A stretch of DNA of 64,000 bases. It comes from Sulfurimonas sp. GTDB taxonomy: Bacteria > Campylobacterota > Campylobacteria > Campylobacterales > Sulfurimonadaceae. How positions within the stretch are numbered: the stretch's first letter is position 1; each line of letters opens with the position of its first letter. The position numbers and the translations under genes are program-made. Shown in pieces: positions 1 to 64,000 of this stretch. The notes below the pieces were generated by a model that was not told the origin of the DNA, searched no databases, and was given only the letters and a program-made list of their open reading frames with translations. The stretch is taken from contig JAUZRZ010000025.1 in NCBI GenBank assembly GCA_030949945.1, positions 1-64,000 of the forward strand, written 5' to 3'.

Positions 1-107
1 GATAGAACAATCCTCACCGATAGTAACATCACCGATAACATCTGCAGAAGGAGCTATCCAAGTGTTTTTTCCTATTTTGGGCTAAAGTTTTTAAAATTAT
101 ATAACAC
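1..107 (-). CDS. gamma-class carbonic anhydrase-like protein, N-terminal part
   Basis: Only the first ~35 codons are inside the window; the gene runs off the left edge. Read from a GTG at 107, with an AAAGGA ribosome site just upstream, the protein begins VLYNFKNFSPK. After one missing A in the A-run near position 77 it continues IGKNTWIAPSADVIGDVTIG. The repeated V-I-G-D-V-x-I-G pattern is the left-handed beta-helix (hexapeptide repeat) of the gamma-carbonic anhydrase/YrdA family, hexapeptide-fold metalloenzymes or homologues. The metal-binding histidines lie outside the window, so activity cannot be judged. It sits 12 bp downstream of the ppk1 stop on the same strand, so co-transcription is likely. 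The frame break looks like a sequencing indel. Confidence 0.7.
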
Positions 108-118
108 TCTTTATTCCT

Positions 119-2220
119 TTAGGTCTGTAAAAATTTGAGTAGCAAGATTTGCTGTAAAGCTTGTAGACTCTTTTTGCTTGTTTTAACTATGCTATTGACA
201 TACTCTTCAAGATGTTTATGGTTATTTATCTCTTTTCGATCTTCAGCTTTTACTTTGATGTATGAACCATCACTTTGAAGCTCGTGTGAGAGGGCATTAT
301 CTGCACATTGTGGTTGGAGTATCTGCAGGATTTTACTCTGTGCTGTTTTGTCTTTTATGGCAGTAAGAAGCTCTAATCCGGCGTGCTAAGTTTCTCGGCA
401 TCCAGTCTGCACTTGAGATATAAAACAGCGGAGGCATCATTTTTAAAGTAAAAAAGTTCTAGGGTGTTCGAGATACTTTCCAAGAATAGATATAACACGA
501 ATATTTTCGCTCACCCCCTTCGATGCCTGGTTTAAGACAACAAATACCACGAACTATAAGATCAACTTTGTACACCTGCTTTGACTCGCCTTATAAAGAG
601 CTGACGGATAACATCTTCATCAACTAAAGAGTTTACTTTTGCGATGATTTGACCCTTTGTACCTTAGTCTTGTTTCATTATGAATAAGTGAGAGTATTTT
701 TGGTTTTATCTGAGAGGGAGCCATATATAACTCGTTAAGTTTCCCTTTTACTAAAACCAGTTAAAAAGTGAAAAAATCGTGTTAAATCATTTGTGATAAC
801 ATCTTTACTTGTCATATAAGACATATCTGTATAAATTTTCGCAGTTGAGGGGTTATAGTTTCCTGTACCTAAGTGTGCATACTGCTTGAGCTTTCCATTT
901 TTCTGCGAGTGATAAGTGTTGCTTTTGCATGAACCTTAAAACCTTTTATACCGTAGATAACATGTGCTCCAGATTTCTCAAGTGCTTTTGCCCAGATAAG
1001 GTTGTTTTCCTCATCAAAACGAGCTTTAAGTTCAACCATAACAGTCACTTGTTTACCACTCTCGCTTGCTTCCATAAGGGCTTTTACTATGGGAGAGTTT
1101 GTACCTGAACGATAGAGTGTCATCTTAATAGAAACAACATCAGGATCCTTACTCGCAACTTGAATAAACTTTACAACAGGCTCAAAACTCTCATAAGGAT
1201 GGTACATGAGTACATCTTGTTTTTCTAAGAGTGTAAAAATATCTTCACTTGAATCAAAAGGGGGTAAAACTTTTGGTTTAAAAGGGGCTGCTAAAAGGTG
1301 TGCAAAGTTCTTGTTTGATACTATCTGCCAAAGACTAGAGAGGTTTAGGTAAGTGTGAAACTTATAAATGTCATCTTTATAAACATTTGTATGGCGGTTA
1401 AAAAAGTTGATGATTTCATCATCTGCATTTGAACCCACTTCAAGACGTACCATCTCACCCTTACGACGAAGTTTTAGACCCTCTTCAAGGATTTCCATAA
1501 AGTCATCAGCCTCCTCTTCTTCAATAGCTATATCTGCATTTCTTGTAACTCTCTAAACGCAGCATACTTTATAAGTGTAAATCCAGGAAAAGATCTGCAA
1601 CATGCTGTGCAACTAAAGACTCAATAGGAATATATGTTCCATTTTCTAGCTCAACAAACCTATCTAAAACACGAGGAACACGGATAAGACCAAAACGCTG
1701 AACAGAGTCATCATCAGCATCTTGTAGCTTGACAATAAGACCAAAGCTAAGGTTGTTAAGGTGAGGGAAAAGGGTGTGTTGAATCAATAGCAATAGGGAT
1801 AATAACAGGGTAGATATTTTCATTAAAAACTGTTTGAGAGTATGCTTTTCTTGATTAGTTACTTCATCATAACTTTTAACACTAACACCTTCATCCTCAA
1901 GTTTTTTCAAAACTGAAGTACGACAATGCTCAACTACTTGTTGTTCTTGATGTAGATATGTACGAATCTCATGAAGTTGCTGCAAGCGGCGTAAGCTTAT
2001 CAGCACCAGAGACTATGATACCTTGCTGCAAAAGTTTTTTAATCCTGTCAACACGAATCATATAAAACTCATCTAAATTTGTTCCATAAATGGCTAGAAA
2101 CTTTAAGCGCTCAAGAAGTGGCAGAGACTCATCTTGTGCTTGTTTTAAAACACGAGTATTGAATTGTAGCCATGAAAGTTCACGGTTGTTGTAAAGATTT
2201 GGATTTTTAAGATTTACCAT
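119..2220 (-). pseudogene. ppk1: polyphosphate kinase 1 (many frame breaks)
   Basis: PPK1 makes inorganic polyphosphate from ATP through a phosphohistidine intermediate. The start is the ATG at 2220 ([20 protein letters not shown]), a textbook PPK1 N-terminus followed by [15 protein letters not shown]. Later frames give SFGLIVKLQD, then [30 protein letters not shown] and [26 protein letters not shown] holds the catalytic histidine region (VHAK). The C-terminal domain can be followed in shifting frames ([16 protein letters not shown], then HKHLEEYVNSIV) to a stop at 119-121. The span of ~2.1 kb matches a full-length ~700-aa enzyme. At least six frame changes are present, more per kb than elsewhere in the window, especially between 350 and 870. 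This is either low local sequence quality or a genuine pseudogene; the sequence alone does not decide. Confidence 0.85.
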
Positions 2221-2272
2221 AAGAAAAAGACCTATATAATGATTTGTATAGTGTATTATAGCGAAGTTTAAC

Positions 2273-2289
2273 ATTATCATAATGATTAT
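2273..2289. promoter_or_regulatory. Fur-box-like near-palindrome
   Basis: ATTATCATAATGATTAT lies in the 105-bp divergent gap between ppk1 and the SLBB gene. It matches its own reverse complement at 14 of 17 positions and contains hexamers resembling the GATAAT units of Fur sites. It lies 37 bp before the SLBB start and 53 bp before the ppk1 start. This is a motif resemblance in AT-rich DNA only. Confidence 0.25.
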
Positions 2290-2325
2290 TTAAATACAAT
2301 AAGAAAATTTTTCTCAAGGATCAGT

Positions 2326-3863
2326 ATGTTTTTACGTTTTATCTTGTCATCACTCTTGCTTTCCCTCTCTTTGTATAGCGCTACCAAGTATAGAACAGCT
2401 CAAAGCTGCAGTTATAGCGGACCCCTCACTCCTTGATACCCCACAGGCAAAAGCTGCTATGAAAGAAAAAGGGATAACAAAAGAAGATATAAATGCTAAA
2501 CTGAACAAAAATAATGAGTTAGATAAAAAGTTTATTGAGACTAGTGATATAGAAAATAATATAGAGATAGTCTCAGTAGATGAAAACAATGATACTAATG
2601 AAACAAACAGTACAGATATGATTATTCTCGAAGATGCAAATATCACATATGAAAGATTAAATCCTTTTACTTATAAAACAAGTGAAGAGATAAGAGAAGA
2701 GTTACACCTTAAACAACAAGTTTTAGAAGAAACAAAACTAACACGCTACTCTGAGAGTTTTTATGCAAATAAAAACAATATAGATAGTTCATCTCTCCCG
2801 ACTCCAGATAACTATACGATTTCTACAGGTGATATGATCTCTTTACATATTTATGGTGATAGGGATGAGAAGTATGAGCTAAAAGTTGAAAATGACGGAA
2901 CAGTTGATATCGCATATCTAGGTCCAATCCATTTAGCAGGTAAAAGTTATAAAGAAGCCAAAAACTCTCAAAGCTAGCCTGAAAAAACATTTTACAATGA
3001 GCTCATTTAAGGTTAGTATTAGTAGTTACAGTAGTATACAAGTAACACTTATTGGTGATGTGAAGTACCCAGGTATTTATAACCTCTCCTCTTTTTCTAC
3101 ACCAAAAGACTTACTAATAGTTTCTAAGGGTGTCAGAAAGAGTGCTTCTGTTCGTGACATAAGCATTAAACGCAATGGAGAGACAATAGCAAATTTAGAT
3201 TTTTATGACTTACTTTTTGATGCTAAAAATGTAGGTGCTACTCTTCTCAAGCATGGAGACATCGTAGTTGTTAAGCAAGCACAAAAACTTGTAAGCATTG
3301 ATGGCTTTGTAAATAATGCGGCAATATTTGAACTAAAAGGTAAAGAGAGTTTAGCAAAACTTATAGAGTATGCAGGAGGGATGAAGGCTAGTGCCTCGAA
3401 GCGACATATAAAGGTTGATAGATATAGTGATAATTCAATTTTTGAGACATACAATGTCTCTTATGAAAGGGCTAAAAATTTTCAGATGCAAGATGGTGAT
3501 AAAGTTTTTATGTACCAACTTGATGCAAGTGCAGAAAAACAATAAATGTTTATGGAAATGTTATACGTCCTGGTTCTTATCATTTAAGTAAAGGTTTAGA
3601 ACTTAGTATATTCTTACAAGCACAAATTAGAGAAGGTACTAAAACATTCTTTTTACCTGATACATATTTTGAATATGCAATTATTAAAAGATATGCAAAA
3701 AAACTCAACTACGAAACAATATCATTTAAGCTAAAAGATGTGCTACAAGGAAAGAAAAAGATTCAGCTTTTATCCTCAAGATGAACTTTATATCTTTAGT
3801 AAAAAGTGATGTACATTCGAGTGAGTACATTACGACTAAAGGTGAAGCTCTTATAAAATATAG
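2326..3863 (+). pseudogene. SLBB-domain polysaccharide export protein, frame-broken and cut by an IS
   Basis: This resembles the outer-membrane polysaccharide export (Wza-like) family, which forms the capsule/exopolysaccharide exit channel. The ATG at 2326 follows an AAGGA site and opens a signal peptide (MFLRFILSSLLLSLSLYSA). A charged region follows, then the export domain (YTISTGDMISLHIYGD, then DGTVDIAYLGPIHLAGKSYKEA). Repeated SLBB-type units come next (VTLIGDVKYPGIYNLSSF, LVSIDGFVNNAAIFELKG, INVYGNVIRPGSYHLSKG). A last unit reads FSFYPQDELYIFSK. Frames change near 2380, 2975, 3545 and 3770-3810. The reading frame then runs into the left inverted repeat of the insertion sequence near 3860. 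Nothing resembling the missing C-terminus appears beyond the IS, so the gene is truncated as well as frame-broken. Confidence 0.75.
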
Positions 3864-5243
3864 GTAAATCCGACGAGAAATAGGTTCAGAAATTGCTAGA
3901 TGATGTAAAAAGTCAGAAGCATGAAACTAAAACAGAAAAAATTACTTCTCCAAGAGCTAAAAACAGTTAAAGATTTTCGTGTAGATAAACACAAGATACT
4001 CTACCCTTTACATGAAATTCTCTTTATGACACTATTTTCCCTATTAAAGGGCAATACAACCTTTAAAGAGATGCACCTTTGGATGGAATTTTCTGCAAAC
4101 AACAAGATTCTCAAAAAAGTATTTGATAAAAAAGAGATAGCTGTTCCTTGCAAGTCAACACTTCATCGTATATTGATGAATATTGACAATAATGAGCTTG
4201 AAAAAATATTTAGAAGATATTTTAAAAAGTTTATAGAGAAGAAAAATATTGCTGTTGATGGTAAGTGGCTTAATGGTAGTGACATTAATGCTCAATACAA
4301 ACAGCAAAGTCATAATGCGATTCTAAATATCCTAGATAAAGATACGAAAATAGTTTTTGCACATAGGTTTTTAGAACATACCAAGAAGAGTGAAATAGCT
4401 GCATTCGAGGGCTTATTAAAAGATAATTTTTTTGCAGATGATGAGCAAATATTCTCCTTTGATGCACTCCTGACACAATCCGAGATACTCAATACTATTG
4501 ATACCCAAGGCTCATTCTATATTGCCAAAGTTAAGGGTAATCAAAAACTTTTAAAAGAGAAGGTTATTGATACAGTCAATAACTTTATAAACTCTAGTGA
4601 TAGCTTTAATGATGAAAATCTAAATATTACAGAGAGGGATTGTAGAGTCACAAGAGTTGTAGATATCTTTGAAAATAGAGACTGTGATAGAGTGCTTTAT
4701 CACCCTAATTTTAATAATATTCAATCTATCATCAGAGTGACAAAAACATCTAAAAGTTTTAAAACAGGAGAGATTAAAACAACAACTGAATATCTCATAG
4801 CAAACTATAAAGCAGATGCACAAGAGTTTAGAGAGAAGATACTACAGCATTGGAGAGTGGAAACTTATCATTACCATTTGGATAACCTGATGGAAGAAGA
4901 TGACCATATAGCTTATGTTAATCCTTTTAGTATCTCAATACTCAGAAGTTTCGCTCTTAACCTTTATCAGATATATTTTAACAGCCATAAGGATGAAAAG
5001 ATTCTTTCTCCAAGAACAAAGACAACTATGGCAAATATTTCTCATTGTTGTAAACATGATGATCTACTCGTCTCCAATCTACTTGAACAGTAGGAAACCT
5101 GGCTAGTTTTACACAAAATTTATGCTCAAAGAGTTCAATAATCATCCCAAAAATGTAGATTTTTAATATTCTTGCAAATATTCAGCTGTAAGTGCCAGCT
5201 CAGTGCGTTAGATAATTGGTTCATCGGATTTACCTATATATTA
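3858..5243 (+). mobile_element. ISAs1-family insertion sequence (~1.4 kb)
   Basis: The ends carry inverted repeats: ATATAGGTAAATCCGACGA from 3858 and, reading inward from 5243, ATATAGGTAAATCCGATGA (one mismatch in 19). One transposase gene fills most of the element. ISAs1-family elements usually make an 8-10 bp target duplication, but the flanks (TTATAAAATA on the left, TATATTATGC on the right) do not match. The left flank is the export gene, the right flank is the ridA region. The absent duplication and the missing 3' part of the export gene suggest an IS-mediated deletion or rearrangement, or an assembly join at the repeat. Confidence 0.85.
3921..5093 (+). CDS. ISAs1-family DDE transposase
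   Basis: A 390-aa transposase that catalyses IS excision and insertion. It has the family's N-terminal region (KTVKDFRVDKHKILYPLHEILFM) and the DDE core. The first Asp is in NIAVDGKWLNGS, the second in IFSFDALLTQSEIL, followed by YIAKVKGNQKLLKEKV. The C-terminal glutamate region is QHWRVETYHYHLDNLMEEDD. The reading frame is complete and the length is normal for the family, so the copy may be active. It is one of the few intact long frames in the first 5 kb, consistent with recent arrival. Confidence 0.93.
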   Translation: MKLKQKKLLLQELKTVKDFRVDKHKILYPLHEILFMTLFSLLKGNTTFKEMHLWMEFSANNKILKKVFDKKEIAVPCKSTLHRILMNIDNNELEKIFRRYFKKFIEKKNIAVDGKWLNGSDINAQYKQQSHNAILNILDKDTKIVFAHRFLEHTKKSEIAAFEGLLKDNFFADDEQIFSFDALLTQSEILNTIDTQGSFYIAKVKGNQKLLKEKVIDTVNNFINSSDSFNDENLNITERDCRVTRVVDIFENRDCDRVLYHPNFNNIQSIIRVTKTSKSFKTGEIKTTTEYLIANYKADAQEFREKILQHWRVETYHYHLDNLMEEDDHIAYVNPFSISILRSFALNLYQIYFNSHKDEKILSPRTKTTMANISHCCKHDDLLVSNLLEQ

Positions 5244-5285
5244 TGCATATATTTGTAGAAAAACCAGTTCTCCACTATAACTCTT

Positions 5286-5666
5286 TTACTTCACTAATGC
5301 TACCGCATCTATCTCTACAAGTGCATTTTTAGGTAATGTTTTTACTGCTACTGTTGCACGTGCTGGTTTATGTGAACCAAAAGCTTCAGAGTAAACTTCA
5401 TTTACAAGAGCAAAAGAGTCCATGTCTGCCAAAAAAATAGTAGTTTTTAAGACACTGTCTAAAGAACTTCCAGCTTCAAGAAGTACTGCTTCAAGGTTTT
5501 TCATCACACGAACAGCTTGAACAACTACATCTTCACTTAAAAGCTCATCTGAACCTTCTGGTGTTAAAGCAATCTGTCCTGAAGTATATACAATACCGTT
5601 TGCTACTACAGCTTGTGAGTAGGGTCCTATTGCAGAGGGTGCATCATTTGTTTGTACTAATTTCAT
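5286..5666 (-). CDS. ridA: RidA family reactive enamine/imine deaminase
   Basis: A 126-aa intact protein of the RidA (YjgF/YER057c/UK114) family. These cytoplasmic trimers hydrolyse reactive enamine/imine intermediates such as 2-aminoacrylate. Visible family features are the N-terminal DAPSAIGPYSQAV, the central GQIALTPEG, and the C-terminal region KPARATVAVKTLPKNALVEIDAVA, whose arginine normally binds substrate carboxylate. It is on the minus strand, 33 bp downstream of the thioredoxin-fold gene, and ends about 40 bp from the IS end. Confidence 0.92.
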   Translation of the reverse strand: MKLVQTNDAPSAIGPYSQAVVANGIVYTSGQIALTPEGSDELLSEDVVVQAVRVMKNLEAVLLEAGSSLDSVLKTTIFLADMDSFALVNEVYSEAFGSHKPARATVAVKTLPKNALVEIDAVALVK

Positions 5667-5698
5667 GTTCTAACTTCCTTTTTGTTTATTGACTAATT

Positions 5699-6100
5699 TT
5701 ACTGACTTACTTTGAGTCTATCTTGTGCATTATCCATAAAAGCATCAAAACAACTCGTTCCACGATGACCTAGAGAACTATATAAAATATTTCCCTCGGC
5801 ATCTGTAAAGTAGTGTCTTGGCACTGGTGCTGATTCAAACTGTTTTGGAATTGTATGCTGATCACGAGAGATATGAACTCTGATGAACTCATCTGCGAGT
5901 CTCTTTTTTATTGCCTCATCTTGCAGTGTTGTGTTTGCAAATTTTTTACACCATTTACAATTATCACTTGTGATAAAAATATAGACTAACTTATTTTCTG
6001 CTTTAGCATCTACTAAAGCTTTCTCATAGTCACTTGACCACTCTAGACTTGCACTAAAAAGTGAAGTCGCTAAAAATATCACTGATAATAATTTTTTCAT
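5699..6100 (-). CDS. periplasmic thioredoxin-fold protein (CxxC)
   Basis: A ~133-aa protein with a signal peptide (MKKLLSVIFLATSLFSA) followed by a thioredoxin-like domain: DYEKALVDAKAENKLVYIFITSDNCKWCKKF, with active-site-like CKWC, and a later VPRHYFTDAEGNILYS containing the cis-proline region. It belongs to the DUF255/thioredoxin_7-like group, probably a periplasmic thiol oxidoreductase with unknown partner. The start at 6100 is preferred over an upstream GTG at 6112 because GGGAG lies just before it and a good signal peptide begins there. The dapE stop (6103-6105) lies between that ribosome site and the start, so the two are probably translationally coupled. Confidence 0.8.
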   Translation of the reverse strand: MKKLLSVIFLATSLFSASLEWSSDYEKALVDAKAENKLVYIFITSDNCKWCKKFANTTLQDEAIKKRLADEFIRVHISRDQHTIPKQFESAPVPRHYFTDAEGNILYSSLGHRGTSCFDAFMDNAQDRLKVSQ

Positions 6101-6102
6101 AT

Positions 6103-7201
6103 CTACTCCCACTTATCTATTAAAGTTTTAAACACCTTACACAAATCTTCAACTTCATGCCTCGTAGTTCTCTCATTTACTGAATGAATAGAGTCATTTT
6201 TAACGCCAAACTCTATCACAGCTACACCAAGTGGTGCAATAAATCTTGCATCACTTGTCCCACCTGCTGTTGAGTGTTCAGGTCTTATCCCTGTCACACT
6301 CTCAATCGCACTATCAATGTACCTTACAAGTTTAGTGTTAGTATCAGTCCTAAAGGGGTATGAGCCTTGTGTTAAACGCAGCTCATAGTCAAGTCCTTCA
6401 AGATGTTCTTCCACAAACATTCTAACTTCTTTTTGTGTAGTTTTTGTGTTGTTTCTGACATTAAACATCATTTGAAGCTCATTTGGTGTTACATTTGTGA
6501 CTTGCATACCTGAGCGAATATCAGTAATAACAAACTTACTTGGTGCAAAAAACTCATCCCCATTATCTAAATCAACTCCAGCCATATTGCCTAAAACTTT
6601 TGAGATATTGTGTATAGGATTTATCGCTTTTTCAGGATATGCGGCATGTCCTTGTTTCCCTTTTAAGAGTTAAGTAACCATTGATAGAGCCTCTACGCCC
6701 TACTTTTATTGCATCGCCAAACTCTTTTGAACAAGTTGGTTCAGCTACTACACAAGCATCAGGAAGCAAATTATTATTTTCTAAAAATTCTAAAAGTTTT
6801 ACTGTGCCATTAAGAGCTTCTCCCTCTTCATCAGAAGTAAGCAGTAATGAAAGTGTGCCTTTGAACTCTTTTGTCTCTTTGACGGCCTGAGTAAACGCAG
6901 CTAAACCACTCTTCATATCCTGTGCCCCACGACCATATATAAACCCATCTTTTTCAACAGCTTCATAGGGGTTTGTATCCCAGTTACTTCCAGCCGGAAC
7001 CACATCTACATGTCCCGCAAAACAGAGATGCTCACCCTCTGAAAACTTCTTGTATATAAAAAGGTTTTTTACATCTTTAACATCAACACGTACAGCATCA
7101 AAACCCTCAAGATACTCCTCTATAAACTCTAAAAGTCCACCATCATCAGGTGTTTCACTTTTTGAGTTGATAAAAAATTTAAATAATTCTACTACATCCA
7201 T
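6103..7201 (-). CDS. dapE: succinyl-diaminopimelate desuccinylase (one frame break)
   Basis: DapE is a zinc M20-family hydrolase that removes succinate from N-succinyl-LL-diaminopimelate in lysine and peptidoglycan precursor synthesis. The N-terminal part has [13 protein letters not shown] (metal-binding HxD), [11 protein letters not shown] and [10 protein letters not shown]. The second part has [13 protein letters not shown] and the C-terminal metal ligand region [12 protein letters not shown]. The frame changes near 6660: with one A removed from the AAAA run the protein reads [20 protein letters not shown], the dimerisation-domain HAAYP motif. The product is then ~366 aa, normal for the family. 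It is followed by the thioredoxin-fold and ridA genes on the same strand. The break is most simply an indel in the base calls. Confidence 0.93.
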
Positions 7202-7203
7202 AT

Positions 7204-7548
7204 TTACTTTCCAGGATTATCATAAAAAACATAAGGAGTTGAGTAGTTACTAATCTCAAAGTAAAGTTTTTTCTCACCTGCATCTACTTTATAGTTTTGG
7301 TTTAAATCTAAGTAACCATATCCATATCTATAGTTTCTTGACTCTACACCATTTGTCGCGATTGCCGTTGAGAGTTTATCTATCTTTATAAAACGCTGTA
7401 CAAGTTTTTCACCCATATAAATATCTAAAACACCATCTGTTCCTGTCCAGTTCTGAATAGAACGACCAATTTTATTTTGTGTCTCTTGTGTACAGGCAGT
7501 AAATATTAAAGCTATCATCAGACTCATTAGTAAAATTATTTTTCGCAT
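7204..7548 (-). CDS. small putative lipoprotein, unknown function
   Basis: A 114-aa protein with a lipoprotein signal peptide ([19 protein letters not shown], lipobox-like FTAC with Cys at ~19). The mature part is short and polar, with [27 protein letters not shown] and [24 protein letters not shown]. The [12 protein letters not shown] stretch resembles an EF-hand-like calcium loop, but that is weak. It abuts trpC (the terminal bases overlap) and precedes dapE by 2 bp, so it is in the same transcription unit. I do not recognise a family with a known role. Confidence 0.7.
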
Positions 7549-8339
7549 TATGCTTCTCCATTTTTTAAAATTCTTAGTGCGGTCTCTTCATCATCAGTCC
7601 TCATCAAAGACTCACCAACCAAGAAAGCATCTACACCAGCCTTACTCAAATCTTCTAACTGCCCATGCTCATAAATACCACTCTCTGCTACAATTATTTT
7701 ACCATTTGGAATAAGTGGAATAAGTTCATAACAGAGGTTCATATTCATCTCAAATGTTTGAAGATTTCTATGGTTAATCCCTATAATGTCACTTCCAGCA
7801 TAGATGGCTTTTACTAAGTCTTTCTTATCGTGTACCTCAACAAGTGCTTCCATACCTAAGTGCCTCGTATATCCTAGTAAATCTTTTAACTCTTTTTTTG
7901 AGAGTGCAGCAGCAATAAGTAAAATAAAATCCGCTCCATGCACAACTGCTTCTAAAACTTGATACTTTGAAACTATAAAATCTTTACGAAGTAGTGGAAT
8001 ACCTACATAACGACGAATCCCACCAAGATAATCAAGACTGCCTTGAAAAAAGTGTGGTTCAGTCAAGATGGAAATAGCACTCGCACCTCCTCGTTCATAG
8101 GCTTGAGCAATGGCTAAAGGATCAAAATCTTCACGAATAATGCCCTTAGAGGGAGAAGCTTTTTTCACTTCTGAAATAATTCTATATGGATCTTCTTCTG
8201 TCGCTTTTAAGTAAGGAATAACATCACGTGGTGCTCTAGCATTAAATGCAAGTGAACGACCTAACCAGTCAAGAGAAAACTCTTTTTCACGTTTAACTAA
8301 ATCCTCTTTTGTTTTTTTAATAATATCATCTAAAATCAT
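7548..8339 (-). CDS. trpC: indole-3-glycerol-phosphate synthase
   Basis: TrpC closes the indole ring in tryptophan synthesis, converting CdRP to indole-3-glycerol phosphate. The intact 263-aa TIM barrel shows the family's signature residues: [20 protein letters not shown] near the N-terminus, [54 protein letters not shown] and [12 protein letters not shown]. It overlaps the upstream TPR lipoprotein gene by 4 bp. No other trp genes are nearby, so the pathway is scattered in this genome or at least not clustered here. Confidence 0.96.
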
Positions 8340-9625
8340 TTTCTATTTTTACCTTTTATATTTTTTAAACACCTGTCAATCTCTTTAATATGTGCTTTAA
8401 CTTCAGGGTCATCTCCACCCTTCATTTTAGATACTTTTTTTATAAGTTTATCGGCTTTTTCACACTCTCCTAGCTTATAATAACCCCAAGCTTTAGAGTC
8501 AAGGTAAAATGCTGACTTAGGTTGCAACTCTAAAACCCTGTCAATATACATCATCCCTTTTTTTACATCTACCTCATGGTCTATAAGAATGTATCCGAGG
8601 TAGTTAAGGTATACAGCTTTTGCTTGAACAAGTACAACTTTTTCTAATTTTTCAACAACACTTTTAAGTAAAACTTTTGATGATTTATCTGCAGCACTTT
8701 CATACTCATAAATAGCACTCTGTCCAAGGTAGTCAATATTGTCTGTTTTTAAGTACAAATCATATGCTAGTTTATATGCTTTGTCATAGTTCTTTAAAGA
8801 GGCATATATCTGCAGTAGTGCTTCATCATCACTCTTTGACTCTTCTAAAAACTTTGCTAAATCGATATAGTTTTGCTGATATGAGTAGATTTGAATAATT
8901 TTATGTGCAATTTTAGCATTTTTTTCAACCTCATAGAGTCTCAAGTATGTTGCAAGAAGTCCATCAATATTGTTATCATTAGAGTAAAAAGCTATAAGTC
9001 TTGAACAGATAAGTTTTGAGCAAGCAAGCATTCGTGAGTAAGTCTCTAGGTGTGCTATTGCCTCTTTTTTTCTTCCGAGGTTAACATAAAGAATAATAGA
9101 CATTTTATCAAGTATCTTTTCGCTATTGTTTTTCACATAAGCACTCTCTAGGTACTTCACAGCCAAATCAAACTCTTGGCGTTTAATGTAAATATCTGAG
9201 CTAAGGAGATAGTCATTTTCTTCTTTTGTTTTACTGGCTAAGAAAACTGCAAGTTTAATCGCTTCATCAAGTCTGTCCAGTTCAAAAAGTGCTACAACCT
9301 TGTATCTTAGCAGTCTAAAGTCAATATTCTTCTCATTTTGAAGCATATCTACTCTTTTTATAAGCTTTTCATTCTCTCTTGCCATCAAATCATTTTCAAG
9401 GGAACGATAGAGATACTCTTTTTTTTGCGACTTTTCATACAGAGTTGTAAAAAGATCAGAGGCAGACTTATTATCACTTACTTCTTCAGCACGTAGGGCA
9501 AAGAGTATATAAGTATCTTCATCCATAAAAGCTTTTTCATTGCCTTGTATCTTTACATTTTCTTTGAGTGAACATGCACTAAACATAAGAACACTTATAA
9601 AAATAACAAAAAGTTTAATCATCAA
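8336..9625 (-). CDS. TPR-repeat lipoprotein
   Basis: A 429-aa protein with a lipoprotein signal ([18 protein letters not shown]). It is followed by helical repeats of TPR type, such as [53 protein letters not shown], and a C-terminal [27 protein letters not shown]. It is likely an outer-membrane or periplasmic scaffold. Campylobacterota carry similar TPR lipoproteins of unassigned function. It overlaps trpC by 4 bp and the cysteine-cluster gene upstream by 11 bp, giving a tight operon. Confidence 0.82.
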
Positions 9626-9995
9626 CTATCCCTGGGCACTCTTCTTTTAATTCATCTATATGTGTTTTAAAGTAATCCCAAAAAGGAAAAGTTATACACT
9701 GTGAAGGTCTTGCCTTATATATTTTACAGCCATTACTCTCTCTATCATAAAAGATACACTCATGTGAGTTCTCATGTTTTATCTCTTTTATAGAGTATTT
9801 ATAGCCATGTTTAAAGAGATATTTTACTCCAAAATCATTAACACTTAGATTAAGTAGTTCGGCTATCTTAAATATTTCATCTTTTGAGACATATATATAC
9901 CCACTCTCTCCAGTGCAACATCTCCCCTCACAAGTAGCACAAGCATCTTGGTTAAAAGCATAAGGATAGTTTTCTTTTGTAATTATATTTGACAT
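9615..9995 (-). CDS. YkgJ-type cysteine-cluster protein
   Basis: A 126-aa protein of the zinc/iron-chelating CxxCxxxCC family (YkgJ, UPF0153). Cysteines are seen in DACATCEGRCCTGESGY, ECIFYDRESNGCKIY, PSQCITFPFW and EECPG, consistent with metal binding. The biochemical function of the family is not established. It overlaps both neighbours by ~10 bp, so it is co-translated with the methyltransferase upstream and the TPR lipoprotein downstream. Confidence 0.87.
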   Translation of the reverse strand: MSNIITKENYPYAFNQDACATCEGRCCTGESGYIYVSKDEIFKIAELLNLSVNDFGVKYLFKHGYKYSIKEIKHENSHECIFYDRESNGCKIYKARPSQCITFPFWDYFKTHIDELKEECPGIVDD

Positions 9996-10678
9996 TTTAT
10001 ACTCTTTGTATCTGCTTTTGTAAAGATGCTTTGTACTTTTTTCGTGTACTCATTAGCACTCATAACAACTAAAGGTTCTAAAACTTTCATCATAGATTTA
10101 GAACCATTTCTTGCATGTATTAGAATAAGTGAAGCACTTTTATCTACTTTTGGGTGTACAAACTCTACATCACATATCCGCATTTTCACTCTGTTTAGTG
10201 CAGTGCAAATATCTCCAAATGCACTAGGGTCGTAACAGAAAATAAAATGTGAGTGTGGTTTGAGTATACGTGAGACTTTTGCAAAAAAATCATCTAGGGG
10301 AAGGTTAAAAGCATACCGTGCATTTAATAGCACTTCATCTTGACTTTTTTTGACACCATCGGGATAAAAGGGAGGATTTGAAACTATAAAATCATACTTT
10401 TTTTCCTCATCAATCTCTAAAAAATTTGCTTTATCAACTCTATATTCTAGTCCATTTACAAGTGCATTTTTTTGTGCATACTTTATAAATAGTTCTTGTT
10501 TCTCCACAGCAGAGACAGTTACTTTTCTAAAGTCTCTCTTGAGCAGTAAACCAACTATCCCACACCCTGCCCCAACATCTAGCAGTTCTCCCTTTGGATT
10601 AAAACGCGAGATAAAATCATATAAAAATAGAGAATCAGAGTTATAAGCATAACCTGATTCGGGTTGATAAAGTGTCAT
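9983..10678 (-). CDS. TrmN6/YfiC-type tRNA(adenine-N6) methyltransferase
   Basis: A 231-aa SAM-dependent methyltransferase. ELLDVGAGCGIVGLLL is the SAM-binding loop and DFIVSNPPFYPDG the NPPF catalytic motif of N6-adenine methyltransferases. The N-terminal YQPESGYAYNSDSLFLYDF matches the TrmN6 group, which modifies A37 of tRNA1(Val) in E. coli; a related RNA or protein substrate cannot be excluded. It is the first gene of the minus-strand unit, with kdsB diverging across a ~70-bp gap. Confidence 0.85.
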   Translation of the reverse strand: MTLYQPESGYAYNSDSLFLYDFISRFNPKGELLDVGAGCGIVGLLLKRDFRKVTVSAVEKQELFIKYAQKNALVNGLEYRVDKANFLEIDEEKKYDFIVSNPPFYPDGVKKSQDEVLLNARYAFNLPLDDFFAKVSRILKPHSHFIFCYDPSAFGDICTALNRVKMRICDVEFVHPKVDKSASLILIHARNGSKSMMKVLEPLVVMSANEYTKKVQSIFTKADTKSIKCQI

Positions 10679-10748
10679 GTAATAAAGAGACCTTTTTAAT
10701 ATGTTTGGATATAATTTAGTTATTATATCCTATAAAGGCTTTATTCCC

Positions 10749-11465
10749 ATGATAATTATTCCAGCACGACTTGCATCCACACGATTTCCTCAAAAAGTTC
10801 TAGCAGATATTGGTGGTTTGCCTATGGTTGTTCGTACAGCCAAAAGAGTGGCACACTTAGATAGGGTTGTTGTAGCTACTGATGATGAAAAGATTATAGA
10901 AGTTTGTAAAAGTTACGGTATCGATGCGATGCTTACTTCAACTACACATAAAAGTGGAACAGACCGCATTTTTGAATGTGCCACTATTTTAAAACTTGCA
11001 GATGATGAACTTATCATTAATGTTCAAGCAGATGAGCCTTTTATAGAACCTGATGTAGTAGAGTCACTCATAAACAAGCTCAAAACCCTTCAACAGTCAA
11101 ATGAGCCTTTTATTATGGGAAGTTGTTACAATGCTATAAACGCAGATGCCGCACAAGACCCTAATCTTGTTAAGGTAGTTCTTGATGATGCTGATAATGC
11201 GATTTATTTCTCTCGTAGTCCAATTCCCTACAACCAAGGGGGTGGAGCAAAGTACTTTGGACACATAGGTATTTATGGTTTTTCTAAAAAAAGTCTGCAA
11301 GAGTTTTGTACTCTAAAAGATGCACCGATAGAAGACATCGAAAAACTTGAACAACTCCGTGCTATTTACCATCAAAAAAAGATTAGTATGGTCAAAGTTA
11401 GTAGCACAGGTTTTGGAATAGATACAGTTGAGGACCTCAAACGAGCTGTTGAGATATTTCTTTAA
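10749..11465 (+). CDS. kdsB: 3-deoxy-manno-octulosonate cytidylyltransferase
   Basis: KdsB activates Kdo as CMP-Kdo for lipopolysaccharide inner core synthesis. The start at 10749 gives MIIIPARLASTRFPQKVLADIGG, the canonical N-terminus with the nucleotide-binding motif; an in-frame ATG at 10701 only adds a non-homologous leader. Other family signatures are VVVATDDEKI, HKSGTDRIFEC, INVQADEPFIEP, YFSRSPIPYN, HIGIYGFSKKSL and IEKLEQLRA. The ~238-aa length is normal. It converges with a small minus-strand gene, overlapping by 4 bp. Confidence 0.96.
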   Translation: MIIIPARLASTRFPQKVLADIGGLPMVVRTAKRVAHLDRVVVATDDEKIIEVCKSYGIDAMLTSTTHKSGTDRIFECATILKLADDELIINVQADEPFIEPDVVESLINKLKTLQQSNEPFIMGSCYNAINADAAQDPNLVKVVLDDADNAIYFSRSPIPYNQGGGAKYFGHIGIYGFSKKSLQEFCTLKDAPIEDIEKLEQLRAIYHQKKISMVKVSSTGFGIDTVEDLKRAVEIFL

Positions 11466-11665
11466 CGACTTCTAATAAAAATTGTATAAGTTCCAAACTG
11501 CTCAGTTAAGGAGAAGTCATGTCTTTGGCAAAATGCTGTTTGCATTTTCTCCATCATTTTTTTTGCCTCAGCTTGTGCTGCTTCTTTTGTTGAAAAATCT
11601 TGAGTATCCGCTAAGCCATTTTTCACAAAACAGCTACATGGGTTCATTACATTTACTTTATACAT
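11462..11665 (-). CDS. small cysteine-containing protein, unknown function
   Basis: A 67-aa protein (starts MYKVNVMNPCSCFVKNG, ends TYTIFIRSR) with cysteines at positions ~10, 12 and 46 and an amphipathic segment KEAAQAEAKKMMEKM. A compact start-to-stop frame, a plausible alpha/beta pattern and a conventional convergent overlap with kdsB argue that it is real. I do not recognise the family. Nothing shows a role. Confidence 0.6.
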   Translation of the reverse strand: MYKVNVMNPCSCFVKNGLADTQDFSTKEAAQAEAKKMMEKMQTAFCQRHDFSLTEQFGTYTIFIRSR

Positions 11666-11689
11666 ATAGTATTACCAACTAATTTGTCG

Positions 11690-11845
11690 AACTCTGTGGC
11701 TTAAAGGTTAGTTGTTGTTTTTTGCCATCTTTGAAAGAAAGAAGTATAGCGACTACTGCGTTAAGTATCTTGAAGCACAATAGTGCTCTACAATAATTTG
11801 CTTGTACTCGCTACACTTCTCTTCTTCAACTCGGCAATGGTGTGG
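11690..11845. repeat. structured intergenic segment with long imperfect inverted repeat
   Basis: The gap between the small gene and cluster I holds an imperfect inverted repeat of ~37 bp per arm. The left arm runs about 11720-11757 (TTGCCATCTTTGAAAGAAAG then AAGTATAGCGACTAC). The right arm runs about 11807-11842 (GTACTCGCTACACTTC then TCTTCTTCAACTCGGCAATGG). Inside is a smaller stem around GAAGCACAATAGTGCTC. It could be a decayed MITE, a two-way terminator for the converging units, or a relic: on the minus strand a short open stretch (CRVEEEKCSEYKQIIVEHYC) spans part of it. Confidence 0.45.
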
Positions 11846-11854
11846 TAGACTTCT

Positions 11855-13172
11855 CTAAAAATCAAATATATCATCCATATCTTCACTCGCCTCAGTCTCA
11901 TCATTCATCTTTAACATACTTTCAATCGTTTGACAATTCACAACAATAGTATCATTCATAAAATCAACACTAGGTGCTCCTGTATGAAAGGATGCCTCCA
12001 TCCAGTTCATAAAATCCCTTGCAAACGCAGAGCACATAGGAGAGAGTACTTCTGTATTTTGTATAAAAGTGTCTATATTTAAGGACATTGTACTTGAAAG
12101 TTCTTTTAAGGCTAAGGAGATAGGATAAACTTCAGGGTAGCTCGCTAAAAGAGTAGCTATTCTCTCAAGATTAGTATAAATTTCCACTGCATCCTCCTCA
12201 GTAATATCACCTGAGACAATTAACATTAGTGAGTTTAAACGAGCTGAAAACTCCTCTAGGTCAAGCATATCATCAGGGTCTATATAATCAAATACCTCTA
12301 ATTTAGAAGAAGTATAGTCTGATGCGACAATAGGCTCTTCTGCTTGTGTCTCTATTGTTTGTACAATAGTCTCTGCTTGGACACTATCTAAAGTCAATAA
12401 TAATTTTAAGTAATTTAAAAGAGATTTTATCTTCTTGGATTTTATACTCACATCTTACCTCATTTTTTTTGAGTAGAAGTTGTAAAATTTTAGGAGGTAC
12501 TTTATCTATATTTACTACACTAAAGTACTTATACTCTTCATCATCTTCTACATAAAGGCTACTTTGTAACTCTAGCTTTATTTGTACCTCAGCTAAAGAA
12601 AAAACTGTCCGTACAACATCACTTAAACCCTCTGCATTTTCATGACCATCTAGTAAATAGTACTCCCAAAGTTCAGAGAGTGCATCCTCACTTGATAAAT
12701 CAAAATATGTATGACGACTATAAATCTCTTTTGTAAAAAGGTTAATAGACTCAGTATAAACTTTTTTAGTCTCTACTGTAGTGTTACGAGCATTAAGTAA
12801 TTGTAGATAATTAGACATTCTAGTATTAAAAATATCCGCATTAATGGGTTTAGATACATAATCTTCTGCACCACCACCAAGTATCTCTTTTTGTCTCTGT
12901 TCATCATCTACAGCACTCACTGCTATAATCATAATCTTTTTATTATTTTGACGGATAAGCTTTGTAGCTTCAATTCCATCCATATTTGGCATCATAATAT
13001 CCATAAAGACTATACTGTACTCTTTTTCTTCACACATTCTAAGAGCTTCAAGTCCATCAGTCGCTTCATCCATACAAAATGCAACACCAGAATTTTCTTC
13101 CATATAATCTTCAAGAAGAAGTCTTAACATTAGTCTATTATTTTTATTATCATCAACTATAAGCAGGTTCAT
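11855..13172 (-). CDS. response regulator with helical domain and acidic aromatic tail (one frame break)
   Basis: The first ~120 residues are a receiver domain: LLIVDDNKNNRLMLRLLLED, IVFMDIMMPNMDGIEATKLI with the phospho-acceptor Asp in FMD, then IIAVSAVDD and YVSKPINADIF. The frame changes between 12385 and 12450 (LLK to LLLTLDSVQAET), where two frames overlap with no start of their own. I therefore read one ~440-aa protein. The second half is helical (FARDFMNWMEASFHTGAPSV, DTIVVNCQTIESML) and ends ETEASEDMDDIFDF. This domain and tail recur in the genes at 42015 and 44158, there behind degenerate receivers. It is the last gene of chemosensory cluster I, 2 bp after parA. A CheY-partner or ParA-partner role is inference. 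Confidence 0.75.
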
Positions 13173-13174
13173 AT

Positions 13175-13918
13175 CTATTTAATCCTTTTTAGCAGTTCTT
13201 TTACACAGTTGTTATAGTCTTTCATTCCCTTAGAACGTTTTTCATCCAAGATGATAGGTTTTCCAGATTCAAATTGCTGTGCTAATTTAATATCTACACC
13301 TATAGGAGAGAGTAGCTTCTCTTTACCAAAAGACTTTTTTATCTTCTTTAGAGACTCTTTATGCTCATTTATATGAGGATTATACATAACAGGCAAGATA
13401 CAAACATCTGCTATCTCTCTTCCTTGCACTTTTGCAGTTTGATAGAGAGCTCGTAGCATCTGTCCAACTGCCACAACACCTAAGTGATGCGGTACAAAAG
13501 GGATAAGCAGACTATCTGCAACTTCAAGTGAATTTTTCAATAATGCATCATATGTTGGAGGTGTATCAATAACACAATAATCAAAAAAATCTGCTATTTT
13601 TTCTCGCCTGAAGCGATTTTTAAGTATGCCACGAAGGTCGGAGTACTCATATACATCAAAGTTTACAAGTGCTGGTGAGAGAGTAAGGTTTTTATGTACA
13701 GTAGGAATAAAAGTCTCGCTCAGGGTTGCACCGTCAAAAACAGAGTGTACACCAAGTGTTTCACTAGGCTCACAGCCTACCCCAATAGATGCATGACCCT
13801 GTGTGTCCATATCCAAAAGTAATACTGAAGCTTTTTTTGCTAATCCACTAGCAATATTTACAGCAGTTGTTGTTTTTGCTGAGCCACCTTTACGATTACT
13901 AACTACAATGGTTTTCAC
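13175..13918 (-). CDS. ParA/MinD-type ATPase of chemosensory cluster I
   Basis: A ~247-aa deviant-Walker ATPase. NRKGGSAKTTTAVNIASGLA is the P-loop with the signature lysine; LLLDMDTQGHAS and DYCVIDTPPTYDALL are the Walker A' and B regions; PIILDEKRSKGMKDY is near the C-terminus as in ParA proteins. ParA-type proteins encoded with chemotaxis genes (ParC in Vibrio, PpfA in Rhodobacter) position and segregate chemosensory arrays, so the same job is inferred here. The GTG start at 13918 is preferred to a TTG at 13927 because AAGGA lies ~10 nt before the GTG and only 1 nt before the TTG. It overlaps the end of the STAS-like gene by 20 bp. The other chemosensory cluster carries its own ParA. Confidence 0.88.
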   Translation of the reverse strand: MKTIVVSNRKGGSAKTTTAVNIASGLAKKASVLLLDMDTQGHASIGVGCEPSETLGVHSVFDGATLSETFIPTVHKNLTLSPALVNFDVYEYSDLRGILKNRFRREKIADFFDYCVIDTPPTYDALLKNSLEVADSLLIPFVPHHLGVVAVGQMLRALYQTAKVQGREIADVCILPVMYNPHINEHKESLKKIKKSFGKEKLLSPIGVDIKLAQQFESGKPIILDEKRSKGMKDYNNCVKELLKRIK

Positions 13919-14168
13919 TAGTGTCAAATCCTTCTAATACAGTTTGATATAAAAGCTTTTCTTCATTAAAAATATAAGAACAAGTATAGTTTTTTTTATA
14001 TGCCATTATAAGTTGAAGTATAGCTAGATGAATATCTTCACACTCTCTAAAGTTAAAAGAGATCTCTTCGCCTGCTTTTTCTTGTAAAAAATCTCGAAAA
14101 GCGACTAACTCATTTTCATATATTACAGATGAAAAACTTGCTTCATTATTTTCATAAGTTATTGACAT
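13899..14168 (-). CDS. STAS-like small protein of chemosensory cluster I
   Basis: An 89-aa protein with the alternating strand/helix pattern of anti-sigma-antagonist (STAS) domains: SSVIYENELVAFRDFLQEK, EISFNFRECEDIHLAILQLIMAY, CSYIFNEEKLLYQTVL. The usual phospho-acceptor serine after the conserved Asp is not evident; ECEDIHLA takes that position, so it is probably not a classical phosphoswitch. It lies between the CheW-CZB gene and parA with an overlapping end. Cluster II has a clearer STAS gene (51550-51804), which supports the assignment by context. Function is unknown. Confidence 0.6.
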   Translation of the reverse strand: MSITYENNEASFSSVIYENELVAFRDFLQEKAGEEISFNFRECEDIHLAILQLIMAYKKNYTCSYIFNEEKLLYQTVLEGFDTSENHCS

Positions 14169-14178
14169 CTTCTCTCCT

Positions 14179-14943
14179 TTATTTTGGTAATTTTACAGTT
14201 TTGATTACATTAATCAAAACACCTTCAATATCTAAAACACCCTCTAGTTCTAAAAACTCACTCATTTCATTTTCACTCACATTATTATTTATACTCTCTT
14301 CTTCAATATGTGCAATATCTTCTATTATATCTACTTTAATTGCAAATAGACTACCATTGTTATCATAAATAATTAATTTCTGTAAAGAGTTAGCAACTAA
14401 GTCTAACTCTTTTGTAAAAGTAACAAGTGCACCCATTGTATGCTCATATATAGCATTTATATCTATATTAAACATTCTAAGTGCTTCTTCTTTATCTTTT
14501 AGATAGAGTTCTAAAACATAGCCACCTGTAACATGTAACTGTTTATGATACTCTATGAGCTCATTTAATATCTCTATCACATGATCATCATAAGCTGTAA
14601 ATGAATCTATCCATTTTCCAAGACCACAAGCATGAGGATCAAGTGTTTTAGTAAAAGGGGCTCCTGTTTGCACTGAAAGCTTTAAAGATTCAACCCACTC
14701 TGCATGTCCCTTTTTGAGACTCTCAAAGAGAGCAATAAGTTCATCTTTATATGTTTGTACCTGTATCAACTTACGAAAACTAAGCACTTTAATCACTTTT
14801 TCTTCATAAGACATCATCCCATCAATATATTCATGAGAATTAGGAATATTTGTTAAAGGCATCGACTCGATAATACGCTGAACATTTTCGATATTCATAG
14901 CATATTTATTTCCAGCGACACTAAATACTATTAAGTCTGTCAT
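14179..14943 (-). CDS. CheW protein with an inserted CZB zinc-binding domain
   Basis: A 254-aa adaptor. Residues ~1-65 are the first half of a CheW domain (LIVFSVAGNKYAMNIENVQRI, YIDGMMSYEEKVIKVLSFRKLI). Residues ~170-254 are the second half (QKLIIYDNNGSLFAIKVDII, LELEGVLDIEGVLINVIKTV). Between them lies a full CZB (chemoreceptor zinc-binding) motif: HAEW, 22 residues, CGLGKW, 21 residues, HKQLH. This matches the published Hxx[WFYL]-x21-28-CxLGxW-x18-27-HxxxH pattern. CZB domains bind zinc and, in receptors such as H. pylori TlpD and in some diguanylate cyclases, respond to zinc or hypochlorous acid. Here the sensor would modulate a CheA-coupling adaptor directly. It lies immediately downstream of cheA (13 bp). 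Confidence 0.88.
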   Translation of the reverse strand: MTDLIVFSVAGNKYAMNIENVQRIIESMPLTNIPNSHEYIDGMMSYEEKVIKVLSFRKLIQVQTYKDELIALFESLKKGHAEWVESLKLSVQTGAPFTKTLDPHACGLGKWIDSFTAYDDHVIEILNELIEYHKQLHVTGGYVLELYLKDKEEALRMFNIDINAIYEHTMGALVTFTKELDLVANSLQKLIIYDNNGSLFAIKVDIIEDIAHIEEESINNNVSENEMSEFLELEGVLDIEGVLINVIKTVKLPK

Positions 14944-14955
14944 TATCTCTACTCC

Positions 14956-17691
14956 CTATGCTACTTGAATATCTTCTTTTAATTTTTGGCTTATACCTAA
15001 AAGACCTAGTGGGTCCATTGCCATTATAATTTGACCATTTCCAAGTAGTGCTGTTCCACTAAAGAGAGGATGTCCTTCCATAATACCAACAAGTGGTTTT
15101 TGTACAACATCTAGTTGACCTAAGAACTCATTTACAACTACTGCTAATTGATTTTCTTTAATGTTTAGGACAACAATAGAGAGTGGTTTATCTTCCATAT
15201 CATCTTCATTTAACATAGACTTAATAAATAAAAGAGGAATCACATCCCCTCTAATATAAACAAAAGGCTCATTATGAAGATACTCTATCTCACTGCGTTC
15301 GATCTTCACTGTTTCACTAACACTATCCATGGGAATACCATAATGAATAGAGTTCATCTGCACATGAAGAAGTGAAGTGACCGCTAGAGACATAGGAATA
15401 GCAAGAGTTATCACTGTTCCTGCATTTGCTTTAGTAGTAATACCAATACTCCCTCCAAAACTTTCAATAGATTTTCGTACAACATCCATACCAACACCAC
15501 GTCCACTAAACTCAGTGATTGTATCTGCTGTTGAGAGACCAGGCAGAAGTACTAACTCTGCCATCTCTTTCTCACTCAGTGCATCTACCTGCTCTGGTGT
15601 CATAAGACCTTTTTCTAGTACTTTACTGGCAACTTTTTCTACATTTATACCAGCACCATCATCAGTAATTTCTATAATAATTCTATCAGATTGAGCATAA
15701 GCATTGAGCGTTACAGAACCAATAGGATTTTTTCCTTTTTTCTCACGAACATCTGGCATTTCAATACCATGGTCTAAAGAGTTTCTCATAATATGGATCA
15801 TAGGGTCAGCTAACATCTCAATCATATTTTTATCCAACTTAGTTTCGCCACCAAGCATATCTAGTTTTACTTTTTTACCTAAAGTTTTAGCAATATCACG
15901 CACAAGTTTAGGGTATCTGTCAAATACATACGAAATAGGTAACATTCTCATACCCATAATAAGGTCTTGGAGTTGCTCTGAGAGACGGTTTATAAAAATA
16001 TACTTATCCATTATCTCGCGTTTAATCTGATCATGAGTCATTCCAACAACATTATCAGCTAAGTAGGGGAGTGAGTTTTTAGCAACGAGTAACTCCCCAA
16101 CAACATTCATAAGACTATCAATAGACTCCTGTTCAACCTTTACGGTCTTACCAACTACAGCTTTATGTTTCTCTTCTTTTGGTTCTTTTTTACTCTTTAG
16201 AGCTTCTGGCTCTTTTACAACTTCAGATTCGACTTTTTTGACTTGAGGTACTTCTTGAACTTTCACTATTTCTACTGCATCAGCAACTTCTGTTACTTGT
16301 GCAGTTTTTTCTTCTTGAGTATCTGTACTAACTTCTTCTTCAGCTACTGCACTCTCAAGACCCAGTTGTTGAGCTAAAAAGGAGACTACACTCTCTTTGT
16401 CTGTAAGTTGGGGCATATCTGGTAAATATTTTCTTGTTTTTTCAAGAGTTACTACAATTCTAAGTAAATCATCACCCGTTTGTATATGATTTAGGGCTTT
16501 ATGCTGTTGCTCAAAAATATTTTTTAGTGCTTCTGCTATATGCTCATTTATTTCAGCGGGAACTTCTTGAGTAGAGACCTCTTCTTCTTTTGCCTCCTCT
16601 TCTTTTACCCGCTCTTGTGACTTAGATGCACTATAAGCTTCTCCTCTATACAAAGAAGCAAAAAAGCCATTAAGTTTATCTTTATCTTCTTCTTTTATCA
16701 TCCCTATAATGTCTAATAAACGTGTGAGTTGTGCATGCTGAATTGTCTCAATGCCAACAAGCTTAGTAGCACTCTGTAGTTCCTCTTTTATAGTGTTTAA
16801 ATCAGCTTTTTGTGTGATATTTACAAGCTCTTTGAGTGAGTCTATCTGCAGACCAGTATCCCCTCTATTTACTTCAAGGAGTGTTTGTATATCTAAGGGA
16901 AGAAATTCTAACTCATCTATGAAGTTAAAAAGTGAATCCTCTATCTCCTCATAAGTAGCATAAATAAACGCAACTAAAGAAGTTTTTAGAAGTAAACCCT
17001 CCGAGTCCTCTGTTCCACTCAGTACAGACTTTGTGTTTTCATCACTCATACAAGAGTAAACACCTACAACTTTCTCTTCTAAAAGACTCAAAGTATATAT
17101 AGGGTCGTTTCCATAAACCATACATGCATCATCTATATCAAAGCTAACAGCATATAAGTTAGTATCTAAACAAAATTTCTCATCAACTTCATCTTGTTTA
17201 AAAGGAATCTTAATATTAGAAACATTACGAAGTGTATTTAATGGAAGATTTATAATTTTATTTCTATCTGCTAAAATAAAAGGACACGACCAGCTAACTT
17301 CACTCTCAGTTTCTTTACCCATCTCTTCGTGTAAACTTGCAACTATTTCTGCCACAGTCTCTTCATCAGCCTCAACAATTCCCCCTGTCTCTTCAGCTGC
17401 TTCAATCAAGTTTACTACCTCATCAAAAGCATTATAAAGAACATCTATCATACTAGGGTTAAATTCTAGTTTTCCTGAGCGAAGCATATCTAGTAAATCT
17501 TCAGCATGATGTGTAATATCTTTTACAGCTTCAAAACCGACTATCCCGCTACCCCCTTTTAGAGTATGTGCAGCACGAAAGACAGAGTTTAAAAGTTCTG
17601 GATCATCCCCACCAATTTCACCAATATTTTGATCGATAAAAGCTAGGTTTTCTCTCGCTTCACTTAAAAATTGTTCTAATAATTGATCCAT
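14956..17691 (-). CDS. cheA: CheA-type chemosensory histidine kinase (cluster I)
   Basis: A 911-aa intact kinase. P1: AAHTLKGGSGIVGF with the phospho-accepting His at ~42. A long middle region (residues ~130-510) includes an uncommon P2-like domain (VSWSCPFILADRNK) and acidic or lysine-rich linkers. P3/P4: VVGELLVAKNSLPYL, RMLPISYVFDRYPKLVRD, the N box in IHIMRNSLDHGIEMP, ITDDGAGIN and FSGRGVGMDVV. A C-terminal CheW-like domain follows (HYGIPMDSVSETVKI, FLGQLDVVQKPL). There is no receiver domain. It phosphorylates CheY and CheB in response to receptor arrays. At 911 aa it is longer than the 688-aa CheA of cluster II. Neighbours are two CheYs and a CheZ-like protein upstream, CheW-CZB downstream. 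Confidence 0.95.
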   Translation of the reverse strand: MDQLLEQFLSEARENLAFIDQNIGEIGGDDPELLNSVFRAAHTLKGGSGIVGFEAVKDITHHAEDLLDMLRSGKLEFNPSMIDVLYNAFDEVVNLIEAAEETGGIVEADEETVAEIVASLHEEMGKETESEVSWSCPFILADRNKIINLPLNTLRNVSNIKIPFKQDEVDEKFCLDTNLYAVSFDIDDACMVYGNDPIYTLSLLEEKVVGVYSCMSDENTKSVLSGTEDSEGLLLKTSLVAFIYATYEEIEDSLFNFIDELEFLPLDIQTLLEVNRGDTGLQIDSLKELVNITQKADLNTIKEELQSATKLVGIETIQHAQLTRLLDIIGMIKEEDKDKLNGFFASLYRGEAYSASKSQERVKEEEAKEEEVSTQEVPAEINEHIAEALKNIFEQQHKALNHIQTGDDLLRIVVTLEKTRKYLPDMPQLTDKESVVSFLAQQLGLESAVAEEEVSTDTQEEKTAQVTEVADAVEIVKVQEVPQVKKVESEVVKEPEALKSKKEPKEEKHKAVVGKTVKVEQESIDSLMNVVGELLVAKNSLPYLADNVVGMTHDQIKREIMDKYIFINRLSEQLQDLIMGMRMLPISYVFDRYPKLVRDIAKTLGKKVKLDMLGGETKLDKNMIEMLADPMIHIMRNSLDHGIEMPDVREKKGKNPIGSVTLNAYAQSDRIIIEITDDGAGINVEKVASKVLEKGLMTPEQVDALSEKEMAELVLLPGLSTADTITEFSGRGVGMDVVRKSIESFGGSIGITTKANAGTVITLAIPMSLAVTSLLHVQMNSIHYGIPMDSVSETVKIERSEIEYLHNEPFVYIRGDVIPLLFIKSMLNEDDMEDKPLSIVVLNIKENQLAVVVNEFLGQLDVVQKPLVGIMEGHPLFSGTALLGNGQIIMAMDPLGLLGISQKLKEDIQVA

Positions 17692-17700
17692 AATATCTCC

Positions 17701-18069
17701 CTATTTCTTTACTAAAATATCTATATAAGCTTGCAGTTGGTCTGGTTTGATTGGTTTTGTCTCAAATAAATTAGCACCAACCTTGTATGCGTTTATCATA
17801 TCTTCTTCTTTTCTTTGTGTTGTAACCATAATAACGGGTACATCTTTGTTTGCCTCTTGCTTACGTAAATCTTTTATAAAAGAGTATCCATCCATAATAG
17901 GCATATTTACATCTACTAAATAGAGGTCAATATCTGCATCTAAACTTTTTTCTAATGCTTCCATTCCGTTTTCAGCCTCAACGATATTCATACTCATGCT
18001 CTTTAAAATAGAACCATGATAATTTCTTACTGTTTTTGAATCATCTACAACCATAACTGTTGCCATCAT
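17701..18069 (-). CDS. CheY-like single-domain response regulator
   Basis: A 122-aa receiver: VMVVDDSKTVRNYHGSIL (acidic pair), LYLVDVNMPIMDG with the phospho-acceptor Asp at ~53, IMVTTQRKEEDM (conserved Thr) and FETKPIKPDQLQ (conserved Lys). It has no output domain and is therefore a CheY-type messenger, or a phosphate sink as in systems with several CheYs. The first codon may be the second ATG. It lies 9 bp upstream of cheA, directly after the CheZ-like gene. Confidence 0.93.
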   Translation of the reverse strand: MMATVMVVDDSKTVRNYHGSILKSMSMNIVEAENGMEALEKSLDADIDLYLVDVNMPIMDGYSFIKDLRKQEANKDVPVIMVTTQRKEEDMINAYKVGANLFETKPIKPDQLQAYIDILVKK

Positions 18070-18075
18070 ATTCTC

Positions 18076-18474
18076 CTAAAAAAATTCTATCTCATCTTCT
18101 TCATTAGATTCACTAAGCTTACCCGAGAACCTACTCTTTTTATCTTTAGCATCAGCGAGGGTTACTCTTAGTTCTTCTTGTAACTTACCTATACTTTCTT
18201 GTGTTAAACCCTCGCCATCTTTATATCTCTCCGAATATACATCTATACTTTTTTTCACACTATCAATAGCTTCTATACTAGCACTTAATTGTTGAGAGAT
18301 AATATCTTGGTACTGTAGTGCCGTAGATATCTCTTCATCAATTTCAAGCTTGTTTTTTTCCATAAAGCTACTCATCTTCATTAAAGACTCATTTGAGAGT
18401 TCAATAACATCTGCTTGAACCTCTTTTATATGTGAAAGTAGTTCATCCATTGCATCGAGCATAAGCATATTCAT
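18076..18474 (-). CDS. miniature CheZ-like CheY phosphatase candidate
   Basis: A 132-aa all-helical protein. Residues 52-62 read ALQYQDIISQQ: the D57-x-x-x-Q61 spacing and context match the E. coli CheZ catalytic motif (QDLTGQ, D143/Q147). The C-terminus is an acidic tail ending in NEEDEIEFF, comparable to the C-terminal peptide of CheZ that docks on CheY (VDDLLDSLGF). The protein is much shorter than E. coli CheZ (214 aa) and than the remote CheZ of H. pylori. It sits exactly between two CheY genes (6 and 5 bp gaps), as expected for a CheY-P phosphatase. The third in-frame ATG, at 18468, is better spaced from the AAAGGA site. Activity is inferred from motif and context. Confidence 0.72.
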   Translation of the reverse strand: MNMLMLDAMDELLSHIKEVQADVIELSNESLMKMSSFMEKNKLEIDEEISTALQYQDIISQQLSASIEAIDSVKKSIDVYSERYKDGEGLTQESIGKLQEELRVTLADAKDKKSRFSGKLSESNEEDEIEFF

Positions 18475-18479
18475 ATCCT

Positions 18480-18854
18480 TTATGCAGGTAAACGCAGCAC
18501 TCTAGTTATAGCCTGCTTTAACTGTGCTGGCTTAAATGGTTTGACTATCCATCCAGTAAGTCCTAGTGCTTTACCTTGTTGCTTTAACTCAGGTTTTGTC
18601 TCAGTTGTAAGCATTAATGTTGGTGTTCTACTTGTTGCAGGAACGCCCCTTAGCCCTTTTAAAAACTCAAACCCATTCATTACAGGCATATTTAAATCTG
18701 TAATAATTAAGTCAGGTGTCATTCCTGCTTTTATCTCTGCAAGTGCTACTTGAGCCTCTGTGTATTGTTTAACCTCTATAGGCATAGAGTTTGTCACCAT
18801 TCTTGTTGAAGCTAACGCTGTCTCACTATCATCTACGAATATTACTAATGGCAT
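18480..18854 (-). CDS. CheY-like single-domain response regulator
   Basis: A 124-aa receiver: LVIFVDDSETALASTRMV, LIITDLNMPVMNGFEFL with the acceptor Asp, TPTLMLTTETKPELKQQ (Thr) and GWIVKPFKPAQLKQ (Lys). In sequence it resembles the CheY of cluster II (51814-52182), with TTE and the KPF motif. It is the second CheY of cluster I, immediately upstream of the CheZ-like gene. Its last codons contain one copy of the recurrent 8-mer CTGCGTTT. Confidence 0.93.
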   Translation of the reverse strand: MPLVIFVDDSETALASTRMVTNSMPIEVKQYTEAQVALAEIKAGMTPDLIITDLNMPVMNGFEFLKGLRGVPATSRTPTLMLTTETKPELKQQGKALGLTGWIVKPFKPAQLKQAITRVLRLPA

Positions 18855-18876
18855 TTTTTAATCCTTATTTTAAATT

Positions 18877-19707
18877 TTATTTTTGATATATCAATGTTGT
18901 GTCTACTTTTTTGGCATTAAATACCGAAACAATTCGACTCATATATTCAGCATGTCCTAAAAGAACATAACCACCTGGGTTTAGCATGTCATAAAATGTC
19001 ATAGCAACTTCTTTGCGTGATGCATCATCAAAATAGATAAGCATATTTCTTGAAAAGATGACATCAAATTTTCCAAGACTACGCATCTGTGCTTTGTCAA
19101 ATATATTAACTACTTGAAAATCAACACTACCTTTAAGTTCATCCCCTAGTTCATAACCGAGTGACTTTTTCTTAAACCATCGAGCGAGGATATCTTTAGG
19201 TATGGCATGAACAGCCCTATCACTGTACCTTGCCAGCTCTGCTTTTTTGATAACTGTCGAGTCTATATCTATCCCAACAACTTCAATATCTCTCTGCTCA
19301 ACCACAGTTCCCTCCTCCACAATATGGAGAATCATAGAGTAAGGCTCTTCCCCTGTTGAGCAGGGAGAAGAGAGTATTCTCAAAGTTTTTGAAGGAGGCA
19401 GAGTCTTATGAAGTTCTGGCAAAATTCTATTTACCAAAACCTCAAACTGATCTTTTTCTCTAAAAAAGTATGTCTCATTTACAGTAATTGCATTCATCAA
19501 CTCTTGAAATTCCAATCCTTCTTTATCTTCAAAACGAAGTTTAAAAAAGTACTTTCTAAAATTGTCTAAAGAGAGCTCACTTGCGCGTTTGTCAACATGT
19601 TTTGCTAACTTTTCATAGTGTTTGGAAACTTCTAAGCTTATTCCACTTTTTCTATAAATAAACTCACCTAATTTAGTAAAATTCTCTTTGGATAAAAGAT
19701 AGCTCAT
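18877..19707 (-). CDS. cheR: CheR-type receptor methyltransferase (cluster I)
   Basis: A 276-aa SAM-dependent glutamate methyltransferase acting on receptor signalling domains. Family features: NETYFFREKDQFEVL, ILSSPCSTGEEPYSM (SAM motif), EVVGIDIDSTVIKKA, DVIFSRNMLIYFDD and PGGYVLLGHAEYMSRI. It is complete. It is followed by cheY and preceded by the HEAT-like gene (5-bp gap). Its partner CheB is encoded at 20348-21418. Confidence 0.95.
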   Translation of the reverse strand: MSYLLSKENFTKLGEFIYRKSGISLEVSKHYEKLAKHVDKRASELSLDNFRKYFFKLRFEDKEGLEFQELMNAITVNETYFFREKDQFEVLVNRILPELHKTLPPSKTLRILSSPCSTGEEPYSMILHIVEEGTVVEQRDIEVVGIDIDSTVIKKAELARYSDRAVHAIPKDILARWFKKKSLGYELGDELKGSVDFQVVNIFDKAQMRSLGKFDVIFSRNMLIYFDDASRKEVAMTFYDMLNPGGYVLLGHAEYMSRIVSVFNAKKVDTTLIYQK

Positions 19708-19712
19708 CAGAC

Positions 19713-20336
19713 CTACCCTTTTATCATGGTAATAGCACCATCTACAGCAAATTCAACATAAACTTCACCACTAAAACGTTCTTTTAAAGACTCCAAAAGA
19801 GGTATATCTTCAAGCTCTCCAATCTCACCCATATAATCAACCGCAGTCATCGCTACATTAATATCTTCTTCTGTTTCTAGTAGTTCTATAAGCATATCAC
19901 GGGACTCGCTGAAGTTTACATCACCTAAAACATTAATAGCAAATATTCTTAAATCGCGGTCATCCCCAATTAAAAACTTTACTATATAATATTTTATAGA
20001 ATCACCAAAGTCTCGTAACATAGAGATACCAAGATTTCTCACATAAGCATTGTCAAGTTTTAACAACTCCATTATCATCTCAATAGGTGCTTCATCTGGA
20101 TCCATAGATGAAATTGCAGAAGCTATTTTTGTTGAGACTGGTCTATGTGCATCATCACGATAAATATACTCTATTAGAAACTCAGGACCCTTGTGAAACT
20201 TTATAATTTGTTCAATCATATCATCTTTTTGAGCATTCTCATCTGTTTCGTTAAAAGCATTTATAGCTTCTTCTAAACTCTCATATTGTTCGAGTTCAGG
20301 TACATCTTGTTTCACATGTGTTTTAACTAATGCCAT
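19713..20336 (-). CDS. HEAT-like repeat protein of the chemosensory operon
   Basis: A 207-aa protein with alpha-helical HEAT-like repeats: NAYVRNLGISMLRDFGDSIKYYIVK, DDRDLRIFAINVLGDVNFSESRDM and EDINVAMTAVDYMGEIGELEDI. The N-terminus (ESLEEAINAFNETDENAQKDD) is acidic. There is no signal peptide or membrane segment, so it is cytoplasmic. HEAT-like repeats usually serve as protein-binding scaffolds. Its position between cheB and cheR suggests a part in adaptation or array assembly, which is inference. Cluster II has no counterpart. Confidence 0.8.
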   Translation of the reverse strand: MALVKTHVKQDVPELEQYESLEEAINAFNETDENAQKDDMIEQIIKFHKGPEFLIEYIYRDDAHRPVSTKIASAISSMDPDEAPIEMIMELLKLDNAYVRNLGISMLRDFGDSIKYYIVKFLIGDDRDLRIFAINVLGDVNFSESRDMLIELLETEEDINVAMTAVDYMGEIGELEDIPLLESLKERFSGEVYVEFAVDGAITMIKG

Positions 20337-20347
20337 ACACTTCTCCC

Positions 20348-21418
20348 TTATCTTAAAGTTGCTATTTTTTTAAGGATGTCACTAAAGTCAAGTTGTTCTT
20401 GAACTCCACCTCTCTCATATGCCTCTTTAGGCATACCATATACTGTAGCGCTCTCTTCGCTCTCACCTAAAGTATATGCACCTGCTTTTTTGATTTTCGC
20501 CATAGCATCAGCACCATCATCACCGATGCCTGTAAGTATTACACCTACTAAATTTTTGCCATCAAATGTTTTTAATGCAGATTCCATCATTGTATTAACA
20601 CTCGGTTGAAAAAAACTCTTACCCTTCTCTTTATCTTCTCGAATAACAATTTTTCCAGATACTTTTTTAGTAAAACCCATATGAACACCACCACGGGCAA
20701 GATAAACAGCACCTGGTAAAAGTTCTAAATTTTGTTCTGATTCATAAACTGGAAGTACACATGTTCTTGCTAAACGCTGAGCAAAGGCTGTAGTAAATTG
20801 TGCTGGCATATGCTGAACAATACAGACTGTATGTTTAAAATCAGCTGGGAGTGATGCACAAATCTGCTCTATTAAACCCGGTCCACCAGTCGAAGAGCCT
20901 ATAAGTATCACTTTTTGAAGATCTAATGAACTACGAGTTTCACATATCTCATTTTCACTCTGTTGAGGCTCCGCACGGCGACGTTTTCTTGAGGCCACTC
21001 GTAACATCTTTCTTTTAAGATGTCTAGAAGAAATTTTACTCAGGGAGCTAAGCTTAGTTAAAATCTCTTCACGATTTTCACTTTTACCAATATTCATGGT
21101 TCCTGGTTTAGCTATATAGTCAATTGCTCCTAAATCTAAAGCATCCATCGTAATTGAAGCATCTTTAGTAGTGAGAGAACTCACCATTAAAATAGGAGTA
21201 GGTTGTGCCTTCATAATCTGCTTCACTGCTTCTATGCCATCCATAATTGGCATATTAATATCCATAGTAATAACATCAAACTGTTTTTGAGTCGCCTTAC
21301 TCACTGCTTCTTGACCATTTTTTGCAAACTCTATTTCAAAATCTAATGTCTCTATAATTTGAGATAATTGTTTTCTCACAAGTGCCGAGTCATCTACTAT
21401 AAGTACACTTTTTCTCAT
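20348..21418 (-). CDS. cheB: CheB methylesterase/deamidase (cluster I)
   Basis: A 356-aa protein with an N-terminal receiver (SVLIVDDSALVRKQLSQII, DVITMDINMPIMDG, MVSSLTT, YIAKPGT) and a C-terminal methylesterase. The catalytic triad is visible: Ser in LIGSSTGGPGLIEQ, His in IVQHMPAQFTTAF and Asp in ILTGIGDDGADAM. It demethylates receptor glutamates when phosphorylated by CheA. The linker is basic (KRKMLRVASRKRRRAEP). It overlaps the triple-CheW gene by 4 bp. Confidence 0.96.
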   Translation of the reverse strand: MRKSVLIVDDSALVRKQLSQIIETLDFEIEFAKNGQEAVSKATQKQFDVITMDINMPIMDGIEAVKQIMKAQPTPILMVSSLTTKDASITMDALDLGAIDYIAKPGTMNIGKSENREEILTKLSSLSKISSRHLKRKMLRVASRKRRRAEPQQSENEICETRSSLDLQKVILIGSSTGGPGLIEQICASLPADFKHTVCIVQHMPAQFTTAFAQRLARTCVLPVYESEQNLELLPGAVYLARGGVHMGFTKKVSGKIVIREDKEKGKSFFQPSVNTMMESALKTFDGKNLVGVILTGIGDDGADAMAKIKKAGAYTLGESEESATVYGMPKEAYERGGVQEQLDFSDILKKIATLR

Positions 21419-22791
21419 AATAACCGCTCTTTAGATACAATCTTGTCAATATCCATAGAGAGAACTAATCTCTCTCCATCATTAAGATGCAAGATATTAT
21501 TAAAGTAGCCATCATGTTCTTCTCGAATATCTTCTTGTTTAACTGTTAAAATATCACTTACACTATCTACTACAAAACCTATACGATTATCACTAATTTT
21601 ACATACAATAATTTTTGAGTCTTCATTTGTTATAGCTTCTAAGTTTAACTTATCAAAAAGAGAGATAGTTGTGACTATTTGTCCTCTAATATTTATAATT
21701 CCATCAATATAACTCTCTGTAAATGCAAGCTCAGTTGAAGCTACCATGTCCATAATTTCATCTACATACTCTATATCAAATGCATACTCTTTTTGTCCGA
21801 GTTTAAAAACTATCACTTCCATAGCATACTCATCACTCTCATCTACTACACTCTTTTTAATTGTAGACTCAACAAAAGCATCATTTTCTTTAAATATTTC
21901 TAAAATTAACTTCTCATTAAAAAAAGAGACAAGAGACTCTTCATCATGAATAACACCTGCTATTTTATTTCTCTCAAATGTATCGGACATATACTCAATA
22001 TTTCTTGTATAAAAGTTTTTAATATCAATAATAGAATCTATGTATAAGCCAATTTTCTTTCCATCATAAGAGATCACTAAAATACGATTTTCATCACTTT
22101 GTGTGGATTCAAATCCATAATATCTTCTCAAATCTATAACCATCAAAAGTTCTTCTCTTAAAGTTATAAGTCCTATCAACTCACTCGATGAACCTGCAAC
22201 CTCAGTAAAATCTTGATCTGCTAATATTATCTCTTGAAGATAGTCAATTTCTAAAGCATATCTCTCTCTTGACATAGAAAAAATAAGAAATCTTGTACTA
22301 TCTTCTTCTGCTATATTCTTTTCTTTGACTTTTCCTGTAACAACTTCTTTTGCAGGAATATTGACTCTATTTATTTTTAAAAACAACTCCTCAAGTGAGA
22401 GTACTTGAACAAGTAAATCTTTATATTTATATATTGCTATAACAGGGTCATCTCTATTTTCTAGATAATCAATATTCTCTTGTTCAATCTCAACTGTATT
22501 ATAAACATCACTAACAAGCAAAGTATTTGATGAGAGTTCTCCAGTAAAACTCACAACTCTGCTTTTATGCTCATTTATATCTACTTCTTTAAAACCAAGA
22601 AGTAAATTCATATCAACCATAGCAACAACGTTTCCACCAACTGAACATAAACCTCTTACCCCAGATGGACGTAGGGGCAGAGGCATTAAGTCTGGAACTC
22701 TTGAAATTTGATTTATATATTCAGTTGAAATACCATAGTTTTCATGATCATTTTGAACAATTAAAATCTCTTGAATTTGCATCTTTTGCAC
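21415..22791 (-). CDS. adaptor with three CheW domains in tandem
   Basis: A 458-aa protein made of three successive CheW-like domains. Domain 1 is ~5-140 (EILIVQNDHENYGISTEYI, VRGLCSVGGNVVAMVDMNLLL). Domain 2 is ~170-310 (RFLIFSMSRERYALEIDYL, LIGLITLREELLMVIDLRRYY). Domain 3 is ~320-455 (EVIVFKLGQKEYAFDIEYV, IDGIINIRGQIVTTISLFDKL, RIGFVVDSVSDIL). There is no receiver, so it is not a CheV. Multi-CheW proteins could bridge several CheA or receptor contacts in an array. It lies between cheB (4-bp overlap) and the receptor gene. Confidence 0.9.
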   Translation of the reverse strand: MQKMQIQEILIVQNDHENYGISTEYINQISRVPDLMPLPLRPSGVRGLCSVGGNVVAMVDMNLLLGFKEVDINEHKSRVVSFTGELSSNTLLVSDVYNTVEIEQENIDYLENRDDPVIAIYKYKDLLVQVLSLEELFLKINRVNIPAKEVVTGKVKEKNIAEEDSTRFLIFSMSRERYALEIDYLQEIILADQDFTEVAGSSSELIGLITLREELLMVIDLRRYYGFESTQSDENRILVISYDGKKIGLYIDSIIDIKNFYTRNIEYMSDTFERNKIAGVIHDEESLVSFFNEKLILEIFKENDAFVESTIKKSVVDESDEYAMEVIVFKLGQKEYAFDIEYVDEIMDMVASTELAFTESYIDGIINIRGQIVTTISLFDKLNLEAITNEDSKIIVCKISDNRIGFVVDSVSDILTVKQEDIREEHDGYFNNILHLNDGERLVLSMDIDKIVSKERLL

Positions 22792-22798
22792 CTGTTAT

Positions 22799-24688
22799 TT
22801 AACCTTGTTGTAGTTCATCTGCCATCACAGCTAACTCTTCAACACCTTCACCAATATGAGTTACAGTGTCAATAATGAGCTCACTCGCCTTACGCGATTC
22901 ACTTGCATTTTTAGCACTCAAGTTCTACTGCTTTTTGAATTTCACTTATTCCTATCATCACTTGATTCATTCCCTCTAAATTCTGGTCATTTGCAGATTT
23001 TAGTCCTGTATATTTATCAAGCAGATCAACAAGTATATCTGTAATTCCAATGATGTCATTCACAACAGATGAGATACTATCCTCTTCTGTTGCTTGTGAG
23101 TTGAGCAGCTCTCCCCAGTCACTTTTAACAGTGTCAATCTCAGAGTTCATTGACTCAACAATATCATTTATCTTTTCTGTGTTACTCTCTGAGTCTTTTG
23201 CAAGATTTCTAATATCAGAAGAAACAACAGCAAAACCTTTTCCAAAGTCACCAGCACGAGCAGCTTCAATAGAACCACTAATAGCGAGCATATTTAGTTG
23301 TACAATAGAGTTAGAGATATTTCCAACTGTTTTATCAACACTCTTAGTCTCTTTTACTATTACATTTAACTCCGTTGCTGCACTATTTCCCTCTTTTATA
23401 GAGTCAGAAAATGATGCTTTAATTTCTATAACAGAAGCTTTTACTTCATTAAAAGATATTTTTAACAAATCAAAGTTTCTTCTTGCAATTTCTATAAGTT
23501 TGTCAATATCTTTTGCAACACCCAGACCTGATTCTATGAGTTCTTTATTATTTAAAGCACTCTGATTTGTATTTTGAGAAGACTCTTCCATTTGATTTAG
23601 TGCGCCTGTCACATCCTCAAGAGCATTTTGAATCTCATCCATAGAAGCACTAATAGTATCTGCACTAAGAGCAATATCTTCAGCTGACTTCATAGTGTCT
23701 GTTGAATATTTTAACTCTTCTGCTTGGTTAGACAACTCTTTTATATCATCTTCGGTTTGTCCGAGTGCATCTGATTGTACTTCAATAGAGTTGAGAGTTT
23801 TTTCTACCGATAGAGCTATCTCAGCTGAAGCTTTTGCTATATCACTAGAACCTTCATTGATTTTTCTATAAAACTATCAAGTTGTCCTGTATATAAACCT
23901 ATACTTCTTGCAGCCTCTACTGAATAAACTGCAATTTTTGTAAGCTCTTCCATTTTTAATGCTAAATCATTACCCTTAGAACCATTATCTGAAATAATAT
24001 CTGTAGTTGCCCCAATACTTTTAATAATGCCATCAATACTACTTTGAATTTTATTTACAAGTTCAGAAATAAACTCTGCATTTTTTTCACTCTCACCAGC
24101 TAAGGCACGTGTCTCATCAGCAACTACTGCAAAACCTTTACCATGCTCTTTTGCACGAGATGCTTCTATGGCTGCGTTTAATGCAAGTAAATTAGTCTGA
24201 TCTGCAATTTTTGCAATAAAGCCAACCGCATTTCCAATATTTTGAGAAGACTCTTTTAACTCTTCACTTTTTGTAGATGACTCTTTTGCAACACTTACAG
24301 CAGAGGCCATTCGAGATACTGAGATATTAATTTTTTCAACTGCACTCATGATATTATCACCCGCTACAACTGTTGATGTCTCAACTGCATTAATAGTAGT
24401 AGTCATTCGCCCAATATTAGTACTAATATTTTTAACATTGGAGAGTGCTTGTTCACTTGCACCATTGTTCTCCTCTGCCGCAGTAGCAATCTGCTCCATT
24501 GAAGATTTTAGTTGCTCGATCGCACTTACACTCTCTTGTGCATTTTCTAGTATACTTATAGAAACACCTGCTAAACTTTCACTAATTTGTTGCTGTTTTG
24601 CCAAAGTTCTTTGTTTGCGTTTATCAACCCCACCTGAAGAGACTACTGCTGAAGATGAACTCGAATTACCGTTTTTCATTAATGCCAT
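22799..24688 (-). CDS. soluble chemoreceptor with two tandem signalling tips (two frame breaks)
   Basis: A ~630-aa receptor without any membrane segment; the N-terminus is a polar linker ([16 protein letters not shown]). The first signalling hairpin has the canonical tip ([34 protein letters not shown]). One shift near 23866 restores [15 protein letters not shown] and continues into a second helical module with a degenerate tip ([35 protein letters not shown]). Another shift near 22915 restores the C-terminus ([20 protein letters not shown]) to a stop at 22799. It lacks its own sensor domain; the PAS protein encoded 17 bp upstream probably supplies it, as in the CetA/CetB pair of Campylobacter. 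The second tip departs from the near-invariant core, so it may not contact CheA normally. Confidence 0.83.
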
Positions 24689-24705
24689 ATTATTTTCCTT
24701 GTATC

Positions 24706-25140
24706 TTAATCTAATGTTGCATAAAGCTCTATAGCTTTTTGAATATCTTCACGTGAAGGTTTTACTCTGATTGAAACATACTTAACATTTCCACTTTTAT
24801 CAATTGAGCGAAGCACTGTAGCATAAACCCAGTAATACCCTCCCCCTTTTCTTTGGTTCTTTACAAGACCAGTCCAAAAACCTTTACTTTGAACATCACC
24901 CCATAAAGATTTAAAAGCAGCACGAGGCATTTCTGGGTGTCTTACAACATTATGTGGCTGACCTATAAGCTCATCTTTTTTCATATTTGCAACTTTTAAA
25001 AATGAGTCACTTGCATAAGTAACTATTCCCTTCTCATCAGTTTCAGACAATAGATATAGTTCGCTATATAAGACCTCTCCATCTTCTAAATATGTTAGAC
25101 CATCTGTTTGAATATCATTATTGTTATTATTTGTCGACAT
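24706..25140 (-). CDS. Aer/CetB-type PAS sensor protein
   Basis: A 144-aa stand-alone PAS domain. [60 protein letters not shown] and [12 protein letters not shown] closely follow the FAD-binding PAS domain of the Aer energy-taxis receptor and CetB. A redox- or oxygen-sensing flavin domain is therefore likely. It has no transmembrane or signalling segment and must act through a partner; the soluble receptor downstream is the obvious candidate. It is the first gene of cluster I, with GGGAGG 5-10 nt before its ATG. Confidence 0.88.
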
Positions 25141-25162
25141 TATAAACCTCCCATAAAATTAA

Positions 25163-25168
25163 ATTATA
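25163..25168 (-). promoter_or_regulatory. -10 box of chemosensory cluster I
   Basis: TATAAT on the minus strand, 23 bp upstream of the PAS gene start and preceded by TTTG in an AT-rich stretch. Campylobacterota housekeeping promoters typically show a -10 box with a poorly conserved -35. The genes from 25140 down to 11855 are separated by at most 22 bp, so this could drive one ~13.3-kb operon. Confidence 0.5.
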
Positions 25169-25333
25169 CAAATACTACTCTTTATACACTGAATTCAAAT
25201 TGAAATAGATATAAAAAAGTTTATTTAAATGACATACTATATCAAAAAGGTTACATAAAGGAGACAGAAAAAGTATTATATTTACTTATAATTATGAATG
25301 GTTTTAGGATGGTTACTTGTAAAGATAGAAGTT

Positions 25334-25360
25334 GACCCAAAGTTTATATATCTTTGAGTC
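25334..25360 (-). terminator. hairpin downstream of rpsO
   Basis: On the minus strand GACTCAAAG and CTTTGGGTC flank a 9-nt AT loop and form a 9-bp stem with one G-U pair. It starts ~20 bp after the rpsO stop, and only a weak T-rich tract follows. It probably ends rpsO transcription before cluster I begins. Confidence 0.5.
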
Positions 25361-25378
25361 TGAAGAAAAAGTGGATAA

Positions 25379-25654
25379 CTAGATGTTATCACGGATTTGT
25401 AGAGATTCTACAAGTTTAAGGTATGCTTCTTTGTTTACACGCTTGAAGTATCTCATTAAACGACGACGTTTACCAACAAGTTTAAGAAGTCCTAAACGTG
25501 ATGCATGATCTTTTTTGAACTCTTTTAAGTGTTCAGTTAACTCTGCAATTCTTGTAGTTAGTAGTGCAATTTGAACTTCACTTGAACCAGTGTCGTTTTC
25601 ATTACGTCCGTATTTTGTAACAATTTCTTGTTTTTTAGCCGAATCTAAAGCCAT
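25379..25654 (-). CDS. rpsO: 30S ribosomal protein S15
   Basis: A 91-aa protein with the S15 signature: [35 protein letters not shown] at the N-terminus and the RNA-binding block [20 protein letters not shown]. Complete and of normal length. S15 binds 16S rRNA early in assembly of the small-subunit platform. The order rpsO / Rrf2 / flhA is shared with Campylobacter. Confidence 0.98.
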
Positions 25655-25698
25655 AATAGCCTCCTGATGGGTATATTAATCTAACATTCACATATATA

Positions 25699-25816
25699 AC
25701 TGATGTTACGGACTATAAGGAGCAAAGCCCCTTATAGTCGCAGGGACAATTTTGTCCCTACAACCCCCTAAAGCTATAAAAAAGGAACTTTTTTAAGAAA
25801 AGTCCGTAAGGTCAGT
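25699..25816 (+). repeat. dispersed inverted-repeat element, copy A (118 bp)
   Basis: Bounded by imperfect terminal inverted repeats ACTGATGTTACGGACT and AGTCCGTAAGGTCAGT. Inside are a hairpin (GACTATAAGG then CCTTATAGTC), a second hairpin (GGGACAATTTTGTCCC) and a CCCCCTAAAGCTATAAAAAA tract. ATATA stands on both sides, a possible target duplication in AT-rich DNA. It lies in the divergent gap between rpsO and the Rrf2 gene. It contains no gene, so it looks like a MITE or a large REP-like sequence. Related copies lie at 28530, 35822 and 58442. Confidence 0.85.
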
Positions 25817-25936
25817 ATATAAATGTAAAGCTGAACTGGGATTATAGCTAAATAATCTTTAAATATCCCGACAGTGACAATTTTGGTGTTTTTTAGATAT
25901 AATTAGCTTTAAATCTAATATATAAAGTATACAATA

Positions 25937-26341
25937 ATGCTAATAACCCGTGCAAGTGAGTATGCGATACTCTCCTTAATATTACTCTCTTCTGCTTCAG
26001 ACCCTATGGATACAGATACTCTCTCTCGTGAGCTCAGTATTTCAAAAAGTTTTTTGGCAAAAATTTTACAGTCACTCGCAAAGTCTGGTATATTAAAATC
26101 TTACAAAGGTGCTAAAGGTGGTTTTGCACTTGCGAAAACTCCGCATGATATAAGTATGCTTGAAGTTATGTCCTGTGTTGAGGGCAAGGCACCAGCCGTT
26201 TTTGAGTGTGCTCCATCAGAGAAGCACTGCCCCTCACAACAAGCAGATATCTGCTCTATCTGGCCATTTTTACATAAACTTCAAGGGAAAATTGACTCTT
26301 TTTTAGAAGAACTTACCTTAGCTGATATAGTAGAAGAGTAG
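25937..26341 (+). CDS. Rrf2-family transcriptional regulator
   Basis: A 134-aa winged-helix regulator. MLITRASEYAILSLILLSS and LSISKSFLAKILQSLAKSGILKSYKGAKGGF form the DNA-binding domain. Three cysteines in FECAPSEKHCPSQQADIC match the spacing region that holds a [2Fe-2S] cluster in IscR/NsrR/RsrR-type members. It is likely an iron-sulfur or redox/NO-responsive regulator; its targets are unknown. Its stop is 13 bp before flhA, the same arrangement as in Campylobacter. Confidence 0.93.
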   Translation: MLITRASEYAILSLILLSSASDPMDTDTLSRELSISKSFLAKILQSLAKSGILKSYKGAKGGFALAKTPHDISMLEVMSCVEGKAPAVFECAPSEKHCPSQQADICSIWPFLHKLQGKIDSFLEELTLADIVEE

Positions 26342-26353
26342 AGAACAGATACC

Positions 26354-28530
26354 TTGGCAAGAAAACTAAGCTTTAGACAGCAGGTCGGAACAACTCTTAA
26401 CTTTTTACTCGGACAAAAAGATCTGAGTGTTGTTATCTTCGTAATGGCAATTTTAGCCATTATTATTGTACCCCTACCCTCAGCCGTACTCGATGTGCTA
26501 CTTACAATTTCAATGGCATTTGCAGTATTAATTCTTTTGATCTCACTTTATGTTCCAAAACCAACAGATTTAACTACTTTTCCAACACTTATTTTAATTT
26601 TAACACTCTTTAGACTCTCTTTAAATATCGCTACAACCAGAATGATTTTGAGTCATGGGGCAGATGGCCCTGAAGAGATGAGTGATATTATTACTAGTTT
26701 TGGAGACTTTGTTGTTGGTGGAAACTATGTTATAGGTATCATTGTTTTTCTATCTTAGTACTCATAAACTTTATGGTTATAACCAAAGGTTCTACTAGAG
26801 TTGCAGAGGTTGCAGCAAGATTTGTACTTGACTCTATGCCTGGTAAACAGATGGCAGTTGATGCTGACCTAAACGCAGGGCTTATAGATGATGCCCAGGC
26901 AAAAGCACGTCGTGCGGAAATACTACAAGATGCAAACTTTTATGGAGCGATGGATGGTTCTAGTAAGTTTGTTAAAGGTGACGCAGTAGCTGGAATTATA
27001 ATCACTCTTATAAATATCATCGGTGGTTTTCTTATAGGTGTTTTTCAACATGATATGCCTGTTGGAGAAGCGGCTTCTACTTTTACACTCCTTACTATCG
27101 GTGATGGATTAGTAGGGCAAATTCCAGCTCTTATTATCTCTACTGCAACGGGTATTATGATTACTAGAAGTTCTAGTGATGGTGACAACTTTGCTGAGGG
27201 AACTATTAACCAGATGGTTGGAAACTCTAAAATTATGATGATAGTAGGGTTTATCATGATACTTTTTGCTCTTGTTCCTGGTCTGCCAACTGCTTCTATG
27301 GGGCTTGTTGGTGTTTTGTTTGCCTCGCTTGGTTGGGCTATTTATAAGTTTGACAAAGGTGAACTTAGTATCTTAGATGTAGATAACTTTGCAAAAAACA
27401 GTCGTCAAAAGCAAGAAGAGAGTGAAAAGATTAAACCTAAAAAGACACATGAAGAGATAGCAAAAGAAGAAGAGACTGCCCTAGAAGACATCCTAAAAGT
27501 TGAGATGCTAGAACTCACACTAGGCTACCAACTCATAAAACTTGCAGATGATTCTCAAGGTGGAGATTTACTAGAACGCATACGCTCAATGCGCCGAAAA
27601 ATTGCTAGTGATTTTGGATTTTTAATGCCTCAGGTTCGCATACGAGATAACTTACACTTAGAGCCACAAGAGTATCAAATTTTACTCAAAGGTATAAGTA
27701 TCGGCGATGGTACTATTCAACCCGATAAATTTCTTGCAATGGATAGTGGAATGGCTACGGGTGAGATAAAAGGTGACCCTACTAAAGAGCCTGCGTTTGG
27801 GCTAGATGCCTTATGGATACTCCCTAGTGATAAAGAAGATGCTATCATAAATGGCTACACTGTAGTTGATGCATCAACTGTAATCTCTACACATATGAGT
27901 GAACTTGTTAAACGCAATGCTGAAGATTTACTTACTCGTCAAGAGGTTCAAACTCTTATAGACAAGATAAAAGACTCCTTCCCTGTTATTGTTGATGATG
28001 TTATGAAAGTTGCATCTATTGGACTTATACAAAGAGTACTTAAAGCTCTTTTACATGAAAATATTCCACTCAAAGATATGCTTACTATCTTAGAGACTAT
28101 AGCCGACATAGCAGAGTTTACAAAAAATGTTGAACTCATAACTGAACAAGTACGTGCCAAACTCTCGCGAGTGATAACACAGCTTTACTCAAGTGATGAT
28201 AATGTTGTGAGACTTTTAACCTTTGACACAAACACAGAACAGATGCTTCTACAAAAATCAGTAGAACAAGATGGTGTAAGAAATCTTATGCTCAATGTAG
28301 GAGAGATAAATTCTCTTATCCAAGCGACAAGTGACAAAGCAGCAGAGCTTCTTCAAAAAGGAATCTCTCCTGTAGTTATTATTGTCGATCCACAACTTCG
28401 CCGAGGTGTTGCTGAGATATTTGAGCGCTTTTCACTTGATATAGTTACACTCTCACATGCAGAAATAGACTCTAATGCAACTTTTGAAGTTCTAGGCTCT
28501 ATAAATGCATTTGAGCAAAAAACTAAATAA
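26354..28530 (+). CDS. flhA: flagellar export gate protein FlhA (one frame break)
   Basis: FlhA is the large gate and docking subunit of the flagellar type III secretion system. It starts at a TTG (26354, [20 protein letters not shown]). The membrane half shows [20 protein letters not shown] and the family motif [21 protein letters not shown]. After GIIVFL the frame breaks near 26753; one added A restores [25 protein letters not shown], an essentially invariant FlhA region. The cytoplasmic half includes [25 protein letters not shown] and [20 protein letters not shown]. The total of ~725 residues is normal. A real disruption would abolish motility, odd beside two chemosensory clusters, so the break is probably an indel error. 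Confidence 0.95.
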
Positions 28531-28598
28531 CTGATGTTGGCTAACCCCCTATACAACTTTACGCTAAAGGGACTTTTTAAGAAAAACCGTACATCAGT
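28530..28598 (+). repeat. dispersed inverted-repeat element, copy D (69 bp, internally deleted)
   Basis: Terminal repeats are ACTGATGTTGG and CCGTACATCAGT. The central hairpins of the full-length copies are missing, but CCCCCT and AAGGGACTTTTTAAGAA remain. It begins at the last base of the flhA stop codon and fills most of the gap to the DHH gene. Its end structure is like copies A-C, so it is a deleted derivative, or the parent form without the central part. Confidence 0.65.
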
Positions 28599-28627
28599 TA
28601 ATAAACATAAAAGGAAATTATAAAATT

Positions 28628-29713
28628 ATGAACAATAGAACTATCCACCACCTCTCTCATATAGACCTCGATGGTTACAGCTGTCAACTTGTGATGAAAT
28701 ATACACCCTATAAAAAATACAACTACAATGCTAACTATGGTCCTGAGGTAAAATCAAAACTTACTATGATTTTAGACAATATAAGAGCAGAAAAATCCGC
28801 CTCATTTATACTCATCAGTGATTTAAACCTGACAGCTGAAGAGTCTCGTTGGCTCACAGATGAAGTAGCCAAACTCAACTCTTCTAAACTTGATGTAAAG
28901 CTTACTTTACTAGATCATCATGGAAGTGGTGCTGAGTCTGCTAAAAAGCATGAGTGGTACTACCTTGATACTGAGCGTTGTGCTACAAAAATAGTATATG
29001 ACTATGTAAAAGAGCATTTTGATTTTGATGAACCTGAGTGGATGAGCAAGTATGTTGAGATAGTAAACGCAGTAGATTTATGGAAAAAAGAGCAACATGA
29101 TAACTTTGAGTATGGGAAAGTTTGTATGCGTTTAGTAACTGAGACTAGAGAGCTTAACCGTATAATGTTTGCTAATGAGGACAATGATTATAAACTTACA
29201 CTTTTAGAAGAAGCTGTTAAGTACATCAACGAAGCAGATGCACCAATTGTACTTGATGAGAAGATTCACCTTATTAAAAAAGCTTTTTTCACACGAGAAA
29301 AAAATGATACTTTAGATAATTTAGCAACTGACTTTGTGGTTGAACTACTGGGTTCCCAAAGAGATACAAATACTATATACTACAAAGGATATAAGGGTTA
29401 CCTCTCTTATGCAGTAGGCAATACTTCTATCGTAGGAAATGGCTTTTTAGTTGCTTACCCTGAGTATGACTTTATCGTAGACATTAGTTTTAAAGGTGCT
29501 ATGAGCCTTCGAGCTGACAACAAAGTAAGTGTAGCTCAAATCTCTAAAGAGTGGGCAAATGGTGGAGGTCACCCTAATGCCGCTGGTGGTCGTATTCAAG
29601 GTTTTAAAGAGCAGTATAAGTATGACAAAGTAAAACAACAGATAGAATATCTCATAAGTGATAAAGAGTCTGTGCATGGAAAACTAGAGTGGAAAGAGGG
29701 AGAAGTTTCTTAG
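28628..29713 (+). CDS. DHH/DHHA1-family phosphoesterase
   Basis: A 361-aa intact protein. The N-terminal DHH domain has HLSHIDLDGYSCQL (metal-binding HxDxDG), LISDLNLTAEES and LLDHHGSGAES. The C-terminal DHHA1 motif is WANGGGHPNAAGGRI. Such proteins are manganese-dependent nanoRNases or phosphatases acting on short oligonucleotides, cyclic dinucleotide products or pAp. The architecture fits the NrnA/NrnB-like group, but the exact substrate is unknown. It follows flhA on the same strand and converges with the amidase gene, overlapping its stop by 4 bp. Confidence 0.92.
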   Translation: MNNRTIHHLSHIDLDGYSCQLVMKYTPYKKYNYNANYGPEVKSKLTMILDNIRAEKSASFILISDLNLTAEESRWLTDEVAKLNSSKLDVKLTLLDHHGSGAESAKKHEWYYLDTERCATKIVYDYVKEHFDFDEPEWMSKYVEIVNAVDLWKKEQHDNFEYGKVCMRLVTETRELNRIMFANEDNDYKLTLLEEAVKYINEADAPIVLDEKIHLIKKAFFTREKNDTLDNLATDFVVELLGSQRDTNTIYYKGYKGYLSYAVGNTSIVGNGFLVAYPEYDFIVDISFKGAMSLRADNKVSVAQISKEWANGGGHPNAAGGRIQGFKEQYKYDKVKQQIEYLISDKESVHGKLEWKEGEVS

Positions 29714-31100
29714 TTATTATTTCTAAAGTAACGCTCTACTCCATTTGCAAGTCCTAGTGCCATAGATTTTTGGTACTTTTTATTTACCAAACGTTTGGCT
29801 TCTTTTGGATTTGTAATAAATCCGACCTCTACTAATACTGCAGGCATTTGTGCTCCGACAAGCACCCAAAATGGTCCTTGTCTAACACCTGCATCTTTTA
29901 CATTCCTAAAACTCTTTTCAAATTCCCAAGCATACCTCGTTGCAAATCAATAGCAAGTTTATTTGCAGCAACAATATTATGAGAATTCAGTGTACTAAGA
30001 AATGAGTCTCGACCATAAAAACCCATCTCAGACATATCTGCTTTGTTCTCAACCTGTGCGACTCTCTTAGCACGAGCAGAACGCGACTTGTCTAAAAAGT
30101 AGCACTCAACACCATGTACTTGTTTAGCAATCTTTTTATCTACTGCATTTGCATGAATACTGATAAAAAGGTCTGCTTTTTTTCTATTTGCATATTTTGT
30201 TCTATCTCTAAGTTTTATAAATTTATCAGAGTCATGTGTCATATAGACCTTATAACCACGGCTTTTGAGTACTTTTTTCAACTCTTGTGCAATTTGAAGT
30301 ACAACAATTTTTTCTCTATACCCTCTATACCCAATGGCACCAGGATCTTTTCCACCATGCCCTGCATCTATCACTATAATTTTATTTTTATTGACAGACT
30401 TTGGCTTAATACCATGAGGCAGAGGAGCTTTATAGGCTGATTTTTTAACATTTTTAATATGTATAATAAGTGATTTAGTATCTTTTTTAAAACTAATTTT
30501 TAACTTATAGCTATTTTGAATCACTAAACGCAGTGTGTTTGTACTAAACTGTGCAAGTTTTATTTTATCTATACCATCTTTTCTGAGATTTTGGGAGTTT
30601 GTAAGCATAGAAGCATGAATATCAAAAACATATTTATATACTTTCGTTTTTGAATCATAAAGAGTAAAGTAGTTTATTTGATTATTTCGTAGTTTCTTAT
30701 CAAAAGTCATTACGATTCTATCTTTTTTCCATCGAATAGACTTTAACTTATGTGTAGATTTTACTTTTAATTTTTTCTTTGTTTTTTTGTTTGCTTTAGA
30801 AGTTGGTGCTTTGTAACGTGACTTTGAATGTAGTGAAGAGAGTTCATCGGAGTACTGTGAGACATCAATATGAAGTTTTTCTCCACTAGAGACTATCCCT
30901 TTTAAAGCAGCTAAGTGTAACTTTGCATCATCACCCATCAAAGCTCTTAAATAAAGATTTTTATAATCGTTATAGGCACGGAACTGATTACTTTTACTTG
31001 CACTCTTCATAAAACTATCTGCACGTTTTAGAACTTCTTTGTCACTCAAAGCCCAAAGTGATATAACAAGAGTGAGAATAAGAAAAAGTGAACGAACCAT
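29710..31100 (-). CDS. amiC: N-acetylmuramoyl-L-alanine amidase (one frame break)
   Basis: A periplasmic amidase that cuts the peptide stem from peptidoglycan for daughter-cell separation. There is a signal peptide (MVRSLFLILTLVISLWAL), a helical region, and an AMIN-like beta domain (~residues 110-220). The Amidase_3 catalytic domain has IIVIDAGHGGKDPGAIGYRG, NRKKADLFISIHANA and VHGVECYFLDKS. The frame breaks near 29915: after LGN the true continuation is FEKSFRNVKDAGVRQG, then PAVLVEVGFITNPKEA with the catalytic Glu, ending at 29710. The full length is ~460 aa. It is the last gene of the pyrH-rpoZ-spoT-tyrS block, an order shared with H. pylori and C. jejuni. Confidence 0.92.
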
Positions 31101-31107
31101 CAGATGA

Positions 31108-32199
31108 TTATTCGCCCTGCATCAGTTTGTTTAAAAGTTCTTCTACTGAGATAATCTCGTTAAGTCTGTATCCATTTGAGCCTGAGAAAAAGAGACCCAT
31201 TTCTGTATTTCCCTCATAAGCATCAGAGAGTCTATCTGCTATACAAAAACCTACAACTTTTGCCTCTTCACCACGGTTACAAGGTGCAACACAATTGGAA
31301 ATACATTTAATAGCAGGACCTTCACGTTTTTCTACTAATTTAGTCAAGTTAGTAACTACACCACGAGCAGGATAACCAACAGGCGATGACATAAGTTGAA
31401 TATCCTCTTTTTTAGCTCCAAGAAGTACTTTTTTAAAGTTATCATGTGCATCACACTCATGTGTTCCAATAAAACGAGTTCCCATCTGAACACCACAAGC
31501 ACCCAGACTTAACATCTGTTCTATATCATTTTTATCCCAAACACCACCAGCAGCGATAACTGGAATATTTCCCCACTTCTGAGCTTCTTCAACTACGGGA
31601 GCTACAATATTTTCTAGTTGATTCTCTTCCATTGCACACTGCTCGTAAGTAAAACCTTGATGTCCACCAGACTTAGGTCCCTCAACAATCACAGCATCAG
31701 GTATTCTATCATAGCGTTTCTTCCAGCGTTTACAGATAATTTTGAGTGCCTTTGCAGAAGATACTATTGGAACTAAAGCTACATCAGGATAACCCTCAGT
31801 AAACTCTGGCATATTAGTAGGAAGTCCCGCACCTGTAATGATAATATTTATACCAGCTTCACAAGCATCACGAACCACACGACCATAATCATTAATAGCA
31901 TATAGGATATTCGCGGCCAATGGCTTATCTCCACAAATCTCTCGTGCACTATCTATAATCGCACCAAATCCCTCTTTAGAGTAAAAATTAACTTCACTTA
32001 AAGGACGATCTGCTACTAGTTTTTTAGAGTACTCTTTATCTTTAAAGTAACCCGTTCCAACAGAAGAGATAACACCGAGTCCACCATTATTTGAAACTGT
32101 ACCAGCGAGTTGGTCCCAACTAATACCGACACCCATACCACCTTGAACAATAGGTTTAGGGATAGTATATTTTCCTATTTTTATAGAGTTAAAGCTCAT
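31108..32199 (-). CDS. nitronate monooxygenase-like FMN oxidoreductase
   Basis: A 363-aa TIM-barrel flavoprotein of the nitronate monooxygenase / 2-nitropropane dioxygenase family. PIVQGGMGVGISWDQLAGTV, VEGPKSGGHQGFT, VIAAGGVWDKNDIEQMLSLG and GVQMGTRFIGTHEC are the FMN-binding and substrate motifs. Family members oxidise alkyl nitronates or act as FMN-dependent reductases; the physiological substrate here is not evident. The gene is fixed between amidase and tyrS in Campylobacterota. It ends one coding unit and shares its boundary base with tyrS. Confidence 0.92.
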   Translation of the reverse strand: MSFNSIKIGKYTIPKPIVQGGMGVGISWDQLAGTVSNNGGLGVISSVGTGYFKDKEYSKKLVADRPLSEVNFYSKEGFGAIIDSAREICGDKPLAANILYAINDYGRVVRDACEAGINIIITGAGLPTNMPEFTEGYPDVALVPIVSSAKALKIICKRWKKRYDRIPDAVIVEGPKSGGHQGFTYEQCAMEENQLENIVAPVVEEAQKWGNIPVIAAGGVWDKNDIEQMLSLGACGVQMGTRFIGTHECDAHDNFKKVLLGAKKEDIQLMSSPVGYPARGVVTNLTKLVEKREGPAIKCISNCVAPCNRGEEAKVVGFCIADRLSDAYEGNTEMGLFFSGSNGYRLNEIISVEELLNKLMQGE

Positions 32200-33398
32200 T
32201 AGTTTACCTTTAATTTTGCAAATTTTCTTTTTCCAACTTGGAGTAGGTACTCACCTGTTGTAAGTACTAACTTCTCATCAGTTACTTTTTTTTGATCTAT
32301 TTTAACGCCACCTTGCTTAATATCTCTTCTTGCTTGTGAAGTTGATGGCTCAATCTTACAATCAAGTAGCGCTTTAGCAATCCAAACCTCACCATCACAA
32401 CTAAAGAGTTCAATATCAGTGGGAATTTGGCTCTTAGAGTGAACTTTATCAAACTCTATTTTAGCCATATTTGCTTGTGTTTCACTGTGAAAACGAGCTG
32501 TTATTTCTAAGGCAAGTGCTTCTTTAGCTTTCTTTGGATGAAGCGAACCATTAAGAACATTAGTCTTTAAGACTTCAATTTCATCGAGTGTTTTAGTACT
32601 AAGTAGTTCATAAAAACGCCACATCAAATCATCACTAATACTTAAAATTTTACCAAACATATCATTTGGTAAATCTGTTACACCGATATAGTTTCCAAGA
32701 GATTTAGACATCTTTTGTACACCATCAAGACCCTCTAAAATAGGCATCATTAGAACAGCTTGTTGTTTCTTAATATCATATGATTTTTGAAGCTGGCGAC
32801 CCATAAGTAAGTTAAATTTCTGATCTGTTCCACCTATTTCTATATCTGATTTAAGGTGTACACTATCGTATCCTTGAAGCAATGGATACATAAATTCACT
32901 TACAGCTATTGGTGTTTGAGAAGCATAACGTTTAGAAAAATCATCACGCTCAAGCATACGAGCAACTGTCAGGTTTGAGGCAAGTTCTAACATACCTACA
33001 GAACCTAAGGCATCTAACCACTCTTTGTTATAAACTATATCTGTTTTACTCTCATCCAAAATCTTAAAAGCTTGAGATGTATACGACTCTATATTTTTAG
33101 CTATATCTTCAGCTGTAAGTACTTTTCTAGTAGCACTTTTTCCAGTAGGATCACCAATTGTAGCAGTAAAGTCTCCAATTAAAAACTGTACACGAGCCCC
33201 ATATTTTTGAAAAGTTGCCAGTTTTTGGAGTAGTACCGTGTGACCTAAGTGTAAATCAGGTGCAGTAGGGTCAAAACCAGCTTTTACAGTATAATTTTTG
33301 CCCTCTTCAAAGTAAGCCTTTAAGAGTTTTTCAATTCTCTCAATATCAATTATCTCAGCTGTTCCTCTGTTTATCTCGCGTAGTGCCTCTTCTATCAT
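32199..33398 (-). CDS. tyrS: tyrosyl-tRNA synthetase
   Basis: A 399-aa class I synthetase charging tRNA-Tyr. TAPDLHLGHTVLLQKL carries the HIGH-type motif, KMSKSLGNYIG the KMSKS loop, and the C-terminal RRDIKQGGVKIDQKKVTDEK an S4-like RNA-binding domain. Complete and normal in length. It lies 22 bp downstream of the spoT stop. Confidence 0.98.
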   Translation of the reverse strand: MIEEALREINRGTAEIIDIERIEKLLKAYFEEGKNYTVKAGFDPTAPDLHLGHTVLLQKLATFQKYGARVQFLIGDFTATIGDPTGKSATRKVLTAEDIAKNIESYTSQAFKILDESKTDIVYNKEWLDALGSVGMLELASNLTVARMLERDDFSKRYASQTPIAVSEFMYPLLQGYDSVHLKSDIEIGGTDQKFNLLMGRQLQKSYDIKKQQAVLMMPILEGLDGVQKMSKSLGNYIGVTDLPNDMFGKILSISDDLMWRFYELLSTKTLDEIEVLKTNVLNGSLHPKKAKEALALEITARFHSETQANMAKIEFDKVHSKSQIPTDIELFSCDGEVWIAKALLDCKIEPSTSQARRDIKQGGVKIDQKKVTDEKLVLTTGEYLLQVGKRKFAKLKVN

Positions 33399-33419
33399 CT
33401 TTTATCTTTCTCCAAAAAT

Positions 33420-35573
33420 TTAACTCTTATATGCATCATCACTGTGAATCAGATGTATTACTTTTATTTTTAACTCCATTTTAGCACGTAGTGCATTAAT
33501 ATCTGCTTCCTTAGATTCAAAACCTAGTTCACAAAACTTCGTATAATTTTCACTCTCTTTACCAAGCTCAATAGAGTGTATGTCTATATTTAACTTCACT
33601 AGATAACTAAGAAACTCAGCTAATGCACCTTTTTCATTATGAAGAGATGCTATTAGCTTGTACTTATAAAGCTTTTGATGCTCCCATGAGATAAAAACCA
33701 TTTTGGAGTTTTGTGTTAATTTTTTTGCACCAACACTACACATCTTATGATGCACATTTACTTTTCCTTTTGCCAAAAAGCCCATGACTTCATCCCCCGC
33801 TTTTGGGTGACAACAGTAGTCAAAGACTACATCATTTATACTGCTTGATGAGTATATCTCTAAACCAGCTATTTTTGTACTTTTTAGCTTAAACCTATGC
33901 CTAGATATGAAAGCTCGAAAACGACTATTTTTTCCTATATCAGCAACATAACGATGAATTACATTTTTAAATACTTCCACATCTGATGCTATGCTCGCTA
34001 TGTTTTCGTAGCCATTTTCTGCAAACCACTCCTCAATTCTATGTTCATTCAAACCCATAACAGTTGCTACAATTTTAACAGCATATTTAACATTAATTTC
34101 ACGTAAACGCATATTACAGTTTAGTTTCATATTTGTTTTTGCTTTACTTGTTTTAACTGCATCAATCCAAGAACATCTCGTAATCAGCTCATCTGCTGTA
34201 ATAATTTTTACAATATCCCCATTATGTAGTTCAGTAAGCAGGGAGGATTTCACTTTATTTACAAGTGCAGAAGTAGCTTTATTTCCTACTTCACTATGAA
34301 CAGCATATGCATAGTCTAAGGCGAGTGCTCCTCGAGGCAGGGTAAAAGCATCCCCTATTGGAGAAAAAACGCTTATGTCTTCACTATATAAATCATTTTT
34401 AATGAGTGCATAAAAGTCTTCTACAGACTCTTCTTGATATTGTAAGTTAGACAACCAGTCAAGTTTTATATTATTTCCACCAGACTTATATTTCCAGTGT
34501 GCAGCTATTCCTAACTCTGCGGTTCTATGCATCTCATATGTTCTTATTTGTACTTCAAAAATTGCCGTATTATAAAAAACACTTGTATGTATTGTTTGAT
34601 AGCCATTATCTTTCTCAACAGCAATATAATCTTTAAATCGTGAGGCTAATGGACGAAAATTTAGATGAATAAGTCCTAAAATCTTATAACATTTAACAGG
34701 ATCATTTGTTAAAATTCTCACAGCTAAAAGGTCTAAAACTTCATCAATACTTACACCTTTTCTCTGCATTTTGAGGTAAATAGAGTAACGGTGTTTCACC
34801 CGAGAAAGTATCTCAAATTCATCTTCACAAAAACCATTTTTCAAGAACAGCTTTTTAAGTGCTTCTTTAAAGTCATTAAGTCTAAGCTCTATAGCATGAT
34901 AGTTTGTGTCAAGATAATTATCTATATGGTGTTTTTCTTCTTTAAAAAGATATGCAAAACTTAAATCTTCAAGCATGTTTTTTAAAAAACTTATTCCTAG
35001 TCTATGTGCTATTGGGGCATAAACAACTAAAGTTTCTTCTGAAATACGTCGTTGCTTATGTTCTGCTAAAGCATCTAGTGTGAGCATATTGTGAAGTCTA
35101 TCGCAAAGTTTTACTACTAATACTCGTACATCTTTTATACTTGCTAAAAGCATTTTTCTAAAAGTAAGAGCCGAGGCAGTAAGCCTTTCATTTGAACTTG
35201 ATGGGAGTAGCTCATTATCTCGAATTAAATCTATTTTAGTAAGACCCTCAACAAGATGTGCAACATCTTTTCCAAAAAGTTCTAAAACATCTTCAATAGT
35301 TGTATCTGTATCTTCAACAATATCGTGTAAAAGTGCAGCAATAGCCATAGACTCATCATCTGTAATCGAAGCGACAATAGAGGCAACAAGGATAGGGTGA
35401 ATTACATAGGGTTCTCCACTTTTTCTAAACTGAAGCTTATGACCTTCAATGGAAAAAGAGAGTGCTTTATCCAGCATTGGGCTAGAATTTATTTTTGTGT
35501 AGAGATAGCTTATAGCAGAGTCTACATCATGAAGATGTTTTACTTTTTCAATCTCTACTTGACTCATAGGCAA
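33420..35573 (-). CDS. spoT: bifunctional (p)ppGpp synthetase/hydrolase (RSH)
   Basis: A 717-aa Rel/SpoT homologue controlling the stringent response. Hydrolase HD domain: GEPYVIHPILVASIVA, AIAALLHDIVEDTD, LVVKLCDRLHNM. Synthetase: KHRYSIYLKMQRKG, LAVRILTNDPVKCY, EKDNGYQTIHTSV and VQIRTYEMHRTAELGIAAHWKYK. The TGS domain is ISVFSPIGDAFTLPRGALALDYAY, with an ACT-like C-terminus (SLHNEKGALAEFLSYLVK). The HD and synthetase motifs are both intact, so it is probably the sole long RSH, as in H. pylori. It lies 5 bp downstream of rpoZ. Confidence 0.97.
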   Translation of the reverse strand: MPMSQVEIEKVKHLHDVDSAISYLYTKINSSPMLDKALSFSIEGHKLQFRKSGEPYVIHPILVASIVASITDDESMAIAALLHDIVEDTDTTIEDVLELFGKDVAHLVEGLTKIDLIRDNELLPSSSNERLTASALTFRKMLLASIKDVRVLVVKLCDRLHNMLTLDALAEHKQRRISEETLVVYAPIAHRLGISFLKNMLEDLSFAYLFKEEKHHIDNYLDTNYHAIELRLNDFKEALKKLFLKNGFCEDEFEILSRVKHRYSIYLKMQRKGVSIDEVLDLLAVRILTNDPVKCYKILGLIHLNFRPLASRFKDYIAVEKDNGYQTIHTSVFYNTAIFEVQIRTYEMHRTAELGIAAHWKYKSGGNNIKLDWLSNLQYQEESVEDFYALIKNDLYSEDISVFSPIGDAFTLPRGALALDYAYAVHSEVGNKATSALVNKVKSSLLTELHNGDIVKIITADELITRCSWIDAVKTSKAKTNMKLNCNMRLREINVKYAVKIVATVMGLNEHRIEEWFAENGYENIASIASDVEVFKNVIHRYVADIGKNSRFRAFISRHRFKLKSTKIAGLEIYSSSSINDVVFDYCCHPKAGDEVMGFLAKGKVNVHHKMCSVGAKKLTQNSKMVFISWEHQKLYKYKLIASLHNEKGALAEFLSYLVKLNIDIHSIELGKESENYTKFCELGFESKEADINALRAKMELKIKVIHLIHSDDAYKS

Positions 35574-35578
35574 AATAT

Positions 35579-35800
35579 TTACTTTTCGTTATCGCTAAAG
35601 CCTTTAACTTTAATAAGACCTTCTGCCATTTCCATAAGTGCTAAATCTGCAGACTTTACAGACTTACTACTTATACTAAGTTTACTTTGTGCACCATTTT
35701 CTAACTCATCACATCTTGCCGAAATTGCCAATGCTAATTGATAACGATCCATATTTGGGTTGTCTTCTAATATTTTTGCTGTTAATTCTTCTGTTTTCAT
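35579..35800 (-). CDS. rpoZ: RNA polymerase omega subunit
   Basis: A 73-aa protein: KTEELTAKILEDNPNMDRYQLALAISARCDELENG matches the omega core that clamps the beta' C-terminus. The C-terminal part (LALMEMAEGLIKVKGF) is longer than in the shortest homologues but normal for Campylobacterota. It is adjacent to spoT, as in many bacteria, consistent with the known link between omega and ppGpp binding. Confidence 0.93.
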   Translation of the reverse strand: MKTEELTAKILEDNPNMDRYQLALAISARCDELENGAQSKLSISSKSVKSADLALMEMAEGLIKVKGFSDNEK

Positions 35801-35821
35801 CTCTTAATTTCCTTTTGTTTT

Positions 35822-35939
35822 ACTGATGTTACGGACTATAAGGAGCAAAGCCCCTTATAGTCGCAGGGACAAAGCTTGTCCCTACAACCCCCTAAAGCTA
35901 TAAAAAAGGGGCTTTTTTAAGAACGTCTGTATTGTCAGT
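35822..35939 (+). repeat. dispersed inverted-repeat element, copy B (118 bp)
   Basis: Same length and orientation as copy A and nearly identical to it through the first ~90 bp (ACTGATGTTACGGACTATAA, then hairpins GACTATAAGG/CCTTATAGTC and GGGACAAAGCTTGTCCC). The right end has diverged (ACGTCTGTATTGTCAGT). It fills the gap between pyrH and rpoZ. Because AAAGCCCC near the left end can pair with GGGGCTTT near the right end, the whole element could fold into one long structure. Confidence 0.85.
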
Positions 35940-35949
35940 TACTTTACTC

Positions 35950-36672
<723 letters not shown>

Positions 36673-36760
36673 TTATTTTATAAAATCTGTGAATTATACT
36701 TTAACATTTCTTTAAGTCTACTTTGAGGCTCTTTATGACAGTGCTGTCGGCATTTGCAGA

Positions 36761-36793
36761 AGCTCCCTATAATCAGGGACTTTTTACTTCTTA
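36761..36793 (-). terminator. possible hairpin terminator after nirA
   Basis: Downstream of the nirA stop, on the minus strand, AGAAG and CTTCT flank an inner stem TCCCT-GATTAT-AGGGA. There is no clear T-run on the minus strand, though TTTTT follows on the plus strand. It is structure only and could instead insulate pyrH from nirA transcription. Confidence 0.3.
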
Positions 36794-36796
36794 AAG

Positions 36797-38716
36797 TTAT
36801 TTATTGTATAGCATTATTAAAGGTGTGATTTCTGAAAATACCACTGCACGCTTATTCTCTTCTTCATTGAGTATATACTCTAAAAGAAGTGCTATATTTT
36901 CATCAACTCCCTTCACAAGTTTTCTTATATCCTCAAGCTTTTCGCGTTTGTTTACATTTGTAAAACGCTCGTATGCACTGTATGGCTCTTTTTTTGATAA
37001 AGCATAGTACAAACGGCGACCAAGTTCAAAGACTTCAAACTCTTCATTTTTTCCAGTTATAACTTTTGTCTCAAATCCAAAATCAATATTAATATTTTTA
37101 GCCCTCATATATGCTTGAAGCATCATAAGAAAACCTATTTTTGCATGTGTAAAGTTTGAGAGGACTCGTGTATAAAAACCTTCAAAATGTTCACCCTCTT
37201 TTCGTAACTTTTTATACTCAAGCATCAAAGACTCAACATAATATTTTGCATACTCAAGCGGAGCGGACTTTATAACGGTATGCCCCTCTGTAGATTCGCC
37301 CATAAGTTTTCCACCGAGAAAGATATGCACACCACTACCGTTAACTCCCTCTATCTTAGCCTTACACCCCTCAAAACCTATATCTCCCAGACCATGAATA
37401 CCACATCCTTTCACACACGCAGACCAGTACATTCGTACACGTCCACTCTCTAGGGGAACTCTCTCTCCAAGGTAGTTCGCCATGGCTATCGCATCATTTT
37501 TATTTTCAATCACTCCAAAAGGGCAGTGCTCAGTTCCTGCACAAGCAATAAGATGATTTTTATAAGGAGTGTCTATATTTTTATACTCAAGAAAAAATGC
37601 CTCTTTTAGTAAAGCATCTAAATCTTTAACACCCATAATATAAAAACTCTGCTCCATATCAAAACGCAGCTCACCATTTCCATACTTCTGTGCTAACTCC
37701 CCTGCATTTATCATAGCAGAACCTGTAAATATACCTGATGGTACTACCGCATGCACTCCAAGGGTAGCATCACGAAGTTGAATTTTTCCATGGTCAGGTT
37801 CAACATAGTCCATCTTTGTCATAGTCTCACCAGCACTAGCAAAATCAATCTCTGCGTTTTCGGCGAATAGCCTTTGCCATCTCATCCATACCAACCGCAT
37901 CTATTAAAAAACAGAGTCTATTTTTATTACGGTTATCGCGAAAACCAAAACGTTTAAAAAGGTCGATAATCGAGCTAAATGCAGCTAAAACTCTCATCCT
38001 CATTTTTAAGAAATATATTTGCACTTTTTGCAAGCATTCCAACACGACCACCAAGATACAAGGTTGTATCCAGAACATTCCATCTTTTTGGGCTAAGTAC
38101 AAAACAGCAATCATTTCCATAAACATTACATCTGTTTGAAAGATTTCCTGTGATAGAAGTGTTAAACTTTCGAGGAAGTGTTGAAATCCACTCAGGATTT
38201 CCTAAAAACTTCTCTTGAAGTTTTGAAAAGTGTTCTATGAGAAGGAATAACATTATCAAAAGCCAAATCATCAAAAGGATCCGCAACAATCCCACGAATA
38301 TTATCTACCCCTGTTTGAAACGCAGATATACCAACATCGTTTAGTCGTTTTATGATGGGAGGAAGTGATTCTATAGTCAAATATCGTAGCTCACACTGCT
38401 GTCTTGTTGTTAAGTCTAGATAATCCTCTCCAAACTCTTTAGCACACTCTCCTATCACTTTAGCTTGCTCACCTGTCATAAATCCACCAGGAATACGAAG
38501 CTTTAACATAAACTTCTCAGGTGTTGCAGGACGGTAGTAGATACCAAAACATTTTAAGAAGTAGGATTTATCCTCTTCGGGGACAGAGTCAAATCCATTT
38601 TGGGCATACTCTTCTAATTTTTCATATGCTTCAAATGGTGTTTTTAACTCTTTGAGTTTTTCAATCTTATTTAATTTTTTGTTTCTTGCATCAAATGCTT
38701 CTTGCAGTGCTTTCAT
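36797..38716 (-). CDS. nirA: ferredoxin-type assimilatory nitrite reductase (three frame breaks)
   Basis: A sirohaem/[4Fe-4S] enzyme reducing nitrite to ammonium. The first part (MKALQEAFDARNKKLNKIEK, FMLKLRIPGGFMTGEQAKVI, DLTTRQQCELRYL, GVDNIRGIVADP) is typical. Frames shift near 38200, 37985 and 37860, with continuous homology between them (LPRKFNTSITGN, LGGRVGMLAKSANIFL). The C-terminal part carries the cluster ligands CAGTEHC and CVKGC (C-x5-C, C-x3-C). The total is ~640 aa, slightly longer than plant NirA. It lies 68 bp downstream of nasA, so the two form a nitrate assimilation operon. Sulfite reductase is the main alternative; the nasA neighbour favours nitrite. Confidence 0.87.
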
Positions 38717-38784
38717 AATAAGTCCATATAATTTAAATATAAGGAATTTTATCTTTTTTTAAGCAATATATGACATTTTTTTGA

Positions 38785-41093
38785 TTATTTTTTAAACAAA
38801 TCAGCTTTTTCTTCCTCTTTTTCCTTAAATTTTATTCCCTCAAATGCACTCTTTATATGTTCTATCTCACCCATAATTTCTTCCTCTTCTAAACGCAGCC
38901 CCTCAGGGACTTCAATAGAGTGAAGTTGAATTGCAGTTTGCTTGAAGTTTGGTTCACCTGATTTTGGACAAAAGCTTTCATTAGTCAGAGTATTTATAAG
39001 CTGTTCATTAAAATGAAAAGGAACAAAAACATTTCCCTCTCTTACACTTCCTGTCACTCTTACAACCACATCTTCAATGCGACCACGAGCAGAAGAGAGT
39101 GCCATTCTATCGCCACTTTTTACTTTTAGTTTTTTAGCATCATTTGGGCTTACATCTACCCAAGCTTCAGGAGCTAAATCATTTAAGATGTCTATACTTC
39201 GTGTTTTTGTACGGGTATGCCACTGTTCCACTGTTCTTCCAGTGTTTAAGATAACGGGAAAGTCCGCTGATTGGGATTCTGCCATAGGAAACCACTCTGC
39301 ACAGATAAGATTTGCTTTTTTATCTTTAGTTCTAAACGCCATATCTGGTGAGTATAAACGCTTAGTTCCCTTTGGATTTTCCTCGTTACAAGGCCACTGC
39401 ACACCATTTTCAGATTCAAGAAGTGCATAATCTATACCAGAGTAGTCACACAACTGTCCTTTAGATACTCTCTTCCACTCTTCAAAAGCATCTTGTGGCT
39501 TACTCCATGAAGGAAATAGCATCTCATTTACACCCTCAAAATATTTTGAAAACTCTAAGACAATATCAAAGTCACTTTTTGTATCGCCAAGAGGTTCAAC
39601 TGCCTTGTTCGCTTTGTTGCATCGGCGTTCAGAGTTTGTGTAAACACCCTCTTTCTCACCCCATGTAGCTGCTGCAAAAACAACATCTGCAATTTGAGCT
39701 GTATCTCCAAAAAAAGCATCTTGAACAACTAACAAGTCAAGTTTTGCTAGAGTTTTACGAAGTTTTTCTTGATTTACAAAACTAACAAGTGGATTTGTCG
39801 CTGTTATCCAAAGGGCTTTAATTTCCCCTCTGTCTATAGCATCAATAATCTCAGCATATTTATACCCACGAGAAGTTGGAACTATCTCCTCTGGTACATT
39901 TACGATGCTCGCATACTCTTTTAAAGCTCTCTCATCCCCAAAAGTTTCTATACCCTGGAAGACTTGAGGTAAATCCTGTCTCACGTGTTCCCATTGCATT
40001 ACACTGACCTGTGATACTAAAAGGACCTGTTCCCTCTCGACCAATATGCCCAGTTAGGAGGTGGAGGTTGATGATGGCACTTACCGTATCTGTTCCCATA
40101 AAAGATTGGTTCACACCCATAGTCCAAGCAGAGATAACAGCATCTGAGGAGACAAACTCACGAGCAAGTGCATAAAGAGTTTTTACATCTATTCCCGTTA
40201 TATTTGCCACCTCTTGAGGAGGATAATCTTGCACATGGCGTTTGAGTTCTTTATAGCCATTTACATTTGCTAGTATATAACCCTCATCTTCCCATCCCTG
40301 TTCCATTACTATGTATGCAAGACCATTATAGAGTGCTAAATCGGTTCGAGGTTTTATGGGAACAAACAAGTCTGCCATCTGTGAAGTTTTACTAGCACGA
40401 GGATCAATTACTATGACTTTTTTATTTGGATTTTTATTGATATGAAGTGTGATTATAGGATGATTGTCTGCGATATTTGCACCGATGAGAAAAATAGTAT
40501 CGGCATGAGTAAAGTCTTCATATGAAGAGACCGGACCATCACTTCCAAGAGATTGTTTATAACCCATCACGGCTGATGCCATACAGAGTGTAGTATTTCC
40601 ATCAAAGTTGTTTGTTTTAAGTCCTAACTGCACGAACTTTCCAAGAGTATAAAACTCTTCTGTTAAAAGTTGTCCTGTACCTATGACAGCTACAGCTTTT
40701 TCTCCATGTTCTTTTGCGATGCGTTTAAACTCAGAACTTACTTTAGTAAAAGTTTCATCCCATGAAGCCGCTTCTAACTTTCCATCTTTTTTTATAAGTG
40801 GTGTTAAAATCCTATCTTTGGAGTTTATCATCTGGTGTTCAGAGAGACCTTTTGGACAGAGTGTTCCCATGTTTACACCATGTTTTGGATTTCCTTTTGT
40901 ATGAAACTGCTTTTCCATCTTTTACACCGATGTAGAGACCACAACCAACACCACAGTAACCACAAGTAGAAAAAACCCATTTATCAGGCTTGTTTGCATC
41001 ACTTATCATCCCAAAAGTATCATCATGAGAGAGTTTATACTTCGCCTCCTTTATATCAAAACCTAAAAAATCTTTTATTTTATTTATCATCAT
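38785..41093 (-). CDS. nasA: assimilatory nitrate reductase, molybdopterin catalytic subunit (two frame breaks)
   Basis: A cytoplasmic Mo-bisMGD enzyme reducing nitrate to nitrite. The N-terminal [4Fe-4S] motif is CGYCGVGCGL plus GTLCPKGL. There is no Tat signal peptide, in contrast to periplasmic NapA. Further signatures: DGNTTLCMASAVMGYKQSLG, VIDPRASKTSQMADLF, TMGVNQSFMGTDTVSAIINL, HLLTGHIGREGTGPFSITGQ, QCNAMGTRETG and NTGRTVEQWHTRTKT. One extra A near 40900 and one extra T near 39960 break the frame. With them corrected the protein is ~765 aa. It is followed by nirA. The C-terminus lacks an obvious extra iron-sulfur domain, so an external electron donor is needed. Confidence 0.9.
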
Positions 41094-41228
41094 AAACTCT
41101 TTATATTATATTATTGTAGATAATAGCATAAGTTTAAATAGATTTATAAAATAAATAGTATATAAATTAAGCAGAAGTAGAGATGGAATGAAATATGCTT
41201 TTATATCTTAAAAAGTAAAAGATTAATT

Positions 41229-42018
41229 ATGCAAATTTTCCTAGGTACAAATGAAACTATTATTAAAATAAACTCTAAATCAGTTGGAGTAGGGTATATA
41301 CAAGATTTTATTAATACTCACTTTTCACATAGAAGTATATATAAAAATATTATACTAATTCCAGCTTCGAACGATGATTCATATCATAGAACATTCTTGT
41401 TCAAAGTGGATTTACACTCTCTATACTAAACGCACAAAGAACTTCATTCCTGAGCTGAAGGAGAGGCTTGTTATTAGACAAAAAAAAGCGATTAAGATTA
41501 TTTTACCTCAAAACTTAGTTCATCATCTTATTTATACTATAATCGATGAGAGTAGTGTTTCATTGGAGATAAAACCAAAAAACTATAAAATCGTAAAATG
41601 TATTAAATCTTATATAAATATACCAATAGTACATACTGACTCTGGAACAATTCTTCATTTACAAAATAACCGTGATAAAAAACTTTTAAAAGAGTTTATG
41701 AACTCAGCATCTCTTATAGATATTGAACATAAACATGTCTATAAGAAGAAAGAATTTGCAGAATTTTTCAAAGAAGAAAAAGATAAAAGGACAAGGAATA
41801 TACAAGAAAATCCTACTTGTCCCTATCTCACATTAGGTCTCTTGCCTAGTGATACACTCTCTGAGATAAAAAAACGTTATAAATACCTAGCAAAGTGCCA
41901 TCATCCTGATATGATACATACTCAAGATGAAGCGACACTTATCAAACACACTAAGGTATTTCAAAATATTCTTAATGCATATCAAACAATTTTAAAAGAG
42001 ACTAAGCTTGCATCTTAA
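41229..42018 (+). CDS. protein with C-terminal J domain (one frame break)
   Basis: A ~260-aa protein read from ATG 41229 (MQIFLGTNETIIKINSKSVG) with a frame shift near 41405, after which IPELKERLVIRQKKAIKIIL follows. The C-terminus (YLTLGLLPSDTLSEIKKRYK, YLAKCHHPDMIH) is a J domain with an intact HPD motif, so it should stimulate an Hsp70 ATPase. The N-terminal part is not like DnaJ zinc or client domains; I do not recognise it. It diverges from nasA and converges on chemosensory cluster II with a 4-bp overlap. Confidence 0.75.
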
Positions 42019-43073
42019 AAGAACTCTAAGTCATCATCCTCTTCATCCATATCTTCTTCAAGCTCTTCTTCTTTAAAAATATTTTCCAACTCAAGTATAT
42101 TTGATGAAAACGATGCATCAAAATAATGAATATCTTCAGTCTTATAAGCCACAAAAATAACATTAATCCATTTTTCAAGATCATTAATAATACCAATAAG
42201 AACTGACACTAAAAGGTTTTTCTTTGCTTCTATATCTTCAACAGTTAAGTTACTTAAAAATTCATTTAAGGAGAAGAAAGCTCTTTCAATAATGGGAAAA
42301 ACAAACATTGAAGCAATTAAAATTTCTATATCTTTAATTTTTTCATTAATAAGAGTAATTTTTCCTATGGCATCTGCTGACTCCAGAGATTCCATCTCAT
42401 ATATATCTCCAATAAGACTATCTAAACTACTTGTAAAACTTTCAACCTTATCAATTATTGTGTCATCAAGGGAGTTAATAAACTCCGCTGCAGAGATTTT
42501 TTCAACTTGTGTAAAACGCAAGTCTTTTTCTTTTGTACTATCTCTTTTTGCTATTTTCTTTTTATTACTCAAAACTGGAGCTGTTTTTTCTTCAAGCTTT
42601 TCATAAGGAGAAAAAAGTTGATTTTCTAAGATTTTAATATAATCGCCTAATGCCTTTTCAGCAGTTACTCGTTGAAGCATTCTGTATAAAAATAGATATG
42701 TATTTTCCCTATCAAAAGCACTCGGAAGTGATCCATCAAACTCATACCATAAATTCATCTCTTCTACTCTACTATGTTTACTATCTTGAATGAGATATAT
42801 TCTTAAAAAATCATTTTTATATCGTGCAATTTGCATAAACTGTTTCAAATTTTTGTACTCTTTTAAAAAAGTACCCTTGTCTAGCTCTATAAAAACAATA
42901 TCTGTTAATATCAGATCGCTACTGTCTATAATTTCTAAACTCTCACAATATTTACATTCTTTAAAAATTGTTTTAAACATATTATAGTACTTATCATTTA
43001 CATTATTAATGCCTATAAAGTTACAGATTAAATTTGAAGCATACTCATTTGTAAGTTTTTTAATTCCTGTCAT
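42015..43073 (-). CDS. pseudo-receiver protein with helical domain and acidic FF tail (1)
   Basis: A 352-aa intact protein. The N-terminal ~150 residues follow a receiver-like pattern (LILTDIVFIELDKGTFLKEY, NDFLRIYLIQDSKHSR) but lack the acidic pair at strand 1 and the Thr/Lys switch, so it is probably not phosphorylated. The C-terminal ~160 residues are helical (LEKWINVIFVAYKTEDIHYF, FSSNILELENIF) and end in a very acidic tail, EEDMDEEDDDLEFF. The domain and tail match those at 44158 and 11855 in outline (W/Y...F, then an F-x-D-S-x-x-x-N pattern, then the tail). The start ATG overlaps the cheB stop (TAATG), so translation is coupled. It is the last gene of chemosensory cluster II. Confidence 0.7.
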   Translation of the reverse strand: MTGIKKLTNEYASNLICNFIGINNVNDKYYNMFKTIFKECKYCESLEIIDSSDLILTDIVFIELDKGTFLKEYKNLKQFMQIARYKNDFLRIYLIQDSKHSRVEEMNLWYEFDGSLPSAFDRENTYLFLYRMLQRVTAEKALGDYIKILENQLFSPYEKLEEKTAPVLSNKKKIAKRDSTKEKDLRFTQVEKISAAEFINSLDDTIIDKVESFTSSLDSLIGDIYEMESLESADAIGKITLINEKIKDIEILIASMFVFPIIERAFFSLNEFLSNLTVEDIEAKKNLLVSVLIGIINDLEKWINVIFVAYKTEDIHYFDASFSSNILELENIFKEEELEEDMDEEDDDLEFF

Positions 43074-44138
43074 TATCTTGCCGTATTAATAATTTTTGCC
43101 ATCTCTTTGAGACTTAAACTTGATTTTGCACCACCAATTTCAACAGCTTTTTTTGGCATCCCATAAACAATACAACTCTTTTCTTCTTGAGCATATGTTG
43201 CAGCTCCGGACTCTTTCATCTCGAGTAGTCCACTAGCTCCATCATCTCCCATTCCTGTTAAGTATAAAACCTACACCAAAAATACCTACATTTTTTGCCA
43301 TTGAACGAAATAAAACATTTACACTCGGTTTGTGCGAATTTACTTTTGGATAATTTTTCAATTCAACTTTATACTGAAATCCATGTTTATGTACTTCCAT
43401 ATGTAAATCACCTGGGGCAATTAAAATTCGACCATGCATTAAAGTATCTCCATCTGCCGCTTCTTTAACATGAGAAGAGGGTAGTACCTGATTAAGTCTT
43501 CCAGCAAAAGATGCCGTAAATCCTGCTGGCATATGTTGGGTAATAACTACAGGAGGATGATTTGGCTCAAGTTGAAGTAGTAACTCTTCGAGAATTTGTA
43601 CACCACCTGTTGACGCACCAATTGCAACTATTTTTTTTGATGGAGGCCGAGAATTTACTGCTTTAACACTACTTGAGACTTGTTTTTCATTTAAAACTTT
43701 ACTATCACTTGTTCTTTTAATATTATGTACAAAATTCATACGAGACCTTGCTGCTATGCGAACTTTAGATACAAACTCCTCTTTTTTCTCTCCAAAAAAC
43801 TCATATATATTTGAAGTTGGTTTCAAAACAATATCAACAGCACCCATTCTCATTGCATCAATAGCTGCCGAACTTCCCCTCTCAACAAGAGTTGAGCATA
43901 TAATAGTTGGAATAGGTTTTTGCTTAGCAATCATCTCTAAAAATGTCAGACCATCCATCTTTGGCATCTCTATGTCGAGTATAAATACATCGGGCAAACC
44001 TGTACTCTTAAAAAGTTCAAATGCATCTACAGGATTTACACTACTCCCAATGATTTTAATATCACTTACACCAGAAAAAATCTTTTTAAACTCATTTCGC
44101 ACTAATGCTGAGTCATCAATTATAAATACTTTTATCAT
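43073..44138 (-). CDS. cheB: CheB methylesterase (cluster II, one frame break)
   Basis: A receiver ([55 protein letters not shown]) followed by a methylesterase with Ser in [14 protein letters not shown] and His in [14 protein letters not shown]. The frame breaks near 43260; the next frame supplies the catalytic Asp ([17 protein letters not shown]) and the C-terminus to a stop at 43073. The full length is ~354 aa. It lies between the two pseudo-receiver genes, the unusual feature of this end of the cluster. Confidence 0.93.
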
Positions 44139-44157
44139 TTTAGCTCTCCTTTGGCTC

Positions 44158-45060
44158 TTAAAAAAAGTCTAGTTCACTTCCATCATCTGTCTCATCAACT
44201 CCGCTAAGTGTATGTTGCATAAAGTCTATATTACTTTGTAGAGAGTCTTTAAAAATTGCAACATTTTTAAAGACTCTATCTAAAAACATACTGATTAAAT
44301 AAACACTTATATCACTTAAAATTTCAGATAAATAATTAAAGCCATGAAGATTGGCAGGTTCAACACTTTCCAATTCTAAGCCTTTTAAATATATAGCAAG
44401 TTGAGTATATATTGGAGCTACACTCTTAGTATGTGGTGTCTTTGAAAATATATGTGCAACGGCATCTAACTCATCTGCAATATTAACAAAAAAATTATGT
44501 GTTAAATTTCCCGCATCAAGTTCATCTACCATCAAAACTAACTCATCCGCTACAAATAATGCACTAGCTTCGTAACTATCTAAAAACTTATCTATACTCT
44601 CTTCTTCATGAGTATGCTTCATTACAATATTTCTTCTTCCAATTGAATTAATAGTGTAGGGGCGAGATAAAAGAGTAAAAAGCTTTTTATGAAAAATATT
44701 TTTATCAATAGGATATGTAACAACACTATCAGCTTTTGGTACTATCTCGAAAACTTTCTTATAATTTCTTGGTTCATATAGTAAGATCGTTAAAACATCT
44801 TCTTTAAAGTTTTCAATAGCAGTATAATACTCTTGGACCAAAGCATCATTTGCTGTTGCATCTATTATGGCTATTGTAATATGGCGCTTTAAAAGTACAG
44901 CATTAATTTTTTCGAGCATCTCTTTTGTCATATCTATCTTTGATGCTGATGAAAAGAATATGGATGTTTCATCATAAATTTTTTCACTCTCTCTACCAAT
45001 ATATAAAATATTATGACTGCTAGCTAAAAATTGTACATAATTACTATAGTGTTTATTCAT
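44158..45060 (-). CDS. pseudo-receiver protein with helical domain and acidic FF tail (2)
   Basis: A ~300-aa protein. The N-terminal ~140 residues read as a degenerate receiver: HNILYIGRESEKIYD, ITIAIIDATAND, VLTILLYEPRNY and VVTYPIDKNIFHKKLFTLL, where the conserved Lys of KP is replaced. The helical C-terminal domain (ISVYLISMFLDRVFKNVAIF, SLQSNIDFMQHTL) ends DETDDGSELDFF. It shares plan and tail with the genes at 42015 and 11855. GGAGGG lies before two adjacent ATGs (45063 and 45060); the second is better spaced. It overlaps the parA stop by 8 bp and is translationally coupled to it. Confidence 0.7.
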   Translation of the reverse strand: MNKHYSNYVQFLASSHNILYIGRESEKIYDETSIFFSSASKIDMTKEMLEKINAVLLKRHITIAIIDATANDALVQEYYTAIENFKEDVLTILLYEPRNYKKVFEIVPKADSVVTYPIDKNIFHKKLFTLLSRPYTINSIGRRNIVMKHTHEEESIDKFLDSYEASALFVADELVLMVDELDAGNLTHNFFVNIADELDAVAHIFSKTPHTKSVAPIYTQLAIYLKGLELESVEPANLHGFNYLSEILSDISVYLISMFLDRVFKNVAIFKDSLQSNIDFMQHTLSGVDETDDGSELDFF

Positions 45061-45883
45061 CATTCCCTCCAAATATAATCTCATCTAGTTTTTTAAATGC
45101 CACCTGAAGGACATCTTTATCATATTTAATCGCACTTTTTGTTATATAATTTTTAAAACTTAATAACTTCACTTCATCTTCCCTTGATACAGAAGAAAAT
45201 GAATTTTCTAGTGCACCAATAAAGTCTTTTTTTTGTTGAACCATCTCATATATAGTTAGTCCAAATCTACGGCTATACTTTATCACTTCATCATCTAACA
45301 TTAAAATATAATTTTCTTTATCATCATCAAAGAGATTATCTACTACAGCATTTATATTTTTAAAAATTCCTCGCACATCTCCAAAATAATTTTCAAATTG
45401 ATACTTGACATATTCAGCATCTTTTACCCTGTTTAGAGCGAAAATAAGCTTTAGTTTTGGATTGTAGCCTTTGAGGACTGTGTAAATAAAGCTTGCATTT
45501 ATAGCATCTTGCTCACCATCAAGTATAGGAATAACTACAGCATCTAAAAAGTGAATCATTCCACTGTCATTTAGAGCTTCTACAAGTGTCATAGTTGTCT
45601 TATTTGCTCCTATATCTAAACATAAGGAGTCATTTGTCGCAAAAATTTCTGCTAGTTCTTCTCTAAGCAGAGGAGAAGAAACATTAACTTGACTACGAAT
45701 ACTTAAACTACTTGCATGAAAACTTGAAGCATCAGAATTTTCATCATCAAACTCATAATGTCGTACAGCTTTTTTTTCATTTTTATCAAAAGATATGGTA
45801 GAGATTAACTGCATAGATAGTGTACTCTTTCCTACACCGCCTTTACTCGATATTACAGCAATTTTCAAGGCTTGACTCATCAT
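45053..45883 (-). CDS. ParA/MinD-type ATPase of chemosensory cluster II
   Basis: A 276-aa protein with the deviant Walker A motif AVISSKGGVGKSTLSMQLI. SLCLDIGANKTTMTLVEAL replaces the usual DTPP region, VVIPILDGEQDAINASFIYT follows, and KLIFALNRVKDAEYV contains the NR motif. It is divergent from the ParA of cluster I (KGGSAKTT), and the DIGANKTT region recalls ParA proteins of plasmid mobilisation or array-positioning type. Array positioning is inferred from context. It lies between cheR (stop inside its ribosome site) and a pseudo-receiver gene. Confidence 0.82.
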   Translation of the reverse strand: MMSQALKIAVISSKGGVGKSTLSMQLISTISFDKNEKKAVRHYEFDDENSDASSFHASSLSIRSQVNVSSPLLREELAEIFATNDSLCLDIGANKTTMTLVEALNDSGMIHFLDAVVIPILDGEQDAINASFIYTVLKGYNPKLKLIFALNRVKDAEYVKYQFENYFGDVRGIFKNINAVVDNLFDDDKENYILMLDDEVIKYSRRFGLTIYEMVQQKKDFIGALENSFSSVSREDEVKLLSFKNYITKSAIKYDKDVLQVAFKKLDEIIFGGNDE

Positions 45884-45886
45884 CTC

Positions 45887-46689
45887 CTACCTTATCTTTT
45901 GGTATACAGAAGTTGAAACTGTTTTAAGATGTGGTGTCTTTATCATATTTAAATTCTCCGTTAAAGATATAAAAAATATCCTCCGAGTTTGAGGTTTTTT
46001 ATAACATTATCTACAACTAATTGCTTAGTATCATCATCAAAGTAAATTAGTACATTTCGTAACCAGATTACATCAAAGAGACCGACTTCACTGTTATATT
46101 GCATAAGGTTTCCAACTTTAAAATCTATATTATTGAGTAAACTTCTCTCAATCATAAACTGCCCTTCGTGACTTCCTTTACCTTTAAGACAATAAAGCTT
46201 TTTCAAGTTCAGTGGAATTTTATCTGACCACTTTTCAGGATAGAGTCCAACTCTAGCTTTTTTAATAACATCAGTATTAATATCTGTTCCTACAACTTCC
46301 CAATCACTTCTTGCTACTTTTTGATCTAAAAGCATCGCTACAGAATAAGCTTCAGCACCTACAGATGCAGCTGCACTCCAAAAACGAAACTTACTCTTAA
46401 GTGGGTGTTTAGGTAATATATTTTTTTGTAAATACTCAAAATGATCTATCTCCCTAAAAAAATAGGTCTCATTCGTTGAAATAAGGTTAATCATCTCAAC
46501 CCTTTCATGTGCATCAATTTGAATAAGTCTTATATAGTCCACATAAGAGTCAAACTTATAAAATAGTAAACGCTTTAAAAGTCTACTCTGTACAAGGTGC
46601 TTTTTTGAGTCTTGTAAATCAATTCCGACTTCTGAAAAAACTATCTTTTGTATAGTTCTAAACTCACTATCTTTTAAATTTATTGCCAT
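45887..46689 (-). CDS. cheR: CheR-type receptor methyltransferase (cluster II, one frame break)
   Basis: A ~267-aa methyltransferase: NETYFFREIDHFEYLQKNIL, WSAAASVGAEAYSVAMLL (SAM loop), EVVGTDINTDVIKKARVGLY, VIWLRNVLIYFDDDTKQLV and NLKLGGY. At the T-run near 45972 the frame breaks; the next frame gives FISLTENLNMIKTPHLKTVS, then TSVYQKIR, and ends at 45887, matching the usual CheR C-terminus. The SAM loop reads SVGAEAYS rather than the common STGEEPYS, a divergent but plausible version. Confidence 0.88.
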
Positions 46690-46695
46690 CTCAAA

Positions 46696-47644
46696 TTACA
46701 CTATATATTTTAAAATAGCTTCACTCAGTGCTAACATGTTTACTTTTCCAATAATATCTTGAGCACCAGCTTTTAGGAGTGATTCTGCCATATTATCATT
46801 TGACATATTAGTATGAACAATAATATTTATATCTGCATATTTCTTTTCACTACGAAGGTTGTCTATCACATCACGACCTCCAAGAACTGGCATCTCTAAG
46901 TCTGTTATGAAAGAGTGCTATTGTCTCAGGTGCTATATGTTTTAAATCTTCTAAAAGAAGTTGTCCATTTTCATACATTCTATACTTTAGTCCCATCTTA
47001 ACAAAAAGTGATTCAGCCATCTTACGGATAAACTTACTATCGTCTGCAAAAAGTACTAGTTTGTCATTTGATACTCTTTGAATTTTTTTAGTATCATCCG
47101 CTGCCTTAGTATCGATAGTGTCAAAAATGTCAATAAGCATCTTATCACTATCAAATATTAAGCACATTTCACTTCTTTGAGCGATATTGACACGAGTAAT
47201 AAATGATGTTTTTTCATCATTTTGAGAGTTGTCTGTCATAGTTTCAGGAGGTATATTTACTATATACTCCACCCTTTTAACCACTATTCCTAATCTATGC
47301 CCACCATAGTGAGCCAGAACAATTAACTCATACTCACTCTCATCAAGCACTTTATTCCCAAACCACTTGTCAAAATTCACGATAGTAGTCATATTACCAC
47401 GGATATCTGCAGTACCAATAATGAGACCTTCAGTATTTGTTTTAGCAATATCAATATCTTTATAGACTAAAAGCTCTTCTATCTTTGAGACATTTTTTGC
47501 ATAAAACTGTCCATCACTTCCTTCAAATATAAGATATTGACTTGTATCATTAGCATTTGCACTTACTAATGCAAGTAAATCCAGCTCTTCTTCATCATCT
47601 AAAATATTTGTGTCATTAGCTATATCTTCATCATACTCTTGCAT
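46696..47644 (-). CDS. CheV-type protein (CheW + receiver, one frame break)
   Basis: An acidic N-terminus precedes a CheW domain (QYLIFEGSDGQFYAKNVSKI, LIIGTADIRGNMTTIVNFDKWF, RLGIVVKRVEYIVNI) and then a receiver (VLFADDSKFIRKMAESLFVK). The break near 46908 falls inside the phospho-acceptor region; the joined reading is ALFITDLEMPVLGGRDVID, then IIVHTNMSNDNMAES and IIGKVNMLALSEAI. CheV is a phosphorylatable adaptor common in Campylobacterota. It lies between the CheW gene and cheR. Confidence 0.88.
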
Positions 47645-47655
47645 ATGTTTTCACT

Positions 47656-48147
47656 TTATTCTACTAGTTGTGAAAGTTCATCAATATCTAAAATAGTTTT
47701 AGTATTTAAAATAGCGATATACTTTTCATCATATTTTCCCATACATAGGATAAACTTAGGATCCACTTTTGAACCAAACTCAGGTGCTTTTTTAAGATCT
47801 GAAGCTTCTATATTGTCCACTTCATAAACCTCATCTATAAGTATCCCTATCTCCATACTCTCTTCATGCTCACCAATATGAACAACAATAATTGATGTTT
47901 TCTCACCTATAGCTGTTGTACCTATGGAGAATCTCTCAAGCAAGTCTATAACAGGAACAATATTTCCACGTATATTTGTCACACCTTTTACTGAAGTGTT
48001 TATTTTTGGGACTTTAGTTATACCTGAGTACTCAACTATCTCTTTTGCACTCAAAGCCTCAATGGCATACATAACACCACCTACTAGAAAAAGTAGGTAC
48101 TGTCCCTGACTACTCTCTTCTTCTAAATAGCTCTTTTTATCTTGCAT
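47656..48147 (-). CDS. cheW: CheW adaptor (cluster II)
   Basis: A 163-aa single CheW domain: QYLLFLVGGVMYAIEALSAK, GVTNIRGNIVPVIDLLERF, TSIIVVHIGEHEESMEIGIL and VDEVYEVDNI. It couples receptor to CheA. Complete, 11 bp downstream of the receptor gene. Confidence 0.94.
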   Translation of the reverse strand: MQDKKSYLEEESSQGQYLLFLVGGVMYAIEALSAKEIVEYSGITKVPKINTSVKGVTNIRGNIVPVIDLLERFSIGTTAIGEKTSIIVVHIGEHEESMEIGILIDEVYEVDNIEASDLKKAPEFGSKVDPKFILCMGKYDEKYIAILNTKTILDIDELSQLVE

Positions 48148-48158
48148 ACTAGGCTCTT

Positions 48159-49482
48159 CTAGTATCTATCGAAATTTTGAAGGCTAAGCTCTTCGCTATT
48201 TCCTTGTGGCGATGCTATTTGTGCTTGTGGAGCAGCAACTTGTACCGGAGAAAAAACATCACTTTGACCTGTTTTAAAGAAACTCATCAACTGGCTTAGT
48301 TGATTTGCTTGTCCACTAAGCTCTTCACTTGCACTTGCTACCTCTTGAGATGATGCTGCGTTTGTTTGTGTTACTTGATCGAGTTGTGTCATCGCAGTAT
48401 TGATCTGTCCTAGACCGATATCTTGCTCTTTAGCTGCATTTGCTATATCCTCTACAAGTGTTGCGGTCTCTTGAATCTTGGGGACAACATTTGTTATAAG
48501 CTCACCAGCTTTTTCACTTACTTTAACACTCTCACTTGTAATAGTACTAATCTCTTGTGCTGCAATTTGACTTCTTTTTGCTAGTTTTCTCACCTCAGCA
48601 GCTACCACGGCAAAACCTTTACCATGCTCACCTGCACGAGCAGCTTCTATGGCAGCATTAAGTGCAAGTAGATTTGTTTGGTACACAATATCTTCAATTA
48701 TAGAGATTTTTTCAGATATAGTTCTCATAGCTTCTACTGTTTTATCTACAGCTTCTCCACCATCTTTTGACATACCAGATGCCTCTTCAGCAAGTAGGTT
48801 TGTAGTCTGTGCATTTTTAGCACTCTCGGCAACACTACCACTCATCTCTTCAAGTGCAGCACTAGTCTCTTCTAGTGAAGATGCCTGCTCTGTTGCACCT
48901 TGAGAAAGAGTTTCTGCTGTAGCTGAAAGCTGTGTAGAAGCAGATGTTATCTCTATAATTCCACTATTGACATTTCCAACAATATTTTCTAACTTTTGAG
49001 TCAGATTATTTAAGAGCTGTTTTAGTCACATTAAATGCACCACTATACTCTTTTGTCATTTTCACACTCAAGTCACCATTACTTACTTTATCGAGCTTAT
49101 CATTTATATCTAAAAATGTCTCTTTTATAACAGTTGCAAAACTATTTATACCATTAGTTATATCTGAAAAGTTGCCCTTATATTGAGTAGAATCTATTTG
49201 AACATCTAGGTTACCAGCTGCTCCCTCTTTGTTCATCATATCTGAATCCTTAATTAGACTCTTTAGTGTAGCCTGTAAAACTCCAACTGACTTACTTACA
49301 ACACCAAGCTCACCATCTACTTGAGGAATAGTTACATTAAAATCTCCATCACTAAGACTTACTATACTTGTTCTTAAAAGTGCTATCTCTGAAACTAATT
49401 TTTCATAGTCACTTTTTAGCTGCTTGTTCTCTTTTTTAATCTTTTTACACTCTTTTTCTAAATCTTTTGCCATTGTATCCAT
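48159..49482 (-). CDS. soluble chemoreceptor with HAMP-like repeats (one frame break)
   Basis: A ~440-aa receptor lacking membrane segments. An N-terminal coiled coil ([20 protein letters not shown]) leads into two HAMP-like modules ([40 protein letters not shown]). After a break near 49010 the reading continues [20 protein letters not shown] and enters a signalling domain with the canonical tip ([38 protein letters not shown]). No ligand domain is visible, so it may sense through its HAMP/coiled-coil part or a partner. The C-terminus ([13 protein letters not shown]) is not the NWETF-type CheR tether. Confidence 0.87.
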
Positions 49483-49490
49483 CCTTTTTT

Positions 49491-51557
49491 TTAGTTTAAT
49501 TCTTTTATTTTATGTTCCATCAATTTTGGTATATCAAAGATAAGAGCTATCTCACCACTTCCCAAAATTGTTCCACCGCTTACACCAGGTACTTTGTTAA
49601 ACATTGAACCTAATGGTTTTATAACAGTCTGAAACTCACCATAGAGTTCATCAACCATCATACCCATCTTATACTCTCCATAACGAACGACTACTATATT
49701 TTCTCTCTCGCTTTGGCTCTTCTCCTCATTATAAACTTTTCTTAAGTCTAGTAAAGGGAGCATAGAATCTCTTAGGTTAATATACTCATTACCATCCATC
49801 TCTTTTTTATAGTGATCATCAAGCTCTATACACTCTTGAATCATTTCAAGAGGAATAATATACTTTGTGTGTCCAGATTGAATTAAAAATCCATCAATTA
49901 TTGCAAGAGTGAGGGGGAGACGAATAGTAAACAGACTTCCTTCCCCTGGTTTTGAATCAATCTCAACTGTCCCTCGAAGAGACTCAATATTACGCTTGAC
50001 AACATCCATTCCCACACCACGACCAGATATATCTGAGACCTTTTCTGCAGTTGAGAGTCCTGCTGCAAATATAAGGTTGTAAATCTCTTTATCGCTTAAG
50101 TTGTTGTTTGCACTCACAAGACCATTTGCTATAGCTTTTTGCAAAATCTTCTCTTTGGGAAGACCTTTTCCATCATCACTAATCTCTATAACTATAGTTC
50201 CTGCATCAGGGTATGTTTTAAGTTGAACATGCCCCATCTCATTTTTTGCAGCAGCTTTTCTCTCCTCAGGTGTCTCTATACCATGATCAATAGAGTTTCT
50301 AAGCATATGCATAAGCGGATCTGAAATCTTTTCAACTACCATCTTGTCAAGTTCTGTTTCCCCACCTATGATTTGAAAGTCAATCTGCTTATCAACTTTT
50401 TTTGCAACATCATGGACTATGCGTTTGAACTTGTTAAAACTATCTCCGACCTGCACCATACGAATATTCATAACACCTGTACGAATCTCTTCTAACATAT
50501 CACTCAGTATAGTAGCAGACTCTCCGAGTTCATTATCATCAAGAACATCTGCTCTTTGTGTAATTTTTGCATTTGCAATAACCATTTCAGATATCTGATT
50601 TATAAGTTGATCAATTTTAGAGGAGTCTACACGCAGAGAGAAACTTTTTTTCTTCTCTTTAGTTTTAACTTCAGAAGAAGGTTTTGAACTCTCCTGCTCT
50701 TGAACTACTTCTTTAGGCTCTACTTTTACCTCTTTAGTAGTCCCAAGCTTAGCTACATTACTAAAGCCTTCTGTATTTAGTTTTTCAAGTAAACCTTTGT
50801 TAGCATCTACTAAAGCCTGTAACATATCTAAGTCATCTGCTTTAAATATCTCTAACTCTACATCATCCATAATAAACTCAAATATCTCTTCAATATCAGA
50901 ATAAGGAGAGTCAGTTGAAAATAGTATCTCATAGCCTATATATGCTTCTGTTGGATTAAGAGAGTCTAGCTTGGGAATATTGTCATCTATGAGTAGTTTC
51001 TTCTCTACACTTCCTAGCATATCAAAAAAATTAAGTATACTAATAATTTCCATTCCAGTTGAAAAAAAGTGTGGTTTGAGCCTAAATGACACATGCCATA
51101 GTAAATCTCCATTACTCACATCATCGGTTATCTCTTCGACTACTACTTCTGTACTGTTTTTACTGCTTTTTGCATTTGGCATCATTGAGACTAATATCTT
51201 TAAGAGTTCATCATTTGTTGCCTGCGTTTGAGCATCGAGTGTTTTACCTTCAAGTGCCAAGTCAACAAGTGTTTGCATATGATCTTTAGTCTTAAAAAAG
51301 ATCTCTATCATCTCTTCATCAAGTGTCACTCTTGATTCTCTTACTTCACTCAACAGACTCTCTGCTATATGTGCAAAACCAACTATATCTGTAAAGTCAA
51401 ACATACCTGCTGTACCTTTTATTGTATGCATTGCACGAAAAAGTGCTCCTATGTCATCATCATTTACACCAGAGTCTTGCATAGCAATAAGTGCATTTTC
51501 CATAAAAGTGAGCTGTTCATCAACATCTTCACGAAAAAGTTCTAACTCTTCATCCAT
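49491..51557 (-). CDS. cheA: CheA-type chemosensory histidine kinase (cluster II)
   Basis: A 688-aa intact kinase. P1: RAMHTIKGTAGMFDF with phospho-His at ~44. A P2-like domain (LLWHVSFRLKPHFFSTGMEI, AYIGYEILFSTDSPYSDIEE) is followed by dimerisation (DQLINQISEMVIANAKITQR), ATPase (LMHMLRNSIDHGIETPEER, EISDDGKGLP, DISGRGVGMDVVKRN) and CheW-like (TKYIIPLEMIQECIELDD, YGEFQTVIKPLGSMF) domains. It is shorter than the cluster I CheA and has no receiver. It overlaps the STAS gene by 8 bp. Confidence 0.95.
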   Translation of the reverse strand: MDEELELFREDVDEQLTFMENALIAMQDSGVNDDDIGALFRAMHTIKGTAGMFDFTDIVGFAHIAESLLSEVRESRVTLDEEMIEIFFKTKDHMQTLVDLALEGKTLDAQTQATNDELLKILVSMMPNAKSSKNSTEVVVEEITDDVSNGDLLWHVSFRLKPHFFSTGMEIISILNFFDMLGSVEKKLLIDDNIPKLDSLNPTEAYIGYEILFSTDSPYSDIEEIFEFIMDDVELEIFKADDLDMLQALVDANKGLLEKLNTEGFSNVAKLGTTKEVKVEPKEVVQEQESSKPSSEVKTKEKKKSFSLRVDSSKIDQLINQISEMVIANAKITQRADVLDDNELGESATILSDMLEEIRTGVMNIRMVQVGDSFNKFKRIVHDVAKKVDKQIDFQIIGGETELDKMVVEKISDPLMHMLRNSIDHGIETPEERKAAAKNEMGHVQLKTYPDAGTIVIEISDDGKGLPKEKILQKAIANGLVSANNNLSDKEIYNLIFAAGLSTAEKVSDISGRGVGMDVVKRNIESLRGTVEIDSKPGEGSLFTIRLPLTLAIIDGFLIQSGHTKYIIPLEMIQECIELDDHYKKEMDGNEYINLRDSMLPLLDLRKVYNEEKSQSERENIVVVRYGEYKMGMMVDELYGEFQTVIKPLGSMFNKVPGVSGGTILGSGEIALIFDIPKLMEHKIKELN

Positions 51558-51804
51558 TAGCTTCTCCTAGTAAAAATTCACATGCACTTTGAGAGAGTAT
51601 CTGTTTTACTTCATCACTTATGTTTTGTAGTTCAAAAGAGCCATCAGAAACACTTTTTTGAGCACTCACAAAAAGTTGAACAATACTCATATCTATCTTT
51701 TTTACACGGCTCATATCTATAACAATTTTTTCTTTTTGAGCAAGTATATTTTTATGCAACTCTTCAACCTCATAAATACTCAACTCTTCTTGTTCTATTT
51801 GCAT
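51550..51804 (-). CDS. STAS-domain protein of chemosensory cluster II
   Basis: An 84-aa STAS domain: LHKNILAQKEKIVIDMSRVKKIDMSIVQLFVSAQK has the IDMSxVxxID(M/S) loop typical of SpoIIAA-like proteins, and FELQNISDEVKQILSQ is the C-terminal strand-helix. The Asp-Met-Ser of KKIDMSIVQ gives a candidate phospho-serine. Related small STAS genes sit beside cheA in other chemosensory loci, including cluster I. Its partner is unknown. It is positioned between cheY and cheA with overlap. Confidence 0.85.
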   Translation of the reverse strand: MQIEQEELSIYEVEELHKNILAQKEKIVIDMSRVKKIDMSIVQLFVSAQKSVSDGSFELQNISDEVKQILSQSACEFLLGEANG

Positions 51805-51813
51805 AAAAATTCC

Positions 51814-52182
51814 TTAGGAGATAAGCTTTTTAACAGCCATAAAAAACTTCTTTTTATTAAAAGGTTTGAGCATCCATGCTTTTACCCCAAGTGCCTGTCC
51901 CTTAGCTTTTAAGTCTGGATTAGACTCTGTTGTAAGCATAATTATAGGAATATATTTATAACTCTCATTCTCTTTAATATTTTCAACCATCTCGAGTCCA
52001 CCCATAACAGGCATATTTACATCACTGAAAATTAAATCTATTTTTTGTGTACGAAGAACATCTAAGCCCTCTTGTCCATTCTCCGCTAGAATCGCTTCAT
52101 GTCCTGCTTCGACTGCTGCTGAGGAAGCGACTGAGCGAATAAGACTAGAATCATCTACTATTAAAATTCTCCCCATTATCAT
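51814..52182 (-). CDS. cheY: CheY-like response regulator (cluster II)
   Basis: A 122-aa receiver: RILIVDDSSLIRSVASSAAV, LIFSDVNMPVMGGLEMV, IPIIMLTTESNPDLKAKGQA and WMLKPFNKKKFFMAVKK. The acidic pair, acceptor Asp, Thr and Lys are all present. It is the first gene of cluster II. There are two possible starts (52182 and 52176); the second is better spaced from AAGGA. Confidence 0.93.
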   Translation of the reverse strand: MIMGRILIVDDSSLIRSVASSAAVEAGHEAILAENGQEGLDVLRTQKIDLIFSDVNMPVMGGLEMVENIKENESYKYIPIIMLTTESNPDLKAKGQALGVKAWMLKPFNKKKFFMAVKKLIS

Positions 52183-52188
52183 TCATCC

Positions 52189-52208
52189 TTAATTTAATTT
52201 AATTTAAT
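52189..52208. repeat. 4 x TTAAT tandem repeat in the cluster II leader
   Basis: Four perfect TTAAT units followed by TTAATCTAAATTT-like sequence lie between the putative -10 box and the ribosome site of the first cluster II gene. Copy-number change would alter leader length only. In AT-rich DNA this may be chance. Confidence 0.5.
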
Positions 52209-52231
52209 CTAAATTTAAAGCATAATATTAA

Positions 52232-52237
52232 ATTATA
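52232..52237 (-). promoter_or_regulatory. -10 box of chemosensory cluster II
   Basis: TATAAT on the minus strand, ~50 bp upstream of the cheY start, within a very AT-rich stretch. The genes from 52182 to 42015 all run the same way, with gaps no larger than ~20 bp, so one operon is likely. Confidence 0.45.
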
Positions 52238-52279
52238 CTTTAAAATATACTTAAAATAGAAAAACTATTACCCTTTCCT

Positions 52280-53852
52280 TTAAGTTCTCTGTTTCCCCAC
52301 AAAAAATCCACCTGCCATTCCTAAAGGAACAACAGTTACATAGAATAAAAATCTATCACATATCTCACTGCTAAAGCTTATGAGCAGTGCAAAAAACATT
52401 ACAAGTGAAGTAAGTCCAAAAGAGCCACTTCCTGCAAAGACTAAGGCTAAAAGAGGTAAGAGAACTCCACCTATGAGTAAGCTTATTAAACGCCCTATCT
52501 TAACATTTAAAAAGTTTTCATTTAAAAGTCTTTTAGTGCGTTGGAGTTGATACTGATTTTTCTCTAAAGTATCAAGACTACGTGTATCCTCATAAGTAAA
52601 GAAAAGTTGTGCAAGTGCTCCGAGCATTCCCATCGCTATGAGAGGAACAACTACATCACCAAGACTTAAAAGAGAACTGACAAATGCCAACAAAAACACA
52701 CCCACATAGAAGACACCAAAAAACTTCAAGTTTGTGGTAACCCTATCCCATGCTGGTCGAGCTCGTATGCGGTATATCATCGCTTGTGCATAGATACCAT
52801 AAATACCAAGAGCTAATGTCAGTGCTTCTAAAGCTAAACGCAGGAGATGATTTACTTCAAAAAAGTACAAGGCGACTACTCCACCCATAAGCCCAGTAAA
52901 TGCCCCAAGTGCAGCTGCCTCACGAGAAAGCCATGAAGTTTTTATATTTTTCATAGCAGTCAGTGCTAAAAATGGACGACCTAAGTGAAGTGCTGAGAGA
53001 GGCAGACCAAGTGCAGCGGGTAACATCACTAAAAGTGCCATCATCCAGTTCGTTGCTTCAAAACCAAAAAGGCTCATAACATCACCTAGAAAAAGTGCTA
53101 AAAAACCACCTAAAGAGATTTGAGTAAGCACTGTCATAAAAACAAGTGGTAACTCTTTGTGTGCAGGTTTTAGTATATGCTCATCAACTTCTTTCATATC
53201 TTGGGGTAAATTATCAGGTAGTGTATATCTTGTAGTTGAGTTTGTGATTCTTGCATCTGGTAAAAAAGGCATATTGCCCTCTTTGTCTATGTCTCGCTCT
53301 AGCCACTCTTTTATATTGACAACTTCTATCTCTATAGCACTCGTTGGACAAGCCTGAACACAAGCAGGTGACTGACCCACATCTAGGCGTTCATGGCACA
53401 TATGGCATTTTGTTACAATTTTTCTCTCTTCATGAAATACAGGGACTTCATAAGGACAGTTCCAAGTACAGTACTGACACCCTATGCAGGTATCATCATC
53501 ATGAATAACTATGCCAGTTTCTGCTATCTTTATATAAGACTCCGTAGGACAACCGATAAGGCATTCGGGGTCGATACAATGGTTACAAGACATAGAGTTT
53601 AGCATCTGAGTAAACATAGGGAACTCTCCTCCCTCCATCTCTCCAACACGACGCCATTTTATATCTGCAGGGTTGTTATTTTGCTCATTACAAGCAACCT
53701 CACAACAACGACATCCAACACAGGCAACAGCATCAAAATGAAAACGGTACTGTTCACCCTCTTTCAGTTCAGGAATATCTATGGAGTATGAGCCACACTG
53801 TGTACCCAGTGTCTGCCTTATGATCTAAAAAACTCTCTAAAGGTGTCTGCAT
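52280..53852 (-). CDS. fused DmsB-like iron-sulfur / DmsC-like membrane protein (one frame break)
   Basis: A ~523-aa electron-transfer protein. From ATG 53852 (MQTPLESFLDHKADTGYT, GGAG upstream) a shift near 53808 leads to QCGSYSIDIPELKEGEQYRF. Four ferredoxin-type clusters follow: CVGCRCCEVAC, CNHCIDPECLIGC, CIGCQYCTWNCPYEVP, and CHMCHERLDVGQSPACVQACP. The second half is a DmsC/NrfD-like membrane anchor with about eight hydrophobic spans (VFMTVLTQISLGGFLALFLG; LPAALGLPLSALHLGRPFLA). In DMSO-reductase-type enzymes these subunits pass quinol electrons to a molybdopterin subunit. No such partner is adjacent. The nearest is nasA, ~11 kb away, so this could feed nitrate reduction, which is inference only. 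Confidence 0.85.
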
Positions 53853-53940
53853 ATACTCTCCAAATTTTCTTATATCTTAATGTTATTATACATAAACAAC
53901 TAGAATGTAGAGGAGAGTTACTGTTTAAATTTTACACACT

Positions 53941-56900
53941 CTATTTGAATGTTTTAATGAAGTCTTCAAATTCATCTGCTGGAAGTGGTTTTGAGTAGAG
54001 ATAGCCTTGAATATTGTCACAGCCGTTTTCAACTAAAAATAGTTTTTGACTCTCCTCTTCAACTCCCTCTGCTAAAAGTGTTAGACTTAAACTCTCACCC
54101 AGTGCAATGATAGCATTAACAATTGAGCAATCCTCTTCATCTTCAGGTAAATCTCTTACAAAAGATTGATCAATTTTGAGCTTATCTATAGGAAAACGTT
54201 TTAAGTATGAGAGTGATGAATAGCCAGTACCAAAATCATCTACAGATATTTTAACACCGAGATCATGCAAGCTATTGAGTTTTTTTATCGCCTCTTCTGG
54301 TTTTGCCATAATGTCACTCTCTATTAATTCAAACTCTATTCTCTTTGCATCTATATTATAAGAGTTTAAATTTTCTTGAACAATTTCTATAAAATTCTCT
54401 TGTGCTAATAATTTTGCAGCAAGATTTAAAGAGAGAGTACCACTAAAAAGATTATTTTGGGTCCAGTATGAGAGTTGTTTCATCGCTTTTCTCATTACTA
54501 TTTCGATCTATTTCAACAATGAGTCCTGTCTCTTCAGCAATAGGGATAAAACTAGCAGGAGAGATAATCTCTCCACTACTTTGTACCCATCGAACAAGTG
54601 CTTCTACTCCAATTATGGAGTTATTTTGTGCATTTATTTGTACTTGATAGTGCACAATAAATTCATCATTTTTTATTGCATCGCGGAGTCTATTTTGAAG
54701 AGTTGCTTTCTCTAGTGCTAATTTTGTAAACTCTTTTGAGTAAAACTTATAACGATTTTTGCCCTCTTCTTTGCCTTGTACATTGCTGTATCTGCAAACT
54801 TCACAAGGTCATTCGCTTCGTGTGCATCTTGCGGATATATACTAATACCTACACTAGCAGAAAGATAAAGTGTCTCCCCTGAAATAGATATAGTTTGAGT
54901 ACACACTTCTAATATCTCTTTTACTAAAGAAGTTGCATCTTTTTCTACATTTTCCGACTCCATTATAATCGTAAACTCATCACCGCTAAGACGTGCTATA
55001 GTAAATTTCTTTTTCACTACCACTAATAAACGCTGCGATATGATTTTAAGAACTTCATCACCAATGTGATGCCCTAGTGAGTCATTTATCTGCTTAAATC
55101 TATCTAGGTCAATAAAGAAAAGTGCGAACTGCTTATTATCATCTTTAGCCCCATTTATAGTTTTGTGAAGTCTATCATAAAAAAGAGATCGATTTGGTAA
55201 TTTTGTAAGAGTATCAAAGTGTGCTAATGCTTCAAGTCTTCTGTTTAACTTCTTTAAAAGTATTTGTCTATAAAAAAATGCACTCAAAAAGAGTAATGCG
55301 ACTGCTAAAACCATATACACTAGAGTAAAGTCTTGTTTTTGTGAAACCACTATAGAAAGCCATCTCTGCTCTATTGTCTCTTTTTTATCTACTGGAAAAT
55401 TTTGTATGGCTTTTTGTAAAATATTACGTAAATATGGTTCTTCTTTGCTAACACCTATTGCCATTTTATATCCAATGGGTAAGGCTCCCGCAATTTTAAT
55501 ATCTATAAAACCCTCTTCATACATGAGTTGGGATATAAACTGCTGTAGTATTGATAAGTCCATATACTTTTTTTTCTCTTACAAAAGATATACCTTGAGC
55601 AACAGTGCTCACTTTTACAAACTTTATACTTGGATAGAGTTTTTTTACATAGTCAATCACTGCAGAATCACGAATAACAGCAAACTTTTTATCTAGTTGT
55701 GTACTTATATCTGCAATAAATGGCTTATCAAGTGTTGTCGCAACTACATATGGCATCTTATAATATGCATCTGTAAATGAAAGAAACTTTTTTCGTGGTT
55801 GAGTTATGCTAACCATTGGTAAAAGGTCGCATTTTCCACTCTTTAAAGAGTCTAGTGTTTGTGCCCAGTTTTGTGTTTTATGCAGATGATAAGGAATACC
55901 TACTTGAGATATAAAAGCATCAAAATAGTCAGCCCCCATTCCTTTATACTCTCCATTTTCATCAATCCACTCAAAAGGTTTCCATTTTGGATCAACACAG
56001 ATAGTAATTTCTTTTTTCTGCTTTAAGTATTTTCGTTCATCATGTGAGAGGTATAAATGTTGTGTTTCTTTATACGTCTCTAAACTCAACATATGAAGAT
56101 CATATATGCTCTTTTGAAAAAGACCTAGCTTTACTAACTGCTCGTAAGATGCTACAAGGTTAGCACTGTTTATTTCACCTATGTCATATAGACTCTCAGT
56201 CATCAATTTTTTAGTTACATTCGCTTCATACTTTAATGCATCTAAAGATTTTTTAGGTCGATATTTTTCATGTATAAGTGCCGTCACCTCATCTATATGA
56301 TTTAGTGCATATTTCCAACCTTTTTTTGTCGCTTCTAAAAAGTTTGTAATCTCTTGTGGATTGTTTATAACTTTATCATAGTTTGCAAAGAGATTAATTG
56401 CTGTTGTAGTGTAGCCATAGTCTACTGGGTCTATGATGTTGTAATCTACACCTTTTTTATCTAATTCAAAAAGCTCATCCGAGGTAAAAGCAGCAACTGC
56501 ATCAACTCTCTTTTGTATAAAATCATTCATATCATAGTTAGGTTGTATAAATGTTGTATTATTTATATCAATTGCATAATGTTTGAGTAAAACTGCTAAA
56601 GAACTATTTGTACGTTCACTATTATTTATGACAATCTTTTTACCCTTAAGATCTTGTACTTTTAAAATATCTGGCTGTACTGCAAAAACTAAAGGAGATG
56701 TTTGAAAATATGTTGCAAGTAATGTCAGATCATACAAGCCATCTTCATTATAAAGTAAGAGACTATTGCTCACAAGATAATCAATCTTACCATCAACCAC
56801 ATCAGCAACATCTACATGTTTTGTGTACTCTTGAAGTAAGACATCTAAACCAAGTTCCTTATAGAAGCCCAACTCTTTTGCCATGATAAAACCAGCAAAC

Positions 56901-57005
56901 TGAAACTGATACTTCCACTCTAACTGTACGACTATCTTCTGTAGTGATGCAGCAGATGCATAAGAGGCTGTAAATATCATAAAAAATGAAAAGAAATTTA
57001 TTCAT
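53941..57005 (-). CDS. periplasmic-binding-domain GGDEF-EAL signalling protein (several frame breaks)
   Basis: A ~1015-aa membrane protein. From ATG 57005 a signal peptide (MNKFLFIF, then MIFTASYASAAS after a T-run shift) leads to an NMT1/THI5-like binding domain (VQLEWKYQFQFAGFIMAKEL, YLVSNSLLLYN). A family-3 solute-binding domain follows (ITICVDPKWKPFEWIDENGE, LLPMVSITQPRKKFLSFTDA), then a membrane span (LVYMVLAVALLFLSAFFY). The GGDEF domain has FFIDLDRFKQINDSLGH and RLSGDEFTI (SGDEF). The EAL domain has VEALVRW, VDDFGTGYSSLSYLK, EGVEEE and QGYLYSKPL. Shifts lie near 56985, 55560, 54720 and 54490. EAL catalytic residues look intact, so c-di-GMP hydrolysis is likely. It is transcribed divergently from the porin across a 176-bp gap. 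Confidence 0.85.
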
Positions 57006-57096
57006 GAAATTATTATACTATAAAAGAATGTTAGCTTTACTTTTAAGACAACTCATTTCCCTCTATTTCAAGAATGATTAATATTTAACACACTAA

Positions 57097-57115
57097 ATGA
57101 TTAAAAATTAATCAT
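57097..57115. promoter_or_regulatory. 19-bp palindromic operator candidate upstream of the porin
   Basis: ATGATTAAAAATTAATCAT is a perfect 8-3-8 inverted repeat. Its centre is 41 bp upstream of the porin TATAAT. A further half-site ATGATTAA lies 23 bp to the left (57074). A near-copy stands before narK2 (59882-59900) at almost the same distance from a TATAAT. It could also act on the divergent GGDEF-EAL gene. The binding protein is unknown, and the motif is not the FNR site TTGAT-N4-ATCAA. Confidence 0.6.
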
Positions 57116-57146
57116 CATAAATATACCTATTGCTTATATTTTTTAT

Positions 57147-57152
57147 TATAAT
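57147..57152 (+). promoter_or_regulatory. -10 box of the porin/narK1 unit
   Basis: TATAAT preceded by a T-rich stretch (TTTTTTAT), with no good -35 hexamer, as is usual for Campylobacterota sigma-70 promoters. Transcription would start near 57159, followed by AAGGAG (57171-57176) and the porin ATG at 57182. Confidence 0.55.
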
Positions 57153-57181
57153 ACTCTCATCTAAACATACAAGGAGACAAT

Positions 57182-58432
57182 ATGAATAAAAAATTATTAT
57201 CTAACACTCTTACAGTTGTACTTTTAGGTTCAACTACTTATCTCAGTGCAGATGATGGCATAAATATATTGAGCGATATCAAAATAAAAGGTGAACTTCG
57301 TCCACGATATGAAATCGCTGCAGTTTCTGATAATACCTTAGAAAAAGCACAAGCATTTACAAATAGAACACATTTAGTAATCAGTTCTAAGTTACTTAAT
57401 GTAGACAATCTTGATAGCAACAATAGGTTTACAAAGTGTTAATAACTTCGGGTTTACTAACTACTCACTTCCAAGCGACAGCACCAAAGAAATATGAAGT
57501 CATAAATGACCCAAACGCAGCGATGCTTAGTGAAGCTTCTCTTGAGTATAAACTAGGAAATACTAAAGCTCATGCAGGTAGGTCTCAGCTAAACCTTGAT
57601 AACCAACGTTTTATCGGTACTGTTGGATGGAGACAACTTGAACGTTCATACGATACACTTTCAGTTACTAACAATGATATAGAAAACTTAGATATTTATG
57701 TAGCCTATCTTTATGGTTATGCAGGGGTTGGAAGTGTTACGACTACTGAAACAAACTCTGTACTGCTTCATGCTAAGTATAAAGTTTCAGAACTTTTAAA
57801 CATTACCGCCTATGACTATATGCTAGGCTCTGTGAGTGATACTTATGGTTTAGCCTTAACTGGTAAGTTAGGTAAAGAGATGAAACTTTCATATCGCGGG
57901 GAATATGCACAGCAGTCCAACCCAACACTTGAGTATGGCACTACAAATATAAAAGCAGATGCATACTATGTTAACTTAGATTTAGCAACAAGTATTTCTG
58001 GATTTATTGCAGGTCTTAACTATGAACTACTCAGTGGATCTGATGCAAGTAAAACAACTTTTAATCCTAAACTAGGGACAAACCATAAGTTTAATGGTTG
58101 GGCTGATGTCTTTTATGTAGGAGCAAATGGTACGCCAACAGGTGGTGCTTATAGATGCTAACCTGCGTTTAGGATATAAAACAAAAGGTTTTGGAAAACT
58201 ACTTGCTTTTTACCACAACTTCACATCCGACAAAAAGATGAGTTCAGCTACAGGAACTACGAATAATCTTGGATCAGAGATTGACATAGAGTATGTAAAC
58301 AAAATATCTTATGTTAACGGTTTAACTGGACTTGCTAAATTTGCTTCATACTCTAAGGGTGATGTAAATAGTTTTGCAAATGCACAAAATGACAAGCAAG
58401 TAGCTTGGTTACAACTAGATTATAAATTTTAA
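57182..58432 (+). CDS. outer-membrane porin (two frame breaks)
   Basis: A ~415-aa beta-barrel protein. The signal peptide is MNKKLLSNTLTVVLLGSTTY then LSADDG. Alternating short polar/aromatic strands follow (IKIKGELRPRYEIAAV, LEYKLGNTKAHAGRSQLNLD, ISGFIAGLNYELLSGSD), and it ends in the barrel signature LQLDYKF with terminal Phe. Frames shift near 57430 and 58140. The ...RSQLNLDNQRFIGTVGWRQ pattern is seen in Campylobacterota porins resembling alginate-export/OprD-like channels. Placed directly before two NarK genes, it may admit nitrate or nitrite; that is contextual. Confidence 0.82.
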
Positions 58433-58441
58433 TAATAAATA

Positions 58442-58557
58442 ACTAATGTTACAGACTTTTCTTAAAAAGCTTCTTTTTATAGCTTTAGGGGGTTGTAGGG
58501 ACAAATTTGTCCCTGCGACTGTAAGGGGCTTTGCTCCTTATAGTCTATAACATTAAT
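58442..58557 (-). repeat. dispersed inverted-repeat element, copy C (116 bp)
   Basis: Reverse orientation relative to copies A and B. Ends are ACTAATGTTACAGACT and AGTCTATAACATTAAT, with internal hairpins GGGACAAATTTGTCCC and TAAGGGGC...GCTCCTTA. It separates the porin from narK1. Transcripts of an operon reading through it would carry a strong double hairpin that could reduce downstream expression. Confidence 0.85.
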
Positions 58558-58570
58558 AAAAGGAAAAATA

Positions 58571-59857
58571 ATGGCAGGATTTAAAGAATTAAAAGGGCAA
58601 GGGCATACTCCTACTCTGTTTATGGCGTTTTTGTATTTTGATATGAGTTTTATGGTTTGGACAATGCTCGGTCCCCTCTCAACAGAAATAGCTGAGGCAT
58701 TAGCACTTGGTGGTCACATTATAAGTGCAGGTGAAAAAGCAACATTGCTCTCTCTTCCTATTCTCTCCGGTGCAATTTTGAGAATTTTATTAGGATTTGG
58801 AGTTGATAAGCTGGGTGCAAAAACAACAGCACTTATGTCACAGATGGTAGTTATACTTTCACTTATAACAGCGTTTTATATGGGTTCAAATAACTCTATA
58901 ACTTATGAAGTTTTACTTATAGTTGCATTAGGTCTTGGGTTTGCAGGAGCTTCTTTTGCAGTTGCACTTCCACAAGCAGGACAGTGGTACCCACCAAAAC
59001 TTCAAGGTGTTGTTTTAGGAATAGCCGGTGCGGGTAATATCGGTGTAGTTATCGACTTCTTATTTGCTCCAAAAATTGCTGAGTTATGGGGATGGTATTC
59101 AGTCTTTGGTGTAGGTGCGGCAATGTCTATTGTCGTGTTTATTGCTTACCTTTTTATGGCTAAAGATGCTCCAAAAGATATATACAGTGCTCGTCCTAAA
59201 AAAGTTAAAGATTATATCAAACTTTTAGGTGACAAAGACACATGGTGGTTTTCACTCTTTTATGCGATTAGTTTTGGTGGATTTGTAGGATTTGCTGGAT
59301 ATATGAAAGTTTACCTTATGAACACATACCAAGCAGATATGTCTGCGTTTGGTATAGATGTATTTAATGAAACAAATGTAAAAGTAATCGCTGGTTATTT
59401 TGGTGCTTTATGTATTTTTGCCGGTGCCGTTCTTCGTCCAGTTGGTGGAAATATCGCAGATAAACTCGGAGGTGTAAAATCACTTTACTTCTTTTACGGT
59501 ATGGTAGCCGCAATGGTAACATTAACAGCGACAGTTGAGCTTCCATTTTTTATAGCGATATTTGTACTCTTTTTAATCATGGCTAACTTAGGTATGGCTA
59601 ACGGGGCAGTATTTCAACTAGTACCTCAGCGTTTTGCAAAAGACATCGGAATTATGACAGGTTTAGTTGGTTGTGCTGGTGGTCTTGGTGGAACAGCTCT
59701 TATCAAAACACTTGGTTGGTCAAAAGGAGAGTTCGGAGGATACACAGAAGGCTTTTTAATCTTTGCAGTAGTTGTTGGAGTGGCTTTAATAGGTCTATCT
59801 TTAGTAAAGACAAGATGGAGAACAACTTGGGGAGTTCAGTCAGGTGGTAGAATATAG
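58571..59857 (+). CDS. narK: NarK-type nitrate/nitrite transporter 1
   Basis: A 428-aa MFS protein of the nitrate/nitrite porter family. Substrate arginines are visible in SGAILRILLGFGVDKLGAK and FAGAVLRPVGGNIADKLGG. The nitrate signature region is GFAGASFAVALPQAGQWYPP, and NLGMANGAVFQLVPQRFAKD lies in the second half. It is intact, with GGAAAA before the ATG. It likely imports nitrate (or exchanges nitrite) for the assimilatory reductases. It is followed by a close paralogue. Confidence 0.94.
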   Translation: MAGFKELKGQGHTPTLFMAFLYFDMSFMVWTMLGPLSTEIAEALALGGHIISAGEKATLLSLPILSGAILRILLGFGVDKLGAKTTALMSQMVVILSLITAFYMGSNNSITYEVLLIVALGLGFAGASFAVALPQAGQWYPPKLQGVVLGIAGAGNIGVVIDFLFAPKIAELWGWYSVFGVGAAMSIVVFIAYLFMAKDAPKDIYSARPKKVKDYIKLLGDKDTWWFSLFYAISFGGFVGFAGYMKVYLMNTYQADMSAFGIDVFNETNVKVIAGYFGALCIFAGAVLRPVGGNIADKLGGVKSLYFFYGMVAAMVTLTATVELPFFIAIFVLFLIMANLGMANGAVFQLVPQRFAKDIGIMTGLVGCAGGLGGTALIKTLGWSKGEFGGYTEGFLIFAVVVGVALIGLSLVKTRWRTTWGVQSGGRI

Positions 59858-59881
59858 TTTAAGACTAGATGTACTACCCTA

Positions 59882-59900
59882 ATGATTAAAAGTTCATCAT
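59882..59900. promoter_or_regulatory. 19-bp palindromic operator candidate upstream of narK2
   Basis: ATGATTAAAAGTTCATCAT agrees with the porin palindrome at 17 of 19 positions and keeps the 8-3-8 layout with one arm mismatch. Its centre is 40 bp upstream of a TATAAT (59931), against 41 bp at the porin. The shared spacing argues for a common activator or repressor. Confidence 0.6.
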
Positions 59901-59930
59901 AAAGATATAGAATTTTATTATAATTGCGAT

Positions 59931-59936
59931 TATAAT
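59931..59936 (+). promoter_or_regulatory. -10 box of narK2
   Basis: TATAAT preceded by GAT in an AT-rich stretch, 37 bp upstream of the narK2 start. A second TATAAT at 59942-59947 is a nearby alternative. AGG (59958-59960) precedes the ATG at 59968. Confidence 0.45.
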
Positions 59937-59967
59937 GCCACTATAATATTATTTTATAGGAAAATTT

Positions 59968-61248
59968 ATGGCATTATTTAAAAAACTCGAGGGGCAAGGG
60001 CATACACCCACACTCTTTTCAGCCTTTATCTATTTTGATTTAAGTTTTATGATTTGGACCATTTTAGGTCCTCTCTCATCTGAAATAATCGAATCTTTTG
60101 CTCTAGGCGGATTTGTAATGTCTGCTGGTCAAAAAGCAACCCTACTTTCTCTCCCTATCCTCTCAGGAGCACTTTTACGTATTCCTCTTGGGTTTAGTGT
60201 AGATAAATTTGGTGCTAAGAAGACAGCATTGAGTTCTCAGTTTATCGTTATTCTTGCTCTTTTACTTGTCTACTTTTTAGGTGATTCTATCACTTATACA
60301 CAACTTTTATCCATTGCTCTAGTCATAGGTTTTGCAGGGGCATCATTTGCAGTAGCCCTTCCACAAGCTGGTCAATGGTATCCACCAAAACTTCAAGGTC
60401 TTGTCTTAGGTATAGCAGGATCTGCTTACTTTGGTGTTGTTATGGGTTTTATTTTTGCACCAAAAATTGCTCAGTATTATGGCTGGCAAACAGTCTTTTT
60501 AGTAGAAGCTTTTCTTGCCATGATACTTTTTATCACATATGTACTCCTAGCAAAAGATGCACCGGCTGATGTTTACAAATCTAATCCTAAAAAGCTAAAA
60601 GATTATGTAAAATTATTAAAAGATAAGGACACTTGGTGGTTTAACCTTTTTTATGCAGTAAGTTTTGGTGGATTTGTAGGTTTTGGAGTCTTCTTAAAGC
60701 TCTATCTCACAGACACATATTCAGATGAAATGGCAGAAATAGGGCTCTCGTGGTTTGCGGAAGACAACATTAAAGTCATGGCAGGTTACTTTGGTGCCTT
60801 ATGTATTTTTGCAGGAACGATTTTACGTCCTATCGGTGGAAGTATCGCAGATAAGATAGGGGGAATTAAGGCATTATATATTTTCTTTAGTATAGTCACT
60901 ATTATGGTAACTATAAATGCTTTAGTAACACTACCTTTTCCTATCGTTGTCTTAGTCTTCTTTATAACAATGGCGAACTTAGGTATGGCAAATGGAGCAG
61001 TATTTCAACTAGTTCCACAACGCTTTGCTAAAGATATAGGTGTTATGGTGGGTATTGTTGGAGCTGCTGGTGGTATTGGTGGAACGGCCCTTATTAAAAC
61101 ACTAGGTTGGTCAAAAGGCACTTTTGATGGATACACTGTAGGTTTTCTTATCTTTGCTGGGATTACTGTTATCGCAATAGCAGGTCTAAGCATTGTAAAA
61201 ACTAGATGGAGAACAACATGGGGTCTTGCCTCAGGTGGAATGATATAA
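59968..61248 (+). CDS. NarK-type nitrate/nitrite transporter 2
   Basis: A 426-aa MFS protein closely similar to the preceding one along its whole length; both begin with GQGHTPTLF after a short leader and end KTRWRTTWG. Arginines are in SGALLRIPLGFSVDKFGAK and FAGTILRPIGGSIADKIGG; the signature is GFAGASFAVALPQAGQWYPP. It arose by tandem duplication. It has its own promoter and operator, so the pair may be expressed under different conditions or one may export nitrite. Which substrate each prefers cannot be read from sequence. Confidence 0.93.
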   Translation: MALFKKLEGQGHTPTLFSAFIYFDLSFMIWTILGPLSSEIIESFALGGFVMSAGQKATLLSLPILSGALLRIPLGFSVDKFGAKKTALSSQFIVILALLLVYFLGDSITYTQLLSIALVIGFAGASFAVALPQAGQWYPPKLQGLVLGIAGSAYFGVVMGFIFAPKIAQYYGWQTVFLVEAFLAMILFITYVLLAKDAPADVYKSNPKKLKDYVKLLKDKDTWWFNLFYAVSFGGFVGFGVFLKLYLTDTYSDEMAEIGLSWFAEDNIKVMAGYFGALCIFAGTILRPIGGSIADKIGGIKALYIFFSIVTIMVTINALVTLPFPIVVLVFFITMANLGMANGAVFQLVPQRFAKDIGVMVGIVGAAGGIGGTALIKTLGWSKGTFDGYTVGFLIFAGITVIAIAGLSIVKTRWRTTWGLASGGMI

Positions 61249-61271
61249 CAAAATAAAGCAAAGGTAAGAAT

Positions 61272-62913
61272 ATGGCAACATCTAATATTAACTACTCTGG
61301 TTTCTCACTCGCTAAACGCAAAGAGTTAACTGGAGATGATTTTTATGATATCAAAAATATTGGAGATCTTACTATTGCAGTTGTATGCGATGGTGTAGGA
61401 AGTGCAACTGAGGGTGCAGCAGCAGCTAAACGCACTACAACACATCTGATGAATAACTTTAAAATTCGTCCTAAATCTTGGAGTATAGAAAAATCTATCA
61501 GAACCTTTATAGAGTCCATAAATGCTATTCTTTACAAAGAGTCACAGGTAAACTATGAAGCTAGTGAACTTGTAACTACCCTCACCATCGTTGTCATACA
61601 AGGGAACCGTATATATGGTGCAAATGTAGGTGATAGCCGCGTTTATCTATATAGAGATAAGAAACTCAACCAATTATCATCAGATCATGCTATGGATGAA
61701 CCAGGGTATGAAAATGTACTTACACAAGCCATAGGTATAAGTGAAGATGTTGAACCTTACTACTTTGAAAATATCATCCAAAAGGATGATAAGATTCTCC
61801 TTTGTAGTGATGGTTTATATAATGTACTTAATGATAAACTACTCACTCACCATATCACTCTGGGAGCTCATTCCCTAGTAAAAAAAGCTAGTAAACTCTC
61901 AGAAGACAACCTTCCTGATGACACAACTGCTGTTGTTGATAAATATTCTACAAGCAGATGAGTGTGCAACTATGAAGCAACAAGAACTTGATATTCCAAA
62001 ATCTCTGAAAGAGGGTCAAAACATAGATGGTTATACACTTACAGTAAATCCCTTATTCAAAATGATAGAACTTGGCTAGTCCATAAGAAAACAAAGGATT
62101 ATGTACTCAAATTTGCTCCTTTGGAAGCTATAGATGATGAAGTAAGCTTAGACCTTTTTGTTAAAGAAGCTTGGAATGCTAAACGATTAAAGGCTGACTT
62201 TTTTCCAAAAGCAGTTATCCCAAAAAATCGCTCGGCACGCTACTATGTAATGCAACTCTTCAAAGGCGAGAACCTAGATACCTATCTCAGTCATAAACAG
62301 ATAACTATTGATGATTCAATTGAGTTAGCCAATACTCTTTTAAAAATGTCACAGTATCTAGTCAGATATGACCTAGTTCACGGTGATATTAAACCACCAA
62401 ATATTATGATAGCTAAAGATGATGATGAAAACCTTGAGTTTAAGATTATTGATTATGGAAGTATAACAGAGATATTTTCTATAAACTCACAAGAAGGAAC
62501 ACCTAGTTTTATAGCTCCTGAACGCTTTTTAGGTGAGGCAATAAGTGAGACAACAGAGATATTTTCTATCGGTGTTACACTCTACTTAGCTCTAACAGGA
62601 AAGTATCCATATGGGGAGATAGAACCTTTTCAAAATCCTAGTTTTAAAGAAGCCAAACCTGGCAAGTTTTTATAATAAAAACATTCCTAACTGGCTAGAC
62701 TCTATTATTATGCGTTCCATTGCCATAGATAAAGAGCAGCGATACTCTCACTACTCTGAGATGAATTTTGAGTTACATAACCCAACAAAAGTAAAACCCT
62801 ATTTTATTAAGAGTGCCTCTTTAATAGAGAAATCTCCCTTACTTTTTTATAAGATTGGTTTTTCAGTTATGACTTTATTAAACTTTGTACTTTTATATTT
62901 ACTGCTAAAATAG
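61272..62913 (+). CDS. bifunctional PP2C phosphatase / Ser-Thr kinase (three frame breaks)
   Basis: The PP2C domain (residues ~1-230): GDDFYDI, AVVCDGVGSATEGAAAA, GANVGDSRVYLYRD, LLCSDGLYNVL, DDTTAV. Near 61940 a shift continues as LINILQADECATMKQQELDI and SLKEGQNIDGYTL. Another near 62045 restores DRTWLVHKKTKDYVLKFAPL, and one near 62665 gives SFYNKNIPNWLDSIIMRSI. The kinase domain has Lys in YVLKFAP, LVHGDIKPPNIMI (HGD), IIDYGS (DYG) and APERFLGE. A C-terminal membrane anchor (IGFSVMTLLNFVLLYLLL) ends the protein at 62913. Fused phosphatase-kinases occur in nitrate assimilation operons of Pseudomonas and Vibrio relatives next to narK/nasA; the context is the same here. Target proteins are unknown. 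Confidence 0.82.
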
Positions 62914-62945
62914 AGAAAAAAAGATACATTTTAAGACTCTTTTAC

Positions 62946-62951
62946 TATAAT
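62946..62951 (+). promoter_or_regulatory. possible -10 box for the last gene
   Basis: TATAAT directly before an ATG at 62952. If used, transcription would begin near 62958, which supports the second in-frame ATG (62976) as the true start. A weak AAGTGAG lies before it. Confidence 0.35.
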
Positions 62952-62975
62952 ATGTTTAAAAATACAAGTGAGTTT

Positions 62976-64000
62976 ATGAGCTGGTTTAATCTATTTAAGG
63001 CACCACAAAACAACTGTTCTCTACGGTTTGGAAGAGGCATCAATGCTTCATTAGCTCCTGATGAAGAAGAACTTTTCAAAAAGTCTCACGAGGCTTTTGA
63101 AAAAAACGACATTTTAAATGCCTATGAGTTCTTTTTCAAGTCACTTATAAACTTTACAAACAACTCTTCAAATGAAAATATAGTTTTAAATAAAACAGAT
63201 AAAGAACTTCATTTTGAGATTTACCAAGGTCTTGCTAAAATTTCTGGAACAGTAACCCCTGAGACTCTATATGCCCAGATAGACATCATTCACACAGCAG
63301 AGTCCACTGTTGCAATTAAACGTTATCTTTTAGAGAGAAACTATCAACTTACCTATGTAAACTACTTTAGTGATGAGAGTTCTATTAAACTCAAACTCTA
63401 TCAGGATAATATTTCTCTCTCTCCTCAAAAAATATTTTTTCCCCTTCGTGAGTTAGCACTTAATGGTGAACATGATAAAGAGCATATAAAAAGTGAGTTT
63501 TCAAACATAAAACTTCAAGATACAGACCACTTAGAAAAAGTAGATGAAAAACAACTCAAAGTCAAGTACAAATATTTAATGTTATGGATAGAAGAACTAG
63601 AACAAAAAGTTCTTACCCTACCCTCAAACGACAATACAGGAATGCAATCTTTTTTATACCTAAACATACTCTTTAAAATCGATTACCTATTTTCTATCAA
63701 ATGTAAAATAAGTCATAAACTATCTAAAAAATTGCTTGAGTATTTTTCAAATGAGAACTCTACTCTTGAGTCAAAAAATGAAGAACTACAAAAATATACA
63801 CTTGAACTCAAGAAACTTACATATGAAGAGTTTAGCAAAAGTTTTTACAATGCAAAATATACATTTGACCCTATAGATAAATCATCTTATGATGAGATAG
63901 TTCTCTTTATCAATGAATCGCAGAATAAAATACGTTGGTATAAAAACAATCGCTACTCACAAGTTATTCCAACTGTTTATAACTATATTGCTTTTTATTC
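62976..64000 (+). CDS. unknown protein, runs off the right edge
   Basis: An uninterrupted frame from ATG 62976 (also open from 62952) to the end of the window, at least 341 residues. It starts MSWFNLFKAPQNNCSLRFGRG. It is mostly helical and polar, with aromatic and lysine-rich segments (KSHEAFEKNDILNAYEFFFK, ESKNEELQKYTLELKKLTYE). There is no signal peptide or membrane span in the visible part. EAFEKNDILNAYEFFFKSL looks TPR-like but does not repeat clearly. I do not recognise the family. It follows the phosphatase-kinase gene by ~60 bp and may be a target or partner of it. Confidence 0.75.
   Translation, partial: MSWFNLFKAPQNNCSLRFGRGINASLAPDEEELFKKSHEAFEKNDILNAYEFFFKSLINFTNNSSNENIVLNKTDKELHFEIYQGLAKISGTVTPETLYAQIDIIHTAESTVAIKRYLLERNYQLTYVNYFSDESSIKLKLYQDNISLSPQKIFFPLRELALNGEHDKEHIKSEFSNIKLQDTDHLEKVDEKQLKVKYKYLMLWIEELEQKVLTLPSNDNTGMQSFLYLNILFKIDYLFSIKCKISHKLSKKLLEYFSNENSTLESKNEELQKYTLELKKLTYEEFSKSFYNAKYTFDPIDKSSYDEIVLFINESQNKIRWYKNNRYSQVIPTVYNYIAFY

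Follow-up and report, generated by a model that had tools for sequence, protein, structure and literature searches.

CheZ of E. coli speeds hydrolysis of the aspartyl phosphate of CheY-P by orienting the attacking water with two residues, D143 and Q147. Its fold is a four-helix bundle built from a dimer of hairpins, plus a linker, and the conserved sequence signature is a pair of motifs, AXX[FY]Q beside DXXXQ (PMC7750401). CheC and CheX act with an ExxN motif (PMC3510030). Among chemosensory classes, F9 is marked by a triple CheW together with a double-signalling DosM receptor (PMC9321776); in V. cholerae and other organisms it builds purely cytoplasmic, double-layered arrays, and its role and output are little understood (PMC7534058). 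Within the open-access literature searched, no signal-termination step was found described for F9.

The window considered here, 64,000 nucleotides of DNA analysed as one stretch, comes from Sulfurimonas, and its nearest relatives are Sulfurimonas as well. It holds a complete F9-class chemosensory cluster, and within it lies the gene for a protein of 132 residues, here called Z'. Along the minus strand the order is PAS protein, DosM-type receptor, triple CheW, CheB, HEAT-repeat protein, CheR, CheY1, Z', CheY2, CheA, CheW-CZB, an 89-residue protein, a ParA-like ATPase and a receiver protein (Table 1). Both class markers are present, as three CheW stretches in one gene and two MCPsignal stretches spread across a frameshifted one. 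The closest relatives of cheY2, by blastp to proteobacterial F9 CheY proteins, are the cheY genes that precede cheA in other F9 clusters. A preliminary description had called the Z' frame as a CheZ-like gene with CheY genes at most 6 bp away on either side, containing ALQYQDIISQQ with D57 and Q61 and ending in DEIEFF. The position, the neighbours (5 bp to the upstream cheY, 6 bp to the downstream one, both matched by Pfam Response_reg), the motif and the end (EEDEIEFF) are all as claimed; the minus strand and the F9 cluster were absent from that account.

Several other members of the cluster deserve mention in their own right. The DosM-type gene differs by two frame changes from an intact 628-residue homologue in locus L153, and these are probably assembly errors of the draft genome. 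CheW-CZB, present in L153 too, seems to belong to the usual gene set of F9 clusters in Campylobacterota. The 89-residue protein has weak similarity (blastp E 7e-5) to the small STAS-like protein whose gene follows cheA in L080, a proteobacterial F9 cluster, and the ParA-like ATPase, which may position the array, recurs in the F9 clusters of Methylosinus and Methylobacterium. A separate F3 CheZ is encoded in the same genome upstream of trhP, the gene for a U32 peptidase (L132), which is the place described for the phylum; the cell thus has a general CheZ other than Z'.

Table 1. Features of the F9 cluster and of Z' (positions in the window unless a locus is named; among the 89 Z' loci cited, some contigs are counted twice)
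Feature	Position	Strand	Basis or remark
Z' (132 aa), CheZ-like and predicted to act as a CheY-P phosphatase	18076..18474	minus	ORF with ATG start; 63-member family; profile links; AlphaFold
A52-LQYQD57-IIS-Q61, CheZ signature AxxYQ-DxxxQ	18292..18321	minus	Q54, D57, Q61, Q62 invariant
D57 codon, predicted catalytic residue	18304..18306	minus	invariant
Q61 codon, predicted water-positioning residue	18292..18294	minus	invariant
H15 codon	18430..18432	minus	invariant in 63/63 members
C-terminal -EIEFF peptide, predicted docking tail	18079..18093	minus	conservation in cluster-borne members
cheY1, stand-alone receiver	18480..18854	minus	Pfam Response_reg 7.8e-21; precedes Z' in 69/89 loci
cheY2, stand-alone receiver	17701..18069	minus	Pfam Response_reg 1.4e-27; follows Z' in 70/89 loci
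cheA (F9 kinase)	14956..17691	minus	Hpt, H-kinase_dim, HATPase_c, CheW
cheR	18877..19707	minus	Pfam CheR 1.7e-50
HEAT-repeat protein, recurrent F9 gene	19713..20336	minus	Pfam HEAT_2; same place in proteobacterial F9 clusters
cheB, 356-aa ORF	20348..21418	minus	agrees with CheB of F9 clusters in sequence and place
Triple CheW (CheW3), F9 marker	21415..22791	minus	three CheW stretches, E 1.6e-65
DosM-type double-signalling receptor, frameshift-interrupted in assembly	22821..24688	minus	two MCPsignal matches
CheW with CZB zinc-binding domain	14179..14943	minus	Pfam CheW and CZB
89-aa conserved protein	13899-14168	minus	after cheA and CheW-CZB
ParA-like ATPase	13175-13927	minus	
MCPs with CheZ-like C-terminal module	L080 19879-21195; L081 7867-9333 (-); L082 19157-20218; L083 20888-22186		proteobacterial F9 clusters

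Nucleotide comparison with close relatives gives Z' a dN/dS of 0.10-0.25, which marks a real gene under purifying selection. The bare DxxxQ carries little meaning, since it turns up in 46% of shuffles of the Z' sequence; the extended form, A..[FY]QD...Q, appears in only 0.012% of them. Both CheZ motifs, AxxYQ and DxxxQ, are present in Z'. Among 63 non-redundant members of the family, seven positions are invariant (H15, Q54, D57, Q61, Q62, A109 and G118) and most of the remaining sequence is variable, so that the retention of DxxxQ in orthologues, which the preliminary description had proposed to check, is borne out for both residues. The final F132 is nearly invariant and is retained wherever a tail is present.

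The helical character proposed for Z' from its sequence agrees with the AlphaFold model (63 sequences, mean pLDDT 85), a confidently predicted three-helix bundle with helices at residues 3-40, 47-88 and 92-122. In this monomer model the last 11 residues are disordered, and D57 and Q61 are predicted to lie one turn apart on helix 2. Foldseek and VIA-align searches with the model returned BAR domains, apolipoproteins and other generic bundles, with no CheZ among them; such matches fall below the level meaningful for helical proteins and are used here neither for nor against CheZ. A predicted helical bundle, adjoined by two receivers and with a histidine (H15) kept throughout the family, could also be read as HPt-like, with H15 passing phosphate from one CheY to the other. 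We regard this as extremely improbable: Pfam Hpt (PF01627) gives no match for Z', though it detects the Hpt domain of CheA; the Hpt histidine stands in an HxLKG-type context, in which Z' has no histidine; and the invariant DxxxQ would be left unexplained.

Searches of Pfam, NCBIfam and PDB sequences, with Z' alone and with its alignment, gave chance helical matches only. The CheZ family model PF04344 does not match Z' at E 10, nor is any match listed among the 63 members at 0.1; its cut-off is passed nowhere in this genome, and the accepted F3 CheZ is therefore missed by it as well. Profile-profile comparison (hhalign) is more informative. Z' and F3 CheZ, the remote epsilon type, align at a score of 37 (E ~3e-5), their D and Q falling in register, and the accepted pair of F3 and canonical CheZ scores 39 (E 4e-5) by the same method; control ceilings are 25 for locally shuffled profiles and 26 for helical profiles (CheA P1, HEAT and the CheR N-terminus). 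Against canonical CheZ directly, Z' scores 18 (E 0.04-0.06), in register but within background and not significant. The profile comparison suggested in advance for both kinds of CheZ links Z' to the F3 type directly and to the E. coli type by way of a further short family.

A weak match within the phylum (L102) led to a second short family, of ~110-130 residues, whose genes immediately precede cheA in clusters that also hold flagellar switch genes. In one Campylobacterota genus F14 clusters are linked with flagellar genes (PMC9321776), from which we infer an F14-type assignment; the family looks like an unannotated short CheZ of such systems. Its members at L162-L171 and L173 (171 residues in L173) have either QFQDIxxQ or QMQDIxxQ and, at the C-terminus, a DQNDIDAMF-like peptide. 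This family scores 43 with Z' (E 4e-7) and 35 with canonical CheZ (E 4.5e-5), the match covering the catalytic helix and C-terminal peptide, and since it matches both, it forms a bridge between them. As judged from sequence, the link of Z' to E. coli-type CheZ is only transitive, and Z' is CheZ-like in a wide sense, by the conserved Axx[FY]Q-DxxxQ on a predicted helix and by homology to an accepted CheZ. The CheZ-like reading first proposed for this gene gains support from the invariant motif, the profile links and the gene order.

Taken with the predicted helices, these features suggest that Z' is probably a minimal stand-alone CheZ-like phosphatase of the F9 system, for CheY1 and/or CheY2. 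In such an enzyme, D57 and Q61 would insert into the active site of the phosphorylated CheY and orient the attacking water so that the aspartyl phosphate is hydrolysed faster, in the manner of D143 and Q147 of E. coli CheZ, and the -EIEFF peptide, on a linker of only ~8 residues, would hold Z' to its partner.

Distribution and gene neighbourhoods bear on that partner. In searches covering 99 relatives, 397 phylum genomes and a species-wide genome collection, every Z' came from Campylobacterota, and tblastn against plasmids gave no match. (A close genome gave a second match, at L021 with E 7e-4, which was discarded as a coiled-coil membrane protein lacking the motif.) The order cheY1-Z'-cheY2 is found in 67 of 89 loci, some contigs being counted twice, with neighbouring genes no more than 42 bp apart or slightly overlapping, and supports CheY as the partner. 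A monophyletic Z' clade (support 99/88) occupies F7-like clusters, after cheB and beside a receiver-domain protein that scores weakly at some loci and is undetected at one. A third group is orphan, often near two large genes, and partly tail-less; at L072, L074 and L075 there are no chemotaxis neighbours, the adjoining genes encode ~570 and ~1050 residues, and some members have no tail. In two Campylobacterota F9 clusters Z' was not found: one of these is complete and keeps both cheY genes, and the other decides nothing, because its contig ends before the expected place of Z'.

Every cluster-borne member keeps the tail, in the form -[IV]E[FL]F or a near variant, whereas most orphans have it varied or lost. 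That of Z' is the only EIEFF-stop in the genome and differs from the C-terminal peptide of CheZ. A 339-residue protein with the same -EIEFF end is the first gene of both F9 clusters in which Z' was not found. It belongs to a widespread, sensor-like Sulfurimonadaceae family of ~340-380 residues (L153 2931-3950, L152 2983-4002 and L185-L204) with no Pfam match, whose C-terminal domain is rich in conserved residues (NxHHIHxPTxLSIxQII) and most of whose members end in -EIEFF. Across this wider family the tail is kept in most members and DxxxQ is not conserved, so the family is not counted as a phosphatase, and the notion of a phosphatase-specific tail was given up. If the tail can serve a non-catalytic role there, and if one related F9 cluster manages without Z', then Z' itself might bind CheY1 or CheY2 as an adaptor, localiser or phosphate-sink partner retained from a CheZ-like phosphatase ancestor. 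This we consider unlikely, for D57 and Q61 are invariant amid variable sequence, which would be unexpected had catalysis been lost.

Clues to how F9 systems more generally handle this step come from clusters gathered from plasmid records through triple-CheW and HEAT searches. The F9 clusters of Sphaerotilus, Methylosinus, Eleftheria and Methylobacterium each encode an MCP-domain protein that has [FY]QDxxxQ close to the C-terminus and -IELF as its exact end. With the tails left out, the MCP-borne module, known here from plasmid-borne clusters only, scores 37.6 with Z' (E 1e-5) and 61 with F3 CheZ (E 6e-9). By Pfam, a CheX-like protein is found in the F9 clusters of Rhizobium, Agrobacterium vitis and Novosphingobium, and a CheC-like protein in the four Azospirillum clusters examined. 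Most F9 clusters examined so carry some packaging of a predicted CheY-P phosphatase, which counts in favour of such a role for Z'. The chances seem about even that the catalytic helix of CheZ works as a portable module, which in F9 would exist as a free minimal three-helix protein or fused to a chemoreceptor C-terminus, where receptor state could gate CheY-P hydrolysis at the array, with CheC or CheX in other F9 clusters.

The -IELF ends of these receptors invite another reading of the tail. They stand at the place of the MCP pentapeptide, on proteins with a module homologous to Z', and the cluster in the window holds both cheR and cheB; -EIEFF could then be a receptor-style pentapeptide (like NWETF) that recruits CheR or CheB, with Z' tuning receptor methylation instead of, or besides, CheY-P. 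Both uses fit the tail, CheY docking as in CheZ and CheR/CheB recruitment as in receptor pentapeptides. We nevertheless think this reading of Z' very unlikely. Position 2 of the canonical receptor pentapeptide is aromatic, whereas I or M stands here; almost every F9 locus has the Z' gene beside cheY genes and not beside cheR; and such a role would account for the tail alone and not for DxxxQ.

A CheZ-like phosphatase is a known kind of protein. For the size of Z', its F9 setting, its family and the MCP-borne version, no description was found in the open-access literature, and an earlier description elsewhere is possible. A minimal predicted phosphatase between two F9 CheYs would offer a small, testable enzyme with defined substrates, and a version of 132 residues would show how little of CheZ suffices. 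It also alerts annotators to a missed family, and suggests that the phosphatase recruited for one and the same step differs among F9 clusters (CheZ-like, MCP-borne CheZ-like, or CheC/CheX).

Several systems can be set beside Z'. One is the Campylobacterota F3 CheZ (remote CheZ, H. pylori HP0170 type), with which it shares the QYQDIxxQ catalytic helix in register; that protein, however, has ~230 residues, an N-terminal MTQEELDALM and a C-terminal DDIEALLAQFG, and Z' has neither. E. coli CheZ (PF04344, PDB 1KMI) likewise carries AxxFQ-DxxxQ on a long helix and an acidic/hydrophobic C-terminal peptide, and its gene adjoins cheY, but it is 214 residues long and shows no direct significant match; the invariant H15 of Z' is without a CheZ counterpart. 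The F14-type short protein has a similar size, A-L-Q-x-QDIxxQ and an acidic C-terminal peptide, and differs in its DQNDIDAMF-like tail and in adjoining cheA rather than lying between cheY genes. In the proteobacterial F9 receptors (L080-L083) the homologous module, also ending in -IELF, is fused behind an MCP signalling domain. CheX and CheC of other F9 clusters would serve the same pathway step, mostly from beside a cheY, with an unrelated fold and a different motif.
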